Positions 1-64,000 of a DNA stretch of 64,000 nt are shown here, piece after piece. The stretch's first letter is position 1; every line of letters starts with the position of its first letter. Source of the stretch: Petroclostridium xylanilyticum (GTDB taxonomy: Bacteria > Bacillota > Clostridia > SK-Y3); contig NZ_NPML01000007.1 of the NCBI RefSeq assembly GCF_002252565.1, positions 372,001 to 436,000 on the forward strand. Reading direction: 5' to 3'. The notes under the pieces were generated by a model. The model did not search any database, was not told the origin of the DNA, and saw nothing but the letters and a program-made list of their open reading frames with translations. A program made the translations under genes and the position numbers.

Positions 1-321
1 TTTTGAAATTTCAATTAGCTTTTCTCTATGTATATCGACATCCCGGACTGCGCTATTAACACTTTCCCTTTGGCGGCTTAACCTGCTATTAATGAGAGAA
101 AGATAGCTGCCGTACTGTTTTAGCGTATGAATATTCGTCCCTTTAATGCTTTCTTCAGTAATTCGCAAAAAACAATCATCTTTTTGGTTATATATGCTTT
201 CAAGTTTTTCTTTTTCTTCGTTAAGCTTTGCAATTTGCTTAGCAAGCTCATTTTTTGTTTTATCCTCTAATTGGTTTTTTACATTCAACAAAGATTGGAG
301 GCGATAATTGAATTTTGCCAT
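1..321 (-). CDS. fliJ: Flagellar export chaperone FliJ (3' part cut by window edge)
   Basis: Open frame running from an ATG at 321 off the left edge, 107 codons visible. It begins MAKFNYRLQSLLNVKNQLED and is almost entirely charged, heptad-like helix, as expected for the coiled-coil export chaperone FliJ, which binds the FliI ATPase and FlhA of the flagellar type III export gate. It lies 15 bp downstream of fliI, in the normal fliH-fliI-fliJ order, with GGAGGATTTGTGA as ribosome binding site. The C-terminus is outside the window. Identity rests on gene order plus the helical pattern; FliJ proteins are poorly conserved. Confidence 0.85.
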   Translation of the reverse strand, partial: MAKFNYRLQSLLNVKNQLEDKTKNELAKQIAKLNEEKEKLESIYNQKDDCFLRITEESIKGTNIHTLKQYGSYLSLINSRLSRQRESVNSAVRDVDIHREKLIEISK

Positions 322-336
322 TCACAAATCCTCCTA

Positions 337-1653
337 TCAAACAAGAATTCTTTCCATTTCATTCATAACCTCTTCAAAATGATAATGTTCATGAACATCC
401 TGCACTAAAAACGCATTAATACGGTCTATACATTCAATTGCATAATCAATGTTTGAGTTGCTTCCTTTTACATAAGCACCTATATTGATTAAGTCCTCTG
501 CTTCCTTATATATAGCCATCACTCTTTTAATCTCACCGGCCAGTCTCCTATGTTCCCTGGTTACAATATCTCCCATTACCCTGCTTACACTTGCCAGTAC
601 ATCTATTGCAGGATAGTGATTTCTATTTGCAAGACTTCTCGACAATACAATATGTCCATCTAATATTCCCCTCGCGGTATCGGTAACCGGCTCATTCAAA
701 TCATCTCCATCCACCAAAACAGTATACAACCCCGTAATAGAGCCTGTTTCAGAACAGCCGGCGCGTTCCAGCAATTTAGGCATTAAAGCAAAGACCGAAG
801 GTGTGTACCCTCTTGATACCGGTGGTTCTCCTATCGCCAAACCTACTTCTCTCTGCGCCATTGCAAAACGTGTAAGAGAATCCATTAATAACAGTACATC
901 CATACCTTTATCTCTAAAGTATTCAGAAATTGCCGTTGCAAGTAATGCTCCCTTTAGTCTTACAAGAGCAGGCTGGTCTGAGGTTGCCACTATAATAATG
1001 GAACGCTTAAGCCCTTCTTCTTGCAAATCCTTTTCGATAAATTCCCTTACCTCTCTTCCACGTTCTCCAATAAGAGCAATTACATTGATATCAGACTGGG
1101 AATTGCGGGCAATCATACCCATAAGTGTGCTTTTCCCAACACCGCTTCCTGCAAATATTCCAACTCTCTGCCCTTTCCCAATTGTCAGCAGGCCATCTAT
1201 GGCTTTTACTCCCATAGATAAATTTTCCGATATTCTTTTTCTCGTTAAAGGTGCCGGAGGTGTATTATTAACCGGATAGAAATTTGTAAATTTTAAGGGT
1301 CCTTTCCCATCTATAGGATTTCCAAGTCCATCCAGAACCCTGCCTATCAATCCTTCCCCGACAGCAACGCGTAATGTATGTCCGGTAGCAATTACCATAT
1401 TACCGGGCCCTATTCCACTCATATCTCCCAGCGGCATTAGGAGTACCCTATCCTGTTTAAACCCTACAACCTCTGCCATAATGCTATCCTTACCTTTGTT
1501 GTTTTGTATATGACAGAGTTCACCTATATTTACTGCCGGTCCGCAGGATTCAATTGTAAGGCCTACAACCTGCGAAACCCTTCCCTGGTATCTCATAAAG
1601 GAGCTATTGTTAATAACTTTTCGATATTTTTCCAAATTAATATTTAGTGCCAA
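337..1653 (-). CDS. fliI: Flagellum-specific ATP synthase FliI
   Basis: 438-residue ATPase of the flagellar type III export apparatus, homologous to the F1 beta subunit; it powers or primes export of rod, hook and filament subunits at the base of the flagellum. The Walker A motif GSGVGKST is at residues 169-176, followed by the Walker B stretch DVLLLMDSLTRFA and the FliI/YscN signature PPVSRGYTPSVF. The frame opens with TTG at 1653 after a weak GAGTGA site, 4 bp after fliH. Length is typical for the family. It is part of the minus-strand flagellar operon. Confidence 0.97.
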   Translation of the reverse strand: MALNINLEKYRKVINNSSFMRYQGRVSQVVGLTIESCGPAVNIGELCHIQNNKGKDSIMAEVVGFKQDRVLLMPLGDMSGIGPGNMVIATGHTLRVAVGEGLIGRVLDGLGNPIDGKGPLKFTNFYPVNNTPPAPLTRKRISENLSMGVKAIDGLLTIGKGQRVGIFAGSGVGKSTLMGMIARNSQSDINVIALIGERGREVREFIEKDLQEEGLKRSIIIVATSDQPALVRLKGALLATAISEYFRDKGMDVLLLMDSLTRFAMAQREVGLAIGEPPVSRGYTPSVFALMPKLLERAGCSETGSITGLYTVLVDGDDLNEPVTDTARGILDGHIVLSRSLANRNHYPAIDVLASVSRVMGDIVTREHRRLAGEIKRVMAIYKEAEDLINIGAYVKGSNSNIDYAIECIDRINAFLVQDVHEHYHFEEVMNEMERILV

Positions 1654-1657
1654 AATA

Positions 1658-2401
1658 TCACTCTTTTCCCTGATTCAACAAATCATAAAAAGCTTCCTCT
1701 ATAGCTTTTAATTGGACTTCAACGCTAGAGTCAATAATACCCGCCGGACTTTCTATTATACAGTCACCTTTGTTAAGAGACAAATCTTTTTTAATTTCAA
1801 CTTCTCCGGAATATCCGCTTTGTCTTAATATTACATCTGCATTGGAACGAATGATGTCATAATCTTCCGCTGATACTCTAATTAATACCCTTTCAACACC
1901 TTTACAGTTAAGCAGTGTTTCTCTAACGATGTTGCCAACTGTTTCCGGCCTGGAGTTTAATTCATCTCCAATTATTTTCCTGGCTATATCTAAAACAATA
2001 TTAACAATATCCTTCTCAGCAGACTCAAGTAAAGCAGTGTACTCTTCCTGGGCATTTCTTCTAATTTCTTCAGCCTCTTTAAGTATTGATTCCGCTTTCA
2101 TGGTAATTTCTTCATAGCCCTCTTTATATCCCTGTTCTCTTGCTTGATCTAAAAGCAATCTTCTCATTTCTTCAGCCTGCTGTCTTGCTTCATTCAAAAT
2201 CTTTTTTGCCATTTCCTGCGCATTGCTTATGATTTCTTCTGCTTCACTATGTGCATTATCAAGTATTTTTTCTCTTTCATGATTAGAAAAAGATTCTGCA
2301 TCAATCTCTACTTTTTTTATACTGTCAAAATTTATAGCAGGCTGATGAATTTTATATGGTATCCCCAGATTAATCTGAAAAGCTTTCACTACTTTAGACA
2401 A
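1658..2401 (-). CDS. fliH: Flagellar assembly protein FliH
   Basis: 247 residues. The central part (about 45-130) is a long Glu/Ala-rich helix; the C-terminal third resembles the FliH/V-ATPase E-subunit type domain (IVNIVLDIARKIIGDEL region). FliH is the peripheral-stalk-like regulator that holds FliI in the export apparatus. The start overlaps the fliG stop by 8 bp and the stop is 4 bp before fliI, so translation is probably coupled. N-terminal sequence is variable, as in the family. Confidence 0.9.
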   Translation of the reverse strand: MSKVVKAFQINLGIPYKIHQPAINFDSIKKVEIDAESFSNHEREKILDNAHSEAEEIISNAQEMAKKILNEARQQAEEMRRLLLDQAREQGYKEGYEEITMKAESILKEAEEIRRNAQEEYTALLESAEKDIVNIVLDIARKIIGDELNSRPETVGNIVRETLLNCKGVERVLIRVSAEDYDIIRSNADVILRQSGYSGEVEIKKDLSLNKGDCIIESPAGIIDSSVEVQLKAIEEAFYDLLNQGKE

Positions 2402-3410
2402 TTATTTCATCCCCTCCACCCCTGGAAATTACGATTTCACCGGCATCTTCAAGTTTTCTTATGATATTGACAATCTTCTGCTGTGCTTCTTCAACATCTC
2501 TCAGACGCACAGGACCCATAAATTCCATATCTTCCTTAATCATTTCTACAAGTCGTTTAGACATATTGGCAAAAATAATTTTTTGAACTTCTTCACTCGA
2601 ACCTTTAAGGGCCAGTGCCAGTTGATTGTTATCCACTTCTCTAAGAAACCTTTGGATAGACCTGCTGTCAAGGGTAATAATATCGTCAAATACGAACATC
2701 CTCTTTTTAATTTCTTCTGCCAGGTCTGTATCTTCAATCTCAAGCGTTTCGATGATGTGTTTTTCTGTTCCCCTGTCAACTGAGTTTAATATATCAACAA
2801 TAGCCTGGATTCCACCGGCAGACGTATAATCTTCAGTAACAAGGGATGACAGTTTCTTTTCCAGGACCCTTTCAACTTCTTTGATTATTTCAGGGGACGT
2901 CCGGTCCATTGTAGCAATTCTTCTGGCAACATCCGCCTGTTTTTCCTGCGGTAAAGCGGAGAGTACGGCTGATGCTTGATTTGGTCTTAAATATGCAAGG
3001 ATAAGTGCGATAGTTTGAGGGTGTTCTCCCTGAATAAAATTAAGAAGCTGGCTTGGGTCTGCTTTTCTTACAAAATCAAAAGGCCGTACCTGCAGTGATA
3101 CTGTCAACCTGTTAATGACTTCAAGCGCTTTCTGTGTACCCAGCGCTTTTTCCAGTATTTCCTTTGCATAGGAGATACCGCCCTCTGCAATATACTCTTG
3201 TGCCAGGCATATCTGATAAAATTCCTCCAGCACCCTCTCTTTATCTGCCGGTGTTACCGTTCTTATATTGGCTATCTCAAGGGTCAATTGCTCAATTTCT
3301 TCTTCTTTCAGATGCTTAAATATTTGAGCAGATTTCTCCGGTCCCAACGAAATGAGCAGCATTGCAGCCTTTTCCCTGCCTGTCAGCTCTGTTTTTGTGC
3401 CACGAGGCAT
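2394..3410 (-). CDS. fliG: Flagellar motor switch protein FliG
   Basis: 338 residues, the family length. FliG is the rotor (C-ring) component that contacts FliF by its N-terminal domain, FliM through the middle domain and the stator through charged residues in the C-terminal domain. The middle-domain signature EHPQTIALILAYL is at 129-141, and the C-terminal domain carries the charged helix around MFVFDDIITLDSRSIQRFLRE. Encoded between fliF and fliH in the canonical order, with a good start at the MPRGTK methionine. Confidence 0.97.
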   Translation of the reverse strand: MPRGTKTELTGREKAAMLLISLGPEKSAQIFKHLKEEEIEQLTLEIANIRTVTPADKERVLEEFYQICLAQEYIAEGGISYAKEILEKALGTQKALEVINRLTVSLQVRPFDFVRKADPSQLLNFIQGEHPQTIALILAYLRPNQASAVLSALPQEKQADVARRIATMDRTSPEIIKEVERVLEKKLSSLVTEDYTSAGGIQAIVDILNSVDRGTEKHIIETLEIEDTDLAEEIKKRMFVFDDIITLDSRSIQRFLREVDNNQLALALKGSSEEVQKIIFANMSKRLVEMIKEDMEFMGPVRLRDVEEAQQKIVNIIRKLEDAGEIVISRGGGDEIIV

Positions 3411-3435
3411 CTATTTCCACCCCAATTCCATATGA

Positions 3436-4998
3436 TTAGTCCCAGTCCTCTGCCAGCCAATTTCGTAATAGCTGTGCAACGGCCTCCGGTTTTTGTTTTA
3501 CAAACTTCTCGATTTGTTTTTTTACTTCAGATCTTTCTTCCGTATCAATCTCAGGCAATAATTCCTCTTCACGGACCGGTACATTATATTTTGAAGTAAC
3601 AGCCTGTACTGTCGGTTCTATGTCCTCTGCCGATTTTCTTTTGAAAATTAAAATTGCAAATACAAGTAATCCTATCAGGACTAGAATCAATGCAATAGGT
3701 CCGTAGACTTCCATCATTTGCATTATATCCATTGGCGGTTTGGCTTCCTGCGCAGGTGCAAATTCAAGAATTTCTACTGTAACCTTTTCTACAGGTATTC
3801 CTGTCGCCGAAGCAACCATCCCTTTAATTTTATTGACGTCAGCACCTGCCTGTGCAGCATTTGCTGTATTATTGCCTCCGCTTTGAACATTGGGTTGCCT
3901 ATTGTATAACAGCGCAACAGTAATAGACGAATTCTCTTTGTTCATTTTTCCTATCTCTTTAGTCGCCTGGGTAACAACCTTATTAATTTCATAGTTAACT
4001 GTTTTATCATTTAACTGATATTCACCATTTTCCCCTGTCGTTACGTTTGGATATGTCGGCGGGTTGGTATCTGTACCTGGTGCTCCCCCGGTTGCACCAT
4101 TTGTCAGATTTTCTTTTCTTTCAGTAAAACTTCTTATAATTCCTTTACCATCTACAACAGGTTCAAAAACTTCTTTATTTGTTACCAATGTATCAAAATC
4201 CAGTTCAAGACTGGCTGCAACTCTTATATTATCCGCCAACCCGGTTAGAAGCTCTTTGACCTGTCTTTCTACATTCCTTGTCACAAGCTGCTTTAATGCA
4301 TATTGTTTATCAGCGTTCCCATTGGTGCTGTCGTCATAGTTTTCATTAAGTATATTTCCGTTATTATCAAGTATGGTTACATCTTTAGGATCCAGATTTT
4401 CAACGCTGCCTGCAATAAACCTCTCTATCCCTTTAATCTGTTTCTCAGTAAGTTCCTGGTATGAATCAACTATGACGCTGGCTTTTGCAGCATTTTCTTT
4501 AGAATTAAAGAATGCACTCTGTTCCGGAATACTTAATTTAACAGTTGCATTTCTTATGTTGTCCATTTCACTCAAAGCTCTTTCGAGTTCGCTTTCTTTA
4601 TAAATCTGATATTTTTTTCGCCTCTCAGCATCGGTAGTCCCTAAACTGGTCTTATTCAAATCCTCAAACGTCATGCCTTTTTTAGGATAACCGGCTTCCG
4701 CCAGCGACACTTTAGCCTTATTAATATCTTGTTTCTTTACTTCTATTGAAGTACCATTATCGCTGAGCCGATAATCAATTCCCAGTTTCTCAAGCTGTTT
4801 ACTCATTTCCCCTATATCCTTAGGATTCAGATGGGAAAAAAGCGGTTGATACTGCGGTCTGCTAACAGCAATCACTGCAATAACAACGCTAAGAAATACT
4901 ACTACAGAGGTAATGATAAGTTTCATTCTATTACTTTTATCTAAATTATTCCAAAAATCCATAAATTGCTGAGGAATTTTGCTTAAAATATCGGGCAT
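3436..4998 (-). CDS. fliF: Flagellar MS-ring protein FliF
   Basis: 520 residues. Forms the membrane MS ring on which the export gate and rotor are built. Transmembrane segments are visible at about 27-46 and 431-450, with the periplasmic YscJ/FliF ring-building motifs between (MTFEDLNKTSLGTTDAERR region) and a short cytoplasmic tail that binds FliG. A Gly/Thr/Asn-rich linker lies near residues 300-330. Unlike its neighbours it does not directly follow the upstream gene: 342 bp holding repeat R1 copy A separate it from fliE. Confidence 0.97.
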   Translation of the reverse strand: MPDILSKIPQQFMDFWNNLDKSNRMKLIITSVVVFLSVVIAVIAVSRPQYQPLFSHLNPKDIGEMSKQLEKLGIDYRLSDNGTSIEVKKQDINKAKVSLAEAGYPKKGMTFEDLNKTSLGTTDAERRKKYQIYKESELERALSEMDNIRNATVKLSIPEQSAFFNSKENAAKASVIVDSYQELTEKQIKGIERFIAGSVENLDPKDVTILDNNGNILNENYDDSTNGNADKQYALKQLVTRNVERQVKELLTGLADNIRVAASLELDFDTLVTNKEVFEPVVDGKGIIRSFTERKENLTNGATGGAPGTDTNPPTYPNVTTGENGEYQLNDKTVNYEINKVVTQATKEIGKMNKENSSITVALLYNRQPNVQSGGNNTANAAQAGADVNKIKGMVASATGIPVEKVTVEILEFAPAQEAKPPMDIMQMMEVYGPIALILVLIGLLVFAILIFKRKSAEDIEPTVQAVTSKYNVPVREEELLPEIDTEERSEVKKQIEKFVKQKPEAVAQLLRNWLAEDWD

Positions 4999-5340
4999 AC
5001 CTACACCTCAATCAGTATTATTATGAAAATAGCTCGGAGTTAAAAGCCACTAAACGTTCGAGCGAGACATGGAAACACACCACTAGTTCGTGAAAATCTT
5101 GCAGTTAGTGCTTTGCGGCGTGGAATGCCTCCAAATCTCACCCTCTTTCGTCGTACTAACATCCGGTTTAGCAGGAAGAAGGGGTGCGACTTGGGGACGG
5201 TTCGTCTGTCGCATGGGGTTTTCATGCGACTGAGGAACTGTCCCCATGTCGAAGCCCTGAACAATCAAGCATATTTTCATCATTTTTTGTGCCGGGCTTG
5301 TCCGGCATGATCGTTAATAGTATAGAAATAAGTTACAATA
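4999..5340. other. Intergenic region fliE-fliF with R1 repeat
   Basis: 342 bp inside the flagellar operon with no credible gene. Roughly 5162-5309 is repeat R1 copy A. The remaining 5000-5160 is unique sequence, moderately GC-rich compared with its surroundings; short frames crossing it are translations of the repeat and are not supported as genes. Confidence 0.7.
5162..5309 (-). repeat. R1 modular hairpin repeat, copy A
   Basis: Read on the minus strand it shows, in order, a small GC hairpin (GCCGGACAAGCCCGGC), the phrase ATGATGAAAATATGCTTGATTG, a long imperfect palindrome opening GGGGACAGTTCCTCAGTCGC and closing GACGAACCGTCCCC, and TCCTGCTAAACCGGA. The same modules recur at 20664-20854, 33117-33353 and 50747-50927. 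The right-hand flank here differs from other copies, so the element is modular. It is the only copy in this orientation. Confidence 0.85.
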
Positions 5341-5637
5341 CTATAGCTGTATTCTCATAATTTCATTATACGCATCCATTATTTTATTTCTAACTTGAAT
5401 TGTAAATTGCATGGCAATTCCTGCTTTTTCCGAATCAATCATAACCTGATGAATATTGTCGGCTTTGCCTGCCGCCAGCAATTCATTTGATTTGACAGCG
5501 TTTTGCTGCATTTGATTTACATATCCGATTGCATTGTTTAGAAACTCAGAAAAACTTACTTCTTGTTTAGAAGAGATATTAGATATTGCATTATTCATCT
5601 TTATCGGCTGTATGTTATCTACACTGTTAATTTTCAT
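5341..5637 (-). CDS. fliE: Flagellar hook-basal body protein FliE
   Basis: 98 residues, family size. FliE links the MS ring to the proximal rod. The C-terminal half carries the conserved pattern KADNIHQVMIDSEKAGIAMQ followed by a helical tail ending in MDAYNEIMRIQL, typical of FliE. Sits between flgC and fliF as in most Firmicutes flagellar operons. Confidence is high from both sequence and context. Confidence 0.95.
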   Translation of the reverse strand: MKINSVDNIQPIKMNNAISNISSKQEVSFSEFLNNAIGYVNQMQQNAVKSNELLAAGKADNIHQVMIDSEKAGIAMQFTIQVRNKIMDAYNEIMRIQL

Positions 5638-5668
5638 AAGATCCTCCCATTCTTGTATATAAGTCTTA

Positions 5669-6112
5669 TTACTTTCCTATCTCCAATGCCTTCATTGCCA
5701 TACTTTTAGTTGAGTTAATTGCAGTTACATTTGCTTCGTAGGAACGGGTAGCTGATATCATATTTACCATTTCAGTCATAATATCAACGTTGGGCATCAA
5801 CACATAACCATCCTGGTCGGCATCAGGATGCCCTGGATTATATATCCTTTTAAAGGGTGAAGAATCTTCAATGATGCGGCTTACTCTCACGCCGCTTGTA
5901 TTGAGCCTTGCCTTACTGCTTTCGGATAAGTATTGAGAAAAAGAAGGTGAACCATCTCTTTCTTCAAATACAGCAACTTTTCTTCTATAGGGTGTACCCT
6001 TTTCAGTTCTCGTAGTATCCGCATTAGAAATATTCTGGGATATTAAATCCATTCTCAATCTCTGTGCTGAAAGTCCGCTGGCACTTATATCTAAAGCTTT
6101 AAAGAATGACAT
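5669..6112 (-). CDS. flgC: Flagellar basal-body rod protein FlgC
   Basis: 147 residues. Proximal rod subunit exported by the flagellar apparatus. The N-terminus FFKALDISASGLSAQRLRMD and the NISNADTTRT segment are the flagellar rod/hook N-terminal signature; the C-terminus TEMVNMISATRSYEANVTA matches the FlgC/FlgG-type C-terminal helix. 2 bp after flgB, consistent with coupled translation. Confidence 0.97.
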   Translation of the reverse strand: MSFFKALDISASGLSAQRLRMDLISQNISNADTTRTEKGTPYRRKVAVFEERDGSPSFSQYLSESSKARLNTSGVRVSRIIEDSSPFKRIYNPGHPDADQDGYVLMPNVDIMTEMVNMISATRSYEANVTAINSTKSMAMKALEIGK

Positions 6113-6114
6113 GA

Positions 6115-6528
6115 CTATCTGCCTCCATCTTTAATAACTGTTTTTAAACCGTTAAACTGCCTGGCTAATTGCTGGACAACGGCATTATAGTATATATTAT
6201 TTTTTGCCAGTAATGCCATTTCCGCATCTATATCTACATTGTTTTTATCCATTCTCATTTGACTTCCGGTGCGGTCTTCCTGTATTTTAATTGGTATATT
6301 TCTGGCAGGCTGCCTTCCAATAGGGATATGCTTGTCATGCGTTCTATATCCTTCAATCTTTTTTTTATCCAGAGCTTCTGCCAGAAAATTTTCAAACTCA
6401 ACAATCTGCCGTTTATACCCTGGAGTATCTACATTTGCCAGGTTATTGGAAATCGCTTCATTTCTTAACCATGCAGCGTCCAAAGCCCTTTCCAATATCG
6501 AAGTGTTGTTAAAAATCCTAATACCCAC
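6115..6528 (-). CDS. flgB: Flagellar basal-body rod protein FlgB
   Basis: 137 residues, first gene of the flagellar operon. Rod subunit with the SNNLANVDTPGYKR N-terminal signature and an ALLAKNNIYYNAVVQQLARQF C-terminal helix. Start is GTG at 6528 behind AGAAGGTGAAAAT. The leader upstream holds a 16-bp perfect stem-loop and, further up, two promoter candidates, one inside repeat R3. Confidence 0.96.
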   Translation of the reverse strand: MGIRIFNNTSILERALDAAWLRNEAISNNLANVDTPGYKRQIVEFENFLAEALDKKKIEGYRTHDKHIPIGRQPARNIPIKIQEDRTGSQMRMDKNNVDIDAEMALLAKNNIYYNAVVQQLARQFNGLKTVIKDGGR

Positions 6529-6557
6529 ATTTTCACCTTCTATATCTTATAGTTTTA

Positions 6558-6640
6558 TAATTAACCAACTTTAAAACTAAATATTGTGATTTTAAAGTTG
6601 GTTAATTTCATCGATAACCACATTAATTTATTTTAACTTT
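6558..6640 (-). promoter_or_regulatory. Conserved leader element (stem-loop plus GTTATCGATGAAAT), flgB copy
   Basis: On the minus strand: AAGTTAAAATAAATTAATG, then GGTTATCGATGAAAT, then a 16-bp perfect stem (plus-strand arms 6561-6576 and 6590-6605) 33 nt before the flgB start. The same arrangement occurs at 17081-17195 and 57880-57942, with compensatory changes in the stem. Could be an RNA regulatory structure or a dispersed palindromic repeat. The GTTATCGATG part has a weak likeness to a flagellar sigma-28 -10 box (CGAT core, TAAA 16 nt upstream). Confidence 0.5.
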
Positions 6641-6644
6641 TTTT

Positions 6645-6765
6645 TATATATTTACTGATAATAATTTCACATGGCAGATAAAGTCAATAAGTTCACGGTT
6701 CACAATAAAAGCTATCCAATCGTTTACTACTGTGAACTGTTAACCGTGAACTGTGAACCATATAG
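6645..6765 (-). repeat. R3 GTGAAC hairpin element, long form, copy 1
   Basis: About 120 bp that recur in reverse orientation at 24270-24397. Contains heptamers of the GTGAACY type on one arm and their complement on the other, so the whole element folds into a long hairpin around CGTTTACT. Its inner end carries TTGACT and TATTAT promoter boxes. It appears to interrupt the conserved leader element upstream of flgB: the phrase ATATCGATAA...AATATTAAAG precedes it and GTTAAAATAAATTAATG follows it, whereas these are contiguous at 17150-17200. Confidence 0.75.
6658..6687 (-). promoter_or_regulatory. Promoter for flagellar operon, carried by repeat R3
   Basis: TTGACT (plus-strand complement at 6682-6687), 18-bp spacer, TATTAT (6658-6663): five of six matches in each box. 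It would start transcription near 6651, giving a leader of about 120 nt before flgB. The boxes lie inside repeat R3, which is also present at 24.3 kb. Confidence 0.55.
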
Positions 6766-6768
6766 CTT

Positions 6769-7058
6769 TAATATTAATTATCGATATATTGATATAGATT
6801 AATATTAAATTTCATCGCACAATTTGATATTACCTATGCATGACTACCAGTTAATATATTCGACAAATGCTTTCGTATTCCTTCAAAAATCGCTATATTT
6901 TTTTTAACTTTTGTTATTAATTCCATTAATTATCATGATACATAATTTTTAAATTATTGTAAAGAAAGAAATTGTTAAATTATTTAGTTCTTATTGCCTA
7001 TATGATTAGGACCTTTTTACTATTTTTTATTTTTGCTTTTAAGCAAGCTTATTTTTTG
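6769..7058. other. AT-rich intergenic region upstream of flgB
   Basis: About 290 bp with no plausible gene. It contains a partial second occurrence of the CGATGAAAT phrase (about 6815-6825, minus strand), the promoter candidate at 6935-6963, and otherwise AT-rich sequence. No codY, hslUV or xerC gene lies between trmFO and flgB, although these often do in Bacillus and some clostridia. Confidence 0.6.
6935..6963 (-). promoter_or_regulatory. Second promoter candidate upstream of flgB
   Basis: TTTACA (complement at 6958-6963), 17-bp spacer, TATCAT (6935-6940); each box matches consensus at five of six positions. It would give a leader of about 400 nt running through R3 and the stem-loop element, and may be the ancestral operon promoter. 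Confidence 0.45.
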
Positions 7059-7060
7059 CA

Positions 7061-7084
7061 TAAAAAAATACCCGTCAAAGGGTA
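7061..7084 (-). terminator. Intrinsic terminator after trmFO
   Basis: Five-base-pair TACCC/GGGTA hairpin (7069-7084) followed on the minus strand by a run of seven T, 20 bp after the trmFO stop. Confidence 0.6.
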
Positions 7085-7104
7085 CTTTTTGTTTATTTTT
7101 TTAA

Positions 7105-8418
7105 TTAATTGTAATTTTCAGTATTCGACATATTTTTAATAATCTCTATGGCTCTTGCTGCAATTCTCCTATTTTTCTCACGCTTATCTTTTATTCTTTC
7201 ATTTAAGGAGGACATCAGCCCAAAATTGATATTCATAGGTTGAAACCTGGTAATGCAGGCATCGGAAATATAATGGCTTAATGCACCGTGCGCAGTTTCT
7301 TTTGGAAAAATTAATTTATCTTTTCCCTGAACTATTCTTGCCATATTAATACCTGCTACCAATCCTGATGAAGCTGATTCTATATATCCTTCCACTCCAG
7401 TAATCTGTCCGGCAAAAAATACCTTGTCATTTGTCCGGCTTTGGTAAATAGCGTTCAAAACTTTCGGAGAGTTAATATAGGTATTTCGATGCATTACTCC
7501 ATACCGCACAAACTCAGCATTTTCCAAACCCGGTATCATGCTGAATATTCTCTTTTGCTCTCCCCATTTAAGATGAGTCTGAAAGCCTACAATATTATAG
7601 AGGGTTCCCTCTTTATTATCCTGTCTTAGCTGTACAACAGCATAGGGTTCCTGACCGGTCCTTGGGTCTGTCAAACCTACAGGTTTTAGAGGACCAAACA
7701 ATAGGGTCTGTTCCCCTCTCTTTGCCATTACTTCAACCGGCATACATCCCTCAAAAACTATCTGCTTCTCAAAACATTTTAGTTCTGCCACCTGGGCATT
7801 CACTAATTCCCGCCAAAAATTCAGATACTCATCCTTGTTCATAGGACAATTAATATAGTCGTCGTCCCCCCTGCCATAACGGGCAGCTTTAAAGACTTTT
7901 TCCTTATCTATTGATTCATAGGTTATAATTGGTGCGGCAGCATCATAAAAATATAGGTATTCATTTCCTACAAATTTTTTTATACTTTCAGAAAGCAAAT
8001 CAGAAGTCAATGGTCCTGATGCTACAATAACATATTCATCTTCCGGTATGCTTTTTACTTCTTCATTAATAACCTCAATTAATTCATGACTTTTGATTTT
8101 CCCGGTTACCATTTGAGAAAACCCAGTCCGGTCAACGGCTAGAGCCCCACCAGCGGGGACTCTTGTTGCATCTGCACACTCCATGATCAATGAATTTAAT
8201 AGCCGCATTTCTTCTTTTAAGAGTCCAACAGCATTTTCCAACTGGTCAGAGCGTAATGAATTACTGCATACCAGCTCTGCAAGATAAGGAGAATGATGTG
8301 CAGGGGAAAACTTTTTTGGCTTCATCTCATATAATTTAACTTTTACTCCTCTATTAGCCAACTGCCATGCTGCCTCACATCCCGCCAGTCCCCCGCCAAT
8401 TACGGTAACTGTCATCAT
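7105..8418 (-). CDS. trmFO: tRNA (uracil-54-C5)-methyltransferase TrmFO
   Basis: 437 residues. Folate- and FAD-dependent enzyme making ribothymidine 54 in the tRNA T-loop, using methylenetetrahydrofolate. The N-terminal FAD-binding signature [11 protein letters not shown] is at 8-18; family-typical stretches include [28 protein letters not shown] and [10 protein letters not shown] near the C-terminus. The start overlaps the topA stop by 4 bp (ATGA), so the two are translationally coupled. This topA-trmFO pairing is standard in Firmicutes. Confidence 0.97.
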
Positions 8419-10496
8419 TTTAGGCTCCTTTCATAACCGCAATCTTTATTAAAGCAATGAATTTTACGGGACTTTTTGGATGAATTTTTTATTAATATTC
8501 CACCGCATCGGGGACACGCCTCCTTTAAAGGCTCATCCCATGTCATAAATTCACATTGTGGATTATTTTCACACCCGTAATATTTTCTTCCTTTCCTGGT
8601 TTTTTTAACATATATTTTCCCTCTACATAAAGGACAATTAACACCTGCCTCTTCTAAAATAGGCTTGGCATTTCTACATTCAGGGAAACCTGGGCAAGCT
8701 AGAAATTTTCCATATCTGCCATGTTTAATAACCATATTTCTTCCACATTTTTCACACTTCTCATCAGTAACTTCATCCCGGATTTCTACATGTCCTATTT
8801 CATCTTCAGCATGTTTTAATGTATTTTCAAAAGGATTATAAAATTGCTTTAAAATATCTACCCAATTTTTATGCCCTTCTTCAATTTCATCCAATTGCTG
8901 TTCCATGTTTGCGGTAAATTCTACATCTACGATATCTTTGAAATATTCTTTCATGATATCAGTTATAATTTTACCTAATTCAGTAGGTTTTAGCTGCTTT
9001 TTTTCTCTTTCTACATAACCTCTTTCTATGATAGTAGTTATGATAGGTGCATAAGTGCTGGGACGGCCAATTCCCTTTTCCTCCAAGACTCTAATTAATG
9101 TTGCTTCGGTGTATCTTGGCGGTGGTTGTGTAAAATGCTGTTTAGGGTCAAGTTTTTTTAATTTTACTTTTTGGCCCTCAATCAGTTCTGGGATAGTATC
9201 TTCCTGGTCCTCAGACTCTTCATCCTTTCCTTCTACATATAAAACCATAAAACCCGGAAAGCGGATATTTGATCCACTGGCTTTAAAGATGTAATCTTTT
9301 GCTTCAATATCTACATTTAGTGTGTCAAAAACTGCAGATTTCATCTGGCTTGCCAAAAAACGCTCCCATATGAGTTTATATAATTTATACTGATCAGGCT
9401 TTAAAGAATCCTTCAGCTGGGCCGGCTCTAAAAATACATCTGTAGGCCGGATTGCCTCATGAGCATCCTGTGCACCTTTTTTACTTTTATACTGTTTAGG
9501 ACTTTGAGGGACGTATTCTTTACCGAATTTTTTTTCAATAAATTGCCGTGCAGCATCTTGCGCCTCATTAGATATCCGGGTGGAATCAGTTCTCATGTAA
9601 GTAATTAACCCTATCGTTCCCTGTCCCTTAATATCTACTCCTTCATATAGCTGTTGAGCAGCCATCATCGTCCTTTTAGCGGTAAACCCTAACTTTCTTG
9701 AGGCTTCCTGCTGTAAGGTACTGGTTATAAAAGGTGGAGCAGGTGCTCTTTTTCTTTCCCCTTTTTTCACCTGGGTGACAGTATACTGCGCATTTTTTAA
9801 TTGCGATATGACTCTATCTACATCTTGTTGATTGCCTAACTCTATTTTACCCTCTTTAGAGCCGTGAAATCTTGCTTCAAAAGTTTCAGCAGACTGTTCG
9901 CTTACCAGCGTCGCCCCAATCGTCCAATATTCTTGAGAAACAAAAGATTCAATCTCTTCCTCCCTATCACAAATTAATCGTGTGGCTACTGATTGAACTC
10001 TTCCCGCACTCAAGCCTTTTCTCACTTTTCTCCATAAAAGGGGACTAAGCTTATATCCTACAATTCTATCCAATATTCTGCGGGCTTGTTGAGCGTTTAC
10101 CAGATTTTCGTCAATCTCCCTGGGCGCTTTAATTGCATTTTGAACAGCTGATTTTGTAATTTCATTAAATACTATTCTACATTTTTGATTTTCATCTATT
10201 TCAAGGACCTTAGCCAGATGCCAAGATATTGCTTCGCCTTCACGGTCAGGGTCAGTAGCAAGATATACTTTATCGGAACTTTTTGCTTCCTTTTTTAACT
10301 GGCTTAAAAGTTCACCTTTTCCCCTTATCGTAATATATTTTGGCTCAAAATTATGCTGAATATCTACACCCATTTGGCTTTTTGGCAAATCGCGCAAGTG
10401 TCCCATAGAAGCTAGAACTTTAAAGTTTTTTCCCAAATATTTCTTTATAGTTTTTGCTTTCGCAGGAGACTCCACAATCACAAGATAACTTGACAT
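8415..10496 (-). CDS. topA: DNA topoisomerase I
   Basis: Type IA topoisomerase relaxing negative supercoils, about 693 residues. The Toprim domain starts at once ([19 protein letters not shown]) and has the DPDREGE metal-binding triad; the nicking tyrosine is in [12 protein letters not shown] near residue 300. Three four-cysteine zinc ribbons form the C-terminus (CEKC...CPGFPEC, CPLC...CENNPQC, CPRC...CFNKDC). I place the start at the ATG at 10496, preceded by GGGAGGGAAAAAA, rather than 11 codons upstream. Likely co-transcribed with dprA upstream and trmFO downstream. Confidence 0.97.
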
Positions 10497-10567
10497 TTTT
10501 TTCCCTCCCAAATCCAATGGATAGTACAAGCAATAAAATACTATCTAATCCCAGGTAAAACAAAATA

Positions 10568-11680
10568 TTAAAATTGATTAGTTGTAACAAAATATTTACC
10601 TGGGATTTGTGAAATCAAACCCTTCATTTCCAATAACGTTAAAATAGCATTTATCTTTTGTACGCTATACTCTAAGTTCCTACATAATTCATCTATATGT
10701 ACAGGAGTAGTTGATAAATGACTAATCACTACTTTTTCTTCATCAGACAAATTCCCATACATGGAATATTCTTTACTTTTCAGACTATTATTAGTATTAC
10801 ATAATTCCATATTATTAATCGGCAGCTCTTCTAATATATCTTCAATACAAGTAACTATTTTGGCTCCCTGTTTTATTAAATTGTTGGACCCTTTACTATA
10901 AAGACTATCAATATTTCCAGGAACAGCAAAAACATCCCTGCCCTGTTCTAAAGCAAAATCTACGGTAATAAGTGATCCGCTCTTTTCTCCTGCCTCTACC
11001 ACAATGACTCCACAAGAGAGCCCGCTGATAATCCTGTTTCGTGCCGGAAAATTAGCCGGACTTGGATGTGTCCCCGGCGGATACTCGGATATAATAGCTC
11101 CGCTCTTTTCTATGTAACGCATGAGTTCTGCATTTTCCCGGGGATATACAATATCAACCCCACATCCTAAAACAGCTACCGTCTTTTTTCCAGCTTTTAG
11201 CGCTCCTCTATGGGCACTGGTATCAATCCCCCTGGCTGCACCACTGACAATAATGATATCTCTTTGCGCAAGTTGATAAGAAAGCTTCTCTGCGATATTA
11301 ATTCCATAAGGAGAGGCTTTTCGTGACCCAATTACAGCAACTGTTGCAATATTGCATGAAGGCAGTTCCCCCTTAACATAGAGAATACCTGGCGGATCAT
11401 AAATATTTCTTAACCTTTCAGGATATCTTTCGTCCCGGATGGTGATAACATCAATTCTCAACCTGCTGATGTCCTTGAATATTTTCTCAGCTTTATCCAA
11501 ATTTTTACTGCTGATATTGGCAATATCCTGGTCATTAAGCACATCTACACATTTTAAATCACTTTTAGAAGCATTCCACACTTCTTTTGGATTTTGAAAT
11601 ACTTGTAGAATTTTTGAAATCTTGATGCTCCCTATCCCGGGAATGCTGGTTAACCATAGCCAATATTTTAATTCCTCCAT
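10568..11680 (-). CDS. dprA: DNA-processing protein DprA (Smf)
   Basis: 370 residues. Loads RecA on incoming single-stranded DNA during natural transformation; widely present also in species not known to be competent. The N-terminus has a helix-hairpin-helix (LTSIPGIGSIKISKIL); the Rossmann core has VIGSRKASPYG and SGAARGIDTSAHRGAL with FPARNRIISGLS; the C-terminal 60 residues look like the DprA winged helix. Followed by topA, as usual in Firmicutes. Confidence 0.95.
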   Translation of the reverse strand: MEELKYWLWLTSIPGIGSIKISKILQVFQNPKEVWNASKSDLKCVDVLNDQDIANISSKNLDKAEKIFKDISRLRIDVITIRDERYPERLRNIYDPPGILYVKGELPSCNIATVAVIGSRKASPYGINIAEKLSYQLAQRDIIIVSGAARGIDTSAHRGALKAGKKTVAVLGCGVDIVYPRENAELMRYIEKSGAIISEYPPGTHPSPANFPARNRIISGLSCGVIVVEAGEKSGSLITVDFALEQGRDVFAVPGNIDSLYSKGSNNLIKQGAKIVTCIEDILEELPINNMELCNTNNSLKSKEYSMYGNLSDEEKVVISHLSTTPVHIDELCRNLEYSVQKINAILTLLEMKGLISQIPGKYFVTTNQF

Positions 11681-11713
11681 ATGCTGCCCCCAATATGTGT
11701 CAAAAATTCAGAT

Positions 11714-11820
11714 GAACTGCCACACCGGGCACACCCGGCACAAATAATGATGAAAATATGCTAAACCGGACTTTTTTGTGGTTTCGGTTTTACTCCCCAC
11801 TCCCCACTATTTTCATATTA
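11714..11820 (+). repeat. R1 modular repeat, copy E (palindrome module missing)
   Basis: Carries the first module (ACCGGGCACACCCGGCACAA...AATATGC) joined directly to the third (TAAACCGGACTTTTTT...GGTTTCGGTTTTACTCCCCAC). The GGGGAC palindrome module present between them in copies C and D is cleanly absent, leaving a single TGC where those copies have TGC on both sides. Confidence 0.85.
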
Positions 11821-11850
11821 GATGTATAAATTCACATTCTACACTACTAT

Positions 11851-11923
11851 AAAAAATCCTTCCTGTAAAGTGCTTTTTTATATATCTAAACCCAAATTTA
11901 GATTTGACACTTTACAGGAAGGA
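11851..11923 (-). terminator. Intrinsic terminator with nested stems after TrmH-family gene
   Basis: Perfect 16-bp outer stem (11857-11872 with 11908-11923) enclosing a second TCTAAA/TTTAGA stem; on the minus strand it is followed by ATTTTTTAT. Starts 1 bp after the stop of the methyltransferase gene. Confidence 0.8.
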
Positions 11924-11924
11924 C

Positions 11925-12731
11925 TCACATCATCCGTTGCCTTACTACCTCATACATTAATATTCCAGACGCTATACCCGCATTTAATGATTCTGCCTGA
12001 CCTATTATCGGGATTTTCACTAAATAATCCGAAAGTTTAATTACCTCGTCAGATATTCCGTTAGCTTCATTTCCAACAACAATGACAACTCCTTTTTTCA
12101 TGTCTACATCAAAGTGATAGACAGAGTTGGACAGGTACCCGGAAATAACACACAGCCCCATTTGCTTAAAATAAAGTAAAGCTTCAACAGTATCCTCAAT
12201 CTTGATAATAGGTAAATGAAATAACGATCCCATTGTCGCACGTACTGTCTTAGGATTATATACATCTACACATCCTTTAGATAATATTACAGCATCTGCC
12301 CCCGCCGCATCTGCCGTTCTTATAATTGTCCCCATATTTCCCGGATCCTGTACGCCGTCACAAAAAATGTAAAAAGATAAATTTGTTTTATTAATAATTT
12401 CTCTGATGGAGTATAACTTAGTAGAAACAACTCCAAGAATACCTTGTGGTGTTTCTGTATGAGAAATATCTTTAAACATTCGGTCGTTAAGCTTATATAT
12501 TTTAATGTCACTTTTAGAAATCAATTCTAAAATTTCACTATTATCTCTCTGTCCTAAAAAGCTGTCATTTATCACAATGGTATTAACAGGTGCAGAAGAC
12601 TGAAGTGCATCCTTTATTAAACGCGCTCCCTCTATTACAAATTCATTGTACTTCTCCCTGTAACTTTTAGAACCAAGAGACTTTATATGCTTAAAGATTT
12701 TATTTGCAGTACTGGTAATTTCAATGTACAT
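11925..12731 (-). CDS. TrmH/SpoU-family RNA 2'-O-methyltransferase
   Basis: 268 residues. N-terminal L30e-like substrate-binding region (about 1-100) and SPOUT methyltransferase domain with knot motifs GTIIRTADAAGADAV, VVIVGNEANGISDEV and KIPIIGQAESLNAGIASGI (AdoMet binding). It methylates a ribose 2'-OH in rRNA or tRNA; the target cannot be read from sequence. Most like the YsgA/TsnR-type members common near pheST or infC in Firmicutes; here it lies downstream of the potassium genes, 18 bp after ktrA, so probably in one operon with them. Confidence 0.9.
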   Translation of the reverse strand: MYIEITSTANKIFKHIKSLGSKSYREKYNEFVIEGARLIKDALQSSAPVNTIVINDSFLGQRDNSEILELISKSDIKIYKLNDRMFKDISHTETPQGILGVVSTKLYSIREIINKTNLSFYIFCDGVQDPGNMGTIIRTADAAGADAVILSKGCVDVYNPKTVRATMGSLFHLPIIKIEDTVEALLYFKQMGLCVISGYLSNSVYHFDVDMKKGVVIVVGNEANGISDEVIKLSDYLVKIPIIGQAESLNAGIASGILMYEVVRQRMM

Positions 12732-12749
12732 AGCTATTTTTTCTCCCGG

Positions 12750-13397
12750 TTACCTTCTGTCTAATTTGTTAAGGTCATCATTCGATCCAATGACCACTAA
12801 AACGTCATCCTGCCTTATTACATCATCTGCTTTGGGTGATATGTTAATTTCTGTACCGTTTTTGATAGCCATAATATTAATACCATACCTGACCCTGACG
12901 TTGAGTTCTTTTAAAGTCTTACCTTCCCAATGCTCGGGCGCAGTAATTTCCATAATGCTATAATCAGGGGACAGCTCAATATAGTCAAGGATATTAGTGG
13001 AAACAAGGTTGTGTGCCACCCTAACTCCCATGTCCCTTTCGGGGAGTATTACCCTGTCGGCACCTACCCTGCTTAATACCTTTGCATGAAGTTCACTTTG
13101 GGCCTTGGCAAGTATATATTTTACTCCCATCTCTTTTAAGAGTACCGTCACAAGAATACTCGACTCCATGTTTCCTCCAATGGCAACAACTGCAACATCA
13201 AAGTTTCTAATTCCAAGAGACTTTAAAACATTTTCATCGGTAACGTCTCCTGCAACAGCATGGGTTACATATTCAGATATATCCTGTATGATTTCTTCAT
13301 TTTCGTCAATGGCCAAGACTTCATTGCCCAGTTCGTACAAGGTTTTAGCTACACTTCGTCCAAACCTTCCAATCCCTATTACAACAAAAGAACTCAT
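12750..13397 (-). CDS. ktrA: Potassium uptake regulatory subunit KtrA/TrkA
   Basis: 215 residues, cytosolic RCK protein that gates the KtrB channel. N-terminal Rossmann fold with GIGRFGRSVAKTL and an acidic ribose-binding turn (AIDENEE), then a TrkA_C (RCK_C) domain from about 140 (LKELNVRVRYGINIMAIKNG) that in Firmicutes relatives binds cyclic di-AMP. Directly follows the membrane subunit, 14 bp apart. Confidence 0.93.
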   Translation of the reverse strand: MSSFVVIGIGRFGRSVAKTLYELGNEVLAIDENEEIIQDISEYVTHAVAGDVTDENVLKSLGIRNFDVAVVAIGGNMESSILVTVLLKEMGVKYILAKAQSELHAKVLSRVGADRVILPERDMGVRVAHNLVSTNILDYIELSPDYSIMEITAPEHWEGKTLKELNVRVRYGINIMAIKNGTEINISPKADDVIRQDDVLVVIGSNDDLNKLDRR

Positions 13398-13411
13398 AGT
13401 ATTCCCTCCTT

Positions 13412-14782
13412 TTATCCAACCATTACTTTACCTTCAGGATATTTATATTTTGCATTTGATTTTTGCATCTTAATCGTAAGGGCAAGTCCCATGGTGAGCA
13501 CACCTACTCTTCCCAGGAACATGGTAATAATAAGAGCAATTTTGCTTGCAGTATTAAGGTTAGGTGTAATCCCAAGGGATAAACCCACCGTGCCAAAGGC
13601 TGACACTGCTTCAAATATTTGTTCTATAAAAGTTGCCTTTTCAAATATTGATAAAACTGTTGTTGTAACTATAACAATACCAAGGCTTATTACAACAATG
13701 GCTAATGATCTTAGTACTACTTCGGTGTTTAGCCTTCTTTTAAACATGTTTGTATCTTCGGACCCTTTTAATACCGAGAGTACAGCAAAGAAAAGTACAC
13801 CGGCAGTTGCAGTTTTTATACCACCTGCGGTAGAACCGGGAGACCCACCGATAAACATAAGAATAATGGTTATAAATTTTGAAGCATTGGTTAAATCCGG
13901 CAATGACAGGGTATTAAATCCTGCTGTCCTGGGTGTAACCGATTGAAACATTGCCGCAAGTATCTTCCCTTTCATACTTAATGGCTGTAGTGTTTTGGGG
14001 TTATTAAACTCCAGCAGGAAGAAGATGATAAATCCAAAAACAAGCAGGATTGCGGTCACAACCAGTACCAGTTTTGTGTGTAACTTTAATCCTCTAAAGC
14101 TTCTTACTCTGTAGATATCTTCCCATACTGAAAAGCCTAATCCTCCAATCACAATTAAAGCCATAATAGTTAGGTTTACAACCGTATCATCAACATAGGA
14201 TACCAAGCTGCTAAACTTTCCTTTATCTCCCATCAAATCAAATCCGGCATTACAAAAGGCCGAAATAGAGTGAAAGATTCCTTTGTAAATTCCAAGCGCC
14301 AATCCATATTCACTGGCAAACTTTATTGATAAAATTAATGCCCCTGCACCTTCAAACAATAAGGTACCCAGCAGAATTTGTCTGGTAAGCCTTACCATCC
14401 CTTCCAAGCTATACTGGTTAAGAGATTCTGCTATTAGCAATCTTTCTTTTAAGCCAATTCTACGCCCAAGTATTAGCGAAAATAGTGTAGCCATTGTCAT
14501 AAAACCAAGACCGCCTATCTGTATAAGAGAAAGAATAACCACCTGTCCAAAGATAGTCCAGTGAGTATAGGTATCTACCACTACCAACCCTGTAACACAT
14601 ACAGCTGAGGTTGCAGTAAATAGCGCATTGATAAATCCGATACTATTTCCATTCCTGGATGCTATAGGAAGGGTTAGCAATACAGCGCCAATCAAAATAA
14701 CTGATGCAAATCCAAGGGGAATAACTTGTGTAGGAGTAAAATTTAACAGACGACTTAGATTCTTTATTATAATGACAATCAC
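13412..14782 (-). CDS. ktrB: Potassium uptake channel subunit KtrB/TrkH
   Basis: 456 residues, polytopic membrane protein of the SKT superfamily with four pore loops: TSAVCVTGL, SAFCNAGFD, TPRTAGFN and SAFGTVGLS each provide a selectivity-filter glycine. Moves K+ (with Na+ coupling in relatives). The longest frame opens with GTG at 14782, but that codon overlaps the AAGAAGGTGA ribosome site; an ATT at 14773 has better spacing (see findings). Operon with ktrA. Confidence 0.94.
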   Translation of the reverse strand: MIVIIIKNLSRLLNFTPTQVIPLGFASVILIGAVLLTLPIASRNGNSIGFINALFTATSAVCVTGLVVVDTYTHWTIFGQVVILSLIQIGGLGFMTMATLFSLILGRRIGLKERLLIAESLNQYSLEGMVRLTRQILLGTLLFEGAGALILSIKFASEYGLALGIYKGIFHSISAFCNAGFDLMGDKGKFSSLVSYVDDTVVNLTIMALIVIGGLGFSVWEDIYRVRSFRGLKLHTKLVLVVTAILLVFGFIIFFLLEFNNPKTLQPLSMKGKILAAMFQSVTPRTAGFNTLSLPDLTNASKFITIILMFIGGSPGSTAGGIKTATAGVLFFAVLSVLKGSEDTNMFKRRLNTEVVLRSLAIVVISLGIVIVTTTVLSIFEKATFIEQIFEAVSAFGTVGLSLGITPNLNTASKIALIITMFLGRVGVLTMGLALTIKMQKSNAKYKYPEGKVMVG

Positions 14783-14909
14783 CTTCTTTGTTATACTCCG
14801 CAGCCATTCAAAATTTAATTATAATTTCAAGGTATCTATAGTATAACCAAAAATTATTTAATATGTCGCCCTTCAAGGCAGTTTTTCTAACACAGCCGTT
14901 AAAAATTCA

Positions 14910-14933
14910 AATAGACCCGTCTCCGGGCCTATC
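14910..14933 (-). terminator. Terminator of infC-rpmI-rplT operon
   Basis: GC-rich interrupted stem (ATAGACCCG with CGGGCCTAT, TCTC loop) about 37 bp after the rplT stop, followed on the minus strand by TTGAATTTTT. Confidence 0.6.
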
Positions 14934-14969
14934 TAACAAAATTTATATATAGTCGTAATATATAACATA

Positions 14970-15323
14970 TTATAAACTTGCTTTAGCTCTTTCAACCAAT
15001 TGTGCAAAAGCTTGTGCATCATTTACAGCAAGCTCGGCAAGCATTTTTCTATTCATCTGAATGCCGGCATTTTTTAAACCGTTAATAAATTTACTATAGG
15101 TTAAGCCATTCATTCTAGAAGCGGCATTGATTCTGGAAATCCAAAGCTTTCTGAAATCTCTCTTCTTTCTCTTTCTTCCTACATATGCATAAACAAGGGA
15201 TTTCATTACTGCCTGATTAGCAGTTCTAAAAAGCTTGCTCTTTGCACCTCTATACCCTTTAGCAAGTTTTAATATTTTTTTTCGTCTTTTTCTTGTATGC
15301 ATTGCGCCTTTTACTCTAGCCAT
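14970..15323 (-). CDS. rplT: 50S ribosomal protein L20
   Basis: 117 residues, family length, very basic. Early 23S rRNA-binding assembly protein and, in Firmicutes, the feedback regulator that binds the infC leader. Begins [19 protein letters not shown] and contains the conserved [14 protein letters not shown] stretch. Last gene of the infC-rpmI-rplT operon. Confidence 0.99.
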
Positions 15324-15353
15324 TTAGTTAGTCCTCCTTCGATTCCTTCTTAT

Positions 15354-15551
15354 TTATTTATAAGGTATTAACTTCTTTACTACTGCCTCATTTGCAGAAC
15401 TGGCATAAGCTGTCTTTCTCAAGTTTCTCTTCCTTTTTGTTGATTTTTTTGTAAGAATGTGACTCTTAAAAGCCTTTGCTCTCTTTACTTTACCAGACTT
15501 GGTAAGACTAAATCTTTTTGCAGCCCCTTTATGGGTTTTAATTTTGGGCAT
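15354..15551 (-). CDS. rpmI: 50S ribosomal protein L35
   Basis: 65 residues, family length. Small basic large-subunit protein with the [21 protein letters not shown] opening typical of L35. Second gene of the IF3-L35-L20 operon; 30 bp before rplT. Confidence 0.99.
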
Positions 15552-15758
15552 TTAGTACACTCCTCTCAAAGTTTCAAAAGTTATATTTATAGAATTTTTA
15601 CTATTTAAAGCCTTACTATAATAATAGTTCATGGTTCTTAGTTCATAGTTAAAACATTAATCCTATGAGCTAACTTAATCATACTTTATTTTAAATCAAA
15701 GAATGCAAGTGTAAAATATTGATTACGCTATACACATTTATAGTAAGACATTTTATAC

Positions 15759-16268
15759 TTATTGTTTAGGTGCTAAAAACATTGCCATATTTTTACCTTC
15801 AAGTTTTGGTTTTTTCTCCACAACTCCCAGTTCACTTACAGAATCTGCAAATCTTTGTAAAAGAGATTCACCTAATGAGGAATGATTAACTTCCCTTCCT
15901 CTAAACCGAACGGTAACTTTAACTTTATCACCGGCCTTAAGAAATTTTAATGCATGGTTAATTTTTGTGTTAAAGTCGTGTTCATCAATGGAAGGTGAAA
16001 TCCTAACTTCTTTAATATTCACCACATGCTGATTTTTTCGAGCTTCCTTTTCTTTCTTAGCTAACTCAAATTTATACTTACCGTAATCCATTATCCTGCA
16101 CACTGGCGGCGTCGCCTGAGGAGCAATTTTCACCAGGTCAAGGTTTTTAGAATTAGCTATCTTCTGCGCCTCTTTTGCAGACATAATTCCCAACTGAGAC
16201 CCGTCAACATCAATAAGCCGGATTTCTTTGTCTCTGATTTCCTCATTAATCATCAATTCTTTGCTAAT
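15759..16268 (-). CDS. infC: Translation initiation factor IF-3
   Basis: 169 residues from an ATT start at 16268. IF3 binds the 30S subunit and discriminates against non-canonical start codons; its own non-AUG start is a well-known autoregulatory device. The protein from ATT reads (M)SKELMINEEIRDKEIRLI, matching family N-termini, and AGGAGGTGC is 9 nt upstream. The longer frame to 16367 would translate the leader hairpin and is not credible. Domain signatures include KNLDLVKIAPQATPPVCRIMDYGK and the C-terminal KVTVRFRGRE. First gene of the operon. Confidence 0.97.
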   Translation of the reverse strand: MSKELMINEEIRDKEIRLIDVDGSQLGIMSAKEAQKIANSKNLDLVKIAPQATPPVCRIMDYGKYKFELAKKEKEARKNQHVVNIKEVRISPSIDEHDFNTKINHALKFLKAGDKVKVTVRFRGREVNHSSLGESLLQRFADSVSELGVVEKKPKLEGKNMAMFLAPKQ

Positions 16269-16295
16269 GGTAGTGCACCTCCTAAAAAATTTAAA

Positions 16296-16323
16296 TAAAA
16301 AATGGATGGACAAAGTCCATCCA
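16296..16323 (-). terminator. Attenuator hairpin in the infC leader
   Basis: Perfect 9-bp stem TGGATGGAC/GTCCATCCA (16303-16323) with a 3-nt loop, followed on the minus strand by TTTTTTATTT, placed immediately before the infC ribosome site. This is the position of the conditional terminator in the L20-responsive infC leaders of Firmicutes. Confidence 0.8.
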
Positions 16324-16433
16324 CTTATGTACAAAATAACCAACATCACATAAAACGTTAAAGCCAAATATTAACCTTACCAGTAAAAACCGTAAGGTGA
16401 GAAGTGGATGACTTCTTCTTTGTTTTCTAGACA
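16296..16433 (-). ncRNA. L20-type ribosomal-protein leader RNA of infC
   Basis: About 130-nt leader between the predicted start site near 16433 and infC. It contains an ACCTTAC/GTAAGGT stem (16374-16380 with 16392-16398), a GAAGT/ACTTC stem near 16411-16425 and the terminal attenuator. Known Firmicutes infC leaders terminate when L20 binds; that regulation is inferred here from position and structure. Confidence 0.65.
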
Positions 16434-16439
16434 TATATT

Positions 16440-16468
16440 ACTTTACCACTATATAATGGTGATGTCAA
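16440..16468 (-). promoter_or_regulatory. Sigma-A promoter of infC operon
   Basis: Perfect TTGACA (complement at 16463-16468), 17-bp spacer, TAAAGT (16440-16445). Start expected near 16433. Confidence 0.8.
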
Positions 16469-16531
16469 GAAATTTTCCGAAAATAGGTGTATATTTTTTA
16501 GTTTTCGAAAATTTAAATTTCAAGGGTAGCA

Positions 16532-16999
16532 TCAATAGCTACCCTCAAAAAAATGATTACTAAAACTGTAGTTCATACCCGAGTTGTTATCCCAGTTGTT
16601 CGCACCATCTTTGAATGCCATATTAATATTGCCATCTCTTTTTACAGGAAGTATCAGTTCAAAAGTCTGGTGACCAACTTTTTGCAGCGGATAGTATTCT
16701 ACATCTTCCCATTTAAGATTATTGCCGTAACCTACAATGGCATAGACATCTTGAGCTCCGCTTTTCGCCAGTAGTCCGTTATAGGATACTCGAAGCGCTC
16801 TGGAAACTTCCTGAAATTGTACACCATTATTTAAGTAAGAATCATAGGGTTGAGCTAGCTGTGTATCGTACAGCTCTGTCGAGAATTCTTCATTGAAGGA
16901 TCTAACTTTTGACGACCCTGGTTGTAAAACATCACCAGCATCGTTTTCTGCTATTCCATCATCTATTTTATTTCTAAAGAAAAAGTCAAAGAATCCCAT
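16532..16999 (-). CDS. Small intracellular protein with CBM25/53-like domain
   Basis: 155 residues. Residues 1-60 are low in conserved features (MGFFDFFFRNK, acidic linker). From about 62 the sequence (VSYNGLLAKSGAQDVYAIVG ... MAFKDGANNWDNNSGMNYSF) matches the pattern of starch-binding CBM25/CBM53 modules, including the hallmark WDNNSGMNY. No signal peptide or catalytic domain is visible, so it probably acts in the cytoplasm, perhaps on glycogen-like polymer (inference). Of two adjacent ATG codons, the second (16999) sits 7 nt from AGGAGG. A hairpin (about 16522-16546) overlaps the stop and may end the transcript. Its leader carries the conserved element also found upstream of flgB. Confidence 0.75.
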   Translation of the reverse strand: MGFFDFFFRNKIDDGIAENDAGDVLQPGSSKVRSFNEEFSTELYDTQLAQPYDSYLNNGVQFQEVSRALRVSYNGLLAKSGAQDVYAIVGYGNNLKWEDVEYYPLQKVGHQTFELILPVKRDGNINMAFKDGANNWDNNSGMNYSFSNHFFEGSY

Positions 17000-17080
17000 C
17001 ATCTTGCCTCCTATTAATTCTTATCCATATTCAGTTTGTTCATTTTTTACATAAATTATTTTGAGAATTTAAGTTAATTT

Positions 17081-17195
17081 TTATAATGAGCAAAGTTTAA
17101 AATTCAATATTTCCTTAATACAAACTTCGCAAATTTCATCGATAACTACATTAATTTATTTTTAACTTTAATATTGGTTATCGATATTTTAATGA
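17081..17195 (-). promoter_or_regulatory. Conserved leader element, CBM25-gene copy
   Basis: Minus strand: ATATCGATAACC...AATATTAAAG, TTAAAAATAAATTAATG, TAGTTATCGATGAAAT, then an imperfect stem (GCGAAGTTT with AAACTTTGC) and CATTATAA. The two ATCGATAAC/GTTATCGAT segments can also pair. Same architecture as 6558-6640 and 57880-57942 but with a different stem sequence. Ends 82 nt before the start codon. Confidence 0.5.
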
Positions 17196-17285
17196 ATCGA
17201 ATTTAGATTTTAGCAGGCAATATGGACGGTCCTGATATTCCCAAGACATCTCATCGAAAAATCAAATTTAATTTGGGCATAGAAA

Positions 17286-17362
17286 TGGTGGTCGCTACTG
17301 GACTTGAACCAGTGACCCCTTGCATGTCAAGCAAGTACTCTAACCAACTGAGCTAAGCGACC
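17286..17362 (-). tRNA. tRNA-Val (anticodon GAC)
   Basis: Reads GGTCGCT acceptor, D arm GCTCAGTTGGTTAGAGT, anticodon arm CTTGC-TTGACAT-GCAAG, T arm with TTCAAGT loop, AGCGACC acceptor partner and an encoded ACCA end. Anticodon GAC decodes GTC/GTT valine. Isolated gene. Confidence 0.97.
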
Positions 17363-17432
17363 ACGTAGTAATTATTATAATACATATTTTATAAATTGAC
17401 AACTATTTTTTGATAAATATTGATAAATTGAA

Positions 17433-17525
17433 CGTATATTTTATTTTTGAAGAATATTATTCCAGGCTCTAAGCCTTTCCGCAACGTTCTTTCCATAATA
17501 TTCTTCAAAAATATTAAATGCGCCC
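17433..17525 (-). repeat. R2 palindromic element, copy a
   Basis: Terminal inverted arms TTTGAAGAATATTAT (17446-17460) and ATAATATTCTTCAAA (about 17496-17509) around the core AGGCTCTAAGCCTTTCC, GCAACGTTC. Lies 15 bp after the stop of the ECF gene. Other copies at 38767-38860, 49463-49707 and 51696-51760. Confidence 0.85.
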
Positions 17526-17539
17526 TGATAAATTTCAAA

Positions 17540-18088
17540 TTATTCTGAATGCTCCTTTCTTAATACGCTGCTTAATGTACCCAAAATAATAACTGCAATA
17601 AATCCCCCAATAAGAGCAGTAATGAATTGAGGCCAGCTAAAGGTAAATGAAAGTAGGTTGGCAAGTTTAGCAAATTTAGGCTCAGGAATTGTTCCTTTTA
17701 CCATATTAAGCATTATTTTAACTGCAAAGTACAGAAATCCTGATTTTACCACAGCTCCTGCCAGAATACCTACATACCGGTTTTTCTCTTGAAGCACATG
17801 GAACACGATAACGATTAACGCATTACCAATAGCAACAATAGGAACTAATACAGGAAGCGGCAATTGTGCCTGCATGTATGCGACTACCGGAGCAATAATG
17901 CTGATAATAAGTGCAGAATAAACATTGACTGTCCCTACCGCTACAACTAATACTGCATTTACCAATGAACCTATAATAAACTGTGTATAAGGTCCCGCGC
18001 CTATGACCAACCTCAGATTTTGAAACACCAGGGCAAGAGCTAATAACATCCCTGTTCTTGTTAACACTTGTACATTATTATTTCTCAT
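17540..18088 (-). CDS. ECF-type transporter substrate-binding (S) component
   Basis: 182 residues, very hydrophobic with about six transmembrane segments. Alanine/leucine-rich start (TGMLLALALVFQNLRLVIG) and internal GPYTQFIIGSLVNAVL fit the S component of energy-coupling-factor vitamin transporters, which capture a substrate and use a shared EcfAAT module encoded elsewhere. Substrate unknown: no adjoining vitamin gene and no riboswitch upstream. I use the ATG at 18088 because AAGGGAG abuts the upstream GTG of the longer frame. Confidence 0.75.
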   Translation of the reverse strand: MRNNNVQVLTRTGMLLALALVFQNLRLVIGAGPYTQFIIGSLVNAVLVVAVGTVNVYSALIISIIAPVVAYMQAQLPLPVLVPIVAIGNALIVIVFHVLQEKNRYVGILAGAVVKSGFLYFAVKIMLNMVKGTIPEPKFAKLANLLSFTFSWPQFITALIGGFIAVIILGTLSSVLRKEHSE

Positions 18089-18187
18089 GATTTGATACAC
18101 TCCCTTACTGACTGTCTAGTTTTATATTATAAATCTGTAATAAAATTACCACTAAAATTACGATATTAACCACTTTTTAATTAAATT

Positions 18188-19324
18188 TTACACATCATTT
18201 GATGGAATGCTTGAAATTTCAAACCCCGGTAATATGGCTTTAAATAAATTTTGTGAACCAAGATTAACAAATTTCACATTGCCGATATTCTTAAAGTATT
18301 CTTTAATTCGATTGATTCCTAATCCGTATTTTAAAAATCTGCTCTTTTTATCTACCATTAATAGCCTTTGATAAAGCCATGGGTTGCGCCTTTTTGGATG
18401 ATTTTGATTATAAACCTTGTAGATTCTGTTACCCGAAACCATTGCACCGGGATTGATGATTTCAATATATTTGGATGAAATTTTCATGATAATGCCATTG
18501 GAAATGTCCAAATAATCCCTATGTACAACGGCATTGGCTAAAGCTTCGTTAACTGCCTCAAGAGGATAGTTAGCATCACTGCATATACTTGCTAAAAAAC
18601 TTTCTACATTATCCAGCATACTAAGAATATTGCCTGTGAATAGTTTAGTATTGTTATTATAAAGCACTTTTATATAAACATGAGGCAAAAAAATATAAGG
18701 ATTGTGCCCAAAGAGCAGCATACCTCCAATAGTCGGATGGTATTGTCCGCTGTCAGTATCATTACCGATAATACCTAAACCTTCCAACAGTAGAAGGTCA
18801 AATGGGAAATGCTGTTTTATCAGCTCACTATCCAACTGCTCTATACAAGCATTTCTGAGAATAACCCTTTCATAACTAAATAACCCGTTTTCCTGAAGCA
18901 TATTCGCTATTTCCTCTCTACGGGCAGTATCGGTCGTGGAACCTCTTCGAACGTAAAATGCTCCATTTTGAAGCATCTGATGGGGTTTTTGATTACTTTT
19001 GTAAACTGTTAAAACAGCTATTTGCTTTCCTTGATATTCCAGTAAATCAACACATATTGGTACAGGAGGATCGCACCTGTTATATATGATCTGCTGAATC
19101 TGTTCTTCACTAAATTGTGTAGGATCAACGCCTAGTACTTCCTTGGTCTTATCCTCAATTCCAAAAAGAATGTATCCTCTCCCTCCAGGAGAGTTGGCCA
19201 TCGCAATGACGTCCTTGGTTAATTCTTTCTTTTCACTTTCGGTAGATATATAAAGTTTAGCTTTAAAATCCAGTTTGGGACCTTCTTCCTGCTGCAGCAA
19301 ATTCTTTAATTTTTGGACGTCCAA
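18188..19324 (-). CDS. AlbA_2/Schlafen-domain putative ATP-dependent regulator
   Basis: 378 residues. The N-terminal 130 residues form the AlbA_2 (Schlafen AAA_4-type) domain: EGPKLDFKAKL, TKDVIAMANSPGGRGYILFG, VRRGSTTDTARREEI. The C-terminal half resembles the GHKL-type ATPase/HATPase_c_4 module usual in this family (NEALANAVVHRDYLD, IIMKISSKYIEIINPG). Commonly labelled RecG-like or transcriptional regulator, but no helicase motifs are present. Function unknown; no partner gene points to a defence system. Divergent from the DUF421 gene. Confidence 0.75.
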   Translation of the reverse strand: MDVQKLKNLLQQEEGPKLDFKAKLYISTESEKKELTKDVIAMANSPGGRGYILFGIEDKTKEVLGVDPTQFSEEQIQQIIYNRCDPPVPICVDLLEYQGKQIAVLTVYKSNQKPHQMLQNGAFYVRRGSTTDTARREEIANMLQENGLFSYERVILRNACIEQLDSELIKQHFPFDLLLLEGLGIIGNDTDSGQYHPTIGGMLLFGHNPYIFLPHVYIKVLYNNNTKLFTGNILSMLDNVESFLASICSDANYPLEAVNEALANAVVHRDYLDISNGIIMKISSKYIEIINPGAMVSGNRIYKVYNQNHPKRRNPWLYQRLLMVDKKSRFLKYGLGINRIKEYFKNIGNVKFVNLGSQNLFKAILPGFEISSIPSNDV

Positions 19325-19584
19325 ATTACCAACACCTCCGCTCTTTCTCTATAAGTTTTCTTATAACGCATAGGAAAGTATAAATTTTTCCTTAATATAA
19401 TACTTTCCGTCGTGCGTTTCAAAAAGGCTTCATTATTTTAAAGCTTATTTGAAACCTTTTTTATTTAAATTATATATTAGCCAGCGAAAAATTAAAACCT
19501 TAAGTTTGCATTTTATCAAAGTTATAGAATATAAATATGTTTTTTAGAAAAACAATAATAATGGAAAGGAGTGCTTTACTTAAA

Positions 19585-20271
19585 ATGCTTATCACTTTTT
19601 TTAGAACAATATTTTTATACATCCTTGTTATAGCTGCTTTAAGGATTATGGGAAAACGCCAAATTGGTGAACTACAGCCTTCAGAATTAGTGGTAGCTAT
19701 CATGATATCGGAATTGGCTGCAATTCCGATGCAGGCAACGGGTATACCGCTAATCAACGGTATTTTGCCTATCATTACACTAATGATAGCAGAAGTAGTT
19801 CTATCATACATAACACTTAAAAGTGAAAAAGCCAGAAATATTATTAGCGGTACGCCAAGTATATTGATTGAAAATGGCAAAATTAATGAAAAAGAAATGG
19901 AAAACCTGCGTTTCAATATGGATGACCTTTTAGAAGAGTTACGGGTAAACAACTGTCCGAATATTGCAGATGTTGAATTTGCAATATTAGAGACCAGCGG
20001 TCAGCTAAGCATCATACCAAAATCCCAAAAGAGCCCAGTCACTGCCGAAGATTTAAATATACCCACCAAATATAACGGACTGCCTCTTACTCTTATTTCG
20101 GATGGAAAAGTTAACTATAATAATCTTAGAAAGGCAAATTTGAATAGACAGTGGCTTAGTGGAGAGCTGGCCAAATTCGGTATTAATGAAATAAATGATG
20201 TATTTTTTGCCAGTTTAGACACACAAGGCAATTTATACTATCAACTCAAAAATAAAGAAGAGGAGGAATAA
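19585..20271 (+). CDS. DUF421 membrane protein (YetF/YcaP family)
   Basis: About 228 residues. Three N-terminal transmembrane segments (from LITFFRTIFLYILVIAALRIMG) are followed by the signature GKRQIGELQPSELVVAIMIS and a soluble C-terminal DUF421 domain. The family is linked in Bacillus to spore or membrane physiology, with no proven biochemical activity. I start at the ATG at 19585, which fits family N-termini and has AAAGGAG upstream, although the 13-nt spacing is long. One of few plus-strand genes; paired with the DUF4363 gene 2 bp downstream. Confidence 0.85.
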   Translation: MLITFFRTIFLYILVIAALRIMGKRQIGELQPSELVVAIMISELAAIPMQATGIPLINGILPIITLMIAEVVLSYITLKSEKARNIISGTPSILIENGKINEKEMENLRFNMDDLLEELRVNNCPNIADVEFAILETSGQLSIIPKSQKSPVTAEDLNIPTKYNGLPLTLISDGKVNYNNLRKANLNRQWLSGELAKFGINEINDVFFASLDTQGNLYYQLKNKEEEE

Positions 20272-20273
20272 AA

Positions 20274-20654
20274 GTGAGGGCTTTTAAAATTTCAATTGCA
20301 CTTTTAATTACTATTATCCTAGGGTCTATTGTATATATTTATTGGCTAAATACTACTTCAAATAACCTCCTATCAAAAATAGATAAGTTAGAGGACGCAG
20401 TTCAATCCAATAACTGGAGTGCTGCAGAAAAACAACTTGATGATATTCAAAAAGGATGGGAAAAAACAGAAAAATGGATGACGACTTTAATTGACCATCA
20501 AGAAATTGATGCAATCAAGATAACGCTTGCTAAACTCTCTCAGTATGTGCATTATAAAGAAGTTGCAGACTTTATGGCAGAAAGTGCAACATTAAAATTA
20601 CTGATTAAACATATACCTGGCAAGGAAAAAATAAATCTGTCTAATTTGTTTTAA
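20274..20654 (+). CDS. DUF4363 family protein
   Basis: 126 residues from a GTG start with GAGGAGGAATAAAA upstream. One N-terminal transmembrane helix (ISIALLITIILGSIVYIYWL) and an extracytoplasmic helical domain with WSAAEKQLDDIQKGWEKTEKWM. The DUF421-DUF4363 pair is conserved in clostridia and suggests that the two proteins act together in the membrane. Function unknown. Confidence 0.85.
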   Translation: MRAFKISIALLITIILGSIVYIYWLNTTSNNLLSKIDKLEDAVQSNNWSAAEKQLDDIQKGWEKTEKWMTTLIDHQEIDAIKITLAKLSQYVHYKEVADFMAESATLKLLIKHIPGKEKINLSNLF

Positions 20655-20663
20655 ACAAATATA

Positions 20664-20854
20664 GGCTTTGACATGGGGACGGTTCCTCAGTCGCATGAAA
20701 AGCGCATTCGACAGACGAACCGTCTCCAAGCCGCATCCCTTCTTCGGGCACACCCGGCACAAATAATGATAAAAATATGCTAAACCGGACTTTTTTAGTG
20801 GTTTCGGTTTTACTCCCCACTCCTCACTGCCCACTCCCAACTATTTGCATATTA
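20664..20854 (+). repeat. R1 modular repeat, copy B (rearranged module order)
   Basis: Order here is palindrome module (GGGGACGGTTCCTCAG ... GACGAACCGTCTCC), then the GGGCACACCCGGCACAA module, then TAAACCGGACTTTTTT and a CCCCACT-type tract. In copies C and D the CACACCCGGC module precedes the palindrome. Fills the gap between the convergent DUF4363 and HAD genes. Confidence 0.85.
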
Positions 20855-20913
20855 ACACTATACTGCAATCCAGCACAAAAAATCATGAAAATTAAAATTT
20901 AACAGAATCTCTA

Positions 20914-21735
20914 TTATAACAAGATCTGCTCAAGGGCATAGGCTACTCCATCTTGGTTATTATTTCTGGTTACAAACTTAGCAATTTTCTTTACTTCATC
21001 CCAGCCATTTTCCATTGCAACAGGAAAACCTGCAGCCTGTAACATCGAAATATCATTTTCATTATCCCCTATTGCCATTACCTGGTCCATTGCGTATCCC
21101 AGATGGTGTGCAAGAATCTTCAACGCTTTCCCTTTAGTCACACCATTACGCATAATTTCAAAGTTATTCTTATCCGAACTGGCCATTTCAATAGCCTTCA
21201 TCTCTTTGAACTTTTCTCTGACGGTTTCAAGATATTCAATATCTTCCGACACAACAACAAATTTAGTTACCGGGTTACCCATCTCTTTTATGTAATCCCA
21301 TACGTTGTCTACGATCTTGATATCCACCCTGTCTTCCTCAGGAAATCTTTCATTGATTTGTGAATACCTGAAGGTAGAGAATTCCATCCTTTCAGATACC
21401 ATACTATCTCCTATGTAAGCATGAAAATATATGTTACTGTTGTGTAATATATCTACAATTTTTTTACACTCTCCAACATCAATCAATTCTTCGTGTATTG
21501 TCGCACCAGTCGTTACGCTCCGGATAATAGCACCGTTGCATGCAATAATGGGCTCTTTTGTCCCGATCATTTTACTATATATTCTGGCACCCATGAATAT
21601 TCTTCCGGAACAGATCACTACCTTGATTCCTTTTTCCATCACTTTTCCTATGGTATCTATATTTCTTTGACTGATCTCCTTATTGGCATCCAGCAGTGTA
21701 CCATCCAAATCTATTGCTACTAACCTTATATCCAT
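20914..21735 (-). CDS. Cof-type HAD-IIB phosphatase
   Basis: 273 residues. Motif I VAIDLDGTLLDANKEIS with the nucleophile Asp, motif II VVICSGR, a C2 cap in the middle, and motif IV MAIGDNENDISML. These enzymes dephosphorylate sugar phosphates or flavin/PLP-type metabolites; the substrate cannot be assigned. Start set at the ATG at 21735 behind AGAGGAGG; the longer frame would read through a CCCCACT repeat tract upstream. Confidence 0.93.
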   Translation of the reverse strand: MDIRLVAIDLDGTLLDANKEISQRNIDTIGKVMEKGIKVVICSGRIFMGARIYSKMIGTKEPIIACNGAIIRSVTTGATIHEELIDVGECKKIVDILHNSNIYFHAYIGDSMVSERMEFSTFRYSQINERFPEEDRVDIKIVDNVWDYIKEMGNPVTKFVVVSEDIEYLETVREKFKEMKAIEMASSDKNNFEIMRNGVTKGKALKILAHHLGYAMDQVMAIGDNENDISMLQAAGFPVAMENGWDEVKKIAKFVTRNNNQDGVAYALEQILL

Positions 21736-21769
21736 AAAAGCCTCCTCTTTGGTTTTCATCCAAAAGTGA

Positions 21770-21836
21770 AAAATGGGTAGTAAAGAATAGCTTTGCAGGT
21801 CTAACTCCCCACTCTCCACTTCCCACTCCCCACTAA
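21770..21836. repeat. CCCCACT heptamer tract
   Basis: Tandem, imperfect CTCCCCACTC / CCACTTCCCACTCCCCACTA units between the aminotransferase stop and the HAD gene, with a weaker complementary stretch (AAAAGTGAAAAATGGGTAG) just 5' of it. Same unit as tracts at 32.1 kb and in R1. Confidence 0.6.
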
Positions 21837-21842
21837 CATATA

Positions 21843-23009
21843 CTAAATGTACTTTTTAACGAATCGTCCTATTCTTTTTAAAGCTTCATTGATATTATCA
21901 ATAGAATAAGCATAAGAACACCTTATAAATCCTTCTCCACTATCCCCAAAAGCTGTTCCTGGAACTACTGCTACTTTTTCTTCATATAAGAGTTTTTCAC
22001 AGAACTCATCAGACGATAACCCGGTTTTTTGAATGGAAGGAAATACATAGAATGCTCCCAGCGGTTCAAAACAGTCTAATCCCATCTTTCTGAGTCCATC
22101 TACAATAATTCTGCGTCTATAATTGTATTCTTTAACCATATATCTTATATCCTCGTCACAGTATTTTAATGCTTCTATTGCAGCATACTGGCTTGTTGTG
22201 GGTGAACTCATGATGGCATATTGATGTATTTTTGTCATAGCTCCTATGATGGAAGGGTGTCCCGCAGCATATCCCAACCTCCAACCGGTCATAGCATAAG
22301 ACTTAGAAAATCCATTAATTAGTATGGTTCTTTCTTTCATATTTGGAAGACTTGCAAAGGAAACATGCGAACCTTCATAAGTCAACTCTGCATATATTTC
22401 ATCGCTAAGAACCAATATATCAGTATCTTTTATTACCTCTGCTATTGCCTCCAGGTCTTTTTTAGTCATGATCCCGCCTGTCGGGTTATTGGGATAAGGT
22501 AACATTAACAATTTTGTTTTAGAAGTTATCTTTTCTTTTAATTCTTCCGGTGTTAACTTAAATTGATTTTCTGCTTTCGTTACAATTGGTACGGGCACTC
22601 CCCCGGCAAGCAACGTGCAGGGTTTATAGCAAACAAAGCTTGGTTCCGGAATTAGCACCTCATCACCCGGAGAAACCAGAGCTCTTACAGCCAGGTCAAT
22701 TGCTTCACTTCCTCCTACTGTGACTAAAATCTCATCCTTAGGATTATATGTAACATTAAATCTTCTGCTTAGATATGCAGCAATTTCTTTTCTAAGCTCA
22801 ATCAACCCCAGGTTGGAAGTATAATGGGTATGGCCTTTTTCCAGTGAATATATTCCTGCTTCCCTTACACGCCAGGGCGTTACAAAATCAGGTTCACCTA
22901 CCCCCAAGGATATTGCATCCTTCATCTCACTTACAATATCAAAGAACTTCCTTATTCCGGAAGGTTTGATACTCTTAACTGCAGGTGAAAGCATTTCATC
23001 TATTTTCAT
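21843..23009 (-). CDS. Class I/II PLP-dependent aminotransferase
   Basis: 388 residues. Aspartate/aromatic-type aminotransferase fold: GVGEPDFVTPWRVREAG, SDEIYAELTYEG and the PLP-lysine site NGFSKSYAMTGWRLGYAAG, then the FIRCSYA substrate-carboxylate arginine near the C-terminus. Could act on aromatic amino acids or aspartate; hisC is missing from the his operon in this window, and this gene has the right superfamily but not convincingly the HisC subgroup. Overlaps the Lrp gene by 4 bp, so the regulator probably senses an amino acid related to its reaction. Confidence 0.9.
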   Translation of the reverse strand: MKIDEMLSPAVKSIKPSGIRKFFDIVSEMKDAISLGVGEPDFVTPWRVREAGIYSLEKGHTHYTSNLGLIELRKEIAAYLSRRFNVTYNPKDEILVTVGGSEAIDLAVRALVSPGDEVLIPEPSFVCYKPCTLLAGGVPVPIVTKAENQFKLTPEELKEKITSKTKLLMLPYPNNPTGGIMTKKDLEAIAEVIKDTDILVLSDEIYAELTYEGSHVSFASLPNMKERTILINGFSKSYAMTGWRLGYAAGHPSIIGAMTKIHQYAIMSSPTTSQYAAIEALKYCDEDIRYMVKEYNYRRRIIVDGLRKMGLDCFEPLGAFYVFPSIQKTGLSSDEFCEKLLYEEKVAVVPGTAFGDSGEGFIRCSYAYSIDNINEALKRIGRFVKKYI

Positions 23010-23485
23010 AAAGTAATCACCTGCCTGTCATCTTTCTCTTTTTCTTCAAAGATTACACCTTCGTCTTTGTACTTTTTCAAAACAAAGTGAGTAGCTGTAC
23101 TTAACACTGATTCCATAGGCGCCAGCTTTTCAGCAACAAAAAGTGCAACCTCTTTCATTGTTCTACCTTCAATGATTACTGTAAGGTCAAAACCACCTGA
23201 CATCAGATAAACAGCTTTAACTTGAGGATATTTATATATTCTTTCAGCTACTTTATCAAAGCCTTCCCCTCTTTGAGGAGTTACTTTTACCTCAATTAAT
23301 GCAGTAACAAACTCCCTATCTGTCTTTTCCCAATTAATGAGGGTTTTATATCTTAATATAATCTGTTCATCTTCCAGTTTTTTAATAGCGGCCTTTACTT
23401 CTTCCACGCTCTGATTTAACATTACGGCGATTTGTTCCGGTGTAATCCTGTTATCTCTTTCTAAAATTTCAAGTATTTGCTCCAT
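23006..23485 (-). CDS. Lrp/AsnC family transcriptional regulator
   Basis: 159 residues from the ATG at 23485, which has AAAAGGAGGAATTGCA upstream. N-terminal winged helix (ILEILERDNRITPEQIAVML, DEQIILRYKTLINWEK) and C-terminal RAM ligand-binding domain (AVYLMSGGFDLTVIIEG). Likely DNA-binding feast/famine regulator controlling the co-translated aminotransferase; the effector is unknown. Confidence 0.92.
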   Translation of the reverse strand: MEQILEILERDNRITPEQIAVMLNQSVEEVKAAIKKLEDEQIILRYKTLINWEKTDREFVTALIEVKVTPQRGEGFDKVAERIYKYPQVKAVYLMSGGFDLTVIIEGRTMKEVALFVAEKLAPMESVLSTATHFVLKKYKDEGVIFEEKEKDDRQVITL

Positions 23486-23572
23486 TGCAATTCCTCCTTT
23501 TTCAAGTTTCCAAAACATATTTAGTGTATATTATATAATTATATTCGCAAAATTGCTATATATAATCATAAA

Positions 23573-23650
23573 AAAAAGACTAAGATTGAGATTAAGAATG
23601 CCAGTTTCAAGCTCAACCTTAATCTTTATCTTAATCTTTTATCTCTATCT
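23573..23650 (-). terminator. Repeat-built hairpin terminator after DivIVA-like gene
   Basis: Arms made of ATTAAGAT-like short repeats (AAGATTAAGATAAAGATTAAG) and their complement (TCTTAATCTCAATCTTAGTC), followed on the minus strand by eight T. Starts 4 bp after the stop of the DivIVA gene. Confidence 0.65.
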
Positions 23651-23653
23651 CCT

Positions 23654-24163
23654 TCAGCCATCTATCTGTTCTACTTCTTCCTCTTGAGTAACAGCAGCCT
23701 CTTGTTCCGTTTCAGCTGTTGCATCAATTTCTTCCTCTTCTACCAGTTCAACCAACTGCAGCTCATATCTTTTAATTCTATCAATAGCTTCCAACCTCAG
23801 TTCACGAAGCTCTTTTTTTACCATTTCCAATTTATTTTGTTCTTCATTTATTTTTAATTGAAGTTCTTGTCTCCTAAGCCCGGCTTCTCTAACAGCATCA
23901 TCAATAATTTTTTTTGCCTGTTCTTCTGCTTTGATAATAGCATCGGCTATGTATGTACGACCGCTTTCAATTGCCGTTAACTTATTTGTTAACTCTTCAA
24001 CCTGCTTTTTCAAATCCTGATTCTGGTTTCTTAAGGCAACGAGCTCATCATCTTTGATTTTTATTTGCTCTTCCAGGTCTTTTGCCAGCTTTTCTATGAA
24101 TTCATAAACGTCCTGTTTCTTATAACCAAACATACTGCTTCTAAACCTTTTTTCTCCTGACAT
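23654..24163 (-). CDS. DivIVA-domain coiled-coil protein
   Basis: 169 residues. The N-terminal FRSSMFGYKKQDVYEFIEKLAKDLE is a DivIVA/GpsB membrane-curvature binding motif; residues 25-150 form an almost uninterrupted coiled coil, and the tail is very acidic (EEEEIDATAETEQEAA). Likely targets the cell pole or division site. Monocistronic by context; not located at its usual place near sepF/ylmH. Confidence 0.85.
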   Translation of the reverse strand: MSGEKRFRSSMFGYKKQDVYEFIEKLAKDLEEQIKIKDDELVALRNQNQDLKKQVEELTNKLTAIESGRTYIADAIIKAEEQAKKIIDDAVREAGLRRQELQLKINEEQNKLEMVKKELRELRLEAIDRIKRYELQLVELVEEEEIDATAETEQEAAVTQEEEVEQIDG

Positions 24164-24516
24164 ATATATTCCTCCAACCGTTATAGTCTATTTATATGTA
24201 TATATATTCAATATATGGTGATCAAAATCCTTCTTTTTCTGACAAAATTCTTAAATCCGAAAATCACAACTATATGGTTCACAGTTAACAGTTCTCAGTT
24301 CACAGCAGTAAACGATTGAATAGCTTTTACTGTGAACCGTGAACTGTGAACTTATTGACTTTATCTGCCATGTAAAATCATTATCAGTAAATATATATAT
24401 AATACTAATTAAATGAATGTATATAGAACGAATGGAAAAATAATCTATACTTATTTTATAATTAACTGGCAGTTTAAAGATATAGGTAATTAGTCCCGAG
24501 AAGTTTGAGAAATATT
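24164..24516. other. Intergenic region with R3 repeat
   Basis: Apart from the R3 copy (24270-24397) this AT-rich stretch contains no gene-like frame. The promoter boxes of R3 here (TTGACT...CATTAT, plus strand) point toward the terminator at 24517-24553 and so probably make no useful transcript. Confidence 0.6.
24270..24397 (+). repeat. R3 GTGAAC hairpin element, long form, copy 2
   Basis: Reverse-complement partner of 6645-6765, matching from CTATATGGTTCACAG to TTATCAGTAAATATATA with a few substitutions. Arms consist of GTGAACC/T units. Confidence 0.75.
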
Positions 24517-24553
24517 CAAAAAAGGCTCACTATTATATAGTGAGCCTTTTTTG
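24517..24553 (-). terminator. Bidirectional terminator after zinc-ribbon gene
   Basis: Near-perfect stem AAAAAAGGCTCACTA/TAGTGAGCCTTTTTT with T runs on both strands, 11 bp from the stop of the zinc-ribbon gene. Confidence 0.9.
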
Positions 24554-24563
24554 TTAATTAAAA

Positions 24564-24779
24564 TTAGAATCTTGCAAAAGCACTACTTCTACCCCTATTA
24601 TTGGACATTCCACCTTGTCGTCTTGGTGCATTGTTTCTTTGAGCCTTCTTGGCCGCTCTGCATTCTTTGCAACGGGTAGGTTCATTGGTAAAGCCTTTTT
24701 CAGCATAAAACTGCTGTTCGCCTTCAGTAAAAACAAAAGTTGCACCGCAGTCTTTGCAGGTAAGATTTTTATCTGCCAT
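24564..24779 (-). CDS. Small zinc-ribbon protein
   Basis: 71 residues. Two CxxC pairs, CKDCGATFVFTEGEQ and CKECRAAKKAQ, form a probable zinc knuckle (probable zinc-binding domain, zf-trcl type); the C-terminus is Arg/Gly/Asn-rich (RRQGGMSNNRGRSS), suggesting nucleic-acid contact. Widespread in clostridia and other bacteria, function not established. Single-gene unit with its own terminator. Confidence 0.85.
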   Translation of the reverse strand: MADKNLTCKDCGATFVFTEGEQQFYAEKGFTNEPTRCKECRAAKKAQRNNAPRRQGGMSNNRGRSSAFARF

Positions 24780-24959
24780 TCTTATAACCTCCTTCTCAAT
24801 TTTTTTGGATTTCCACTAGCTTAAGACCGGTATATTATGGACATCCCTAAAAAATTAGAAGAGAGGTCATATATACTGTATGTGGCACGTGGTTAATCTA
24901 TATTCTATTATATACTTTTTTTGTGCAAAATACAATATTTTTGAAAATTTATTTTTCTT

Positions 24960-25250
24960 TTAGGGTAGTTCAATGGTCTTATTTTCTTTAGATTCCTTAT
25001 ATAGTACAAATTTATTGCCAATGACCTGAATAGATTCAGCGCCTGTCGCCTGAGCCAATTCATTGCATGCTTCGCGGGTATCCATTAATGAGTTATTTAG
25101 AACATGTACCTTTACAAGCTCTCTCGCTTCAAGGGCATCGTTAACTTGATTTACAAGATTATCACCAATACCACCTTTACCAATCTGAAAAATGGCAGGT
25201 ATATTATTTGCAAGACCTCTCAAATATGCACGCTGCTTACTGGATAACAT
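24960..25250 (-). CDS. yhbY: YhbY-family CRM-domain RNA-binding protein
   Basis: 96 residues. CRM (CRS1/YhbY) fold with LSSKQRAYLRGLANNI at the start and the RNA-binding loop GKGGIGDNLVNQ. Associates with pre-50S ribosomes in other bacteria. Start chosen at the ATG at 25250 with AGAAGGTTGATATA upstream; the longer frame runs into a GTGAACA repeat. In Firmicutes this gene is often near obgE, as here. Confidence 0.93.
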   Translation of the reverse strand: MLSSKQRAYLRGLANNIPAIFQIGKGGIGDNLVNQVNDALEARELVKVHVLNNSLMDTREACNELAQATGAESIQVIGNKFVLYKESKENKTIELP

Positions 25251-25264
25251 TATATCAACCTTCT

Positions 25265-25350
25265 TTCGTATATAAGTGAACAGTGAACAGTGGGCAGCGA
25301 ACAATAAGGACTAAATACAGTAGTTTACGTATTACCCGCTGTCCACTTGC
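25265..25350. repeat. R3-like short hairpin upstream of yhbY
   Basis: GTGAACAGTGAACAGTGGGCAGC and, about 45 bp on, GCTGTCCACTTGC: the AGTGGGCAGC and GCTGTCCACT segments are complementary with one mismatch. A diverged GTGAAC-type tract. Confidence 0.5.
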
Positions 25351-25352
25351 AA

Positions 25353-25380
25353 ATCAAAAAGAGATAGACCAAAGTCTATC
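25353..25380 (-). terminator. Terminator after Cys-rich gene
   Basis: GATAGAC/GTCTATC stem (25363-25380) followed by TCTTTTTGATTT on the minus strand, 15 bp after the stop. Confidence 0.8.
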
Positions 25381-25394
25381 CCGTATCTCTCTAA

Positions 25395-25580
25395 TTATAC
25401 TTCAACTTCTTTTCTGGATTTTCTTCTATGCAGTTCATAATTTGGGTCGCCCTTTTTCCATCCACTCCTATTTTTTTCAATAACTGTGACCGTTTTTTCG
25501 TTAAGAACAAAATCATTCTTCATCAAACAAAAGTAAGCGGAATCTCCAAGTTTACAGTTCCCACAATTAAAGCACGTCAT
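25395..25580 (-). CDS. Small cysteine-rich protein of unknown function
   Basis: 61 residues: CFNCGNCKLGDSAYFC places four cysteines (3, 6, 9, 18) in a likely metal site, followed by a basic tail (GWKKGDPNYELHRRKSRKE). I recognise the general type from clostridial genomes but no named family. Has a plausible start and a terminator of its own. Located between yhbY and obgE. Confidence 0.65.
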   Translation of the reverse strand: MTCFNCGNCKLGDSAYFCLMKNDFVLNEKTVTVIEKNRSGWKKGDPNYELHRRKSRKEVEV

Positions 25581-25682
25581 AGTTTAAATTGCTGCCCCTC
25601 CAGTTCAAAATCATATAATTATTTAATATAAACATATTTTACTACAGAGGACAGCTTTTTGTCTATATATTTCTAATAAAAT

Positions 25683-27020
<1,338 letters not shown>

Positions 27021-27124
27021 TTATTATTTATTAGCTTGGAGCATTGACATAAGGATAAAGGCAGACTTTTTCAACAGTTTCTTCCGTGCCTTTGTCTATT
27101 TTTTTTACGCAAGCTATTTTAATA

Positions 27125-27163
27125 AAAATAAAATCTCAGACTTTACATCTGAGATTTTATTTT
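27125..27163 (-). terminator. Terminator after rpmA
   Basis: Perfect 16-bp stem AAAATAAAATCTCAGA/TCTGAGATTTTATTTT, symmetrical with A/T tails; 9 bp after the rpmA stop. Confidence 0.85.
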
Positions 27164-27171
27164 TAAAACGT

Positions 27172-27468
27172 TTATTGTGCTACAGCCTCTTCAACTGGAT
27201 ATACACTTACCTGTTTCTTATCTCTGCCTTTTCTTTCAAATTTAACTTTTCCATCGATAAGAGCAAATAAAGTATCGTCGCTACCCTTGCCAACATTTTC
27301 ACCAGGGTGAATTTTTGTACCTCTTTGTCTTACCAGGATATTTCCAGCTAACACAAATTGTCCATCGGCCCTTTTAACACCAAGTCTTTTAGCTTCACTA
27401 TCACGGCCGTTTTTAGTACTACCTACACCTTTTTTATGTGCGAATAATTGAATATTAATTTTAAACAT
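27172..27468 (-). CDS. rpmA: 50S ribosomal protein L27 (with cleaved N-terminal extension)
   Basis: 98 residues. L27 reaches the peptidyl-transferase centre with its N-terminus. The sequence begins [16 protein letters not shown]: the first nine residues match the Firmicutes extension that Prp removes before HKKG. Downstream stretches ([20 protein letters not shown]) are family-typical. Encoded 2 bp after prp. Confidence 0.98.
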
Positions 27469-27470
27469 CT

Positions 27471-27803
27471 TTACACCTCCTGTTCAAGAACCTGAACATA
27501 CTTACTATACTGGTCTTCAAATTCTTTTAAAGTTAAAACCATCGTCTCTAGAATGATATTCGCCTTTTGCCGAATACATTCATCAAGCTTTTCAGGAAGT
27601 ATGCATTCAAGATAAGCATCTTTAATTTCAAGACCTACCTGAATTCCTAAAACTCTGGTAAGTCCCAGAACAGCTGCCTGGCTGACACTTGAAACAGCTG
27701 CACAAACAATATCACTTCCGGTTTTAGCATATCCAGAATGTCCATATATTTTATACTTTACAATATTTCCATTCTCGTCTTTAAAAATTTCTGCATGAAT
27801 CAT
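27471..27803 (-). CDS. prp: Ribosomal-processing cysteine protease Prp
   Basis: 110 residues from the ATG at 27803. Cleaves the N-terminal extension of L27. With this start the catalytic pair falls at His22 and Cys34 ([18 protein letters not shown]), the numbering known for the family, which supports this start over the TTG three codons upstream. Sits between rplU and rpmA, its invariable position in Firmicutes. Confidence 0.95.
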
Positions 27804-27817
27804 ATTCCACAAAAAAA

Positions 27818-28129
27818 TTATGCATTGATCTTTTCAATCTGTACCTTAGTGTATGGCTGCCTATGTCCCTGTTTTTTTCTATAGCCTTTTTTTGGCTTAT
27901 ACTTAAAGATAATAATCTTTTTACCTTTTCCATGGGATAAAACTTTTGCATCCACACTTACACCGTTCAATACAGGAGTTCCAAAATTCACACTGTCATC
28001 CTTGGAAACTGCCAGCACCTTATCAAATTTTACTGCACTTCCTTCTTCAGCAGCAAGCTTTTCAATGAATAAAATATCTCCTTCTTGAACCTTGTATTGT
28101 TTTCCACCAGTTTCAATAATTGCGTACAT
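27818..28129 (-). CDS. rplU: 50S ribosomal protein L21
   Basis: 103 residues: [18 protein letters not shown] at the N-terminus and [19 protein letters not shown] at the C-terminus are standard L21. Start at the ATG at 28129, 8 nt from GGAGG. First gene of the L21-Prp-L27 operon, with its own leader and promoter. Confidence 0.98.
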
Positions 28130-28140
28130 TATCTGCACCT

Positions 28141-28206
28141 CCTCAACCCAGTCTCGCTGGATACAGGTACGAAAGTTCGTTTTAAAACCTGACCCATGCG
28201 GCTACC
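28141..28206 (-). ncRNA. L21-type leader of rplU
   Basis: 66-nt leader between the predicted start and the rplU ribosome site, with a CCAG-CGAGA-CTGG hairpin next to it and further GC-rich pairs (GGTAGCC, GGTCAGG). Position and form fit the L21 leader motif known upstream of rplU in Firmicutes; the ligand is presumed to be L21 (inference). Confidence 0.6.
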
Positions 28207-28211
28207 GCTAC

Positions 28212-28240
28212 ATTTTAGCATATGTTAACAACATTGTCAA
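28212..28240 (-). promoter_or_regulatory. Sigma-A promoter of rplU operon
   Basis: TTGACA (complement at 28235-28240), 17-bp spacer, TAAAAT (28212-28217). Confidence 0.82.
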
Positions 28241-28253
28241 TGCTAATTTTTTC

Positions 28254-29525
28254 TTAATTTCTTAAGATTTTTCCTGTACCTTTGCAGTTCGGGCAGTCAA
28301 CCCTTAGTATGGTAGATAAGCGCTCTCTTACTTTTTTTCTAGTCATTTCTACCAGTCCAAGATGTGTTATTCCTACTACAGTTGTTTTAGTCTTATCTTT
28401 TTTCAGGTAATGTTTTAATGTTTCGATCACCTTATCCCAGTGTTCTTGCCCGTGCATGTCAATGAAATCAATGATTATAATTCCGCCAATATCCCTCAAC
28501 CTTAATTGTTTGGCAATCTCCTTAGCAGCTTCCAGGTTGGTTTTTAATACTGTATCTTCCAAATCTGTTTCGCCCACATATTTCCCGGTATTGACATCAA
28601 TAACCGTCAAGGCTTCTGTCTGATCTATTACGATATATCCCCCGCATTTTAACCATACTTTTTTTTCTAATGCTTTACTGATCTTCCCCTTAATTTGGTA
28701 ATATTCAAAAATATCATAGTCTTTACTGAAGTATTCTACTTTTTGCGTCAATGCAGAAGAAAGCATGTCTGTTAATTCAATTACCCTTGCATACTGTTCC
28801 TTGTCATTAATTACAAATTTATCTATGTTGGTTGTAAATAGGTCCCGCACTGAGCGAAACAGCAAATTAAAGTCCTTATGCAGCATGCGGGGTACCGGCC
28901 CCGATGCTTCTGCAGCTTTCACCTTACTCCATAATTTAAGAAGGAAGTTCAGGTCATGCGTAAAATCTGATAGTTCTTTCCCCTCACCTTCAGTACGGAC
29001 AATAATTCCCATATCTTTGGGCTTTATGTTTTGCACCAACGCTTTCAGTCGTCGTTTCTCATCTTCACTATCAACTCTTTTAGAGATACCAATATGGTTT
29101 GCATTTGGCAAAAGAACAAGGTAACGCCCCGGCAGTGTAATATTTGTTGTAACCCGTGGACCTTTTGTCCCTATAGGCTCTTTTACCACTTGAACAGTTA
29201 TTTCCTGTCCAACCTTCACTATATCAGTGATATTCATCCCTGTAGGATTGTCACCACATATTTCGCAATATTCATCTGAATCATTATCATCCTGGTCATT
29301 AACTATAATATCCTTGACATATAAAAAAGCGTTTTTTTCATACCCAATATCCACAAAAGCAGCTTGCATACCCGGAAGGACACTAATCACTTTACCTCTA
29401 TAAATATTTCCCACCATTCCCTGATGGGCAGGACCTTCTATGTATAGTTCAACAAGTTCTTTGTCTTCCAACAAAGCCACCCTTGTTTGTCCCATACTTA
29501 TGTCTACAATTATCTCATTTGACAT
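28254..29525 (-). CDS. rng: Ribonuclease G/E family endoribonuclease
   Basis: 423 residues from the ATG at 29525 (GCAGGAGGAATACA upstream). N-terminal S1 domain (GNIYRGKVISVLPGMQAAFVDIGY), RNase H-like and catalytic parts (VIDVNTGKYVG, GGIIIIDFIDM with metal-binding Asp) and the C-terminal zinc link DCPNCKGTGK. Processes rRNA and mRNA 5' ends. The length is that of the RNase G catalytic core without a degradosome tail. Between the radical-SAM pair and rplU, a common clostridial order. Confidence 0.95.
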   Translation of the reverse strand: MSNEIIVDISMGQTRVALLEDKELVELYIEGPAHQGMVGNIYRGKVISVLPGMQAAFVDIGYEKNAFLYVKDIIVNDQDDNDSDEYCEICGDNPTGMNITDIVKVGQEITVQVVKEPIGTKGPRVTTNITLPGRYLVLLPNANHIGISKRVDSEDEKRRLKALVQNIKPKDMGIIVRTEGEGKELSDFTHDLNFLLKLWSKVKAAEASGPVPRMLHKDFNLLFRSVRDLFTTNIDKFVINDKEQYARVIELTDMLSSALTQKVEYFSKDYDIFEYYQIKGKISKALEKKVWLKCGGYIVIDQTEALTVIDVNTGKYVGETDLEDTVLKTNLEAAKEIAKQLRLRDIGGIIIIDFIDMHGQEHWDKVIETLKHYLKKDKTKTTVVGITHLGLVEMTRKKVRERLSTILRVDCPNCKGTGKILRN

Positions 29526-29552
29526 TGTATTCCTCCTGCAACGCACCCCTAT

Positions 29553-30230
29553 CTATATTTCAAGGCCGTTTTCAAGCAATAATCGCATACGGTGAATTTT
29601 AACAAAGTCAACTTCAAAATCAGGAATATACTTTTCTAAAGCCTGTACAACCAACTCCGGCTTTAAATTAGACGAACTTCCTGCACTTAATCTCATGCCA
29701 AGCACAATATGATCCCCATTCTCCTGTTCAACTCTTAAATGATGTATATCTTTCCGTATATTAACTAGTTTCACATCTTTCTTTCCCTGTTTTTCTATTA
29801 AAATTTCATCAGATTCCAACAGCTTGTTTATTTGCTCCGAAAAGCTGACATTCATCCTTTTCTTTAAATCAACCATAACCCTATAATCGGCCAGCGCTAT
29901 AACACTCGCTATCTTATCTGCCCTATCGCCCAGTTGAACTGCTTTAGTAATACGTATACCACCAGGCAATGCTTTATTTAATTGCTCAATTATATTTTGA
30001 GGATCCATGTCAGCCTCTAATTCTATATCCATGTATTCTGACTCACTTGTAACCCCTACTGGCAAAGGTAGTCCAAAGGATATTATCGGGTGCGGGTTAA
30101 AGCCTTGTGAATAAACAATAGGAATTCCGGCCCTTTTAATAGCCCTGTTAAAAGTTCTTAATAGATCCAGGTGGGAAATATATTTCACCGGTTCTTCCCT
30201 TGTGTACTTTAATCTAACCCTACTCAACAC
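29553..30230 (-). CDS. TIGR03936-family radical-SAM-linked protein (DUF2344)
   Basis: 225 residues. Typical opening VRLKYTREEPVKYISHLDLLRTFNRA and FNPHPIISFGLPLPVGVTSE. Always adjoins, and often is fused to, the TIGR03960 radical SAM enzyme; the joint function is unknown. The start is taken as GTG at 30230 with GGAGGGGG upstream, giving an 11-bp overlap with the upstream gene; TTG at 30227 is an alternative. Confidence 0.9.
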   Translation of the reverse strand: MLSRVRLKYTREEPVKYISHLDLLRTFNRAIKRAGIPIVYSQGFNPHPIISFGLPLPVGVTSESEYMDIELEADMDPQNIIEQLNKALPGGIRITKAVQLGDRADKIASVIALADYRVMVDLKKRMNVSFSEQINKLLESDEILIEKQGKKDVKLVNIRKDIHHLRVEQENGDHIVLGMRLSAGSSSNLKPELVVQALEKYIPDFEVDFVKIHRMRLLLENGLEI

Positions 30231-32061
30231 ATACACCCCCTCCAAATATAGTTACACCGCATCCGGTACAATTTTGCCTGCAATGGGGCGTAGTTTCTCC
30301 CTTTAAGGCTTTTTCAGCTTCTTTTATCAAAAACTTTTTAGTAACCCCAACATCTATATGATCCCATGGGAGCACCTCACTATACTCTCTGGTCCTTGAA
30401 GTATAGAAAAGCGGATCGATTTCACATTCCTCAAAAGCTTCCATCCATTTTTCAAACTTAAAGTGTTCATTCCATCCGTCAAACTTACATCCTTTTTTGT
30501 GCGCCTGGATTAAAACCTTGGATAACTTCCTGTCGCCCCGTGCAAATACACCTTCCAGGAAACTCACATGAGATTCATGCCAATTATAAGTTATTTGTTT
30601 ACTCTTTATTCTGCTTTTAAGATGCATTTGTTTTTCTTTCAACTGTTCAATAGTATCCTGCGCCTGCCATTGAAAAGGTGTAAAAGCCTTGGGTACAAAA
30701 GAAGACGTACTGATAGTAACATTTAATCCTTTATTGCGTTTTTCTTTTGGTACAGAATAATAGGCATTTACTACTTTATGGGCCAAATCTGCAATTCCTT
30801 CAACATCTTCCATAGTTTCAGTCGGTAATCCAATCATAAAGTACAATTTAACGTTATTCCATCCGCCTTCAAAAGCAAGCGTAACAGATTTTATAAGGTC
30901 CTCTTCAGTTACTCCTTTGTTTATCACATCCCGTATTCTCTGTGTTCCGGCTTCAGGGGCAAAAGTTAAGCCGCTCTTCCTAACTTTTTGTACTTTCTCC
31001 ATTAAATCAAGGGAAAAGGAATCGATCCGCAGGGATGGAAGAGATAAATTTATTTTCTCCTTCTCCGTCATCTCAATCAACTGTTGGGTTAAGTCCTCTA
31101 AAGCTCTATAATCGCTGGTGCTGAGCGATGAAAGGGAGATTTCTTCATAACCGGTACTTTTTTGTAAAGCTTGTGCGATTTGTAATAATCTTTCCGGGGT
31201 CCTTTCCCTTACCGGCCGGTATATCATCCCTGCCTGACAGAAACGGCATCCCCTCGTACATCCACGGAATATTTCAAGCATAATTCTATCATGGACAATT
31301 TCCATAAAAGGGACAATTATTTTTTCGGGAAAATAGGCATTATCCAGGTCTTTTATAATTCTCTTGCGTATTTTCCCGGGATATTTTTCTGCTGCTCTTT
31401 CTATTTTATTTATTGTCCCATCAGTATTATAAATAACATTGTAGAATTGTGGAACATATACCCCTTCTATTTGACTTACCATATCCAGAAACTCTATTCT
31501 GGTGCCTTTAGAACGCTTCCATTGCAGATAAACATCCATTACTTCATTTAATACTTCTTCGCCCTCTCCCATCATAAAAAAATCTATAATTTCAGCAAGA
31601 GGCTCCGGATTATAGGCACAAGGTCCTCCTGCACATACAAAAGGATGGTGTTCCTCCCTTTCAGTGGAAAGAAAAGGAATACCTGCAAGGTCCAACATAT
31701 TCAGAATATTGCTGTAGCTCATCTCATACTGCAGTGTAAAACCTACAAAATCAAAATTAACTATCGCATCTCCGCTCTCCAAAGCGAATAAAGGGATGTT
31801 GTTTTCTCTCATCTTTTCCTCCATATCAACCCATGGGGCAAAGACTCTTTCACAATAAACATCATCCCTGTCATTTAGCATATGATATAATATTTTCATT
31901 CCCAAATGGGACATACCTACTTCATATACGTCAGGAAAGCAAAAAGCAAATCGAATATCTACCTGCTTAGGATCTTTATGTATACTATTCCATTCATTCC
32001 CTATGTACCTTGTTGGCTTTTGTACATTACTTAATATTCTGTCATCTATCTTTTGTGACAT
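30220..32061 (-). CDS. TIGR03960-family B12-binding-type radical SAM protein
   Basis: 613 residues. N-terminal cobalamin-binding-like domain (about 20-170, FCFPDVYEVGMSHLG), then radical SAM domain with the iron-sulfur motif in FRGCTRGCRFCQAG, and a C-terminal segment ending in a cysteine-rich tail (CRQNCTGCGV). Product unknown; the family is conserved with rng and rplU, suggesting a role in translation or RNA modification (inference only). Confidence 0.92.
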   Translation of the reverse strand: MSQKIDDRILSNVQKPTRYIGNEWNSIHKDPKQVDIRFAFCFPDVYEVGMSHLGMKILYHMLNDRDDVYCERVFAPWVDMEEKMRENNIPLFALESGDAIVNFDFVGFTLQYEMSYSNILNMLDLAGIPFLSTEREEHHPFVCAGGPCAYNPEPLAEIIDFFMMGEGEEVLNEVMDVYLQWKRSKGTRIEFLDMVSQIEGVYVPQFYNVIYNTDGTINKIERAAEKYPGKIRKRIIKDLDNAYFPEKIIVPFMEIVHDRIMLEIFRGCTRGCRFCQAGMIYRPVRERTPERLLQIAQALQKSTGYEEISLSSLSTSDYRALEDLTQQLIEMTEKEKINLSLPSLRIDSFSLDLMEKVQKVRKSGLTFAPEAGTQRIRDVINKGVTEEDLIKSVTLAFEGGWNNVKLYFMIGLPTETMEDVEGIADLAHKVVNAYYSVPKEKRNKGLNVTISTSSFVPKAFTPFQWQAQDTIEQLKEKQMHLKSRIKSKQITYNWHESHVSFLEGVFARGDRKLSKVLIQAHKKGCKFDGWNEHFKFEKWMEAFEECEIDPLFYTSRTREYSEVLPWDHIDVGVTKKFLIKEAEKALKGETTPHCRQNCTGCGVTIFGGGVCVE

Positions 32062-32084
32062 TTAAATTGTAATCCTCCTTTGCA

Positions 32085-32168
32085 TTAGTGAGGAGTGAAT
32101 GGTGGAAAGTGGGGGAGTAAAAAACTTCGTTTCTCCCCACTCCCCACTATTCACTCCCCACTATTATA
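32085..32168. repeat. CCCCACT heptamer inverted-repeat hairpin
   Basis: One arm is GTGAGGAGTGAATGGTGG...GTGGGGGAG, the other CTCCCCACTCCCCACTATTC and CACTCCCCACT, with AAAAAACTTCGTTT between. Purely repeat-built hairpin between spoIVFB and the TIGR03960 gene. Confidence 0.75.
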
Positions 32169-32200
32169 TTATCCAAATTTCACTACTTTAGCAATACAGA

Positions 32201-33076
32201 TTACAATCTATTGTTCAGCAATATTTCTTCAACTTTTACTTCACAACCCAAATCAACCAAACCTTCTATGATCTGAGCCTCTGTTAACGTACCGATAATA
32301 TTCATTTTGCTATCAATGACTGTCACTAGATGAAAATGATTATAGCTGAAATTCTTTAAAAGCTTTTGTGCAGGAAGATTATATATAACGACGATATTCT
32401 TAGCCTTAAAGATCCCTTCTTTTAGAAGTTTCTCCTTGTAATACACAATTTCTTTCATCACCATCAAATTATTGTTTTGCCGTTCATTTGCTATATTAAA
32501 AATCAGAAAAGCCGCTATAAGCAGCAGGGAAAAGTTGAACCTGGTAAGATACAGCATGTATATCCCTAATATAAAAAGGAAAAAGCTAATAATTTTAGTA
32601 ACCTTGAGCGTAAAGTTGAAAGCCTTGATAAATCCCCACTGAATTGTCAATATTGCTTTTAGAATTCTACCTCCATCCAGGGGTAGTACTGGTATAAGAT
32701 TGATGACCCCGATGACAATATTCGCAAAAATAAAAAAAGTTATATCATCTGTATCCAACAAATAATATATTTTTACAAAAAATGCAATAAACATCATTAG
32801 TGCATTTGAAAAAGGCCCTGCAATTGCGACGATTATTTCATGCTCTGGCTTGGGAATATAATTATCTTTAATTTTAAGTGTAATACCAAAAGGCATGACT
32901 TTTACACATTCAATTTTAATTTTAAAATTACGGGCTATAATTAAATGAAAAAGTTCGTGTATGACTGCTATCATATATAAAATAGCTACTTTCTTTAGAT
33001 TTTGAGTAAAAATCGCTACAATTAAAACAAAATAAAATAACGGGTGAATATAAAAATATTTGGACGAATTCTTAAT
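32201..33076 (-). CDS. spoIVFB: Stage IV sporulation protein FB-like M50 metalloprotease
   Basis: About 291 residues. Intramembrane site-2-type protease; in Bacillus SpoIVFB cleaves pro-sigma-K in the mother cell. Zinc ligands in HELFH (residues 40-44) and the third-ligand motif NLIPVLPLDGGR; several transmembrane helices and a C-terminal CBS-like part. The start is uncertain. The ATG at 33118 has no ribosome site and lies in repeat sequence, and GTG at 33088 overlaps the GGGGAGGTGA site. An ATT at 33076 gives (M)KNSSKYFYIHPLFYF, matching family N-termini. Separated from spoIVFA by an R1 insertion. Confidence 0.88.
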   Translation of the reverse strand: MKNSSKYFYIHPLFYFVLIVAIFTQNLKKVAILYMIAVIHELFHLIIARNFKIKIECVKVMPFGITLKIKDNYIPKPEHEIIVAIAGPFSNALMMFIAFFVKIYYLLDTDDITFFIFANIVIGVINLIPVLPLDGGRILKAILTIQWGFIKAFNFTLKVTKIISFFLFILGIYMLYLTRFNFSLLLIAAFLIFNIANERQNNNLMVMKEIVYYKEKLLKEGIFKAKNIVVIYNLPAQKLLKNFSYNHFHLVTVIDSKMNIIGTLTEAQIIEGLVDLGCEVKVEEILLNNRL

Positions 33077-33116
33077 GCACCGGTTCACCTCCCCGTTAAG
33101 ATTCGGACTCAAAGTC

Positions 33117-33353
33117 ATATTAACTGCCACGCCGGGCACACCCGGCACAAATAATGATGAAAATATGCTTGATTGCTCAGGGCTTCGACATGGGGACGGT
33201 TCCTCAGTCGCATGAAAAGCGCATTCGACAGACGAACCGTCCCCAAGTCGCATCCCTTCTTCCTGCTAAACCGGACTTTTTCTGTGGTTTCGGTTTTACT
33301 CCCCACTCCCCACTGTTCACTCCCTACTATTTTTATATTAACTGCCACGCCGG
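33117..33353 (+). repeat. R1 modular repeat, copy C, flanked by 19-bp direct repeats
   Basis: Complete arrangement: GCCGGGCACACCCGGCACAA module, TTGATTGCTCAGGGCTTCGA, palindrome GGGGACGGTTCCTCAG...GACGAACCGTCCCC, CTTCTTCCTGC, then TAAACCGGACTTTTTCTGTG and CCCCACT tract. The phrase ATATTAACTGCCACGCCGG occurs at both ends (33117-33135 and 33335-33353), and is followed by a decayed second copy of the first module. Nearly identical to copy D at 50.8 kb. Confidence 0.9.
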
Positions 33354-33413
33354 ACTGCGCCAGCATAAAAAATGATGAAAGCGTGCCGCAATACAGCACA
33401 AAAATAATAAAAT

Positions 33414-34346
33414 TCAACCATCCGCCATATTAGGATCTAATGGCAGTTTAATGTATTTCATGGGATCTAAAACCTTATCCTTGTTCCATATCTCAAAGTG
33501 CAAATGCTCTCCCAGCACTACACCCGAATCCCCTACCTTGGCAATCACATCTTTTATTTTTACCTGCTGGCCTTTCTTGACCATAATTTCATTACAATGT
33601 GCATAAAACGTATATATATCATCCTGATGTTTTAGTTTTATATATTTACCATAGGTATCATCGTATCCTGTCTCTACTACTTCTCCATCCATCGCAGCAA
33701 CAATATTCTCACCTTTTTTCCCGTCAATATCTATGCCATAATGGAAAAGATCTTTCTGATACAAAGGATGTTTGCGCATTCCAAACTTTGAAGTAATCAC
33801 TCCATTAAGCGGTGGAACCATTTTCTGTTTAATCTTTACATCCGCTTTTTCTACTTCAACTGTAGGTTCTTCTTGAAAATCCAGCATTAATTTATTGTCC
33901 AGTTTTTCCGGTTTATTATCCGAAATATTGTTTATCCCGTTTGAATCCGTTCCATCTATTTTGATTAAATTATTGCTATCCTGGTTTTGGGAATCTATTT
34001 TTATATCTTGTTGTGGGCCATCTGGTCCTGTTGTAACATTTGTGTTTTTTTTCACTTCACCACTTTTTCGGTTTATTATTCCCAGGTTCTCTGTAAAAGT
34101 TGCTACACTTTTGTATGTACTGTTAAAGTCTAATGTATAGGATAAGGCAGATTTAATATGGCTGATTATCAAATTTGTGATAGGCGAGTTGATATTTTTC
34201 AGCCCAAAAATAAGCAAGAAAATTACACAGCACGCTATAACCTGTTTTATAACGTTTTCTACGAACTCCTCTTGACTTCTGTTTTTTTTGTTTTTTGCAT
34301 GATAATTGTATCTTCCATAACGCCTTTTTCTGTAGGTACTTTCCAT
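33414..34346 (-). CDS. spoIVFA: SpoIVFA-like M23 (LytM) peptidase-domain membrane protein
   Basis: 310 residues. One transmembrane helix (about 35-50, VIACCVIFLLIFGL), a Ser/Asn/Asp-rich linker, and a C-terminal LytM/peptidase M23 domain from about 190: SKFGMRKHPLYQ, HYGIDIDGKKGE, GEHLHFEIW retain the metal-binding His and Asp. In Bacillus SpoIVFA tethers and inhibits SpoIVFB in the outer forespore membrane. Gene order and a sigma-E-type promoter support that role, but a generic M23 protein cannot be excluded. Confidence 0.8.
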   Translation of the reverse strand: MESTYRKRRYGRYNYHAKNKKNRSQEEFVENVIKQVIACCVIFLLIFGLKNINSPITNLIISHIKSALSYTLDFNSTYKSVATFTENLGIINRKSGEVKKNTNVTTGPDGPQQDIKIDSQNQDSNNLIKIDGTDSNGINNISDNKPEKLDNKLMLDFQEEPTVEVEKADVKIKQKMVPPLNGVITSKFGMRKHPLYQKDLFHYGIDIDGKKGENIVAAMDGEVVETGYDDTYGKYIKLKHQDDIYTFYAHCNEIMVKKGQQVKIKDVIAKVGDSGVVLGEHLHFEIWNKDKVLDPMKYIKLPLDPNMADG

Positions 34347-34370
34347 GTCTTTACCACCCCCGATTATTAC

Positions 34371-34400
34371 ATTATATTAGGGGTTGGATGAAAATATTAC
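34371..34400 (-). promoter_or_regulatory. Sigma-E-type promoter of spoIVFA
   Basis: GTAATATT (complement at 34393-34400), 14-bp spacer, AATATAAT (34371-34378), close to the Bacillus sigma-E consensus GKMATATT-N14-CATACAMT. Start expected near 34363, just before the ribosome site. Confidence 0.6.
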
Positions 34401-34538
34401 AAAAGTGGGTAGGAAATTGCGATGCTGCGCTCCCAATGACATGATGAAAATTTTCATTGGACAGTTCAAAAAATTTTAATGAATATATCGCGGTAAATTT
34501 TAAAATACTAATAAGGAAAGTACGTGGAGGTGATTATT

Positions 34539-34799
34539 TTGGGTAAGAGAATAGGAATTGAACCTGCATTGACTCCTATTAGGGATTACTTAAATGAAAA
34601 AGGTTACGATGTGATAAACCTCAGCCATGGGATGAGAAAAGATTCTACAAATTATAATCAATTTGATGCAATTGTAGTTACCGGTATGAGTGATGATTTC
34701 CTGGGTATGGAAGATACAAAAACTGATGCAGTGATCATAGATGCTTCCGGACTCACTCCGGCAGAAGTAGAAAATCAGATTAAGCAAAGAACAAGATGA
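34539..34799 (+). CDS. YkuS-family (UPF0180) protein
   Basis: 86 residues from a TTG start at 34539 with GTGGAGGTGATTATT upstream; this gives MGKRIGIEPALTPIRDYL, the usual family start. Contains NLSHGMRKD and DAIVVTGMSDDFLGM. Small conserved protein of Firmicutes with no established function. Convergent with mgsA and sharing its terminator. Confidence 0.85.
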   Translation: MGKRIGIEPALTPIRDYLNEKGYDVINLSHGMRKDSTNYNQFDAIVVTGMSDDFLGMEDTKTDAVIIDASGLTPAEVENQIKQRTR

Positions 34800-34801
34800 C
34801 A

Positions 34802-34837
34802 AAAAAATAATTTGGTCAACCGACCAAATTATTTTTT
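34802..34837. terminator. Bidirectional terminator between ykuS and mgsA
   Basis: AAAAAATAATTTGGTC/GACCAAATTATTTTTT stem with an AACC loop; it overlaps the last codons of mgsA. Confidence 0.9.
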
Positions 34838-35239
34838 ATTTTTTGGATTTACGATATCTCTCCAATCAAGGTCTCCTCTTTCAAGACCTCTAACCAGCAC
34901 TTCTGCAGTTGCTACATTGGTCGCCAGCGGTATATTATGGACGTCACAAAGCCTAAGTAAAGCATTCACATCTGGTTCATGAGGCTGTGCAGTGAGCGGA
35001 TCCCTAAAAAACAATACCAGGTCAATTTCATTATATGCAATCCTGGCACCAATCTGTTGATCGCCCCCTTGAGGCCCTGAAAGGAAACGGTGCACCTTAA
35101 GCCCTGTTGCCTCAATCACTAAACCTCCGGTTGTCCCTGTAGCAAAAAGAGAATGTTTTGCCAATATACCTTTGTAAGCAATGCAAAATTGCACCATTAA
35201 TTCTTTCTTTTTATCATGAGCAATTAATGCAATATTCAT
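34829..35239 (-). CDS. mgsA: Methylglyoxal synthase
   Basis: 136 residues. Converts dihydroxyacetone phosphate to methylglyoxal and phosphate, an overflow route when phosphate is limiting. Conserved elements: [33 protein letters not shown] with the catalytic Asp region, and [14 protein letters not shown]. 10 bp after rodA, closing the shape/division cluster as in many clostridia. Confidence 0.97.
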
Positions 35240-35249
35240 TATATCCCTC

Positions 35250-36371
35250 CTAAAAGTTGATTTTCTGTCTTCGCATAGCTACATTTAATACCAGACCTAT
35301 TGCCATCATATTGGTAAGCAGTGAACTGCCTCCATAACTTATAAAAGGTAAGGGAATACCGGTAACCGGTGCTAACCCCATTGTCATTCCGATATTAATT
35401 AAAATATGAAAAAATATCATTGCAGTAATCCCTATAATGATATAAGACCCAAAATCTTCCTTGGCAAGAGTGGCAAGGTATAAAAATCTTAATAAAAGTA
35501 TAACGAAAAGTATAATTATAATGCTGGACCATATAAAACCCAACTCTTCACCTATAACGGAAAAAATAAAATCTGTATGCTGTTCGGGCAAATACCCCAG
35601 ATGTGTCTGGGTACCATGGAACAGCCCTTTCCCATACAACTGGCCCGAACCTATAGCTATCTTTGACTGAATAACGTGATAACCTCTTCCCAGCGGGTCA
35701 CGGTTTGGGTCCCAAAAAACCAATAACCGCTCTCTTTGGTATTCTTTCATAACGAAGAAAAACAGCAAAGGCAAAACTGCGGCTGAGGTAGCAAAAGCTG
35801 CTACAATATATTTATAACTTATGCCGGCAATAAAAAGTATAACAATCATTATACCAATAAAAACCGCCGCTGTCCCCCAGTCTGGCTGTTTCAAAATCAG
35901 AAAAATTGGTAGTGCCATATGAGCAACCAGAGTACATAGATTTTTTATGCTATTTATATCACTTTCGTTACTTTCTTTAATTTTTTCAATGTGCTTTGAA
36001 AAAGTAATGATCATGATAATTTTTATAAATTCAGCCGGTTGAATTAAAGAAACTTTGATATCAAACCAGCTTCTTGCTCCATTTCTTACTACTCCAACCC
36101 CGGGTATAAGGACTGCAACTAAAAGCAACAGGCTAAAAAAATACATATACACACTTAAATTTCCCAGGGTATTATAGTCTATGCTCATAACGACCACCAT
36201 GGCAATTAACCCTGCGACAAACCACATAATTTGCCTTTTAACTGCCCAATAATCCCCTGTTTCATGCACATGGGTAGCACTACTTATAGCTACTATGCCT
36301 ACTGATACTAATATTACCACAATAATGATAGTAATGGTATCCAAATTTCTGAGTAATTTTTTATCAAACAT
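35250..36371 (-). CDS. rodA: Rod-shape protein RodA (SEDS glycosyltransferase)
   Basis: 373 residues, ten or so transmembrane segments. Peptidoglycan polymerase of the elongasome, partner of PBP2. SEDS signatures include [43 protein letters not shown] and the terminal [16 protein letters not shown]. Could also be called FtsW/SpoVE, but its place with mreBCD and PBP2 favours RodA. Confidence 0.95.
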
Positions 36372-36389
36372 TCTTTCACCAAAAACTTT

Positions 36390-36671
36390 CTATTTTCCTA
36401 CACTTTTCATGTTTTTGATAGGGATATTTGCTACTAATGCAGGAACCACCCTATCCCCTTCGTCACTCTTTGTTCTTGTCACCTGGATATCCAACTCATC
36501 ATCCTGAATTTCTATATAGTTTGATATGACTTTCATGATTTCACTTTTTAGCATTTCTAAAAATTGTGGGGAAACATTGGCCCTATCATGAATCAGGACC
36601 AGTTTTAATCTATCCCTGGCTATATCTTTAGAGCTATTACCACGGCTAAACAACTTCATAAGATCTAACAC
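36390..36671 (-). CDS. minE: Cell-division topological specificity factor MinE
   Basis: 93 residues. Stimulates MinD ATPase and drives Min oscillation. N-terminal amphipathic and MinD-binding part (SKDIARDRLKLVLIHDRANVSP) and C-terminal dimerisation part. Starts 17 bp after minD. Presence of MinE (rather than DivIVA/MinJ alone) is usual in Clostridia. Confidence 0.95.
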   Translation of the reverse strand: MLDLMKLFSRGNSSKDIARDRLKLVLIHDRANVSPQFLEMLKSEIMKVISNYIEIQDDELDIQVTRTKSDEGDRVVPALVANIPIKNMKSVGK

Positions 36672-36687
36672 ATCCTTTCCCCCTATC

Positions 36688-37485
36688 CTAAGCTTTCATT
36701 CCAAAAAGCTTTTTAAGTTTATCCATAAAACCTTTTTCTATATCAAGGTCCATAATGGGGACTTGTTCTCCCATGATTCTTTTAGTAATGTTTCGATATG
36801 CTTGTCCAGCCCTGGATTTAATATCACTTACTACCGGTTCGCCCCTGTTTGTAGAAATAATAATATTTTCATCATCAGGGACAACACCTATTAAATCAAT
36901 TGCAAGGATATCTATAATATCATCAATGGTCATCATATCTCCTTTTTTCACCATTTCAATCCTGATCCTGTTGATAAGTAAAAGAGGATTTCTTAGTTCA
37001 TGAGCTTCCAGCAGCCCTATAATTCTATCGGCATCTCTAACAGCAGAAACTTCCGGGGTCGTTACAACAATTGCCCTGTCAGCTCCTGCAATTGCATTTT
37101 TGAAGCCTTGTTCTATTCCTGCCGGACAGTCTATTAGTATATAATCAAATTCTTTTTTAAGCTCATTACACAGGTTTAACATCTGTTCAGGATTTACAGC
37201 AGTCTTGTCCTTTGTTTGTGCTGCGGGGAGCAGATATAACCCCTCGTACCTCTTATCTTTAATAAGTGCCTGCTTGAGCCTGCATACTCCATCAACAACA
37301 TCAACCAGGTCATAAACTATTCTATTTTCCAGTCCCATAACTACATCAAGATTCCTTAATCCAATGTCAGTATCAACCAAAACGACTTTTTTACCTGAAA
37401 GTGCCAGCCCGGTACCAATATTGGCCGTACTGGTCGTCTTTCCCACGCCGCCTTTGCCGGACGTAATTACAATAACCTCACCCAT
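36688..37485 (-). CDS. minD: Septum-site-determining ATPase MinD
   Basis: 265 residues. ParA/MinD ATPase with deviant Walker A KGGVGKTT at 11-18, IDCPAGIEQGF Walker B region and a C-terminal amphipathic membrane-targeting helix (FMDKLKKLFGMKA). Activates MinC and recruits it to the membrane. Normally directly after minC; here 573 bp with a toxin-like locus intervene. Confidence 0.97.
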   Translation of the reverse strand: MGEVIVITSGKGGVGKTTSTANIGTGLALSGKKVVLVDTDIGLRNLDVVMGLENRIVYDLVDVVDGVCRLKQALIKDKRYEGLYLLPAAQTKDKTAVNPEQMLNLCNELKKEFDYILIDCPAGIEQGFKNAIAGADRAIVVTTPEVSAVRDADRIIGLLEAHELRNPLLLINRIRIEMVKKGDMMTIDDIIDILAIDLIGVVPDDENIIISTNRGEPVVSDIKSRAGQAYRNITKRIMGEQVPIMDLDIEKGFMDKLKKLFGMKA

Positions 37486-37529
37486 TATAAGTTCCCCCTA
37501 ATCTACCTACCAAACCAGTTCTTTTATCT

Positions 37530-37556
37530 GTTAACCATACAGTGAACTGTGAACTA
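37530..37556. repeat. Short R3 remnant upstream of minD
   Basis: ACAGTGAACTGTGAACTATTA, two GTGAACT heptamers, single-armed. Confidence 0.4.
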
Positions 37557-37687
37557 TTATGATGATTATTTGTGAGCAATGCTCATGTAAATTAATTATA
37601 AATTGATTATAAATTATCAATTATACTATAACATAACAAATCAAAAACGTCTATAGAACTTTTTATCTAGTGTGTGTCTTTTTTATA

Positions 37688-37717
37688 TTGCAGATATCTC
37701 TATTTTTATGATATTAT
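37688..37717 (+). promoter_or_regulatory. Promoter candidate for toxin-like transcript
   Basis: TTGCAG (37688-37693), 18-bp spacer, TATTAT (37712-37717) preceded by TGA (extended -10). Directs transcription toward the toxin-like ORF. Confidence 0.4.
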
Positions 37718-37784
37718 ATGGACGAGGTAAGCGGAATTAAGCAGGATGTGGTTGCCACTTTCCCGTGAAGGGAGGTGGTTGCCT

Positions 37785-37852
37785 ATGATGAATGAATGCA
37801 TACAATGTTCGGAATGTTCGTTATAGCAATTCTGAAATTCAGAAAGAAATAA
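37785..37852 (+). pseudogene. Holin-like type I toxin, apparently frameshifted
   Basis: GAAGGGAGGTGGTTGCCT precedes two ATG codons (37785, 37788), the usual start context of small clostridial and bacillary holin-like toxins. The frame from that ATG reads MMNECIQCSECSL and stops at once. In another frame, starting at 37796, the codons give MHTMFGMFVIAILKFRKK, the expected hydrophobic core with a basic end. One missing base between start and core would explain this. Upstream, CCAC..TCCC can pair with GGGA..GTGG and hide the ribosome site. Either a decayed toxin or one started at the internal ATG. Confidence 0.5.
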
Positions 37853-37934
37853 CCACCCTGCTGACACCAGAGTGGTTATAATTACTTTATAACTCTACTT
37901 TGGGCAACCGCACCATGCGGTACCGATTACCTTC
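37848..37934 (-). ncRNA. Antisense RNA overlapping the toxin-like gene 3' end
   Basis: A strong minus-strand promoter would start an RNA near 37934 that runs back over the toxin 3' end and stops at the shared hairpin AACCACCCTG/CAGAGTGGTT (37851-37877). Convergent, 3'-overlapping RNAs are the txpA/ratA-type type I arrangement. No small-RNA data are available, so this is inference. Confidence 0.45.
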
Positions 37935-37940
37935 ACTTAT

Positions 37941-37968
37941 ATTATAGCATAAAGGGCATAAAAGTAAA
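37941..37968 (-). promoter_or_regulatory. Promoter of putative antitoxin RNA
   Basis: TTTACT (complement at 37963-37968), 16-bp spacer, perfect TATAAT (37941-37946) with an upstream TGC (extended -10). Confidence 0.6.
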
Positions 37969-38027
37969 CAATTTTTTATCACTCTAACATGAATTTCAAA
38001 CCATCTACTTTTATGATAGGTTAGCCC

Positions 38028-38052
38028 GGAGTGGCAGTTAATATTATATAAC
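38028..38052 (-). repeat. R1 boundary remnant beside minC
   Basis: Minus strand ATATTAACTGCCACTCCGGG, nearly the same as the ATATTAACTGCCACGCCGG direct repeats that bracket R1 copy C; no palindrome module here. Confidence 0.45.
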
Positions 38053-38058
38053 CCAAAA

Positions 38059-38703
38059 TCACACACTTTTCTTAGGCAAATATGAATCAATATATATTTT
38101 ATCCTCTTTTATATATGCAATTTCCGGTACTATTTCACGCGTACCAATCTCATCATCAGGGGAACGGGTAATGATATCTGCAATTCTTAGTTGCGTAGGT
38201 TGCAAATTGAATGCAACTATAATTGCTTGCCTGTTCCCGGTACATCCGGCATGGACAATCCCCCTAAGTGAACCCATTACAACGATGTTGCCGGCTGCAA
38301 TAACTTCAGCACCCGGATTCACATCCCCTATAATAACCAGGTTGCCTTCGGCACTTAGACGCTGTCCTGACCTGACAGTACCTTTGTGAAATTTTGCTAT
38401 TCCCTCATCCGTGCCATTAAAACCTTCATACCTTAGCCTGTCTATTTCCTCTTCAATTTCAAACCCTATATTCACATCATTTCCAATGATATCTGTAACG
38501 ATATGTGAAAGTTGTTGTTTTTCCAAGTCAGCTAGATTCCTTCCCTTAAAAGCAATGTTTAATTTTGTTCCGGAAAAAAATGTTCCAGCGTTTATGAACT
38601 TTTGTTTAATATGATTAATAATCTCCTCAAATGGTTGCTGATTATCTAAAAGTACTATTATACCGTTTTTACTTCCTTTAAAAATTACTGATTCCTGACT
38701 CAT
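38059..38703 (-). CDS. minC: Septum-site-determining protein MinC
   Basis: 214 residues. FtsZ polymerisation inhibitor. N-terminal domain (VIFKGSKNGIIVLLDNQQPFEEI) and C-terminal beta-helix with the MinD-binding repeats (GTVRSGQRLSAEGNLVIIGDVNPGAEVIAAGNI is the core region) and GSLRGIVHAG. First gene of the min group; the distance to minD is abnormal. Confidence 0.96.
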   Translation of the reverse strand: MSQESVIFKGSKNGIIVLLDNQQPFEEIINHIKQKFINAGTFFSGTKLNIAFKGRNLADLEKQQLSHIVTDIIGNDVNIGFEIEEEIDRLRYEGFNGTDEGIAKFHKGTVRSGQRLSAEGNLVIIGDVNPGAEVIAAGNIVVMGSLRGIVHAGCTGNRQAIIVAFNLQPTQLRIADIITRSPDDEIGTREIVPEIAYIKEDKIYIDSYLPKKSV

Positions 38704-38766
38704 GCAACAGCCTCCTGATTATTAAAAAAGCCTACAGTTTATAGTTATTCTAATGATCATTGAACA

Positions 38767-38860
38767 GGCGCATATTCTTTATTTGAAGAATATTATGGAA
38801 GGAACGTTGCGGAAAGGCTTAGAGCCTGTTAATCATATTCTTCAAATATATTAAATGCCC
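38767..38860 (+). repeat. R2 palindromic element, copy b
   Basis: ATTTGAAGAATATTATGGAA arm, core AACGTTGCGGAAAGGCTTAG, closing arm AATCATATTCTTCAAAT. Begins 3 bp after the PBP2 stop and fills the PBP2-minC gap. Confidence 0.85.
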
Positions 38861-38862
38861 TC

Positions 38863-40986
38863 TCATTGCACCAATTGATTGACAGGAAGATAATCATCCT
38901 TAGGCGTATTCAAACCTAAATATTGTGCAAAGATTTCTCTTGCAACCGGAGCGGTATTACCACCGCTTCTTCCATGCTCAATAACGACCGCTACTGCAAT
39001 TTGAGGATTCTCATAAGGTGCAAAACCTACAAACACTCCATTATTAGAACCTCTTCCTTCACCCAGCTCAGCTGTTCCTGTTTTGCCGGCAACTGTTATC
39101 GGGAAATCTTTAAAAACATGGCTTGCTGTTCCGTCCTCCTGGGTTACATTTCTCATCCCCTCCAGAACTGCCCTTAAATTCTTGGGATTAGTTTTTACTT
39201 CACTAATAATTTCAGGTTCTACTTCCTTGATTTTTTTACCATCACTATAGGATTTTACCCGCTTTATCAGATGTGCTTTATACCTGGTTCCACCGTTTGC
39301 CAGGGTGCTTACATAACTTACCAGCTGAATAGGGGTAAATATATGCATCTGCCCTATGGACGCACTCAGCGTTTCACCAGGCCACCATGGTTCTTTTGAT
39401 GTCAGTTTTCTATACTCCGGCCCGGCGAATATTCCCCTGCTTTCACCCGGCAGTTCTATTCCGGTCAATTCTCCCAGACCAAATTTTTTACCATATTCAT
39501 ATAACCTTTGTATCGTGAGCTGACGTCCAACCTCAAAAAAGAAGTAGTTGCACGAATCTCTCAATGCATCCGATACATTTTCATAACCGTGCGTGCGGTA
39601 ACCGTACCTGGCCTGGTAAATCCAGCACCTTTTGGGATCACCTTTATAATAATCGTATACTCCTCTATCTAATATCCTGGTCTCAGGAGTAATAATGTTC
39701 TCTTCCAAAGCTGCAATAGCGGTGAGCATCTTAAAGGTGGAAGCGGGAGGATAAGCTCCGCTGATCGCCCTGTTGAGCATCGGCTTTAACGGGTCCTTCA
39801 ATAATTTTAAATAATTCTCATTAAACTGTGAAGGGTCATAAGTGGGATATGTGGCCATGGCTAATATTTCCCCGGTGTTGACGTCCATCGCAACCACCGC
39901 GCCACTGCTTGCATCTTCGCCTATATTGCTCCTTCCTGGGTTCTTGCGTATTTCTTCAATTGCATCTTCACGGATCTTTTGAATGGTATCACGAAGAGAC
40001 CTTTCGGCTACCTTTTGCAATTCGGCATCAATAGTAAGTATGGCATTATTACCGGGAACAGGCGGCTTGCTGTTTAACACCTGTGTAAGCTTCCCTTCTA
40101 CGTTTTGTTCGATACTGCTTATACCATCTTTTCCTTTTAAGTATGGTTCCAGAATCTTTTCCATGCCTTCTTTGCCAAGTATATCATTCATTCCATAGCG
40201 TTTTGTTTCATCTTTCGTCTTTTCATATTCTTCTTTATATTTATTATATTCTTCTTCATAAATAATACCTACCCGTCCAAGAATGTGGGCTGCCATATCT
40301 CCGTTTACATAATGCCGGATAGGCTCTGTAACAATATTTACACCTGAAAATTCCAGATGGCGTTCTTCCAACTGCATCACTGTATTAGAGCTAACATCAG
40401 TAGCAATGGTAAAAGGGGCATTAATACCAAACCCTCTTGTCTCCATTTCATAGCGGACTCCGATAATTTTTCTGATATCAGCTTCGCTATAGTCATTCGT
40501 AATTTTATATTTTTCTTTTAATTTTTCAATAACCTGGGCAGCGGTAGCATCCTGGTCGAATTTTTTACTTTCTTTCCATTTTTGTTCCTTTTGTTCTTTC
40601 TTAATATCACCAGAATCAGAAAACAGAAATTCAAAAGGCGGAAGCGATATAGGGAGGGTATCAACATATGAATCTCCATTCATTTCTATAATTTTTATTA
40701 CATTTAAAAGAATATCATTAAATTTTTGTATGGGTATATCAGTCTTATGAATTTGAATAGAAAATCCCATACGGTTAGTCGCCAGTGGTCTCCCATACCG
40801 GTCAAATATTTCACCACGGGGCGCTTTTATTGATACCGATTTTAATAATCGTCGCTCCGATAGTTCTTTATATTCCTGTCCGTGCACGATTTGAAGCTGT
40901 AAAAGCCTGTAAATAAAAGAAAGTCCTATCATTATAATCAGGATACTCATAATAAAATATCTATTCTTTGCTTTTTCCCAAACCAT
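38863..40986 (-). CDS. mrdA: Penicillin-binding protein 2 (elongasome transpeptidase)
   Basis: 707 residues. N-terminal signal anchor (FIMSILIIMIGLSFIYRLLQ), dimerisation domain from the PRGEIFDRYGRPLA motif, then transpeptidase domain with SxxK in YPPASTFKMLTAI, SxN in DSCNYFF and KTG in AGKTGTAEL. Cross-links peptidoglycan with RodA. Clostridial PBP2s are this long because of an insert before the transpeptidase domain. In the order mreB-mreC-mreD-PBP2-minC. Confidence 0.95.
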   Translation of the reverse strand: MVWEKAKNRYFIMSILIIMIGLSFIYRLLQLQIVHGQEYKELSERRLLKSVSIKAPRGEIFDRYGRPLATNRMGFSIQIHKTDIPIQKFNDILLNVIKIIEMNGDSYVDTLPISLPPFEFLFSDSGDIKKEQKEQKWKESKKFDQDATAAQVIEKLKEKYKITNDYSEADIRKIIGVRYEMETRGFGINAPFTIATDVSSNTVMQLEERHLEFSGVNIVTEPIRHYVNGDMAAHILGRVGIIYEEEYNKYKEEYEKTKDETKRYGMNDILGKEGMEKILEPYLKGKDGISSIEQNVEGKLTQVLNSKPPVPGNNAILTIDAELQKVAERSLRDTIQKIREDAIEEIRKNPGRSNIGEDASSGAVVAMDVNTGEILAMATYPTYDPSQFNENYLKLLKDPLKPMLNRAISGAYPPASTFKMLTAIAALEENIITPETRILDRGVYDYYKGDPKRCWIYQARYGYRTHGYENVSDALRDSCNYFFFEVGRQLTIQRLYEYGKKFGLGELTGIELPGESRGIFAGPEYRKLTSKEPWWPGETLSASIGQMHIFTPIQLVSYVSTLANGGTRYKAHLIKRVKSYSDGKKIKEVEPEIISEVKTNPKNLRAVLEGMRNVTQEDGTASHVFKDFPITVAGKTGTAELGEGRGSNNGVFVGFAPYENPQIAVAVVIEHGRSGGNTAPVAREIFAQYLGLNTPKDDYLPVNQLVQ

Positions 40987-41020
40987 ATATCATCTCACCT
41001 TTGCTACAGACCACCTTATA

Positions 41021-41530
41021 TCAATATTTTCTAGACATTCTTTCCTTTTTTTCCAACCATCTATTAATCTTTATAATTAAAATATATACCGGAATTGCCA
41101 AAATACAATTGTATAATGCTTCAGGTATAATAATATTTTGCAAAACATATATTATTCTTGTTTCTCCCCAAATAAAATAATTTAACAAGTAAAAAATAAG
41201 TTCATACAAAAAACTAAAAATAAATGTAAACAACAGGGCTACAAGATAATTTTCCTTAAAAAATCTTTTGTTAAAGTGACCCGCAAAAATACCGGTGTAC
41301 ATACCTATTAATGAATAAAGGCCAAAAACCCTTCCTACCAGGATATCTAATAAAATACCTCCCAAAAGGCCAACCACGGCTCCTTCCACACTGCCTTGCA
41401 TGAGTGCAAAATAAATGGTCACCATAACAATTAAATTAGGCTTAATACCAAAAATTTCAATATAATGCAGTATGGTTGATTGTATTACAAATGCCAAAAC
41501 AAGTATTAAACCTATAATAAACGCTCTCAC
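41021..41530 (-). CDS. mreD: Rod-shape protein MreD
   Basis: 169 residues with about five transmembrane segments, including KPNLIVMVTIYFALMQGSVEG and GGILLDILVGRVFGLYSLIG, typical of MreD. Membrane component of the elongasome, partner of MreC and PBP2. Confidence 0.93.
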   Translation of the reverse strand: MRAFIIGLILVLAFVIQSTILHYIEIFGIKPNLIVMVTIYFALMQGSVEGAVVGLLGGILLDILVGRVFGLYSLIGMYTGIFAGHFNKRFFKENYLVALLFTFIFSFLYELIFYLLNYFIWGETRIIYVLQNIIIPEALYNCILAIPVYILIIKINRWLEKKERMSRKY

Positions 41531-41585
41531 TTGTATACCCCTTTTTAACTAATTAGATATATTCAAACACATATCGGACTTAATA

Positions 41586-42428
41586 TTATTCTGAAACTGC
41601 ACCTGTATTCTTAATAACAAAAACTTGCTCCAGCCGTTTAAAATCCACCGCCGGTTCAACAATCGCGTATTTTGAGATCTCATGCGGTTCTTGTTTAATT
41701 TCTTTGATTTTACCGATAAGTAATCCTTTAGGGTAAATACCTCCCAATCCAGACGTTTCAATTAAATCCTCTTTTATAACATCTGCATCTTTGGAGATAT
41801 AGCTCATCTTACACAACCCTTCTTTTTGGAGAGCCAAATCTCCTTTCACTACGGCTATATCTCTGGTCCTAACCATTAGTCCACTTACTGAACTGTTGCT
41901 ATCAATAATAGATATTACTTTAGCACGATTTATACCAACATCATATATGTGCCCAACCAGCCCCTTACTGGTAATTACAGCAGAATTTTTTTCAAGACCG
42001 TCATTAGTGCCCTTATCAATTGTAAAAACGCTGAACCAATTCCCCGGTTCCTTAGCGATAATTTGGGCACCAATAATTTCAAACTTGTCAAATCTTTCTT
42101 TAAGACCTAACATTTCTCTTAATCTTTCATTCTCAGCTTTTAAATCCTGCAATTTTCTGTTTGTTTCCTTTAATTCGTCAATTTCTGCAAGTAACTTTTC
42201 ATTTTGCTGTTTTAATGTTTTTATTTCAGCAATAAATTGTATAGAATTTTCAATATTTTTGCCTATGCTAAAAAAAACTTTTTGAATTGGCGAGACAATC
42301 ACTCCGACCATATCTTCAACAAAAGTGGCGTTTGACCTGCCAGTGACTGACATCGCCATCAGGACAAAAATAACTAATGTAATTAAAATCAAAGCGATAA
42401 TATACTTGTTTCTTAAAAAATAAGGCAT
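41586..42428 (-). CDS. mreC: Rod-shape protein MreC
   Basis: 280 residues. N-terminal membrane anchor (IIALILITLVIFVLMAMSV), coiled coil at about 65-110 (KTLKQQNEKLLAEIDELKE) and the beta-rich C-terminal part (GNWFSVFTIDKGTNDGLEK, GLVGHIYDVG). Extracytoplasmic scaffold joining MreB to cell-wall synthases. 11 bp after mreB. Confidence 0.95.
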   Translation of the reverse strand: MPYFLRNKYIIALILITLVIFVLMAMSVTGRSNATFVEDMVGVIVSPIQKVFFSIGKNIENSIQFIAEIKTLKQQNEKLLAEIDELKETNRKLQDLKAENERLREMLGLKERFDKFEIIGAQIIAKEPGNWFSVFTIDKGTNDGLEKNSAVITSKGLVGHIYDVGINRAKVISIIDSNSSVSGLMVRTRDIAVVKGDLALQKEGLCKMSYISKDADVIKEDLIETSGLGGIYPKGLLIGKIKEIKQEPHEISKYAIVEPAVDFKRLEQVFVIKNTGAVSE

Positions 42429-42439
42429 TTGATCACCTA

Positions 42440-43462
42440 CTATTTAACTTTCTTAGGTGTTATTAAAACTTTCTTCAGCGTGTGAATCTCGTCCAGAACC
42501 TTTCCTGTACCTAATGCAACACAATCCAAAGGACGTTCGGCAACATTCACAGGCATACCGGTTTCCTCATGGATAAGCCTGTCAAGTCCACTAAGTAATG
42601 CTCCGCCTCCGGTAAGCATAATACCCCTGTCCATTACGTCGGCAGCAAGCTCCGGCGGAGTCTTTTCAAGGGTAAATTTTATTGCATCTACAATTGCATG
42701 AACCGGTTCCTTTAATGCTTCCATAATTTCTGCAGATGTTAATGTCAAATGTTTGGGCAAGCCTGTAATTAAATCCCTGCCCCTAACTTCTAAGGTCTCC
42801 TCTTTTTCTTTAGGATAGGCACAGCCAATCTGTATTTTTATTTCTTCTGCCGTCCTTTCCCCAATCATCAGGTTATATTCCTTTTTAACATAATGAATAA
42901 TAGCTTCATCCAACTCGTCACCGGCTATTCGAAGTGATTTGCTGGTAACAATGCCACCCAGAGAGATAATTGCCACTTCGCTTGTCCCGCCGCCAATGTC
43001 TACTACCATACTTCCTGTAGGTTCATCTACCGGAAGATTTGCACCAATAGCTGCTGCCATTGGCTCTTCAATAAGATAAACCTCCCTTGCCCCGGCTTGA
43101 ATAGTAGCTTCCTCAACTGCCCTCTTTTCAACCTCGGTAACACCGGATGGTACACATACTACTACCCTTGGTTTAAACAGGCTGGGCCCTGAAAATACCT
43201 TTCGAATAAAATACTTGAGCATACTTTGAGTGATATCAAAATCTGCAATAACCCCATCCTTCATAGGACGTATAGCTGTAATATTTCCCGGTGTCCTGCC
43301 AATCATGTTTTTTGCTTCATCCCCAACAGCTAACACTTCCCCTGTATGCTTATTCATTGCTACTACAGACGGCTCTCTAACTACGATTCCTTTGTTTTTT
43401 ACATGTACCAGCGTGTTTGCTGTACCTAAATCTATACCTATATCTTTTGAAAATAATCCCAT
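42440..43462 (-). CDS. mreB: Rod-shape-determining actin MreB
   Basis: 340 residues. Bacterial actin. Phosphate-1 motif [15 protein letters not shown], phosphate-2 [13 protein letters not shown] and adenosine motif [15 protein letters not shown] are all intact. Directs elongasome motion. 18 bp after radC in the maf-radC-mreBCD order. Confidence 0.98.
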
Positions 43463-43480
43463 AACTTTTCTCCCTTCGTA

Positions 43481-44185
43481 CTACATATATCCTTTTTCTT
43501 TTAAGCTAATATATTTTCCATCTCCTATAATGATATGGTCTAAAACATCTATACCTAATATTTTTCCCGACTCCACAATCCTTTTGGTTACTTCTATATC
43601 TTCCTGACTGGGAGAAGGGTCACCACTGGGATGGTTATGCACCAAAATAATTGAAGCACATTTATTTCTGATAGGTTCGCTAAAAACATCCCTTGGATGA
43701 ACAAGTGACGCATTTAACGTTCCTATACTGACATCAACCTGTTTTAAGACACGATTTTTTACATTGAGCATAATAACTTTAAAATGCTCCTGTTTCAGGT
43801 ATCTCATTTCTTCCATAACATATCTGCTAACGTCTGCAGGTGAACTTATCCTCACCCTATTTTCATTCCTGAATGATGCCATGCGCTTTCCTAATTCTAT
43901 AACTGCTTTTAGCTGAATCGCTTTTACTCTTCCTATTCCATTAATCTTTTTTAGTTCATCAAGAGAAATTTCATGTAAAAACGTTAGCCCTTTGTCATTT
44001 GAATACTCTTTAAGTATTCGCTGAGCAACTTCAACCGAAGTTTCCGTCTTCGTTCCAGTCCTAATAATTATTGCCATCAGCTCAGCATTTGATAACACTT
44101 CTGCTCCATAATTTTCAAGTTTTTCATAGGGTCGTTCTTCTGTTGGCAAGTCTTTGATTCTCATTCGATATTCCTGTCGTTCCAT
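43481..44185 (-). CDS. radC: RadC family JAB-domain protein
   Basis: 234 residues from the ATG at 44185 (GGGGTGACAGC upstream). N-terminal helix-hairpin-helix (LKKINGIGRVKAIQLKAVIELG) and C-terminal MPN/JAB domain with HNHPSGDPSPSQEDIEVT zinc-ligand motif. Long called a DNA repair protein; biochemical function is unproven. Conserved next to mreB in Firmicutes. Confidence 0.95.
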   Translation of the reverse strand: MERQEYRMRIKDLPTEERPYEKLENYGAEVLSNAELMAIIIRTGTKTETSVEVAQRILKEYSNDKGLTFLHEISLDELKKINGIGRVKAIQLKAVIELGKRMASFRNENRVRISSPADVSRYVMEEMRYLKQEHFKVIMLNVKNRVLKQVDVSIGTLNASLVHPRDVFSEPIRNKCASIILVHNHPSGDPSPSQEDIEVTKRIVESGKILGIDVLDHIIIGDGKYISLKEKGYM

Positions 44186-44215
44186 GCTGTCACCCCGCAA
44201 AGAAAAGAAATGATT

Positions 44216-44797
44216 TTACAAAATCTTAATGTCAAACTCCTTACTAAGGATTGTTGCTAACTTCGCTAATGGAAGACCAACTACGTTGAAGTAGTCTCCT
44301 TCTATTTTTTCAACCAACAGACTTCCTAAACCCTGGATGCCATAAGCGCCAGCCTTGTCCATTGGCTCTTTTGTGTTAACATACCCCGTGATCTCTTCAT
44401 CTGACATTTCTTTAAATTTAACTAAAGTCTTTTCATATTCAGTAACAACTTTACCATTGTCGGTTCTTATTATTGTAAAACCAGTAAATACATAATGTAT
44501 ATCTCCATTTAACATTTTCAACATGGTATATGCTTCTTCATTACTCCTAGGTTTTCCTAATATATTATTTTTGTAGACAACAATTGTATCTGCACCAATC
44601 ACTATACATGGATACGCCATCTTATCAGCAATATCCTTAGCTTTAGAATATGACAGTTGCTGTACCAACTGTTCAGGACACTGATTATCATTTATCTCTT
44701 CTTCAACCTTACTGGGCATAACTTCAAATTCCAGACCAATTTGCTTTAAAAGTTCCTGTCTTCGCGGCGAAGCAGAAGCAAGTATAATTTTTGTCAT
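44216..44797 (-). CDS. maf: Maf-type nucleoside triphosphate pyrophosphatase
   Basis: 193 residues from the ATG at 44797 (AAGGTGA upstream). ASASPRRQELLKQIGLEFEV motif, IGADTIVVY with the catalytic Asp and EPMDKAGAYGIQGLGSLLVE are the Maf signatures. Hydrolyses non-canonical (d)NTPs such as dTTP/UTP analogues; linked in Bacillus to septum formation. Upstream of radC as usual. Confidence 0.96.
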   Translation of the reverse strand: MTKIILASASPRRQELLKQIGLEFEVMPSKVEEEINDNQCPEQLVQQLSYSKAKDIADKMAYPCIVIGADTIVVYKNNILGKPRSNEEAYTMLKMLNGDIHYVFTGFTIIRTDNGKVVTEYEKTLVKFKEMSDEEITGYVNTKEPMDKAGAYGIQGLGSLLVEKIEGDYFNVVGLPLAKLATILSKEFDIKIL

Positions 44798-44868
44798 AAG
44801 ATTCACCTTATTTTTACTTATACTCAGTCAATATCATTATTTACATTCACATCTTGTTAAATACATGA

Positions 44869-45132
44869 TTATAGTTTGCTAAAAATTACTACAGAAAGAA
44901 TAATTCCTATAATACTTGCAATATTAATATTGAAAATTAGTGCAAAAGACAATTTAAGAATATGTAAATCGAGTAAAAAAGGCTTGTCCAGGCTAATACC
45001 AAATTGTTTACCATAACTTAAAAAGCTAAGGTATGGGTACCGGCTTAAAAACTCACCCAAAAACCCACCTATTACAACACCTACCAAAAGCAATAGCAAG
45101 AGCAACCATATATTTCTCTCACGTTTCATCAT
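44869..45132 (-). CDS. DUF4321 membrane protein
   Basis: 87 residues. Two predicted transmembrane helices (LLLLLLLVGVVIGGFLGEFL and SFALIFNINIASIIGIILS) separated by a short loop with PFLLDLHILKLSF. Matches the small clostridial DUF4321 type found upstream of maf. Overlaps the preceding transporter gene by 4 bp. Function unknown. Confidence 0.8.
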   Translation of the reverse strand: MMKRERNIWLLLLLLLVGVVIGGFLGEFLSRYPYLSFLSYGKQFGISLDKPFLLDLHILKLSFALIFNINIASIIGIILSVVIFSKL

Positions 45133-45677
45133 AACAACTTTCCTCCATCTTTTTGTTGTTTTGCAATATTAATTTTCAGTGTCTTTATTGTAAGGTTAGC
45201 CACCAGACCAATAAAATAGCCTGTTACTGTACCAATGACCAGTAATACCGGAAGATAAGTAAAAAGGCCAAAGTTGCTAAGTATCACTGAAGCGGTAAAT
45301 ATCTGTGCAATGTTATGTGCAGCTGCACCTAAAACACTCACTCCAATAAGACTTAATTTCGGAAATAGCCTTTTAAATGCCAGCCACATTATTATTGTAC
45401 TAAAAAGTGCACCATTCAAGCTGTACGGTATGGAAGAAATCCCGCCGGCCAGAAAACCGCCTAAAAGCGCTCTAACTGCAGAAACAATCAAAGCTGTTAC
45501 AGGTCCGTAGATTACAACAGTTAAAAGAGAAGCAATATTAGCCAATCCTAATTTGGCACCGGGTAAACTGACCGGTATCGGTATGTTTGATTCAATTATA
45601 TGTAAAACAAGACCAATAGCTACGAGCATAGCAACATAGACATTTTTAAATGTATTTGTATTTTTCAAAATCTTCAA
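45129..45677 (-). CDS. Gx transporter family protein (HepT-component-I-like)
   Basis: 182 residues, five or six transmembrane helices. SLPGAKLGLANIASLLTVV and ALLGGFLAGGISSIPYSLNG match the Hpre_diP_synt_I/Gx transporter family, which resembles ECF S components; the older name heptaprenyl diphosphate synthase component I is doubtful. In many Firmicutes it pairs with NusG-II and ApbE-type flavin genes; only the NusG-II partner is seen here. Confidence 0.85.
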   Translation of the reverse strand: MKILKNTNTFKNVYVAMLVAIGLVLHIIESNIPIPVSLPGAKLGLANIASLLTVVIYGPVTALIVSAVRALLGGFLAGGISSIPYSLNGALFSTIIMWLAFKRLFPKLSLIGVSVLGAAAHNIAQIFTASVILSNFGLFTYLPVLLVIGTVTGYFIGLVANLTIKTLKINIAKQQKDGGKLL

Positions 45678-45687
45678 CCTCTTTTAT

Positions 45688-45745
45688 GAGAGTAGTGGGG
45701 AGTGAATAGTGAAAAATACCCATCCATCGTTTCACTACTTTCATT
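45688..45745. repeat. Short inverted CCCCACT-type tract
   Basis: GTAGTGGGGAGTGAATAGTGAAA and the partly complementary TTTCACTACTTTCATTATCC form an imperfect hairpin between the Gx and NusG-II genes. Confidence 0.45.
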
Positions 45746-45779
45746 ATCCTTAGCAATCAAATTATTCAGGTCATATAGG

Positions 45780-46154
45780 TTAGTATGCTACACCGTCAAG
45801 TTCTCTATTTTTACCTTCGATCTTTACTACCAGCCGATTTGGTAAGCATACTATCATCTGATTGGACTTGCTAATCCATCCGGCCAGTACATCCAGTTTA
45901 TCCGGACAATCAGCTTCTACTACTCTTACTCTGTTCTTATCTATTTCAACCTTATTATAACCATATTGAGTTTGTATTTCAATGTATTTAGCCGAAGTTA
46001 TTTCATTAAAATTATATTTCGCGTACAACTCTCCATTTACTTCAATTACAACACTGGTGCCTGCTGCCCCGTAGAAAAATACATTTATAATAAACATACC
46101 GACAAAAGAAATAAATAGCATAAATATAATAACAATTTTATCTCCAAGGGTCAT
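45780..46154 (-). CDS. NusG domain II-containing protein
   Basis: 124 residues. N-terminal transmembrane anchor (IVIIFMLFISFVGMFIINVF) followed by an extracytoplasmic beta domain with VVIEVNGELYAKY, VRVVEADCPDKLD and MIVCLPNRLVVKIEG: the NusG-II (DUF1312) pattern, including its conserved Cys. In other Firmicutes it is linked to Rnf/extracellular electron transfer loci. No flavin-transfer gene is nearby. Confidence 0.88.
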   Translation of the reverse strand: MTLGDKIVIIFMLFISFVGMFIINVFFYGAAGTSVVIEVNGELYAKYNFNEITSAKYIEIQTQYGYNKVEIDKNRVRVVEADCPDKLDVLAGWISKSNQMIVCLPNRLVVKIEGKNRELDGVAY

Positions 46155-46321
46155 CCCAATACTCCTTCATGACTGAATAGTATGAAAATAGCATTGCCAA
46201 ATTTATATCAGTCTAATTATACTACTATAATTTAATATATTAAAGAGCAAAATAGTGGAAAATACAATAATTATTTAGCAGTTGATAAACATCCTTCCAA
46301 TTAAAGCCGGAAATATTAAAA

Positions 46322-46783
46322 TTATTGTCCGGTTGACCCCAGCCCCCCCGTTCCTCTTTCAGTGGGATTAAGTTCATTCACAAGAGTTAAAGAAGCAATA
46401 GCTACCGGCATAAACACCATTTGAGCTATACGGTCACCTGGCTGAATAGTGTATGGTCTATTTCCCAGATTTATTAATCCGCACATAATTTCACCCGTAT
46501 AGTCACTATCTATTACACCTACTCCATTAGACATTGTAATGCCATGCTTTATTCCCAGACCGCTGCGTGCGAAAATAAGAGCTACATATTGGTGTGAAGG
46601 CAGTTGTATTGCTATTCCAGTAGGGACTACTACCTTTTGTCCCGGTTCTAGTATAATAGGATCTTCAATACAAGCTGCCAGGTCCATCCCAGCTGAACCA
46701 GAAGTTGCATAAAACGGTGGTTTTATTTCTTTTCCTATTTTAGGAGACACATATTTGATTTTAACATCAATTTGGCTATCCAT
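46322..46783 (-). CDS. dut: Deoxyuridine 5'-triphosphate nucleotidohydrolase
   Basis: 153 residues, trimeric dUTPase. All five motifs visible: SAGMDLAA, ARSGLGIKHGI, GVIDSDYTGEI, PGDRIAQMVF and the glycine-rich C-terminal RGTGGLGSTG. Converts dUTP to dUMP. Housekeeping gene flanked by repeat-rich spacers. Confidence 0.96.
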   Translation of the reverse strand: MDSQIDVKIKYVSPKIGKEIKPPFYATSGSAGMDLAACIEDPIILEPGQKVVVPTGIAIQLPSHQYVALIFARSGLGIKHGITMSNGVGVIDSDYTGEIMCGLINLGNRPYTIQPGDRIAQMVFMPVAIASLTLVNELNPTERGTGGLGSTGQ

Positions 46784-46800
46784 TTTTATCCCCCCGATAT

Positions 46801-46912
46801 TTTTAGATACAGATAAAGATACAAATAAAGATACAGATAAAGATATGGATTAAACTTATTTATAATTCTTTATCTTTGTCTTTATCTCTATCTTTATCTT
46901 TGCCTTTATCTT
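46801..46912. repeat. GATAAAG tandem hairpin between dut and U32 gene
   Basis: First arm has repeated GATACA/GATAAAG units; the second has CTTTATCTTTGTCTTTATCT and further complementary units up to the U32 stop. About 110 bp; the minus-strand transcript of the U32 gene would end in or pass through it. Confidence 0.7.
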
Positions 46913-46915
46913 GCT

Positions 46916-49420
46916 TCATTCCACTCCCCTGTAATAATGTCCCCTTGTGAAGCCTTCCTTCATTATTTTTTCAATAAAATCTCCATGCTTTTCCATTGCC
47001 TTATCTTGTCCCATTTCCATGGCATCTTTATAGATTGAAGCTATCTTTTTACACTCTGCTGGACTCTCGTTTGTAAATAGCAGTCTGATTGAATTAATTC
47101 TACTGGATAATATATCATCCATCTTATCAACAAGAAAAAGTGGTTGTGAGTTCAAAATTTCTGTACGGCATGTAAATTTATTTGTCATCAGCGGAAATAC
47201 TATGCCTTTTCTGTCTCTAAGGCCATATCCCTTCATATCACAGCAGCATTTGCACGAACTGTCCAGATATCTTGAATAACTTCCAATAGGGCAATTTTGC
47301 ATTATCATTAAAGGCAGCCTACCATACACAAGAATTTCCGATTCCAATGCCAGCGGCTTCTGAATATTGTTTATCTGTTTAAAAGTTAGTTCCGGTGATA
47401 ACGTTACACACTTAAATCCCAGCTCACCGGCAGTATAAATACTTAGAGAATTAAATATATTCAAACTAAAATCACCATATAGATTATATGAACTACCTTC
47501 CCCCAGCAAAACCGTATGACCTATATTACCCAGCATTACACTATTAATTCCAAGTTGACCTATAAGGTCTACTATTTGCCTGTATACCTTTATATCTCTT
47601 TCAAGAAGTATCCGGGGAAAAGCGCAAACAATCTCTATTTCCTGGGAAATGTATTGTAAAATAATATCTTTAAAATTCTCTTGATCTTTGTGCTCCAGCA
47701 AAGCGTTTGCCGTAATATAAATCCTTTCCAACCCACTATTTAACAATTCTTTTGCCTGCAAATAACTGTTAACCTGTGCGCCTAATTTTATTTTGCCAGC
47801 ATTTTGCATCACAAGATTATCTTTATTAACAAGCTGCTCAATTCTGTACTTTGCTTCTGCAACCTGTACAGGTTGACGTTTGAAATTATTAATTCTTTTA
47901 TCTACTAGTAATTCCACTGCATTTCTTCTCACACTGTTAATCTCACTGACAGGCAATGCCAGCCCTGGTTGTATATCCACACTTATATCTACAAAATCAA
48001 AAGGAGTACCTCCCAGTTTATTTAGCTGCTGTAATACTTTGTCAGTCTCCAATTCTTTATTAATAGCCTTTTCTGCATCTTTCTGTCCCGTAGCCTCTAC
48101 ATAATTACCTTTATCATCCCACAAACTTATACGAACAGGTTTTTCAAGTTCAATTTTGCAATGTCCGTATATAGGTATTTTCTTAAGGTTAACGCTTTCA
48201 CCAAAGGTCTGTTTCGCTTCTTCATTAATCTTAACATCAGATGTTTTATAGACCTTGTCTCCTTTTTTTATATCTCCACTTATGTTAAAACTTACAACCT
48301 GTCCTTTAACTGCAGAATCTATATTTTTAGAACCAAGCATTAATTTTGTAACGATTATCCCCTGGTCTTGACCACTTTTTGTCCATATCTCAATGCCATC
48401 ACCCACATTTAAATTGCCCTCCAAGTTTATATGTACCAGATTTTTCTTTTTATCATAGGAAACAACATCTCCTATGTATATGCCCCAATTATTCGGCCTT
48501 ATATAACTCATCATGCTTTCCCCGGTTTTGCCTTTAAAATAATTCTGTGTGAAACCTCCCCTGTTGAACATCTGTAAAAGTGTATCATAATCTTCTTGAT
48601 TTACCTTAAGATTACTATCCAGGTAATGCCTGTAGATTCTCGTTACTACTGCAACATATTCAGGACGTTTCATCCTGCCTTCAATTTTTAATGATTTTAC
48701 TCCCACCTCTTTTAATTTATTCAGGTATTCAATAAGGCTTAGGTCTTTAGGGCTTAATAAATACTTTTGGCTTAATTTTTCATGCAGCACTTTCTGGGAA
48801 TCCATATCTACAAAATCATAGGGAAGGCGGCATGGTTGTGCACAACACCCCCTATTGCCACTCCTTCCCCCTATCAAACTACTCATAAGGCACTGCCCGG
48901 AATAAGACATGCATAATGCACCATGTATAAAAACCTCTACTTCAAGGGGAGAATTTTTACAAATATACCGTATTTCTTCATAGCTTAATTCCCTTGCCAG
49001 GACCACCCTGTCAAATCCCATTTTTTCTAATATTTTTACGCCTCCAAGGTTGTGAATGGTCATTTGCGTGCTGGCATGCAGGCTCAATTCAGGCACAGCT
49101 TCCTTTATCAACCTAGCAACACCTAAGTCCTGTACAATTACTGCATCGATACCTATATTATTAGCAAGAACAATAAAGCTAACCAATTCTTCTAACTCTC
49201 TGTCATTTAAAAGTGTATTAACCGTCAAATAAACACTTACTCCTCTAACGTGGCAATATTCTACAGCCCGTTTTAACTGCTCATCATCAAAATTTCCCGC
49301 ATATTGACGTGCATTAAAAGCCTTTCCTCCCAGATAAACCGCATCAGCTCCATTTTGTACTGCAGCAACCAACGCCTCCCAGGTTCCTGCCGGAGACAAC
49401 AGTTCTACATCATTATCCAA
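46916..49420 (-). CDS. U32 family peptidase with DUF3656 (RlhA-like)
   Basis: About 834 residues. N-terminal U32 domain: VELLSPAGTWEALVAAVQNG, ADAVYLGGKAFNAR, EVEVFIHGALCMSYSGQC and GNRGCCAQPCR with clustered cysteines, then a long DUF3656 insert and a C-terminal radical-type cysteine set (CPIG..CKCCC). The E. coli homologue RlhA is needed for 23S rRNA C2501 hydroxylation; shorter relatives act on tRNA, so peptidase may be a misnomer. Start placed at TTG 49420 behind AAAGGAAGTGA; the ATG upstream at 49468 lies within the edge of repeat R2. Confidence 0.88.
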   Translation of the reverse strand: MDNDVELLSPAGTWEALVAAVQNGADAVYLGGKAFNARQYAGNFDDEQLKRAVEYCHVRGVSVYLTVNTLLNDRELEELVSFIVLANNIGIDAVIVQDLGVARLIKEAVPELSLHASTQMTIHNLGGVKILEKMGFDRVVLARELSYEEIRYICKNSPLEVEVFIHGALCMSYSGQCLMSSLIGGRSGNRGCCAQPCRLPYDFVDMDSQKVLHEKLSQKYLLSPKDLSLIEYLNKLKEVGVKSLKIEGRMKRPEYVAVVTRIYRHYLDSNLKVNQEDYDTLLQMFNRGGFTQNYFKGKTGESMMSYIRPNNWGIYIGDVVSYDKKKNLVHINLEGNLNVGDGIEIWTKSGQDQGIIVTKLMLGSKNIDSAVKGQVVSFNISGDIKKGDKVYKTSDVKINEEAKQTFGESVNLKKIPIYGHCKIELEKPVRISLWDDKGNYVEATGQKDAEKAINKELETDKVLQQLNKLGGTPFDFVDISVDIQPGLALPVSEINSVRRNAVELLVDKRINNFKRQPVQVAEAKYRIEQLVNKDNLVMQNAGKIKLGAQVNSYLQAKELLNSGLERIYITANALLEHKDQENFKDIILQYISQEIEIVCAFPRILLERDIKVYRQIVDLIGQLGINSVMLGNIGHTVLLGEGSSYNLYGDFSLNIFNSLSIYTAGELGFKCVTLSPELTFKQINNIQKPLALESEILVYGRLPLMIMQNCPIGSYSRYLDSSCKCCCDMKGYGLRDRKGIVFPLMTNKFTCRTEILNSQPLFLVDKMDDILSSRINSIRLLFTNESPAECKKIASIYKDAMEMGQDKAMEKHGDFIEKIMKEGFTRGHYYRGVE

Positions 49421-49462
49421 ATCGGTCACTTCCTTTATTAATAGTTCACGGTTCGTAATCAG

Positions 49463-49707
49463 GTGCATTTTCTAAATTAAATCTGAAGAATATTATTCCA
49501 ATAACAGGAGTTCCAAGGCTAAGAGCTTGTAAACTTGCGTCTAAGGTCAGGGGACACACCTCTCCTTCGTCGAGGAATGTCCCCAATAAAGGCATCAAAC
49601 TCGCTGCCGCTCAAACAGGTGATGCGACTTCTCCTCCGCTGCGTTAACAAGCTCTAAGCCTTTCCACAACGTTCTTTCCATAATATTCTTCAAATCTAAA
49701 ATATACG
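49463..49707 (-). repeat. R2 palindromic element, copy c, with internal hairpin insert
   Basis: Terminal arms TCTGAAGAATATTATTCCA and CCATAATATTCTTCAAAT as in other copies, but they are about 200 bp apart. The inside contains GGGGACACACCTCTCC and GAGGAATGTCCCC, a GGGGAC...GTCCCC palindrome of the R1 kind, and two AGAGCTTG/CAAGCTCT segments. Overlaps the stop codon of the phosphomutase-like gene. Confidence 0.8.
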
Positions 49708-50598
49708 CCTTTCATAATCGGTCAGGGCTAAGCTAAAAACTCTAATAATTGCCGGACTAATATCTACCAGTGAAGTAATTCCTTCCACAAATATTTCAGC
49801 ACATTTGCCATGTACAATTGTAGGTACTTTGTTAAAGGTGTGGGTTTTCACGGATAGATCCTCTATATTGCCATGATCACTGGTAATCACTAATAAAGTA
49901 TTTGTATAATCTATGATCTTATCCAATTTACCTAAAAATCTATCTAAAATCTCTAATACCTCTTCACTCTTTTCTCTCTCCTGCTTATGCCCTATTATAT
50001 CAGTCATGAAGTATTCAAAAAATGTAAAGTCATACTCCTGGGATATATTGAATAATATCTGTGCAGCTGACTCAGGTTCAATAAGGGATACTTCGTACCC
50101 GCTTTCTATCAATATCTTATTAATTATATCATGATAAATCCCTCTGCCATGCTTTAAATCTTCTACAGTCCGAAAAGTTATCCCCGCAGCCATACAGGCA
50201 ACAGTAGACGCTGAAGGCCTCAATTTTCTACTCTTAGGGTTGTTAATCTGCTGCAAATACTGCTCTCTATATACATTGGCATTTGTAACTTTTACATTCA
50301 TTTCTTTTAGTATTTTAAAAAGACTATGTTTATATAATAATTTTTTTAAAGTAATGGTGGGCTGCCCGTGTAAATGCCTTCCCAGTACCTGTGGTGCATT
50401 TATTCCCGTGAGAATAGCCGTCTGACCCGTGGCACTTTGCGGTAATCCTTCCACACCTAAAGTCGTATCAGTAGGAATTACAATATATTCAGCCATCATT
50501 TTACGTATATTAGGTATATTGGCACTATATAATGGGTTTATCTGTACCTCTTCCCTTCCCAGCCCAAAACCGTCAATAAAGATAAATACAACCTTCAT
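49696..50598 (-). CDS. Alkaline-phosphatase-superfamily metalloenzyme (phosphomutase-like)
   Basis: 300 residues. VFIFIDGFGLG at the N-terminus with the first metal Asp, SATGQTAILTGINAP with the probable nucleophile Thr/Ser region, and SDHGNIEDLSVKTHTFNKVP with C-terminal metal ligands: the pattern of phosphoglycerate mutase/phosphopentomutase-like metalloenzymes. Smaller than true iPGM (about 510 residues) and lacks its domain insert, so substrate is unknown. The last codons and stop lie in repeat R2. Confidence 0.82.
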   Translation of the reverse strand: MKVVFIFIDGFGLGREEVQINPLYSANIPNIRKMMAEYIVIPTDTTLGVEGLPQSATGQTAILTGINAPQVLGRHLHGQPTITLKKLLYKHSLFKILKEMNVKVTNANVYREQYLQQINNPKSRKLRPSASTVACMAAGITFRTVEDLKHGRGIYHDIINKILIESGYEVSLIEPESAAQILFNISQEYDFTFFEYFMTDIIGHKQEREKSEEVLEILDRFLGKLDKIIDYTNTLLVITSDHGNIEDLSVKTHTFNKVPTIVHGKCAEIFVEGITSLVDISPAIIRVFSLALTDYERRIF

Positions 50599-50969
50599 GA
50601 TTATCCGTTTTTACCCTCCAATGATAATATTCTTCATCCGGATAAGTACCATCATATATTGCATGTTCTTCCTTCGGCCTATATTGGTATTCATGCGGAC
50701 AAAGACGCATTGTTCCACCCGCAGAGTTTCGAGGCATGGCTCAAGACACAAATAATGATGAAAATATGCTTGATTGCTCAGGGCTTCGACATGGGGACGG
50801 TTCCTCAGTCGCATGAAAAGCGCATTCGACAGACGAACCGTCCCCAAGTCGCATCCCTTCTTCCTGCTAAACCGGACTTTTTCTGTGGTTTCGGTTTTAC
50901 TCCCCACTCCCCACTATTTTTATATTAATCTTTAATGCTATTTATATATATTACGTGAATAAATATTTA
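50599..50969. other. Intergenic region with R1 copy D
   Basis: 371 bp without a credible gene. The first 140 bp are unique sequence; 50747-50927 is R1 copy D. Long frames across it (for example on the plus strand 50659-50928) are translations of the repeat. Confidence 0.7.
50747..50927 (+). repeat. R1 modular repeat, copy D
   Basis: From CACAAATAATGATGAAAATATGC through the palindrome to CCCCACTATTTTTATATTA it is practically identical to copy C, but the leading CCGGGCACACCCGG hairpin is absent and the left flank is different. Confidence 0.9.
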
Positions 50970-51605
50970 TCACTTTCTTCGTTCCAGCTCATCATAAACC
51001 TCATCTAGTGTGATCCCACGTTCTACCAACACTACCAAAAGATGATACAGCAAATCAGCAACCTCATAGCGAATTTCGTCAGCAGCTTTATTTTTTGCTG
51101 CAATAATGACTTCTGCCGTTTCTTCTCCCACCTTTTTTAACATTTTATCTATGCCTTTAGAAAATAAATAATTGGTATAAGACCCTTCTTTAGGATTTTT
51201 CACTCTATCTACTATAATATCATATACATCCTGGAGTACCTTTGCTTTATTAAAATTACTATCTTCCACCTCTTCTAACTGCCCGTTTTTATATTCCCTG
51301 TAAAAACATGAATAATGATTAGTATGGCAAGCTGCCTCTATCTGTTCTACACTAATTAATAAACAGTCGTTGTCACAATCTAATTTAATGCTTTTAACAT
51401 ACTGAAAATGCCCGGAAGTTTCACCCTTCATCCATAACTTCTCCCGGCTCCGGCTCCAAAAAACAGTCTTGCCTGTTTGTACAGTCTTTTGTACCGTTTC
51501 CTTGTTCATGTATGCCATCATTAAAACTTCACCTGTTTTATAATCCTGAATAATTGCAGGAATAAGTCCTTTATCATCGAATTTTAATTGATCCACAAAG
51601 TTCAT
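50970..51605 (-). CDS. hisIE: Bifunctional phosphoribosyl-AMP cyclohydrolase/phosphoribosyl-ATP pyrophosphatase
   Basis: 211 residues from the ATG at 51605 (GGGGGAAGTAGTA upstream). Residues 1-110 are the HisI cyclohydrolase with zinc/Mg ligands in [20 protein letters not shown] and [10 protein letters not shown]; 115-211 are the HisE pyrophosphohydrolase ([32 protein letters not shown]). Performs steps 2 and 3 of histidine synthesis. Separated from hisF by 143 bp with R2 copy d. Confidence 0.97.
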
Positions 51606-51695
51606 TACTACTTCCCCCATTCTATAAATGTATGCGTACTGGCATAAAGCTCAGAGCTTAGAAATCGGAGTTCGGAAAATCTCTCCCCAAACCCC

Positions 51696-51760
51696 GGGCG
51701 TATATTTTTTAGTTGAAGAATATTATGGAAAAAACGTTGCGAAAAGGCTTAGAGCCTGAC
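51696..51760 (+). repeat. R2 palindromic element, copy d (one arm missing)
   Basis: GCGTATATTTTTTAGTTGAAG arm, ATATTATGGAA, and core AACGTTGCGAAAAGGCTTAG AGCCTG; the second arm present in copies a-c is missing, replaced by the hisF coding sequence. Confidence 0.8.
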
Positions 51761-52510
51761 TTCTACTCCCCTGTCTCTAAGATATTGCTTTAAATCTCTA
51801 ATTTCCATCTCTTTATAGTGAAACAATGAAGCTGCCAGTATTGCATCTGCTTGTCCGGCAGTGATAGCTTCATAGAAATGCTCCATGGTTCCTGCTCCGC
51901 CTGAAGCAATAACCGGAATTTTAACTTGCGAGGATATGGCATAGGTTAACTCAATATCATATCCATTTTTAGTACCATCACAGTCCATACTCGTAAGCAA
52001 GATTTCTCCGGCGCCTCTTTTTTCAGCTTCTATTGCCCATTCAACAGCGTCCTTTTTTGTGTTAATTCTACCACCATTCAGGTAGACTTCCCATCCTTCA
52101 CCATTCTCCCGCCTTTTTGCATCAATCGCAACTACTACACATTGGCTGCCAAATCTCCAGGCTGCTTCTGAGATGAGTTCGGGTCTCTTTAGGGCAGCAG
52201 AGTTAACCGAAATTTTGTCAGCACCCTCTCTTAAAATATCTCTAAAATCTTCGACCGTCCTTATTCCCCCGCCTACAGTAAAAGGTATAAATACCTGCTC
52301 TGCAGTCCTCCGGACTACATCTAACATAATGGTTCTTGCATCGGACGATGCAGTAATATCTAGAAACACTAATTCATCGGCACCGGCTTTATCATATACA
52401 GAAGCAATTTCAACCGGATCACCGGCGTCACGCAAATTAACGAAATTAACTCCTTTTACAACCCTTCCTGCATGGACATCAAGACACGGTATAATTCTTT
52501 TGGCTAACAT
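51749..52510 (-). CDS. hisF: Imidazole glycerol phosphate synthase cyclase subunit HisF
   Basis: 253 residues. (beta/alpha)8 barrel; uses ammonia from HisH to convert PRFAR to IGP and AICAR. Catalytic Asp11 in [11 protein letters not shown] and the second in VVAIDAKRR; phosphate sites GGGIRT and ASGGAG. Length is normal. The final codons (Val-Arg-Leu-stop) lie in repeat R2 copy d. 6 bp after hisA. Confidence 0.98.
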
Positions 52511-52516
52511 TTGTCA

Positions 52517-53233
52517 TCACTCCTTTGCTACCTCTAACGCTTCTACAAGACTAACATTTCCGGTATAAAGCGCTTTTCCTACAATTACCCCTTCTACTCC
52601 TGTTTTCTTCAACTCTTTAATATCGCTAAGACTACTCACCCCGCCTGAAGCAATTACATCAATCGCAAGACTGTCTACCATTTCTTTCATGGCAGCAATA
52701 TTTGGTCCTTTTAGCATTCCATCTCTTGAAATATCCGTATATACTATCGTTTTAACTCCAATTTCCTGCATCTTTTTAGCAAAACTTACGGCTGAAAAAT
52801 CACTTACTTTTTCCCATCCTTCTATTGCTACCTTTCCATCCTTCGCATCAATTCCTACAACAATCCTTTCTTTATACTGCGCTGCTGCTTCCTTCACTAG
52901 CAAAGGATTCCTGACAGCCGAAGTTCCTAATATAACCCTGGTCACTCCATTGTCCAACATAGATTTTATATTTTCAATGGTTCTAATCCCTCCACCCAAC
53001 TGAACAGGGATCGACACTGACTTTACTATTTCTTTTATAATTTCACTATTCACCGATTGTCCGGTTAGAGCACCATCCAGATCTACAAGATGAATATACT
53101 TTGCACCCAGTTGTTCCCATTTTTTTGCCATTTGTACCGGATTATCCGAATATACCGTCACATCAGAAAACTTTCCTTGTACAAGTCTTACACATTTTCC
53201 TTGTTTTATATCTATTGCAGGATATATAACCAT
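52517..53233 (-). CDS. hisA: Phosphoribosylformimino-5-aminoimidazole carboxamide ribotide isomerase
   Basis: 238 residues. Barrel isomerase, fourth step of histidine synthesis. Asp8 in PAIDIKQGKCVRL, second catalytic Asp in TDISRDGMLKGPN, phosphate sites GGGIRT and ASGGVSS. Between hisH and hisF in the usual order. Confidence 0.98.
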   Translation of the reverse strand: MVIYPAIDIKQGKCVRLVQGKFSDVTVYSDNPVQMAKKWEQLGAKYIHLVDLDGALTGQSVNSEIIKEIVKSVSIPVQLGGGIRTIENIKSMLDNGVTRVILGTSAVRNPLLVKEAAAQYKERIVVGIDAKDGKVAIEGWEKVSDFSAVSFAKKMQEIGVKTIVYTDISRDGMLKGPNIAAMKEMVDSLAIDVIASGGVSSLSDIKELKKTGVEGVIVGKALYTGNVSLVEALEVAKE

Positions 53234-53275
53234 CGCATTCCCTCCAATGTTAACTAAAAACTAGAAATCACAATT

Positions 53276-53899
53276 TTATATTAATTTTTTATACGCTATT
53301 TTTCCAAAATTATCCAATATTTTCAAGCCGACTTCTCCACTCTTTTCAGGATGAAACTGTGTAGCATATATATTTCCCTTATTGACTGCCACATCTATTT
53401 CTATCCCATAAGTGGTGGTGCCTATTACATTATCCCGGTCAGCCGCCTCAAGATAATAGGAATGTACAAAATAGACATAGGGGTCAACAGGTAAATCCTT
53501 GAACAGCTGATTTTCTTTTGTAATCGTTAACTTATTCCAACCCATATGAGGAACTTTTAGAATTCCCCTATCCGGTATTAACTTTATACCCCCACGAAGA
53601 ATTCCTAATCCTTCAGGATTTCCACCTTCTTCACTATAATCAAAGAGCAGTTGCATCCCCAAACATATCCCTAAAAATGGTTTTTGGGAATCTATTAATT
53701 GGTATACTAATTCGTCCAGACCTGTAGTTTTCAAACTACTCATTGCATCAGCGAAGGCACCAACTCCTGGTAATACAACAGCATCTGCCTTTTGAATAAA
53801 GTCCTTGTCGTTTGAAGTCATTGCTTCATATCCCAAAAATTGGAATGCTTTTTCTACACTTCTTAAATTTCCTACACCATAATCAATAATTGCAATCAT
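53276..53899 (-). CDS. hisH: Imidazole glycerol phosphate synthase amidotransferase subunit HisH
   Basis: 207 residues. Class I glutaminase that feeds ammonia to HisF. Nucleophile Cys79 in [13 protein letters not shown] and the His/Glu pair in [10 protein letters not shown]. Its ATG overlaps the hisG stop by 4 bp, so hisG and hisH are joined directly where hisD, hisC and hisB would normally lie. Confidence 0.98.
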
Positions 53900-54543
53900 G
53901 TACGGCCCTCCTCAATTTTTTCTTTAACCCGTCTAACAATATCCAGGATTCTTTCTTTTTCCATTTTCATACTTACACGGTTTACAACCAGCCGGGCACT
54001 TATGTCGCATATTTCTTCAATTACTACCAGTCCATTTTCCTGGAGAGTTTTTCCACTTTCAACGATATCTACAATGACTTCCGACAAACCGACCAAAGGG
54101 GCAAGTTCTACCGACCCGTTTAATTTAATAACTTCAATTGTCTGTCCCTTCTTTATTTGAAAGTAATCCCTTGCAATGCGGGGATATTTTGTAGCAACTC
54201 TTTTATTGTTAAGATTATCTAATTTGTCTTTTAATGCTGCAGGACCGGCTACTACCATTCTACAGGCTCCAAATTTGAGATTTACCATTTCATATAAATT
54301 TCTTCCTTCTTCCAACAAAGTATCTTTCCCAACAATACCTATATCTGCCGCCCCGTATTCTACGTAAGTAGGTACATCCGAAGCTTTGACCAGGATAAAT
54401 TTAATCTTTTTTTCTTCATCTATAAAAATAAGCTTCCTTGACTTCTCTTTCATTTCACCGCACTTTAAACCGATTGATTCAAATATATCTATGGAAAGCT
54501 CTGCCAGTCTCCCTTTTGCCAGGGCAATCGTAATATATTTCAT
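53896..54543 (-). CDS. hisG: ATP phosphoribosyltransferase catalytic subunit (short form)
   Basis: 215 residues, the short HisG form lacking the C-terminal regulatory domain, which therefore needs His[22 protein letters not shown] at the N-terminus and [29 protein letters not shown] in the PRPP/ATP region are standard. Commits ATP and PRPP to histidine synthesis. 1 bp after hisZ. Confidence 0.98.
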
Positions 54544-54544
54544 G

Positions 54545-55831
54545 CTAATTGTCCTCCTTTATTTCCTGCCCACCACTTTTTAGTAATGCACTTACACTGG
54601 TGTTTACTTTTTCACCTGTCTGCAAGTTATGAAGTTCAATATTTTCCTCATCATATACTGTAATGATGCCATCTATCTTTTTACACTTGGCATATGCAAC
54701 AACACTGTCAGGAGAATATTCCCCAGGATATACTTCTACAATTAACCCTTGACTTCTCAACTCGTCGGCAATTTGAAATGCTTTTTTTCTCCCTGTCCCA
54801 TAATAATTTATCAAACTATCTACTTTCCATAGCTGAAACTCTACCTTTTGCCTTTCTAAAGCAGACATAAGCCTGTTAATACCAATAGCAACACCCATGG
54901 CGGGGAGACTTTTTCCGAATTCACTTATTAATCCATCGTATCTTCCACCCGAACATACAGGGAAGCCTAAACCATGGGTAAAACCTTTAAAGATGATTCC
55001 TGTATAATAATTAATACTTTGCACCATTCCTAAATCTATAGATATATATTGTTCCAATCCATAGTCTAAAAGAATATTGTAAACCTGCCGCAGGTTTTTT
55101 AATGCATTTAAAGCTCTTGTGTTTATGGTCTCTTTTTCCAGGTTATCTATTATTTCAATACCTCCAAACAGTGAAGGAAGATTTAATATAATATTTTTTA
55201 GTTGGCTGTCCATTTCATAGGATTTGACCAATTCTTCTATAGCTAAAGAATCTTTACTATCAATCAATATTCTCATTTTTTCTATATCGTCCTCAGCCAG
55301 TCCTGTCTGGTCCATTAGCCCTTTAAAAAATTCAATCTGGCCAATCTCTATTTGAAATTCTTTAAGCCCTGAAGCCAGAAGAGCATTGATTGTTATTGCA
55401 ATTATTTCAGCATCCGCCTCGGGAGTATTAATACCTATCATTTCTATTCCTGCCTGTGTAAACTCTCTTAGCCTGGCTCCCTGATAAGGTTCATCATATC
55501 TAAAGGCATTTCCCACATAAGATAACCTCAATGGAGGTGTTATGTCTTTATATTTGGTAGCAACAATTCTTGCAATTGGTGTAGTGATGTCTGGGCGTAA
55601 TGCAAGAATTCTCCCTTGATGATCGAAAAACTTAAACATGGTTTCTTGTTCTATTAATCCGGATTCTCCGGCAAAAACATCATAAAATTCAAAAGTTGGA
55701 GGCTGGATTTCATAATATCCATAACTTTGAAAAATACTGGTGATCCGTTCTTCAATCTCTCTTTTTATAATACATTCTTCCTGTAAAATATCCTGAACAC
55801 CTTCAGGAGTATGTAGTTTCCATTTTGACAT
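54545..55831 (-). CDS. hisZ: ATP phosphoribosyltransferase regulatory subunit HisZ
   Basis: 428 residues. Histidyl-tRNA-synthetase paralogue without the tRNA-binding role; complexes with HisG and confers feedback inhibition. [41 protein letters not shown] (class II motif 2 region) and [24 protein letters not shown] are visible. Slightly longer than many HisZ because a C-terminal part resembling the anticodon-binding domain ([20 protein letters not shown]) is kept. First gene of the his operon. Confidence 0.95.
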
Positions 55832-55889
55832 AAGGCCACCCCTTACTTCAATATATTAAAGTGATAAATTGCTAAAGCAGGTTAACATG

Positions 55890-55918
55890 ATTATATTATT
55901 TTACTATGAATTTGTCAA
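55890..55918 (-). promoter_or_regulatory. Consensus sigma-A promoter of the his operon
   Basis: Perfect TTGACA (complement at 55913-55918), 17-bp spacer, perfect TATAAT (55890-55895). No T-box antiterminator sequence is seen in the short leader that follows. Confidence 0.85.
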
Positions 55919-55952
55919 TAAAAAAATGCTTGAACTTAAATTTTCAAGCATT
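55919..55952 (-). terminator. Terminator after Cys-rich gene
   Basis: AATGCTTGAA/TTCAAGCATT stem with an eight-base loop and a T run on the minus strand, directly upstream of the his promoter. Confidence 0.85.
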
Positions 55953-55988
55953 ATCATTATAATATTTTATAATATTTATTGTACTTGA

Positions 55989-56183
55989 TCATGTTTGATC
56001 CAAACTGGTAAGAACATTATCAAAGACATTGATTACGCATTTTTTACCATCCCAATTTTTGCATACCCTGCATGATATGTTTTCAGCCCCGGTAGAAAAT
56101 TTGCTGTTTGCTGTTCCACCTGAATTAAAATGATCACAGGACTGCGCAACCGCAATCAACTGGTTCTCACTTGCATAATTCAT
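55989..56183 (-). CDS. Small cysteine-containing protein (DUF1540-like)
   Basis: 64 residues from the ATG at 56183 (TAGGAGA upstream). Cys residues in AVAQSCDHF and in SCRVCKNWDGKKCVINVFD; the latter CxxC...C arrangement resembles the DUF1540 small metal-binding proteins of clostridia. Family assignment is tentative. Single gene with its own terminator. Confidence 0.65.
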   Translation of the reverse strand: MNYASENQLIAVAQSCDHFNSGGTANSKFSTGAENISCRVCKNWDGKKCVINVFDNVLTSLDQT

Positions 56184-56417
56184 CACTATCACTCTCCTAC
56201 AAAAACTAAGATTAGTATTTGTTAGATCAAGCAGGATTATACAATTATATTAATCAACATATTGTGTTAGCCAAATTTTCTATAACAGATTAACCATCTT
56301 TTTAAAGTACAAAATTATACAATTTTTTTACGGGTTAGAAGGATTTTTAACCAATAGTGGAGAATAATGAAAAATATTTAGTTCTTATCAAAATTACAAC
56401 AGTGGGGGTTATACATT

Positions 56418-56804
56418 ATGTTTTCTAAAAAAAGTTCTAGCTCTTATTCAGTAGATACTCTGATAGGAGCAAATTCGTTTTTTGAGGGCAATATTAAATT
56501 AGACGGCACTATTAGAATTGATGGAAAAACCAGGGGCGAAGTAAAAGCAGAAGGTGATGTCATCATAGGGGAAAAAGCAACTGTTTGGGGAAATATATAT
56601 GCCAACAATGTTATTATCTCAGGTATTGTGGAAGGTAACATTACTGCTAAAGGACAACTGCGGCTTACAACTTCTGCCAAACTAACTGGAGATATAAAAA
56701 CTAATAGCTTGATCGCTGATGAAGGTGCAATATTTCATGGTAATTGTGCAATGATGGAAAACTCTACAAGACAGGAAATACCCACTAAAGAAAAAGATAA
56801 ATGA
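56418..56804 (+). CDS. Bactofilin (polymer-forming cytoskeletal protein)
   Basis: 128 residues. Central right-handed beta-helix with repeating hydrophobic Gly patterns: IGANSFFEGNIKLDGTIRID, GKTRGEVKAEGDVIIGEKAT, VEGNITAKGQLRLTTSAKL. Bactofilins polymerise without nucleotide and influence cell shape or wall synthesis. Short disordered ends, as usual. Plus strand, followed by a 45-residue gene. Confidence 0.92.
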   Translation: MFSKKSSSSYSVDTLIGANSFFEGNIKLDGTIRIDGKTRGEVKAEGDVIIGEKATVWGNIYANNVIISGIVEGNITAKGQLRLTTSAKLTGDIKTNSLIADEGAIFHGNCAMMENSTRQEIPTKEKDK

Positions 56805-56855
56805 GCAAGTAAATAATTCTTGCTATAAATGTACACCCTATAAAGGGGTGATGGT

Positions 56856-56993
56856 ATGAAAACTAAAAAAAATGACAAGAAAAACATTACCAGGCAAGTC
56901 TTTCCCTGGAGTGTAAATATCCCAATATGGGAAGAAGAATCTGAAGAACCAATGGACGAACTTGAAGAGTTACGTGAAAGAAATGAAAGGTAG
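56856..56993 (+). CDS. Small acidic protein, 45 residues, unknown
   Basis: ATG at 56856 with AAAGGGGTGATGGT upstream; reads MKTKKNDKKNITRQVFPWSV then a tryptophan-containing acidic tail (NIPIWEEESEEPMDELEELR). A basic head and acidic tail and a good ribosome site make it credible though short. It follows bactofilin by 51 bp and may share its transcript. No family recognised. Confidence 0.55.
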   Translation: MKTKKNDKKNITRQVFPWSVNIPIWEEESEEPMDELEELRERNER

Positions 56994-57023
56994 AAGAAGG
57001 TGTCTAACCTCTTCTACCTTTCA
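56983..57023. terminator. Shared terminator-like stem at two convergent 3' ends
   Basis: ATGAAAGGTAGAAGAAGG with CCTCTTCTACCTTTCAT around TGTCTAA: one bulge in 17 bp. It contains the stop codons of both the small plus-strand gene and the PHP gene. There is no T tract, so termination is inferred. Confidence 0.5.
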
Positions 57024-57843
57024 TAGTTTCTAGCAATTGATATGGCACTTTTAGCGTACCGTACCCCTCACCCAATTCTATGTGCGGTTTGCTTTTTCCG
57101 TGATAATCACTACCCCCGGTAACTATCAAATTGTATTTTCGGGCTAGAGCCAGATATTTGTTACTTACCTCTGCAGAGTAATCAGAATAGTAACCCTCAA
57201 GTCCATCTAATCCATATCGTATAAGTTGTCTTAATAAATACTCCAACTCCTCGTCTTCCTTTTTTAAAAAGATGGGGTGTGCAAGAACAGCAAATCCGCC
57301 CGCTTTTTTTATCAATTCAATCCCTTCTTCAGGCAGCAGCTTTTGTTTTTTTACATAAGCAGGTCTTCCAACACTCAAATACCTATCGAACGCCTCATCC
57401 GTACTATTTACATACCCTTTATCTATCATCACTGCTGCGATATGGGGCCGTCCAACAATTCTTCCGTTTGCTTTGCTTTCCACCTCATCCATTGTTATTT
57501 CTACGCCCAGTTCATTTAGCTTTTGGATAATTTGAGGATTTCTCTGGTCGCGGTAATACTTTAACTTATTTAATGTATCATTCAATATCGTGGAATCAAT
57601 ATCAATAAAATAGCCCAGTATGTGCATCTCTACTCCAAAATCTACACTTATCTCTATTCCCGGAACTACCTCTATCCCTTCTTTTTTCCCCTGTTCAACA
57701 CCTTCCGAAACCCCTTCAATTGTATCATGGTCAGTAATTGCGATGGCTGCAAGATTTTTCTTAACTGCATATTGTACTACCTGGGATGGCGTCATGGACC
57801 CATCGGATGCCGTGGTGTGGACATGTAAGTCAATATATCTCAT
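57004..57843 (-). CDS. PHP-domain phosphoesterase
   Basis: 279 residues from the ATG at 57843 (TAGGAG upstream). DLHVHTTASDGSMTPSQVV, AITDHDTIEGV, VPGIEIS, LAHPIFLKK and GGSDYHGKSKP are the metal-binding motifs of PHP phosphoesterases of the 3',5'-nucleoside bisphosphate phosphatase/RNase AM type. Probable substrate: pAp or short RNA ends (inference from family). Leader carries the conserved stem-loop element. Confidence 0.9.
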   Translation of the reverse strand: MRYIDLHVHTTASDGSMTPSQVVQYAVKKNLAAIAITDHDTIEGVSEGVEQGKKEGIEVVPGIEISVDFGVEMHILGYFIDIDSTILNDTLNKLKYYRDQRNPQIIQKLNELGVEITMDEVESKANGRIVGRPHIAAVMIDKGYVNSTDEAFDRYLSVGRPAYVKKQKLLPEEGIELIKKAGGFAVLAHPIFLKKEDEELEYLLRQLIRYGLDGLEGYYSDYSAEVSNKYLALARKYNLIVTGGSDYHGKSKPHIELGEGYGTLKVPYQLLETMKGRRG

Positions 57844-57879
57844 AGTATTTACTCCTATTTCAAAAAAGCTTAATGTGTT

Positions 57880-57942
57880 ATAATGAACCAACTTTAAAGC
57901 TAAATATTTAATTTTAAAGTTGGTTCATTTCATCGATAACTA
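57880..57942 (-). promoter_or_regulatory. Conserved leader element, PHP-gene copy
   Basis: Minus strand TAGTTATCGATGAAAT, then TGAACCAACTTTAAA ... TTTAAAGTTGGTTCA (15-bp perfect stem, arms 57884-57898 and 57913-57927) and ATTATAA, 41 nt before the start codon. Compared with the flgB copy the pair A-T at the stem foot is replaced by G-C. Confidence 0.5.
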
Positions 57943-57980
57943 TATATATAACACTAAGTATGTTACATTATTGTTATTTT

Positions 57981-58058
57981 GTTCACGGTTCACAGTTCTC
58001 AGTTCACAGAAATTAGCCAAGAAAATCCTGTGAACCGTGAACCGTGAACTGTGAACTA
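57981..58058. repeat. R3 GTGAAC hairpin, short copy upstream of PHP gene
   Basis: GTTCACGGTTCACAGTTCTC and, after AATTAGCCAAGAAAATC, CTGTGAACCGTGAACCGTGAACTGTGAAC: full heptamer-built hairpin. Further out, AAAATAGAC and GTCTATTTT form a second inverted pair (58058-58104). Confidence 0.75.
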
Positions 58059-58132
58059 AAATAGACAATGTAAAGTACTTAGTAATACTTATATAGTCTA
58101 TTTTATTCTAAATCATTATCTTTATTTTTATA

Positions 58133-60463
58133 CTACCGGCATAATCCATGCTTTACTCTATCCCTCTCCTCAGCCTTTTTAGCGTCGTTCCATCTCGAAA
58201 GGTCTCCAACCAGATAACCGGTAATTCTTCTTATCCTTTCAAACTTTATACCTTCATCACCATCTGTTCTTCCGCATTTTGGGCATTGGTTTCCGATAAC
58301 ACCCGTATATCCGCAAATAGGGTCTCTATCTACCGGGTGGTTGATGGAACCGTAACCTATTCCGGCATCGTACATGGCTCTAACTACTGTTTCAAAAGCA
58401 TCAAGATTATTGGAAGGATCACCATCTAACTCAACATAAGTAATATGCCCTCCATTGGTTAATTGGTGATACGGCGCTTCTTTCTGTATCTTATCAAAAA
58501 CTGATATTGGGAAATATACGGGGATATGAAAGGAATTTGTATAATATTCCTTATCCGTTACCCCTGGGATAACTCCAAACCTCTCCCTGTCCATCTTTAC
58601 AAACCTCCCGGACAACCCCTCAGCCGGTGTTGCAATTAATGAAAAATTAAGCTTATATCTATTGCTTGCATCATCCATTCTTTTTCGCATATGTCCTATA
58701 ATCTTAAGCCCAAGGGCCTGTGCCGTATCCGATTCACCATGATGTTTACCTATTAAAGCTGTAAGAGTTTCCGCCAACCCTATAAATCCAAGTGTCAAAG
58801 TTCCATGTTTTATAACTTCTCTTATCTCGTCTTCCCAGCCTAATTTTTCAGAGTCTATCCAAATTCCCTGCCCCATTAAGAATGGAAAATTTTTAACCTT
58901 TTTCCTGGACTGGATCTCCATACGTTCCAGCAATTGGTCAATAACGATATCAATTTTTTTATCCAGTTCAATAAAGAAATTTTCAATATTTTGTTCACTC
59001 ATAATCGCTATCCTGGGAAGGTTGATTGATGTGAAGCTCAGATTACCCCTTCCATTTGTTACTTCCTTGCTAGGATCATATGTATTGGCAATAACTCTTG
59101 TCCTACAGCCCATATATGCAACCTCTGAATCGGGTCCACGATCACTATAAGGCTTATTAAAAGGAGCATCTAAAAAACTAAAATTAGGGAATAATCGTTT
59201 TGCACTAACCCTGCATGCCAGTTTAAACAAATCATAGTTAGGATCACCTTCATTATAGGAGATACCGGCTTTAACCTTAAAAATTAGTATTGGAAAAATT
59301 GGCGTTTCACCATTTCCCAACCCTCTTTCAGTAGCCAGCAGCAAATTTTTGCTCACCAGCCTTCCCTCCGGCGAAGTATCAGTACCAAAGTTTATGGAAG
59401 AAAAAGGTGTTTGTGATCCTGCCCGCGAATGCATACTATTTAAATTATGTACAAAAGCTTCCATTGCCTGAAAAGTAGCCCTATCAGTCTCTGCTAATGC
59501 AAACTTCTCTGCAAATTTTTGTGCCGATCTTATTAAGCTATCATCATCAATATATTCTAACAGGTTTTGCAACTCTTGCTGGTAATACCTTTCTTCAGTT
59601 TTGATTGAAGGTTTATATCCTGTTTGGCTTATCGTTTTATTTACCGCTTCTTCCACAATTTTTGCAAAATCCCTATTATCATCTTCATAGTTTGCATAGA
59701 AATATTTAGCAAGATTAGCTTTATATAACCTTACATAGGTCTTGGCTACTCCGGGTGCAATGCCAAAATCAAAAAGCGGTATACTTTGACCACCATGCTG
59801 GTCATTTTGGTTAGACTGAATAGCTATGGCAGCTAAGGCAGCATAACTGGCTACATCATTAGGCTCCCTTAAGTGTCCATGTCCGGTGCTAAAACCACCT
59901 TCAAAAAGTTTGCGAATATCGATCTGGCAGCATGTCATAGTTAATGTTAAGAAATCCATATCATGTATATGGATATCGCCCTCTTTATGAGCCCGAACAT
60001 GCTCCGGCTTAATTATAAACATCTCATTAAACATTTTCGCACCTTCAGAGCCATATTTTAGCATGGTCCCCATGGCTGTGTCACCGTCTATATTCGCATT
60101 TTCTCTTTTAGTGTCATTATCCTTGGACTCTTCATAGGTAATACCTTTATATATTTGCATTAACCGGGTATTCTTTTCCCTTATACGGTTTCTTTCAGCA
60201 CGGTATAATATGTATTTTTTAGCTGTTGCTGCGTGTCCTGTCTCAATTAAAATTTTTTCTACAGCATCTTGAATTTGCTCTACTTCAGGGATTTCAAGCG
60301 CCAGCTCATTTTCTATATACTCAATAACTCTATTGGTTAGCTGTTCTGCCATCTCATAGTTATTTCCACCCACAACCTTGGCAGCTTTGAAAATTGCATT
60401 CGTAATTTTGTCGGCATTGAAATCTACTATTCTTCCATCGCGTTTTTTAATTTTTTCTATCAC
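58133..60463 (-). CDS. nrdD: Anaerobic ribonucleoside-triphosphate reductase NrdD
   Basis: 776 residues. Glycyl-radical enzyme reducing NTPs to dNTPs. ATP-cone at 1-90 (IKKRDGRIVDFNADKITNAI), catalytic barrel with MTCCQIDIRKLFEGGFSTGHG and SMHSRAGSQTPFSS, C-terminal zinc site DPICGYTGVIGNQCPKCGRT and the glycyl-radical loop RRITGYLVGDLSRWN. The activating enzyme NrdG is not adjacent in this window. Downstream of nrdR, 52 bp apart. Confidence 0.98.
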   Translation of the reverse strand: MIEKIKKRDGRIVDFNADKITNAIFKAAKVVGGNNYEMAEQLTNRVIEYIENELALEIPEVEQIQDAVEKILIETGHAATAKKYILYRAERNRIREKNTRLMQIYKGITYEESKDNDTKRENANIDGDTAMGTMLKYGSEGAKMFNEMFIIKPEHVRAHKEGDIHIHDMDFLTLTMTCCQIDIRKLFEGGFSTGHGHLREPNDVASYAALAAIAIQSNQNDQHGGQSIPLFDFGIAPGVAKTYVRLYKANLAKYFYANYEDDNRDFAKIVEEAVNKTISQTGYKPSIKTEERYYQQELQNLLEYIDDDSLIRSAQKFAEKFALAETDRATFQAMEAFVHNLNSMHSRAGSQTPFSSINFGTDTSPEGRLVSKNLLLATERGLGNGETPIFPILIFKVKAGISYNEGDPNYDLFKLACRVSAKRLFPNFSFLDAPFNKPYSDRGPDSEVAYMGCRTRVIANTYDPSKEVTNGRGNLSFTSINLPRIAIMSEQNIENFFIELDKKIDIVIDQLLERMEIQSRKKVKNFPFLMGQGIWIDSEKLGWEDEIREVIKHGTLTLGFIGLAETLTALIGKHHGESDTAQALGLKIIGHMRKRMDDASNRYKLNFSLIATPAEGLSGRFVKMDRERFGVIPGVTDKEYYTNSFHIPVYFPISVFDKIQKEAPYHQLTNGGHITYVELDGDPSNNLDAFETVVRAMYDAGIGYGSINHPVDRDPICGYTGVIGNQCPKCGRTDGDEGIKFERIRRITGYLVGDLSRWNDAKKAEERDRVKHGLCR

Positions 60464-60515
60464 TGAGATCCACCTTTCTGAGTGTATAACTTAAACTTCA
60501 AAGCAAATATCCTGT

Positions 60516-60971
60516 TTATGTATCTTTTAATAGTTTATTAAGTTCTTCTAAGAACGTATTAATATCCTTAAACTGTCTATATACTGAAGCAAATCTGACA
60601 TAGGCAACTTCATCCAATTTCTTCAGCCGCTCCATAACCATCTCGCCAATTTGATGAGATGTGACCTCTCTCTCCAATGAATTATAAATAGCTCCTTCTA
60701 TTTCGCTTACGATTTTTTCCAGATCATGCAGTGATACCGGTCTTTTCTCACAGGCCCTGAGTAAACCGTTCATCAATTTATCTGCATTAAAAGGCTCCCG
60801 GCTTTTGTCTTTCTTTATTACCATCAGAGGAATATTTTCAACTTTTTCATACGTCGTAAAGCGCTTACTACATTTTAAACACTCTCTTCTCCTTCTAATA
60901 GCAAGACCTTCATCAGTAGGCCTGGAATCTATAACTTTACTTTCTTCATAGTCACAAAAAGGACACCTCAT
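60516..60971 (-). CDS. nrdR: Ribonucleotide reductase repressor NrdR
   Basis: 151 residues. Zinc ribbon with Cys3, Cys6, Cys31 and Cys34 ([25 protein letters not shown]), then an ATP-cone ([21 protein letters not shown]) that senses dATP/ATP. Represses nrd genes at paired boxes; such a pair is found over its own promoter, so nrdR-nrdD is probably autoregulated. Confidence 0.98.
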
Positions 60972-60996
60972 TTAATCCCTCCTGAACCTATTATCG

Positions 60997-61044
60997 GAAC
61001 TACATTTGGTGTTATTATCCAAAATTCCGTACTATATATTGTAT
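60997..61044 (-). promoter_or_regulatory. Pair of NrdR boxes upstream of nrdR-nrdD
   Basis: Plus-strand 61029-61044 GTACTATATATTGTAT (13 of 16 matches to ACACWATATATWGTGT) and 60997-61012 GAACTACATTTGGTGT (11 of 16), start-to-start 32 bp, the known three-turn spacing. The first overlaps the -10 box. Confidence 0.75.
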
Positions 61045-61065
61045 CATATATAAATTACCTGTCAA
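61038..61065 (-). promoter_or_regulatory. Promoter of nrdR-nrdD
   Basis: TTGACA (complement at 61060-61065), 16-bp spacer with TGA before TACAAT (61038-61043). Confidence 0.8.
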
Positions 61066-61107
61066 CATTTTCTGGATTATTTCGTATAGGACTTTTAGAC
61101 TAGAGAA

Positions 61108-61266
61108 CTGGTTCACAGTTCATAGTTCACTGTTCACAGTATATTGCGAACATAATATTATAAAAGCGAAAAGACTATCTGTAAATAACAGACAGTCTTT
61201 CTAATTGCAATTATTATGATATACCAGAACAAATTCCTGTGAACTGTGAACCATTAACCGTGAACT
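61108..61266. repeat. R3 GTGAAC hairpin, split copy downstream of ylmC
   Basis: GGTTCACAGTTCATAGTTCACTGTTC at 61110-61138 and CCTGTGAACTGTGAACCATTAACCGTGAAC ending at 61266, complementary arms about 100 bp apart; a separate terminator hairpin sits between them. The second arm touches the ylmC stop codon. Confidence 0.7.
61168..61203 (-). terminator. Terminator in the ylmC-nrdR gap
   Basis: AAAGACTATCTGT/ACAGACAGTCTTT stem (61170-61182 with 61188-61200), followed by TTCGCTTTT on the minus strand. Confidence 0.75.
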
Positions 61267-61522
61267 ATTCTATATACCTCTTCATTACACCCTCATTCAT
61301 ATCTACTAATATAATATCATCGCCGACTTTTTTTATGCTGTTCCATGGGATAACATAGTCAGTATCCCGGCCAAACAGCCCGAGAAATTTACCAGGACCC
61401 GGTACAATAATGGATTCAATCACTCCTTTATTCATATCTATTTCAACATCATAAACAAACCCCAATCGTTTTCCGTCTGCAATATTGATCACTTCTTTTT
61501 GTCTGAAATCTGACGCCCTCAC
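61265..61522 (-). CDS. YlmC/YmxH family sporulation-associated PRC-barrel protein
   Basis: 85 residues from the GTG at 61522, which gives (M)RASDFRQKEVINIADGKRLG, the usual family start. PRC-barrel features: LGFVYDVEIDMNKGVIESII and DYVIPWNSIKKVGDDIILVD. Conserved next to sigG in sporulating Firmicutes; exact role unknown. A GGGGTG site precedes the T-rich spacer before the start. Confidence 0.9.
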   Translation of the reverse strand: MRASDFRQKEVINIADGKRLGFVYDVEIDMNKGVIESIIVPGPGKFLGLFGRDTDYVIPWNSIKKVGDDIILVDMNEGVMKRYIE

Positions 61523-61549
61523 CAAAAAAAACACCCCGCATTTGAATTG

Positions 61550-61739
61550 AGAATTGAGAATTGAAAATTAAAAATTATATTTCTATATTAACACTAATAT
61601 ACTATGCATTAATTAATTCAATAATGCTAATATAATAAATACTGGAGTATTTTATTTTTGTCTTTTTTCTTCGAACTATAAAATAGACTGATGTAGAATC
61701 ATTCGTGCGTTATCTATAGATTTTTAAATTCTCAATTCA
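61550..61739. repeat. GAATTGA heptamer inverted pair flanking the sigG-ylmC spacer
   Basis: TTGAATTGAGAATTGAGAATTG near 61553 and AAATTCTCAATTCAT ending at the sigG stop. The arms are complementary and enclose about 135 bp of AT-rich sequence with no gene. Confidence 0.5.
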
Positions 61740-62513
61740 TTAGATGTATTTTTTCATATGCATCAGCGCACTCTTTTCAAGTCTGGAAACTTGTGCTTGA
61801 GAAATTCCTATCTCCTCAGCTACTTCCATTTGAGTTCTGCCCTCATAAAACCTTAAGTTTAAAATATGTTTCTCCCTATCATTTAATTTCCGCATTGCTT
61901 CCCGTAAAGCAATTTCTTCTACCCAACCTTCATCGTGATTCTTTTCATCCCTTACCTGGTCCATGACATAGATAGCATCTCCACCATCATGATATACCGG
62001 TTCAAATAGGGATATTGGGTCTTGGATCGCATCCAGAGCAAAAACCACATCTTCTTTAGGAATATTTAATTCCTTTGCAATTTCAGTAATAGTTGGCTCT
62101 TTTGAGTTCTTATTAGTAAGTTTTTCTTTTACTTGAAGCGCTTTATAGGCTATATCTCTTAGTGAACGGCTGACCCTTATAGAATTATTATCCCTTAAGT
62201 ACCTCCTTATTTCACCAATAATCATAGGAACTGCATAAGTAGAAAATTTTACATTTTGTGAAACATCAAAATTATCTATTGCTTTAATAAGTCCGATGCA
62301 CCCCACTTGAAATAAATCATCTACATATTCCCCTCTATTATTAAATCTCTGAATAACACTCAATACCAGTCTAAGGTTTCCTTTAATAAACTCTTCCCTG
62401 GCGGCTATATCTCCTTTATGCATTCTTTCAAATAGTGCTTTTTTTTGTTCGTTTGATAAAACTGGCAGCTTGGATGTATTTACTCCGCATATTTCTACTT
62501 TGTTTATTAACAT
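61740..62513 (-). CDS. sigG: Sporulation sigma factor SigG
   Basis: 257 residues from the ATG at 62513 (GGAGGTTTTTGT upstream). Late forespore sigma factor of the sigma-70 family. Region 2 (DLFQVGCIGLIKAIDNFDVS, KFSTYAVPMIIGEIRRYLRD) and region 4 (LNLRFYEGRTQMEVAEEIGISQAQVSRLEK) are intact; the N-terminal MLINKVEICGVNTSKLPVLS is the SigG type. Downstream of sigE as in most spore formers. Confidence 0.97.
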   Translation of the reverse strand: MLINKVEICGVNTSKLPVLSNEQKKALFERMHKGDIAAREEFIKGNLRLVLSVIQRFNNRGEYVDDLFQVGCIGLIKAIDNFDVSQNVKFSTYAVPMIIGEIRRYLRDNNSIRVSRSLRDIAYKALQVKEKLTNKNSKEPTITEIAKELNIPKEDVVFALDAIQDPISLFEPVYHDGGDAIYVMDQVRDEKNHDEGWVEEIALREAMRKLNDREKHILNLRFYEGRTQMEVAEEIGISQAQVSRLEKSALMHMKKYI

Positions 62514-62551
62514 ACAAAAACCTCCAGGCAATTAAATTCGATGTCAATATC

Positions 62552-62579
62552 ATTATTACCATGAAGGTTTTTTTTATAC
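62552..62579 (-). promoter_or_regulatory. Sigma-F/sigma-G-type promoter candidate of sigG
   Basis: GTATA (complement at 62575-62579), 14-bp spacer, GGTAATAAT (62552-62560), matching the GGNRANANT -10 of forespore promoters. Spacer is one or two bases shorter than usual. Confidence 0.4.
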
Positions 62580-62683
62580 GGCAGTATTTTGTTGTAATGT
62601 TACCACCAAGACCTATAAACTTCAATTATATTAATTTATTATATAATTGCTCTAAAATTCTTTAATTTAAATTAAATTTCATA

Positions 62684-63415
62684 CTATATCATTCTGCTAA
62701 TTTCTTTTTTTAACCTGCTAATAATTCTTTTTTCCAGTCTGGATATATAAGACTGGGATATTCCTAACATATCGGCTACTTCTTTTTGAGTTTTTTCTAC
62801 CCCGCTTTGCAAGCCAAATCTCAGTTCCATAATCTTTTTTTCCCTTGATGAAAGCTTTTTCATTGCAATATCCAATAGCTCTTTGTCTACTTCATCTTCA
62901 ATACTCCTGTAGATTAAGTCATTATCTGTTCCCAATATATCTGATAACAAGAGTTCATTTCCATCCCAATCGATATTTAATGGCTCATCAATTGAAATTT
63001 CAGTTTTCACTGTATTATTCTTTCTTAAAAACATTAGTATTTCATTTTCTATGCATCTCGAAGCATACGTAGCCAGTTTTATGTTTTTATCTGGATTGAA
63101 CGTATTAATTGCTTTAATCAAACCTATAGTACCTATAGATATAAGGTCTTCAACTCCTACACCGGTATTTTCGAATTTTCTGGCTATATATACAACCAGA
63201 CGCAAGTTTCTTTCTATCAAAATGGTTTTAACAGCAAAATCCCTTTGTTCCAGTTTTGAGATAAGATAGTTTTCTTCTTCGGCAGTTAATGGCGGCGGTA
63301 AAGCTTCACTGCCTCCAATATAGTGTATTTCCGGCGGCGTGTACAGCTTTAATTTCTGTAATATCCATATATACTTTATCTTCAGATATAACCTTATGCT
63401 TAATAATAATTTCAA
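62684..63415 (-). CDS. sigE: Sporulation sigma factor SigE (as pro-sigma-E)
   Basis: 243 residues. Early mother-cell sigma factor. The basic/hydrophobic first 27 or so residues ([20 protein letters not shown]) are the pro-sequence removed by SpoIIGA, cleaved near the [12 protein letters not shown] segment. Region 2 ([40 protein letters not shown]) and region 4 ([20 protein letters not shown]) are standard. 30 bp after spoIIGA. Confidence 0.98.
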
Positions 63416-63445
63416 TGATATCCTCTCCTTTTTTATAATTCATAC

Positions 63446-64000
63446 CTACCCAATTATTTCTGGATTTAATAAGGCTTTGTATGTTTCATCTTTTGAAAGT
63501 CTCTTATTGTAAATACCAACAATGATATCTTTTATGTCCTTTTTATGCTCACCCTCGATGATTTCAATTTCATCCGGTTTAAATCCAATTAACATACCAT
63601 TCTCCTTCCCCAGCGAAGAAAACGGTATAAGCCTGAATCTTGAAATCCAAACTGAATTAGACATTATTTTGGATATGAGACTCAAATCATTTTCACTGCA
63701 TTCATTAAATATTTTTTGAATATCTTCAGGTAATAAATCTTTTATTGCCTGAAATTCTACAACTACTACCGGGAAATTAGATATAGGGTCGTACAATGAG
63801 TTGCCCGTATCTATTAATGCATTGACGCATATACTCTTATTATCAAACATTATTAAAAGCGGTATAAACATATTTTCTTTACTAATCTTTTTATAAAAGA
63901 CTTGCCAGGTTATTCTGATAATGATATATGCAATAAAACTGGAAATAACCAGAACCTTCCATGGCAATGTAAAATAAATTACACCGTTACTTAAAATAGC
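63446..64000 (-). CDS. spoIIGA: Sigma-E processing peptidase SpoIIGA (5' part cut by window edge)
   Basis: 185 codons visible and open to the right edge; the TTG at 63967 is internal. The visible part starts in a membrane segment (KVLVISSFIAYIIIRITWQV) and continues into the aspartic-protease domain with the active-site motif ALIDTGNSLYDP. Cleaves pro-sigma-E at the sporulation septum after a SpoIIR signal. Adjacent sigE confirms the call. Confidence 0.95.
   Translation of the reverse strand, partial: AILSNGVIYFTLPWKVLVISSFIAYIIIRITWQVFYKKISKENMFIPLLIMFDNKSICVNALIDTGNSLYDPISNFPVVVVEFQAIKDLLPEDIQKIFNECSENDLSLISKIMSNSVWISRFRLIPFSSLGKENGMLIGFKPDEIEIIEGEHKKDIKDIIVGIYNKRLSKDETYKALLNPEIIG

Follow-up and report, generated by a model that had tools for sequence, protein, structure and literature searches.

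We identified two nested repeats, R3 and R4, in the leader of the flgB flagellar operon of the window (the whole 64,000-nucleotide stretch of DNA analysed here). The best explanation, to which we assign a probability of about 0.8, is that ordinary insertions of MITE-like elements, one inside the other, lengthened the flgB leader below an intact ancestral promoter, and that any effect on the operon would more probably be exerted after transcription initiation than through a new promoter. Three counterpoints to the nested-insertion reading are that no partner transposase with matching ends was found, that the ends of R3 are weak, and that none of the 48 copies compared matches a promoter better than the one at flgB. 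The features concerned are as follows.

6115-6528, minus strand: flgB open reading frame, with its start at 6528
6556-6640, plus strand: flgB-proximal part of R4, 98% identical to the R4 consensus, with hairpin 1 at about 6560-6607
6645-6764, minus strand (the strand of the candidate promoter): R3, a MITE-like element inside R4, with TATATA at both ends and a duplicated TA
6658-6687, minus strand: candidate promoter TTGACT-N18-TATTAT inside R3, a 10/12 match
6765-6788, plus strand: distal part of R4, beyond R3, from the empty-site alignment
6857-6867, minus strand: TTTGTCGAATA, a Spo0A-box-like motif, invariant in four genera and downstream of the ancestral promoter
6935-6963, minus strand: ancestral flgB promoter TTTACA-N17-TATCAT, with conserved counterparts in the alignment to G001, G002 and Petroclostridium sp. 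X23
17082-17187, plus strand: uninterrupted copy of R4 (the "contiguous leader" of the original prediction)
24271-24397, plus strand: second R3 copy of the window, inverted, with boxes TTGACT/CATTAT

R3 is 120 bp long and is repeated far beyond chance. The original prediction had treated it as a two-copy repeat; similarity and pattern searches found about 53 copies in the 3.86 Mb clostridial genome (G000), which falls within the family of Petroclostridium, comprising 49 distinct copies after deduplication and four more recognized by their end sequence or by their position beside an R4 copy. The copies were collected by these searches and from a limited number of genome stretches, in an assembly of 41 contigs. 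They are about 78 to 99% identical to a consensus that starts with TATATATTTACTGATAATGATTTTACATGGCAGATAAAGTCAATA, continues with GTGAACT-type heptads forming a palindrome, and finishes with GTGAACTATATA. Length differences between copies are whole 7-nt units. The number of these units varies, for example at L021, L174 and L261, which suggests slippage within the palindromic arms; Petroclostridium X23 also has matches to R3 that consist of heptads only. Among the 49 copies checked, 48 were clear of genes. The R3 core 21-mer was absent from all 290 other genomes sampled in the class, and apart from a single 81-bp piece in G001, R3 is almost confined to G000.

The short length of R3 (below about 600 bp), its many dispersed copies and its TA target-site duplication are all characteristic of MITEs. 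Its ends, TATATATTTACTG and TATATAGTTCACAG, form short and imperfect repeats in which the exact inverted match is TATATA only, and the 41-contig assembly yielded no autonomous partner with matching ends, only degraded fragments of IS630-type (DDE_3) transposases. R3 is likely a lineage-specific, TA-flanked, MITE-like element, although the weakness of its terminal repeats and the failure to find a partner transposase leave the MITE label incomplete. One locus, L266 (G000:C29:261800-268200), carries degraded IS630-type transposase fragments with no R3 ends nearby; these fragments are candidates for the remnants of a TA-targeting transposon.

R4 is about 105 bp long, with two hairpins and TATA at each end. 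G000 has about 40 or more copies of it and the related genus G001 at least 40, and many unrelated genes adjoin these copies. R3 had been described as interrupting a leader that is contiguous at 17150-17200. Contiguous sequence does exist there, around 17132-17187, but it belongs to the dispersed repeat R4; because R4 adjoins so many unrelated genes, the likeness between 6594-6641 and 17122-17169 is repeat homology and does not point to a common flagellar leader. The ATCGATAAC motif is part of R4, and its interpretation as a sigma-28 site was rejected on that ground.

Seven of the approximately 53 R3 copies lie within R4 copies (at flgB, L016, L018, L026, L174, L182 and L265). When R3 was replaced by one TA in an empty-site test, a gapless R4 was restored at L016, L018, L026 and L182; R3 therefore duplicates TA on insertion. 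At the flgB locus the restored R4 keeps 10 extra bases between the R4 homology and the R3 insertion point. The nested order of the sequence indicates that R4 entered the flgB leader first and that R3 was inserted later into that R4 copy. As R4 makes up only about 0.1% of the genome, seven of 53 is far above uniform expectation. The excess is likely to reflect either a preference shared by both elements for AT-rich intergenic DNA with TA sites or a tolerance of insertion at such places. The duplicated TA, the restored empty sites and the absence of R3 from the flgB leaders of relatives support the earlier proposal that R3 is mobile and was inserted here.

The FlgB protein is 79% identical to that of G001 and 65% identical to that of Petroclostridium sp. 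X23. Two blocks, CTTTACAA and TTATGTAT(C/T)AT, are common to the flgB upstream regions of the window, G001, G002 and X23, with equal spacing. This conservation in four genera strongly supports the suggestion that the distal promoter predates the candidate in R3. Located 60-80 nt downstream of it, TTTGTCGAATA is unchanged in the same four genomes; G004 retains this motif as well and G005 has a version altered at one position, the distal promoter being clearly kept in neither. We take TTTGTCGAA to resemble a Spo0A box. In several other clostridial genomes TTGTCGAA precedes flgB, at 8 of 77 loci where shuffles would give 1.2 matches. These observations, which concern the window and loci L062, L064, L065, L066 and L091, suggest that Spo0A may control the flagellar operon directly.

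The predicted flgB leader is about 130-180 nt long in X23 and G002, which lack the repeats, and about 400 nt long in the window because R4 and R3 sit between the Spo0A-like motif and the gene. Neither repeat is present in the leaders of relatives; that of G001 contains another repeat instead.

The candidate promoter that drew attention to this region is present as described, upstream of flgB on the minus strand at 6687-6658 within the 120-bp repeat. An inverted copy said to carry the same boxes was also found, but its boxes are TTGACT and CATTAT, as in about half of the copies. It is possible, though in our judgement unlikely, that R3 brought a proximal promoter to flgB, or evolved one after insertion, which operates alongside or instead of the ancestral promoter, with its start site downstream of the Spo0A-like motif. 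Promoter-bearing MITEs are known, for example the Correia elements (PMC10969869), and the flgB copy, with its 10/12 match, is the best of the 48 R3 copies that retain the relevant end and the only one to reach this score. The match requires, however, that the -10 box has changed from C to T: 42 of the 48 copies have CATTAT there and two have TATTAT. The -35 box is TTGACT in 25 copies and TTTACT in 17. No base of the 48-nt block varies more than the G of TTGACT, which 26 of 48 copies have. The boxes are thus not the constrained part of the R3 family. A 10/12 match was also obtained in 6.4% of dinucleotide shuffles of R3, and such matches occur in the window at 0.42 per kb per strand; the promoter match at the flgB copy is at chance level.

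The orientation of R3 also fails to favour a promoter. Between co-directional genes, 18 copies point with the genes and 18 against them. In 29 of 49 copies the neighbouring gene on the promoter side is directed away from R3; for the neighbour on the other side the figure is 28 of 48. Simple open reading frame picks served as the gene calls in these counts and are adequate for orientation. The lack of bias among the 49 copies argues against R3 generally working as, and being kept for, a promoter, and the ancestral promoter is intact. Taken with the unconstrained boxes and the rarity of the required -10 change, these results do not support the claim that R3 brought a new promoter with it. A narrower version, in which a MITE lacking a conserved promoter was turned into a promoter at flgB by the single base change, would place a second start past the Spo0A-like motif and free motility from that control; we consider it more improbable still.

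The leader folds better than shuffled sequences (z -3.7), and its stems are not followed by a T-run and are not terminator-like. An Rfam search of the leader gave no match at the gathering score. A known RNA or riboswitch was rejected; the weak mir-type Rfam matches correspond to the R4 hairpin and fall far below the gathering score. In Clostridioides difficile, the flgB operon is controlled after initiation within a long leader, and the switch in that leader contains no functional promoter (PMC7446863). The flagellar switch of that organism resembles R3 in being a DNA segment in a long flgB leader, with a sigma-A promoter on one side and the gene on the other (PMC7446863), but R3 is a dispersed repeat beside many genes, and its inner segment has one orientation in 49 of 49 copies in the one assembly examined, so that an invertible flagellar switch was rejected. 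That R3 and R4 are a selected regulatory leader of the flagellar operon, a switch or attenuator comparable to that of C. difficile, is the least probable of the explanations considered: their placement between promoter and flgB, the high degree of structure and the C. difficile precedent would fit it, but the inner inversion is absent, many unrelated genes adjoin the copies, relatives lack the repeats or carry another, and the stems have neither an Rfam match at the gathering score nor a T-run.

We therefore return to nested insertion as the preferred explanation. As the sequence shows, a non-autonomous R3 that targets TA inserted into an R4 copy already present in the leader of the flgB operon. 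The operon would still be served by the sigma-A-type promoter at 6935-6963, which is conserved and presumably active, with transcription predicted to start near 6928 and to run through R4-R3-R4. From the computed distances and fold, the insertions lengthened the leader and added strong hairpins to it. An effect on flagellar expression would most likely be mediated by the transcribed leader, through its folding, its stability or transcription elongation, if there is any effect. An effect at the RNA level is plausible because of the post-initiation control in the long C. difficile leader and its switch without a functional promoter; the data fit the absence of any effect just as well.

R3 and R4 are new families of a known kind, the small TA-flanked repeats. 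The pneumococcal RUP element shares with R3 a length of about 107-120 bp, an AT-rich and noncoding sequence, intergenic copies numbering about 100 or about 50, and insertion at TA (PMC2229807, PMC3049150); nesting of one repeat in another is known from pneumococcus too (PMC3049150, PMC2229807). RUP differs in its 9-bp terminal repeats, which resemble those of IS630-Spn1; the searches for R3 gave no partner that shares its ends, and we claim no sequence relation between RUP and R3. The Correia or NEMIS elements of Neisseria are likewise small TA-flanked repeats upstream of genes, for which internal promoter sequences have been proposed (PMC2229807, PMC10969869). Their promoters are part of the element and have demonstrated activity (PMC10969869), in contrast to the candidate boxes of R3, which are not conserved among copies as they would be in a Correia-type element.

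Two further repeat families were observed. The third, about 62-67 nt long and ending in AAGGCTTAGAGCCTG, occurs in the window at 17463-17524, 38767-38828, 49648-49709 and 51697-51758. It has about 40 copies in G000 and is abundant in G001, G004 and G005 as well. A partial copy of this approximately 62-nt family occupies, in the G001 flgB leader, the same stretch as R4 and R3 in the window. The fourth, about 160-170 nt long, is found at 5162-5319, 20629-20800, 33118-33317 and 50747-50918, often beside ACTCCCCACTCCCCACT runs.

The family of Petroclostridium contains two abundant repeat families, one of them repeatedly inserted in the other, for which we found no description, a literature search for the repeat sequence having returned no relevant paper. 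Promoter boxes within a high-copy repeat should be compared among its copies before they are called a regulatory gain. The finding also shows that a flagellar leader can accommodate one insertion after another with its promoter and Spo0A-like motif unchanged.
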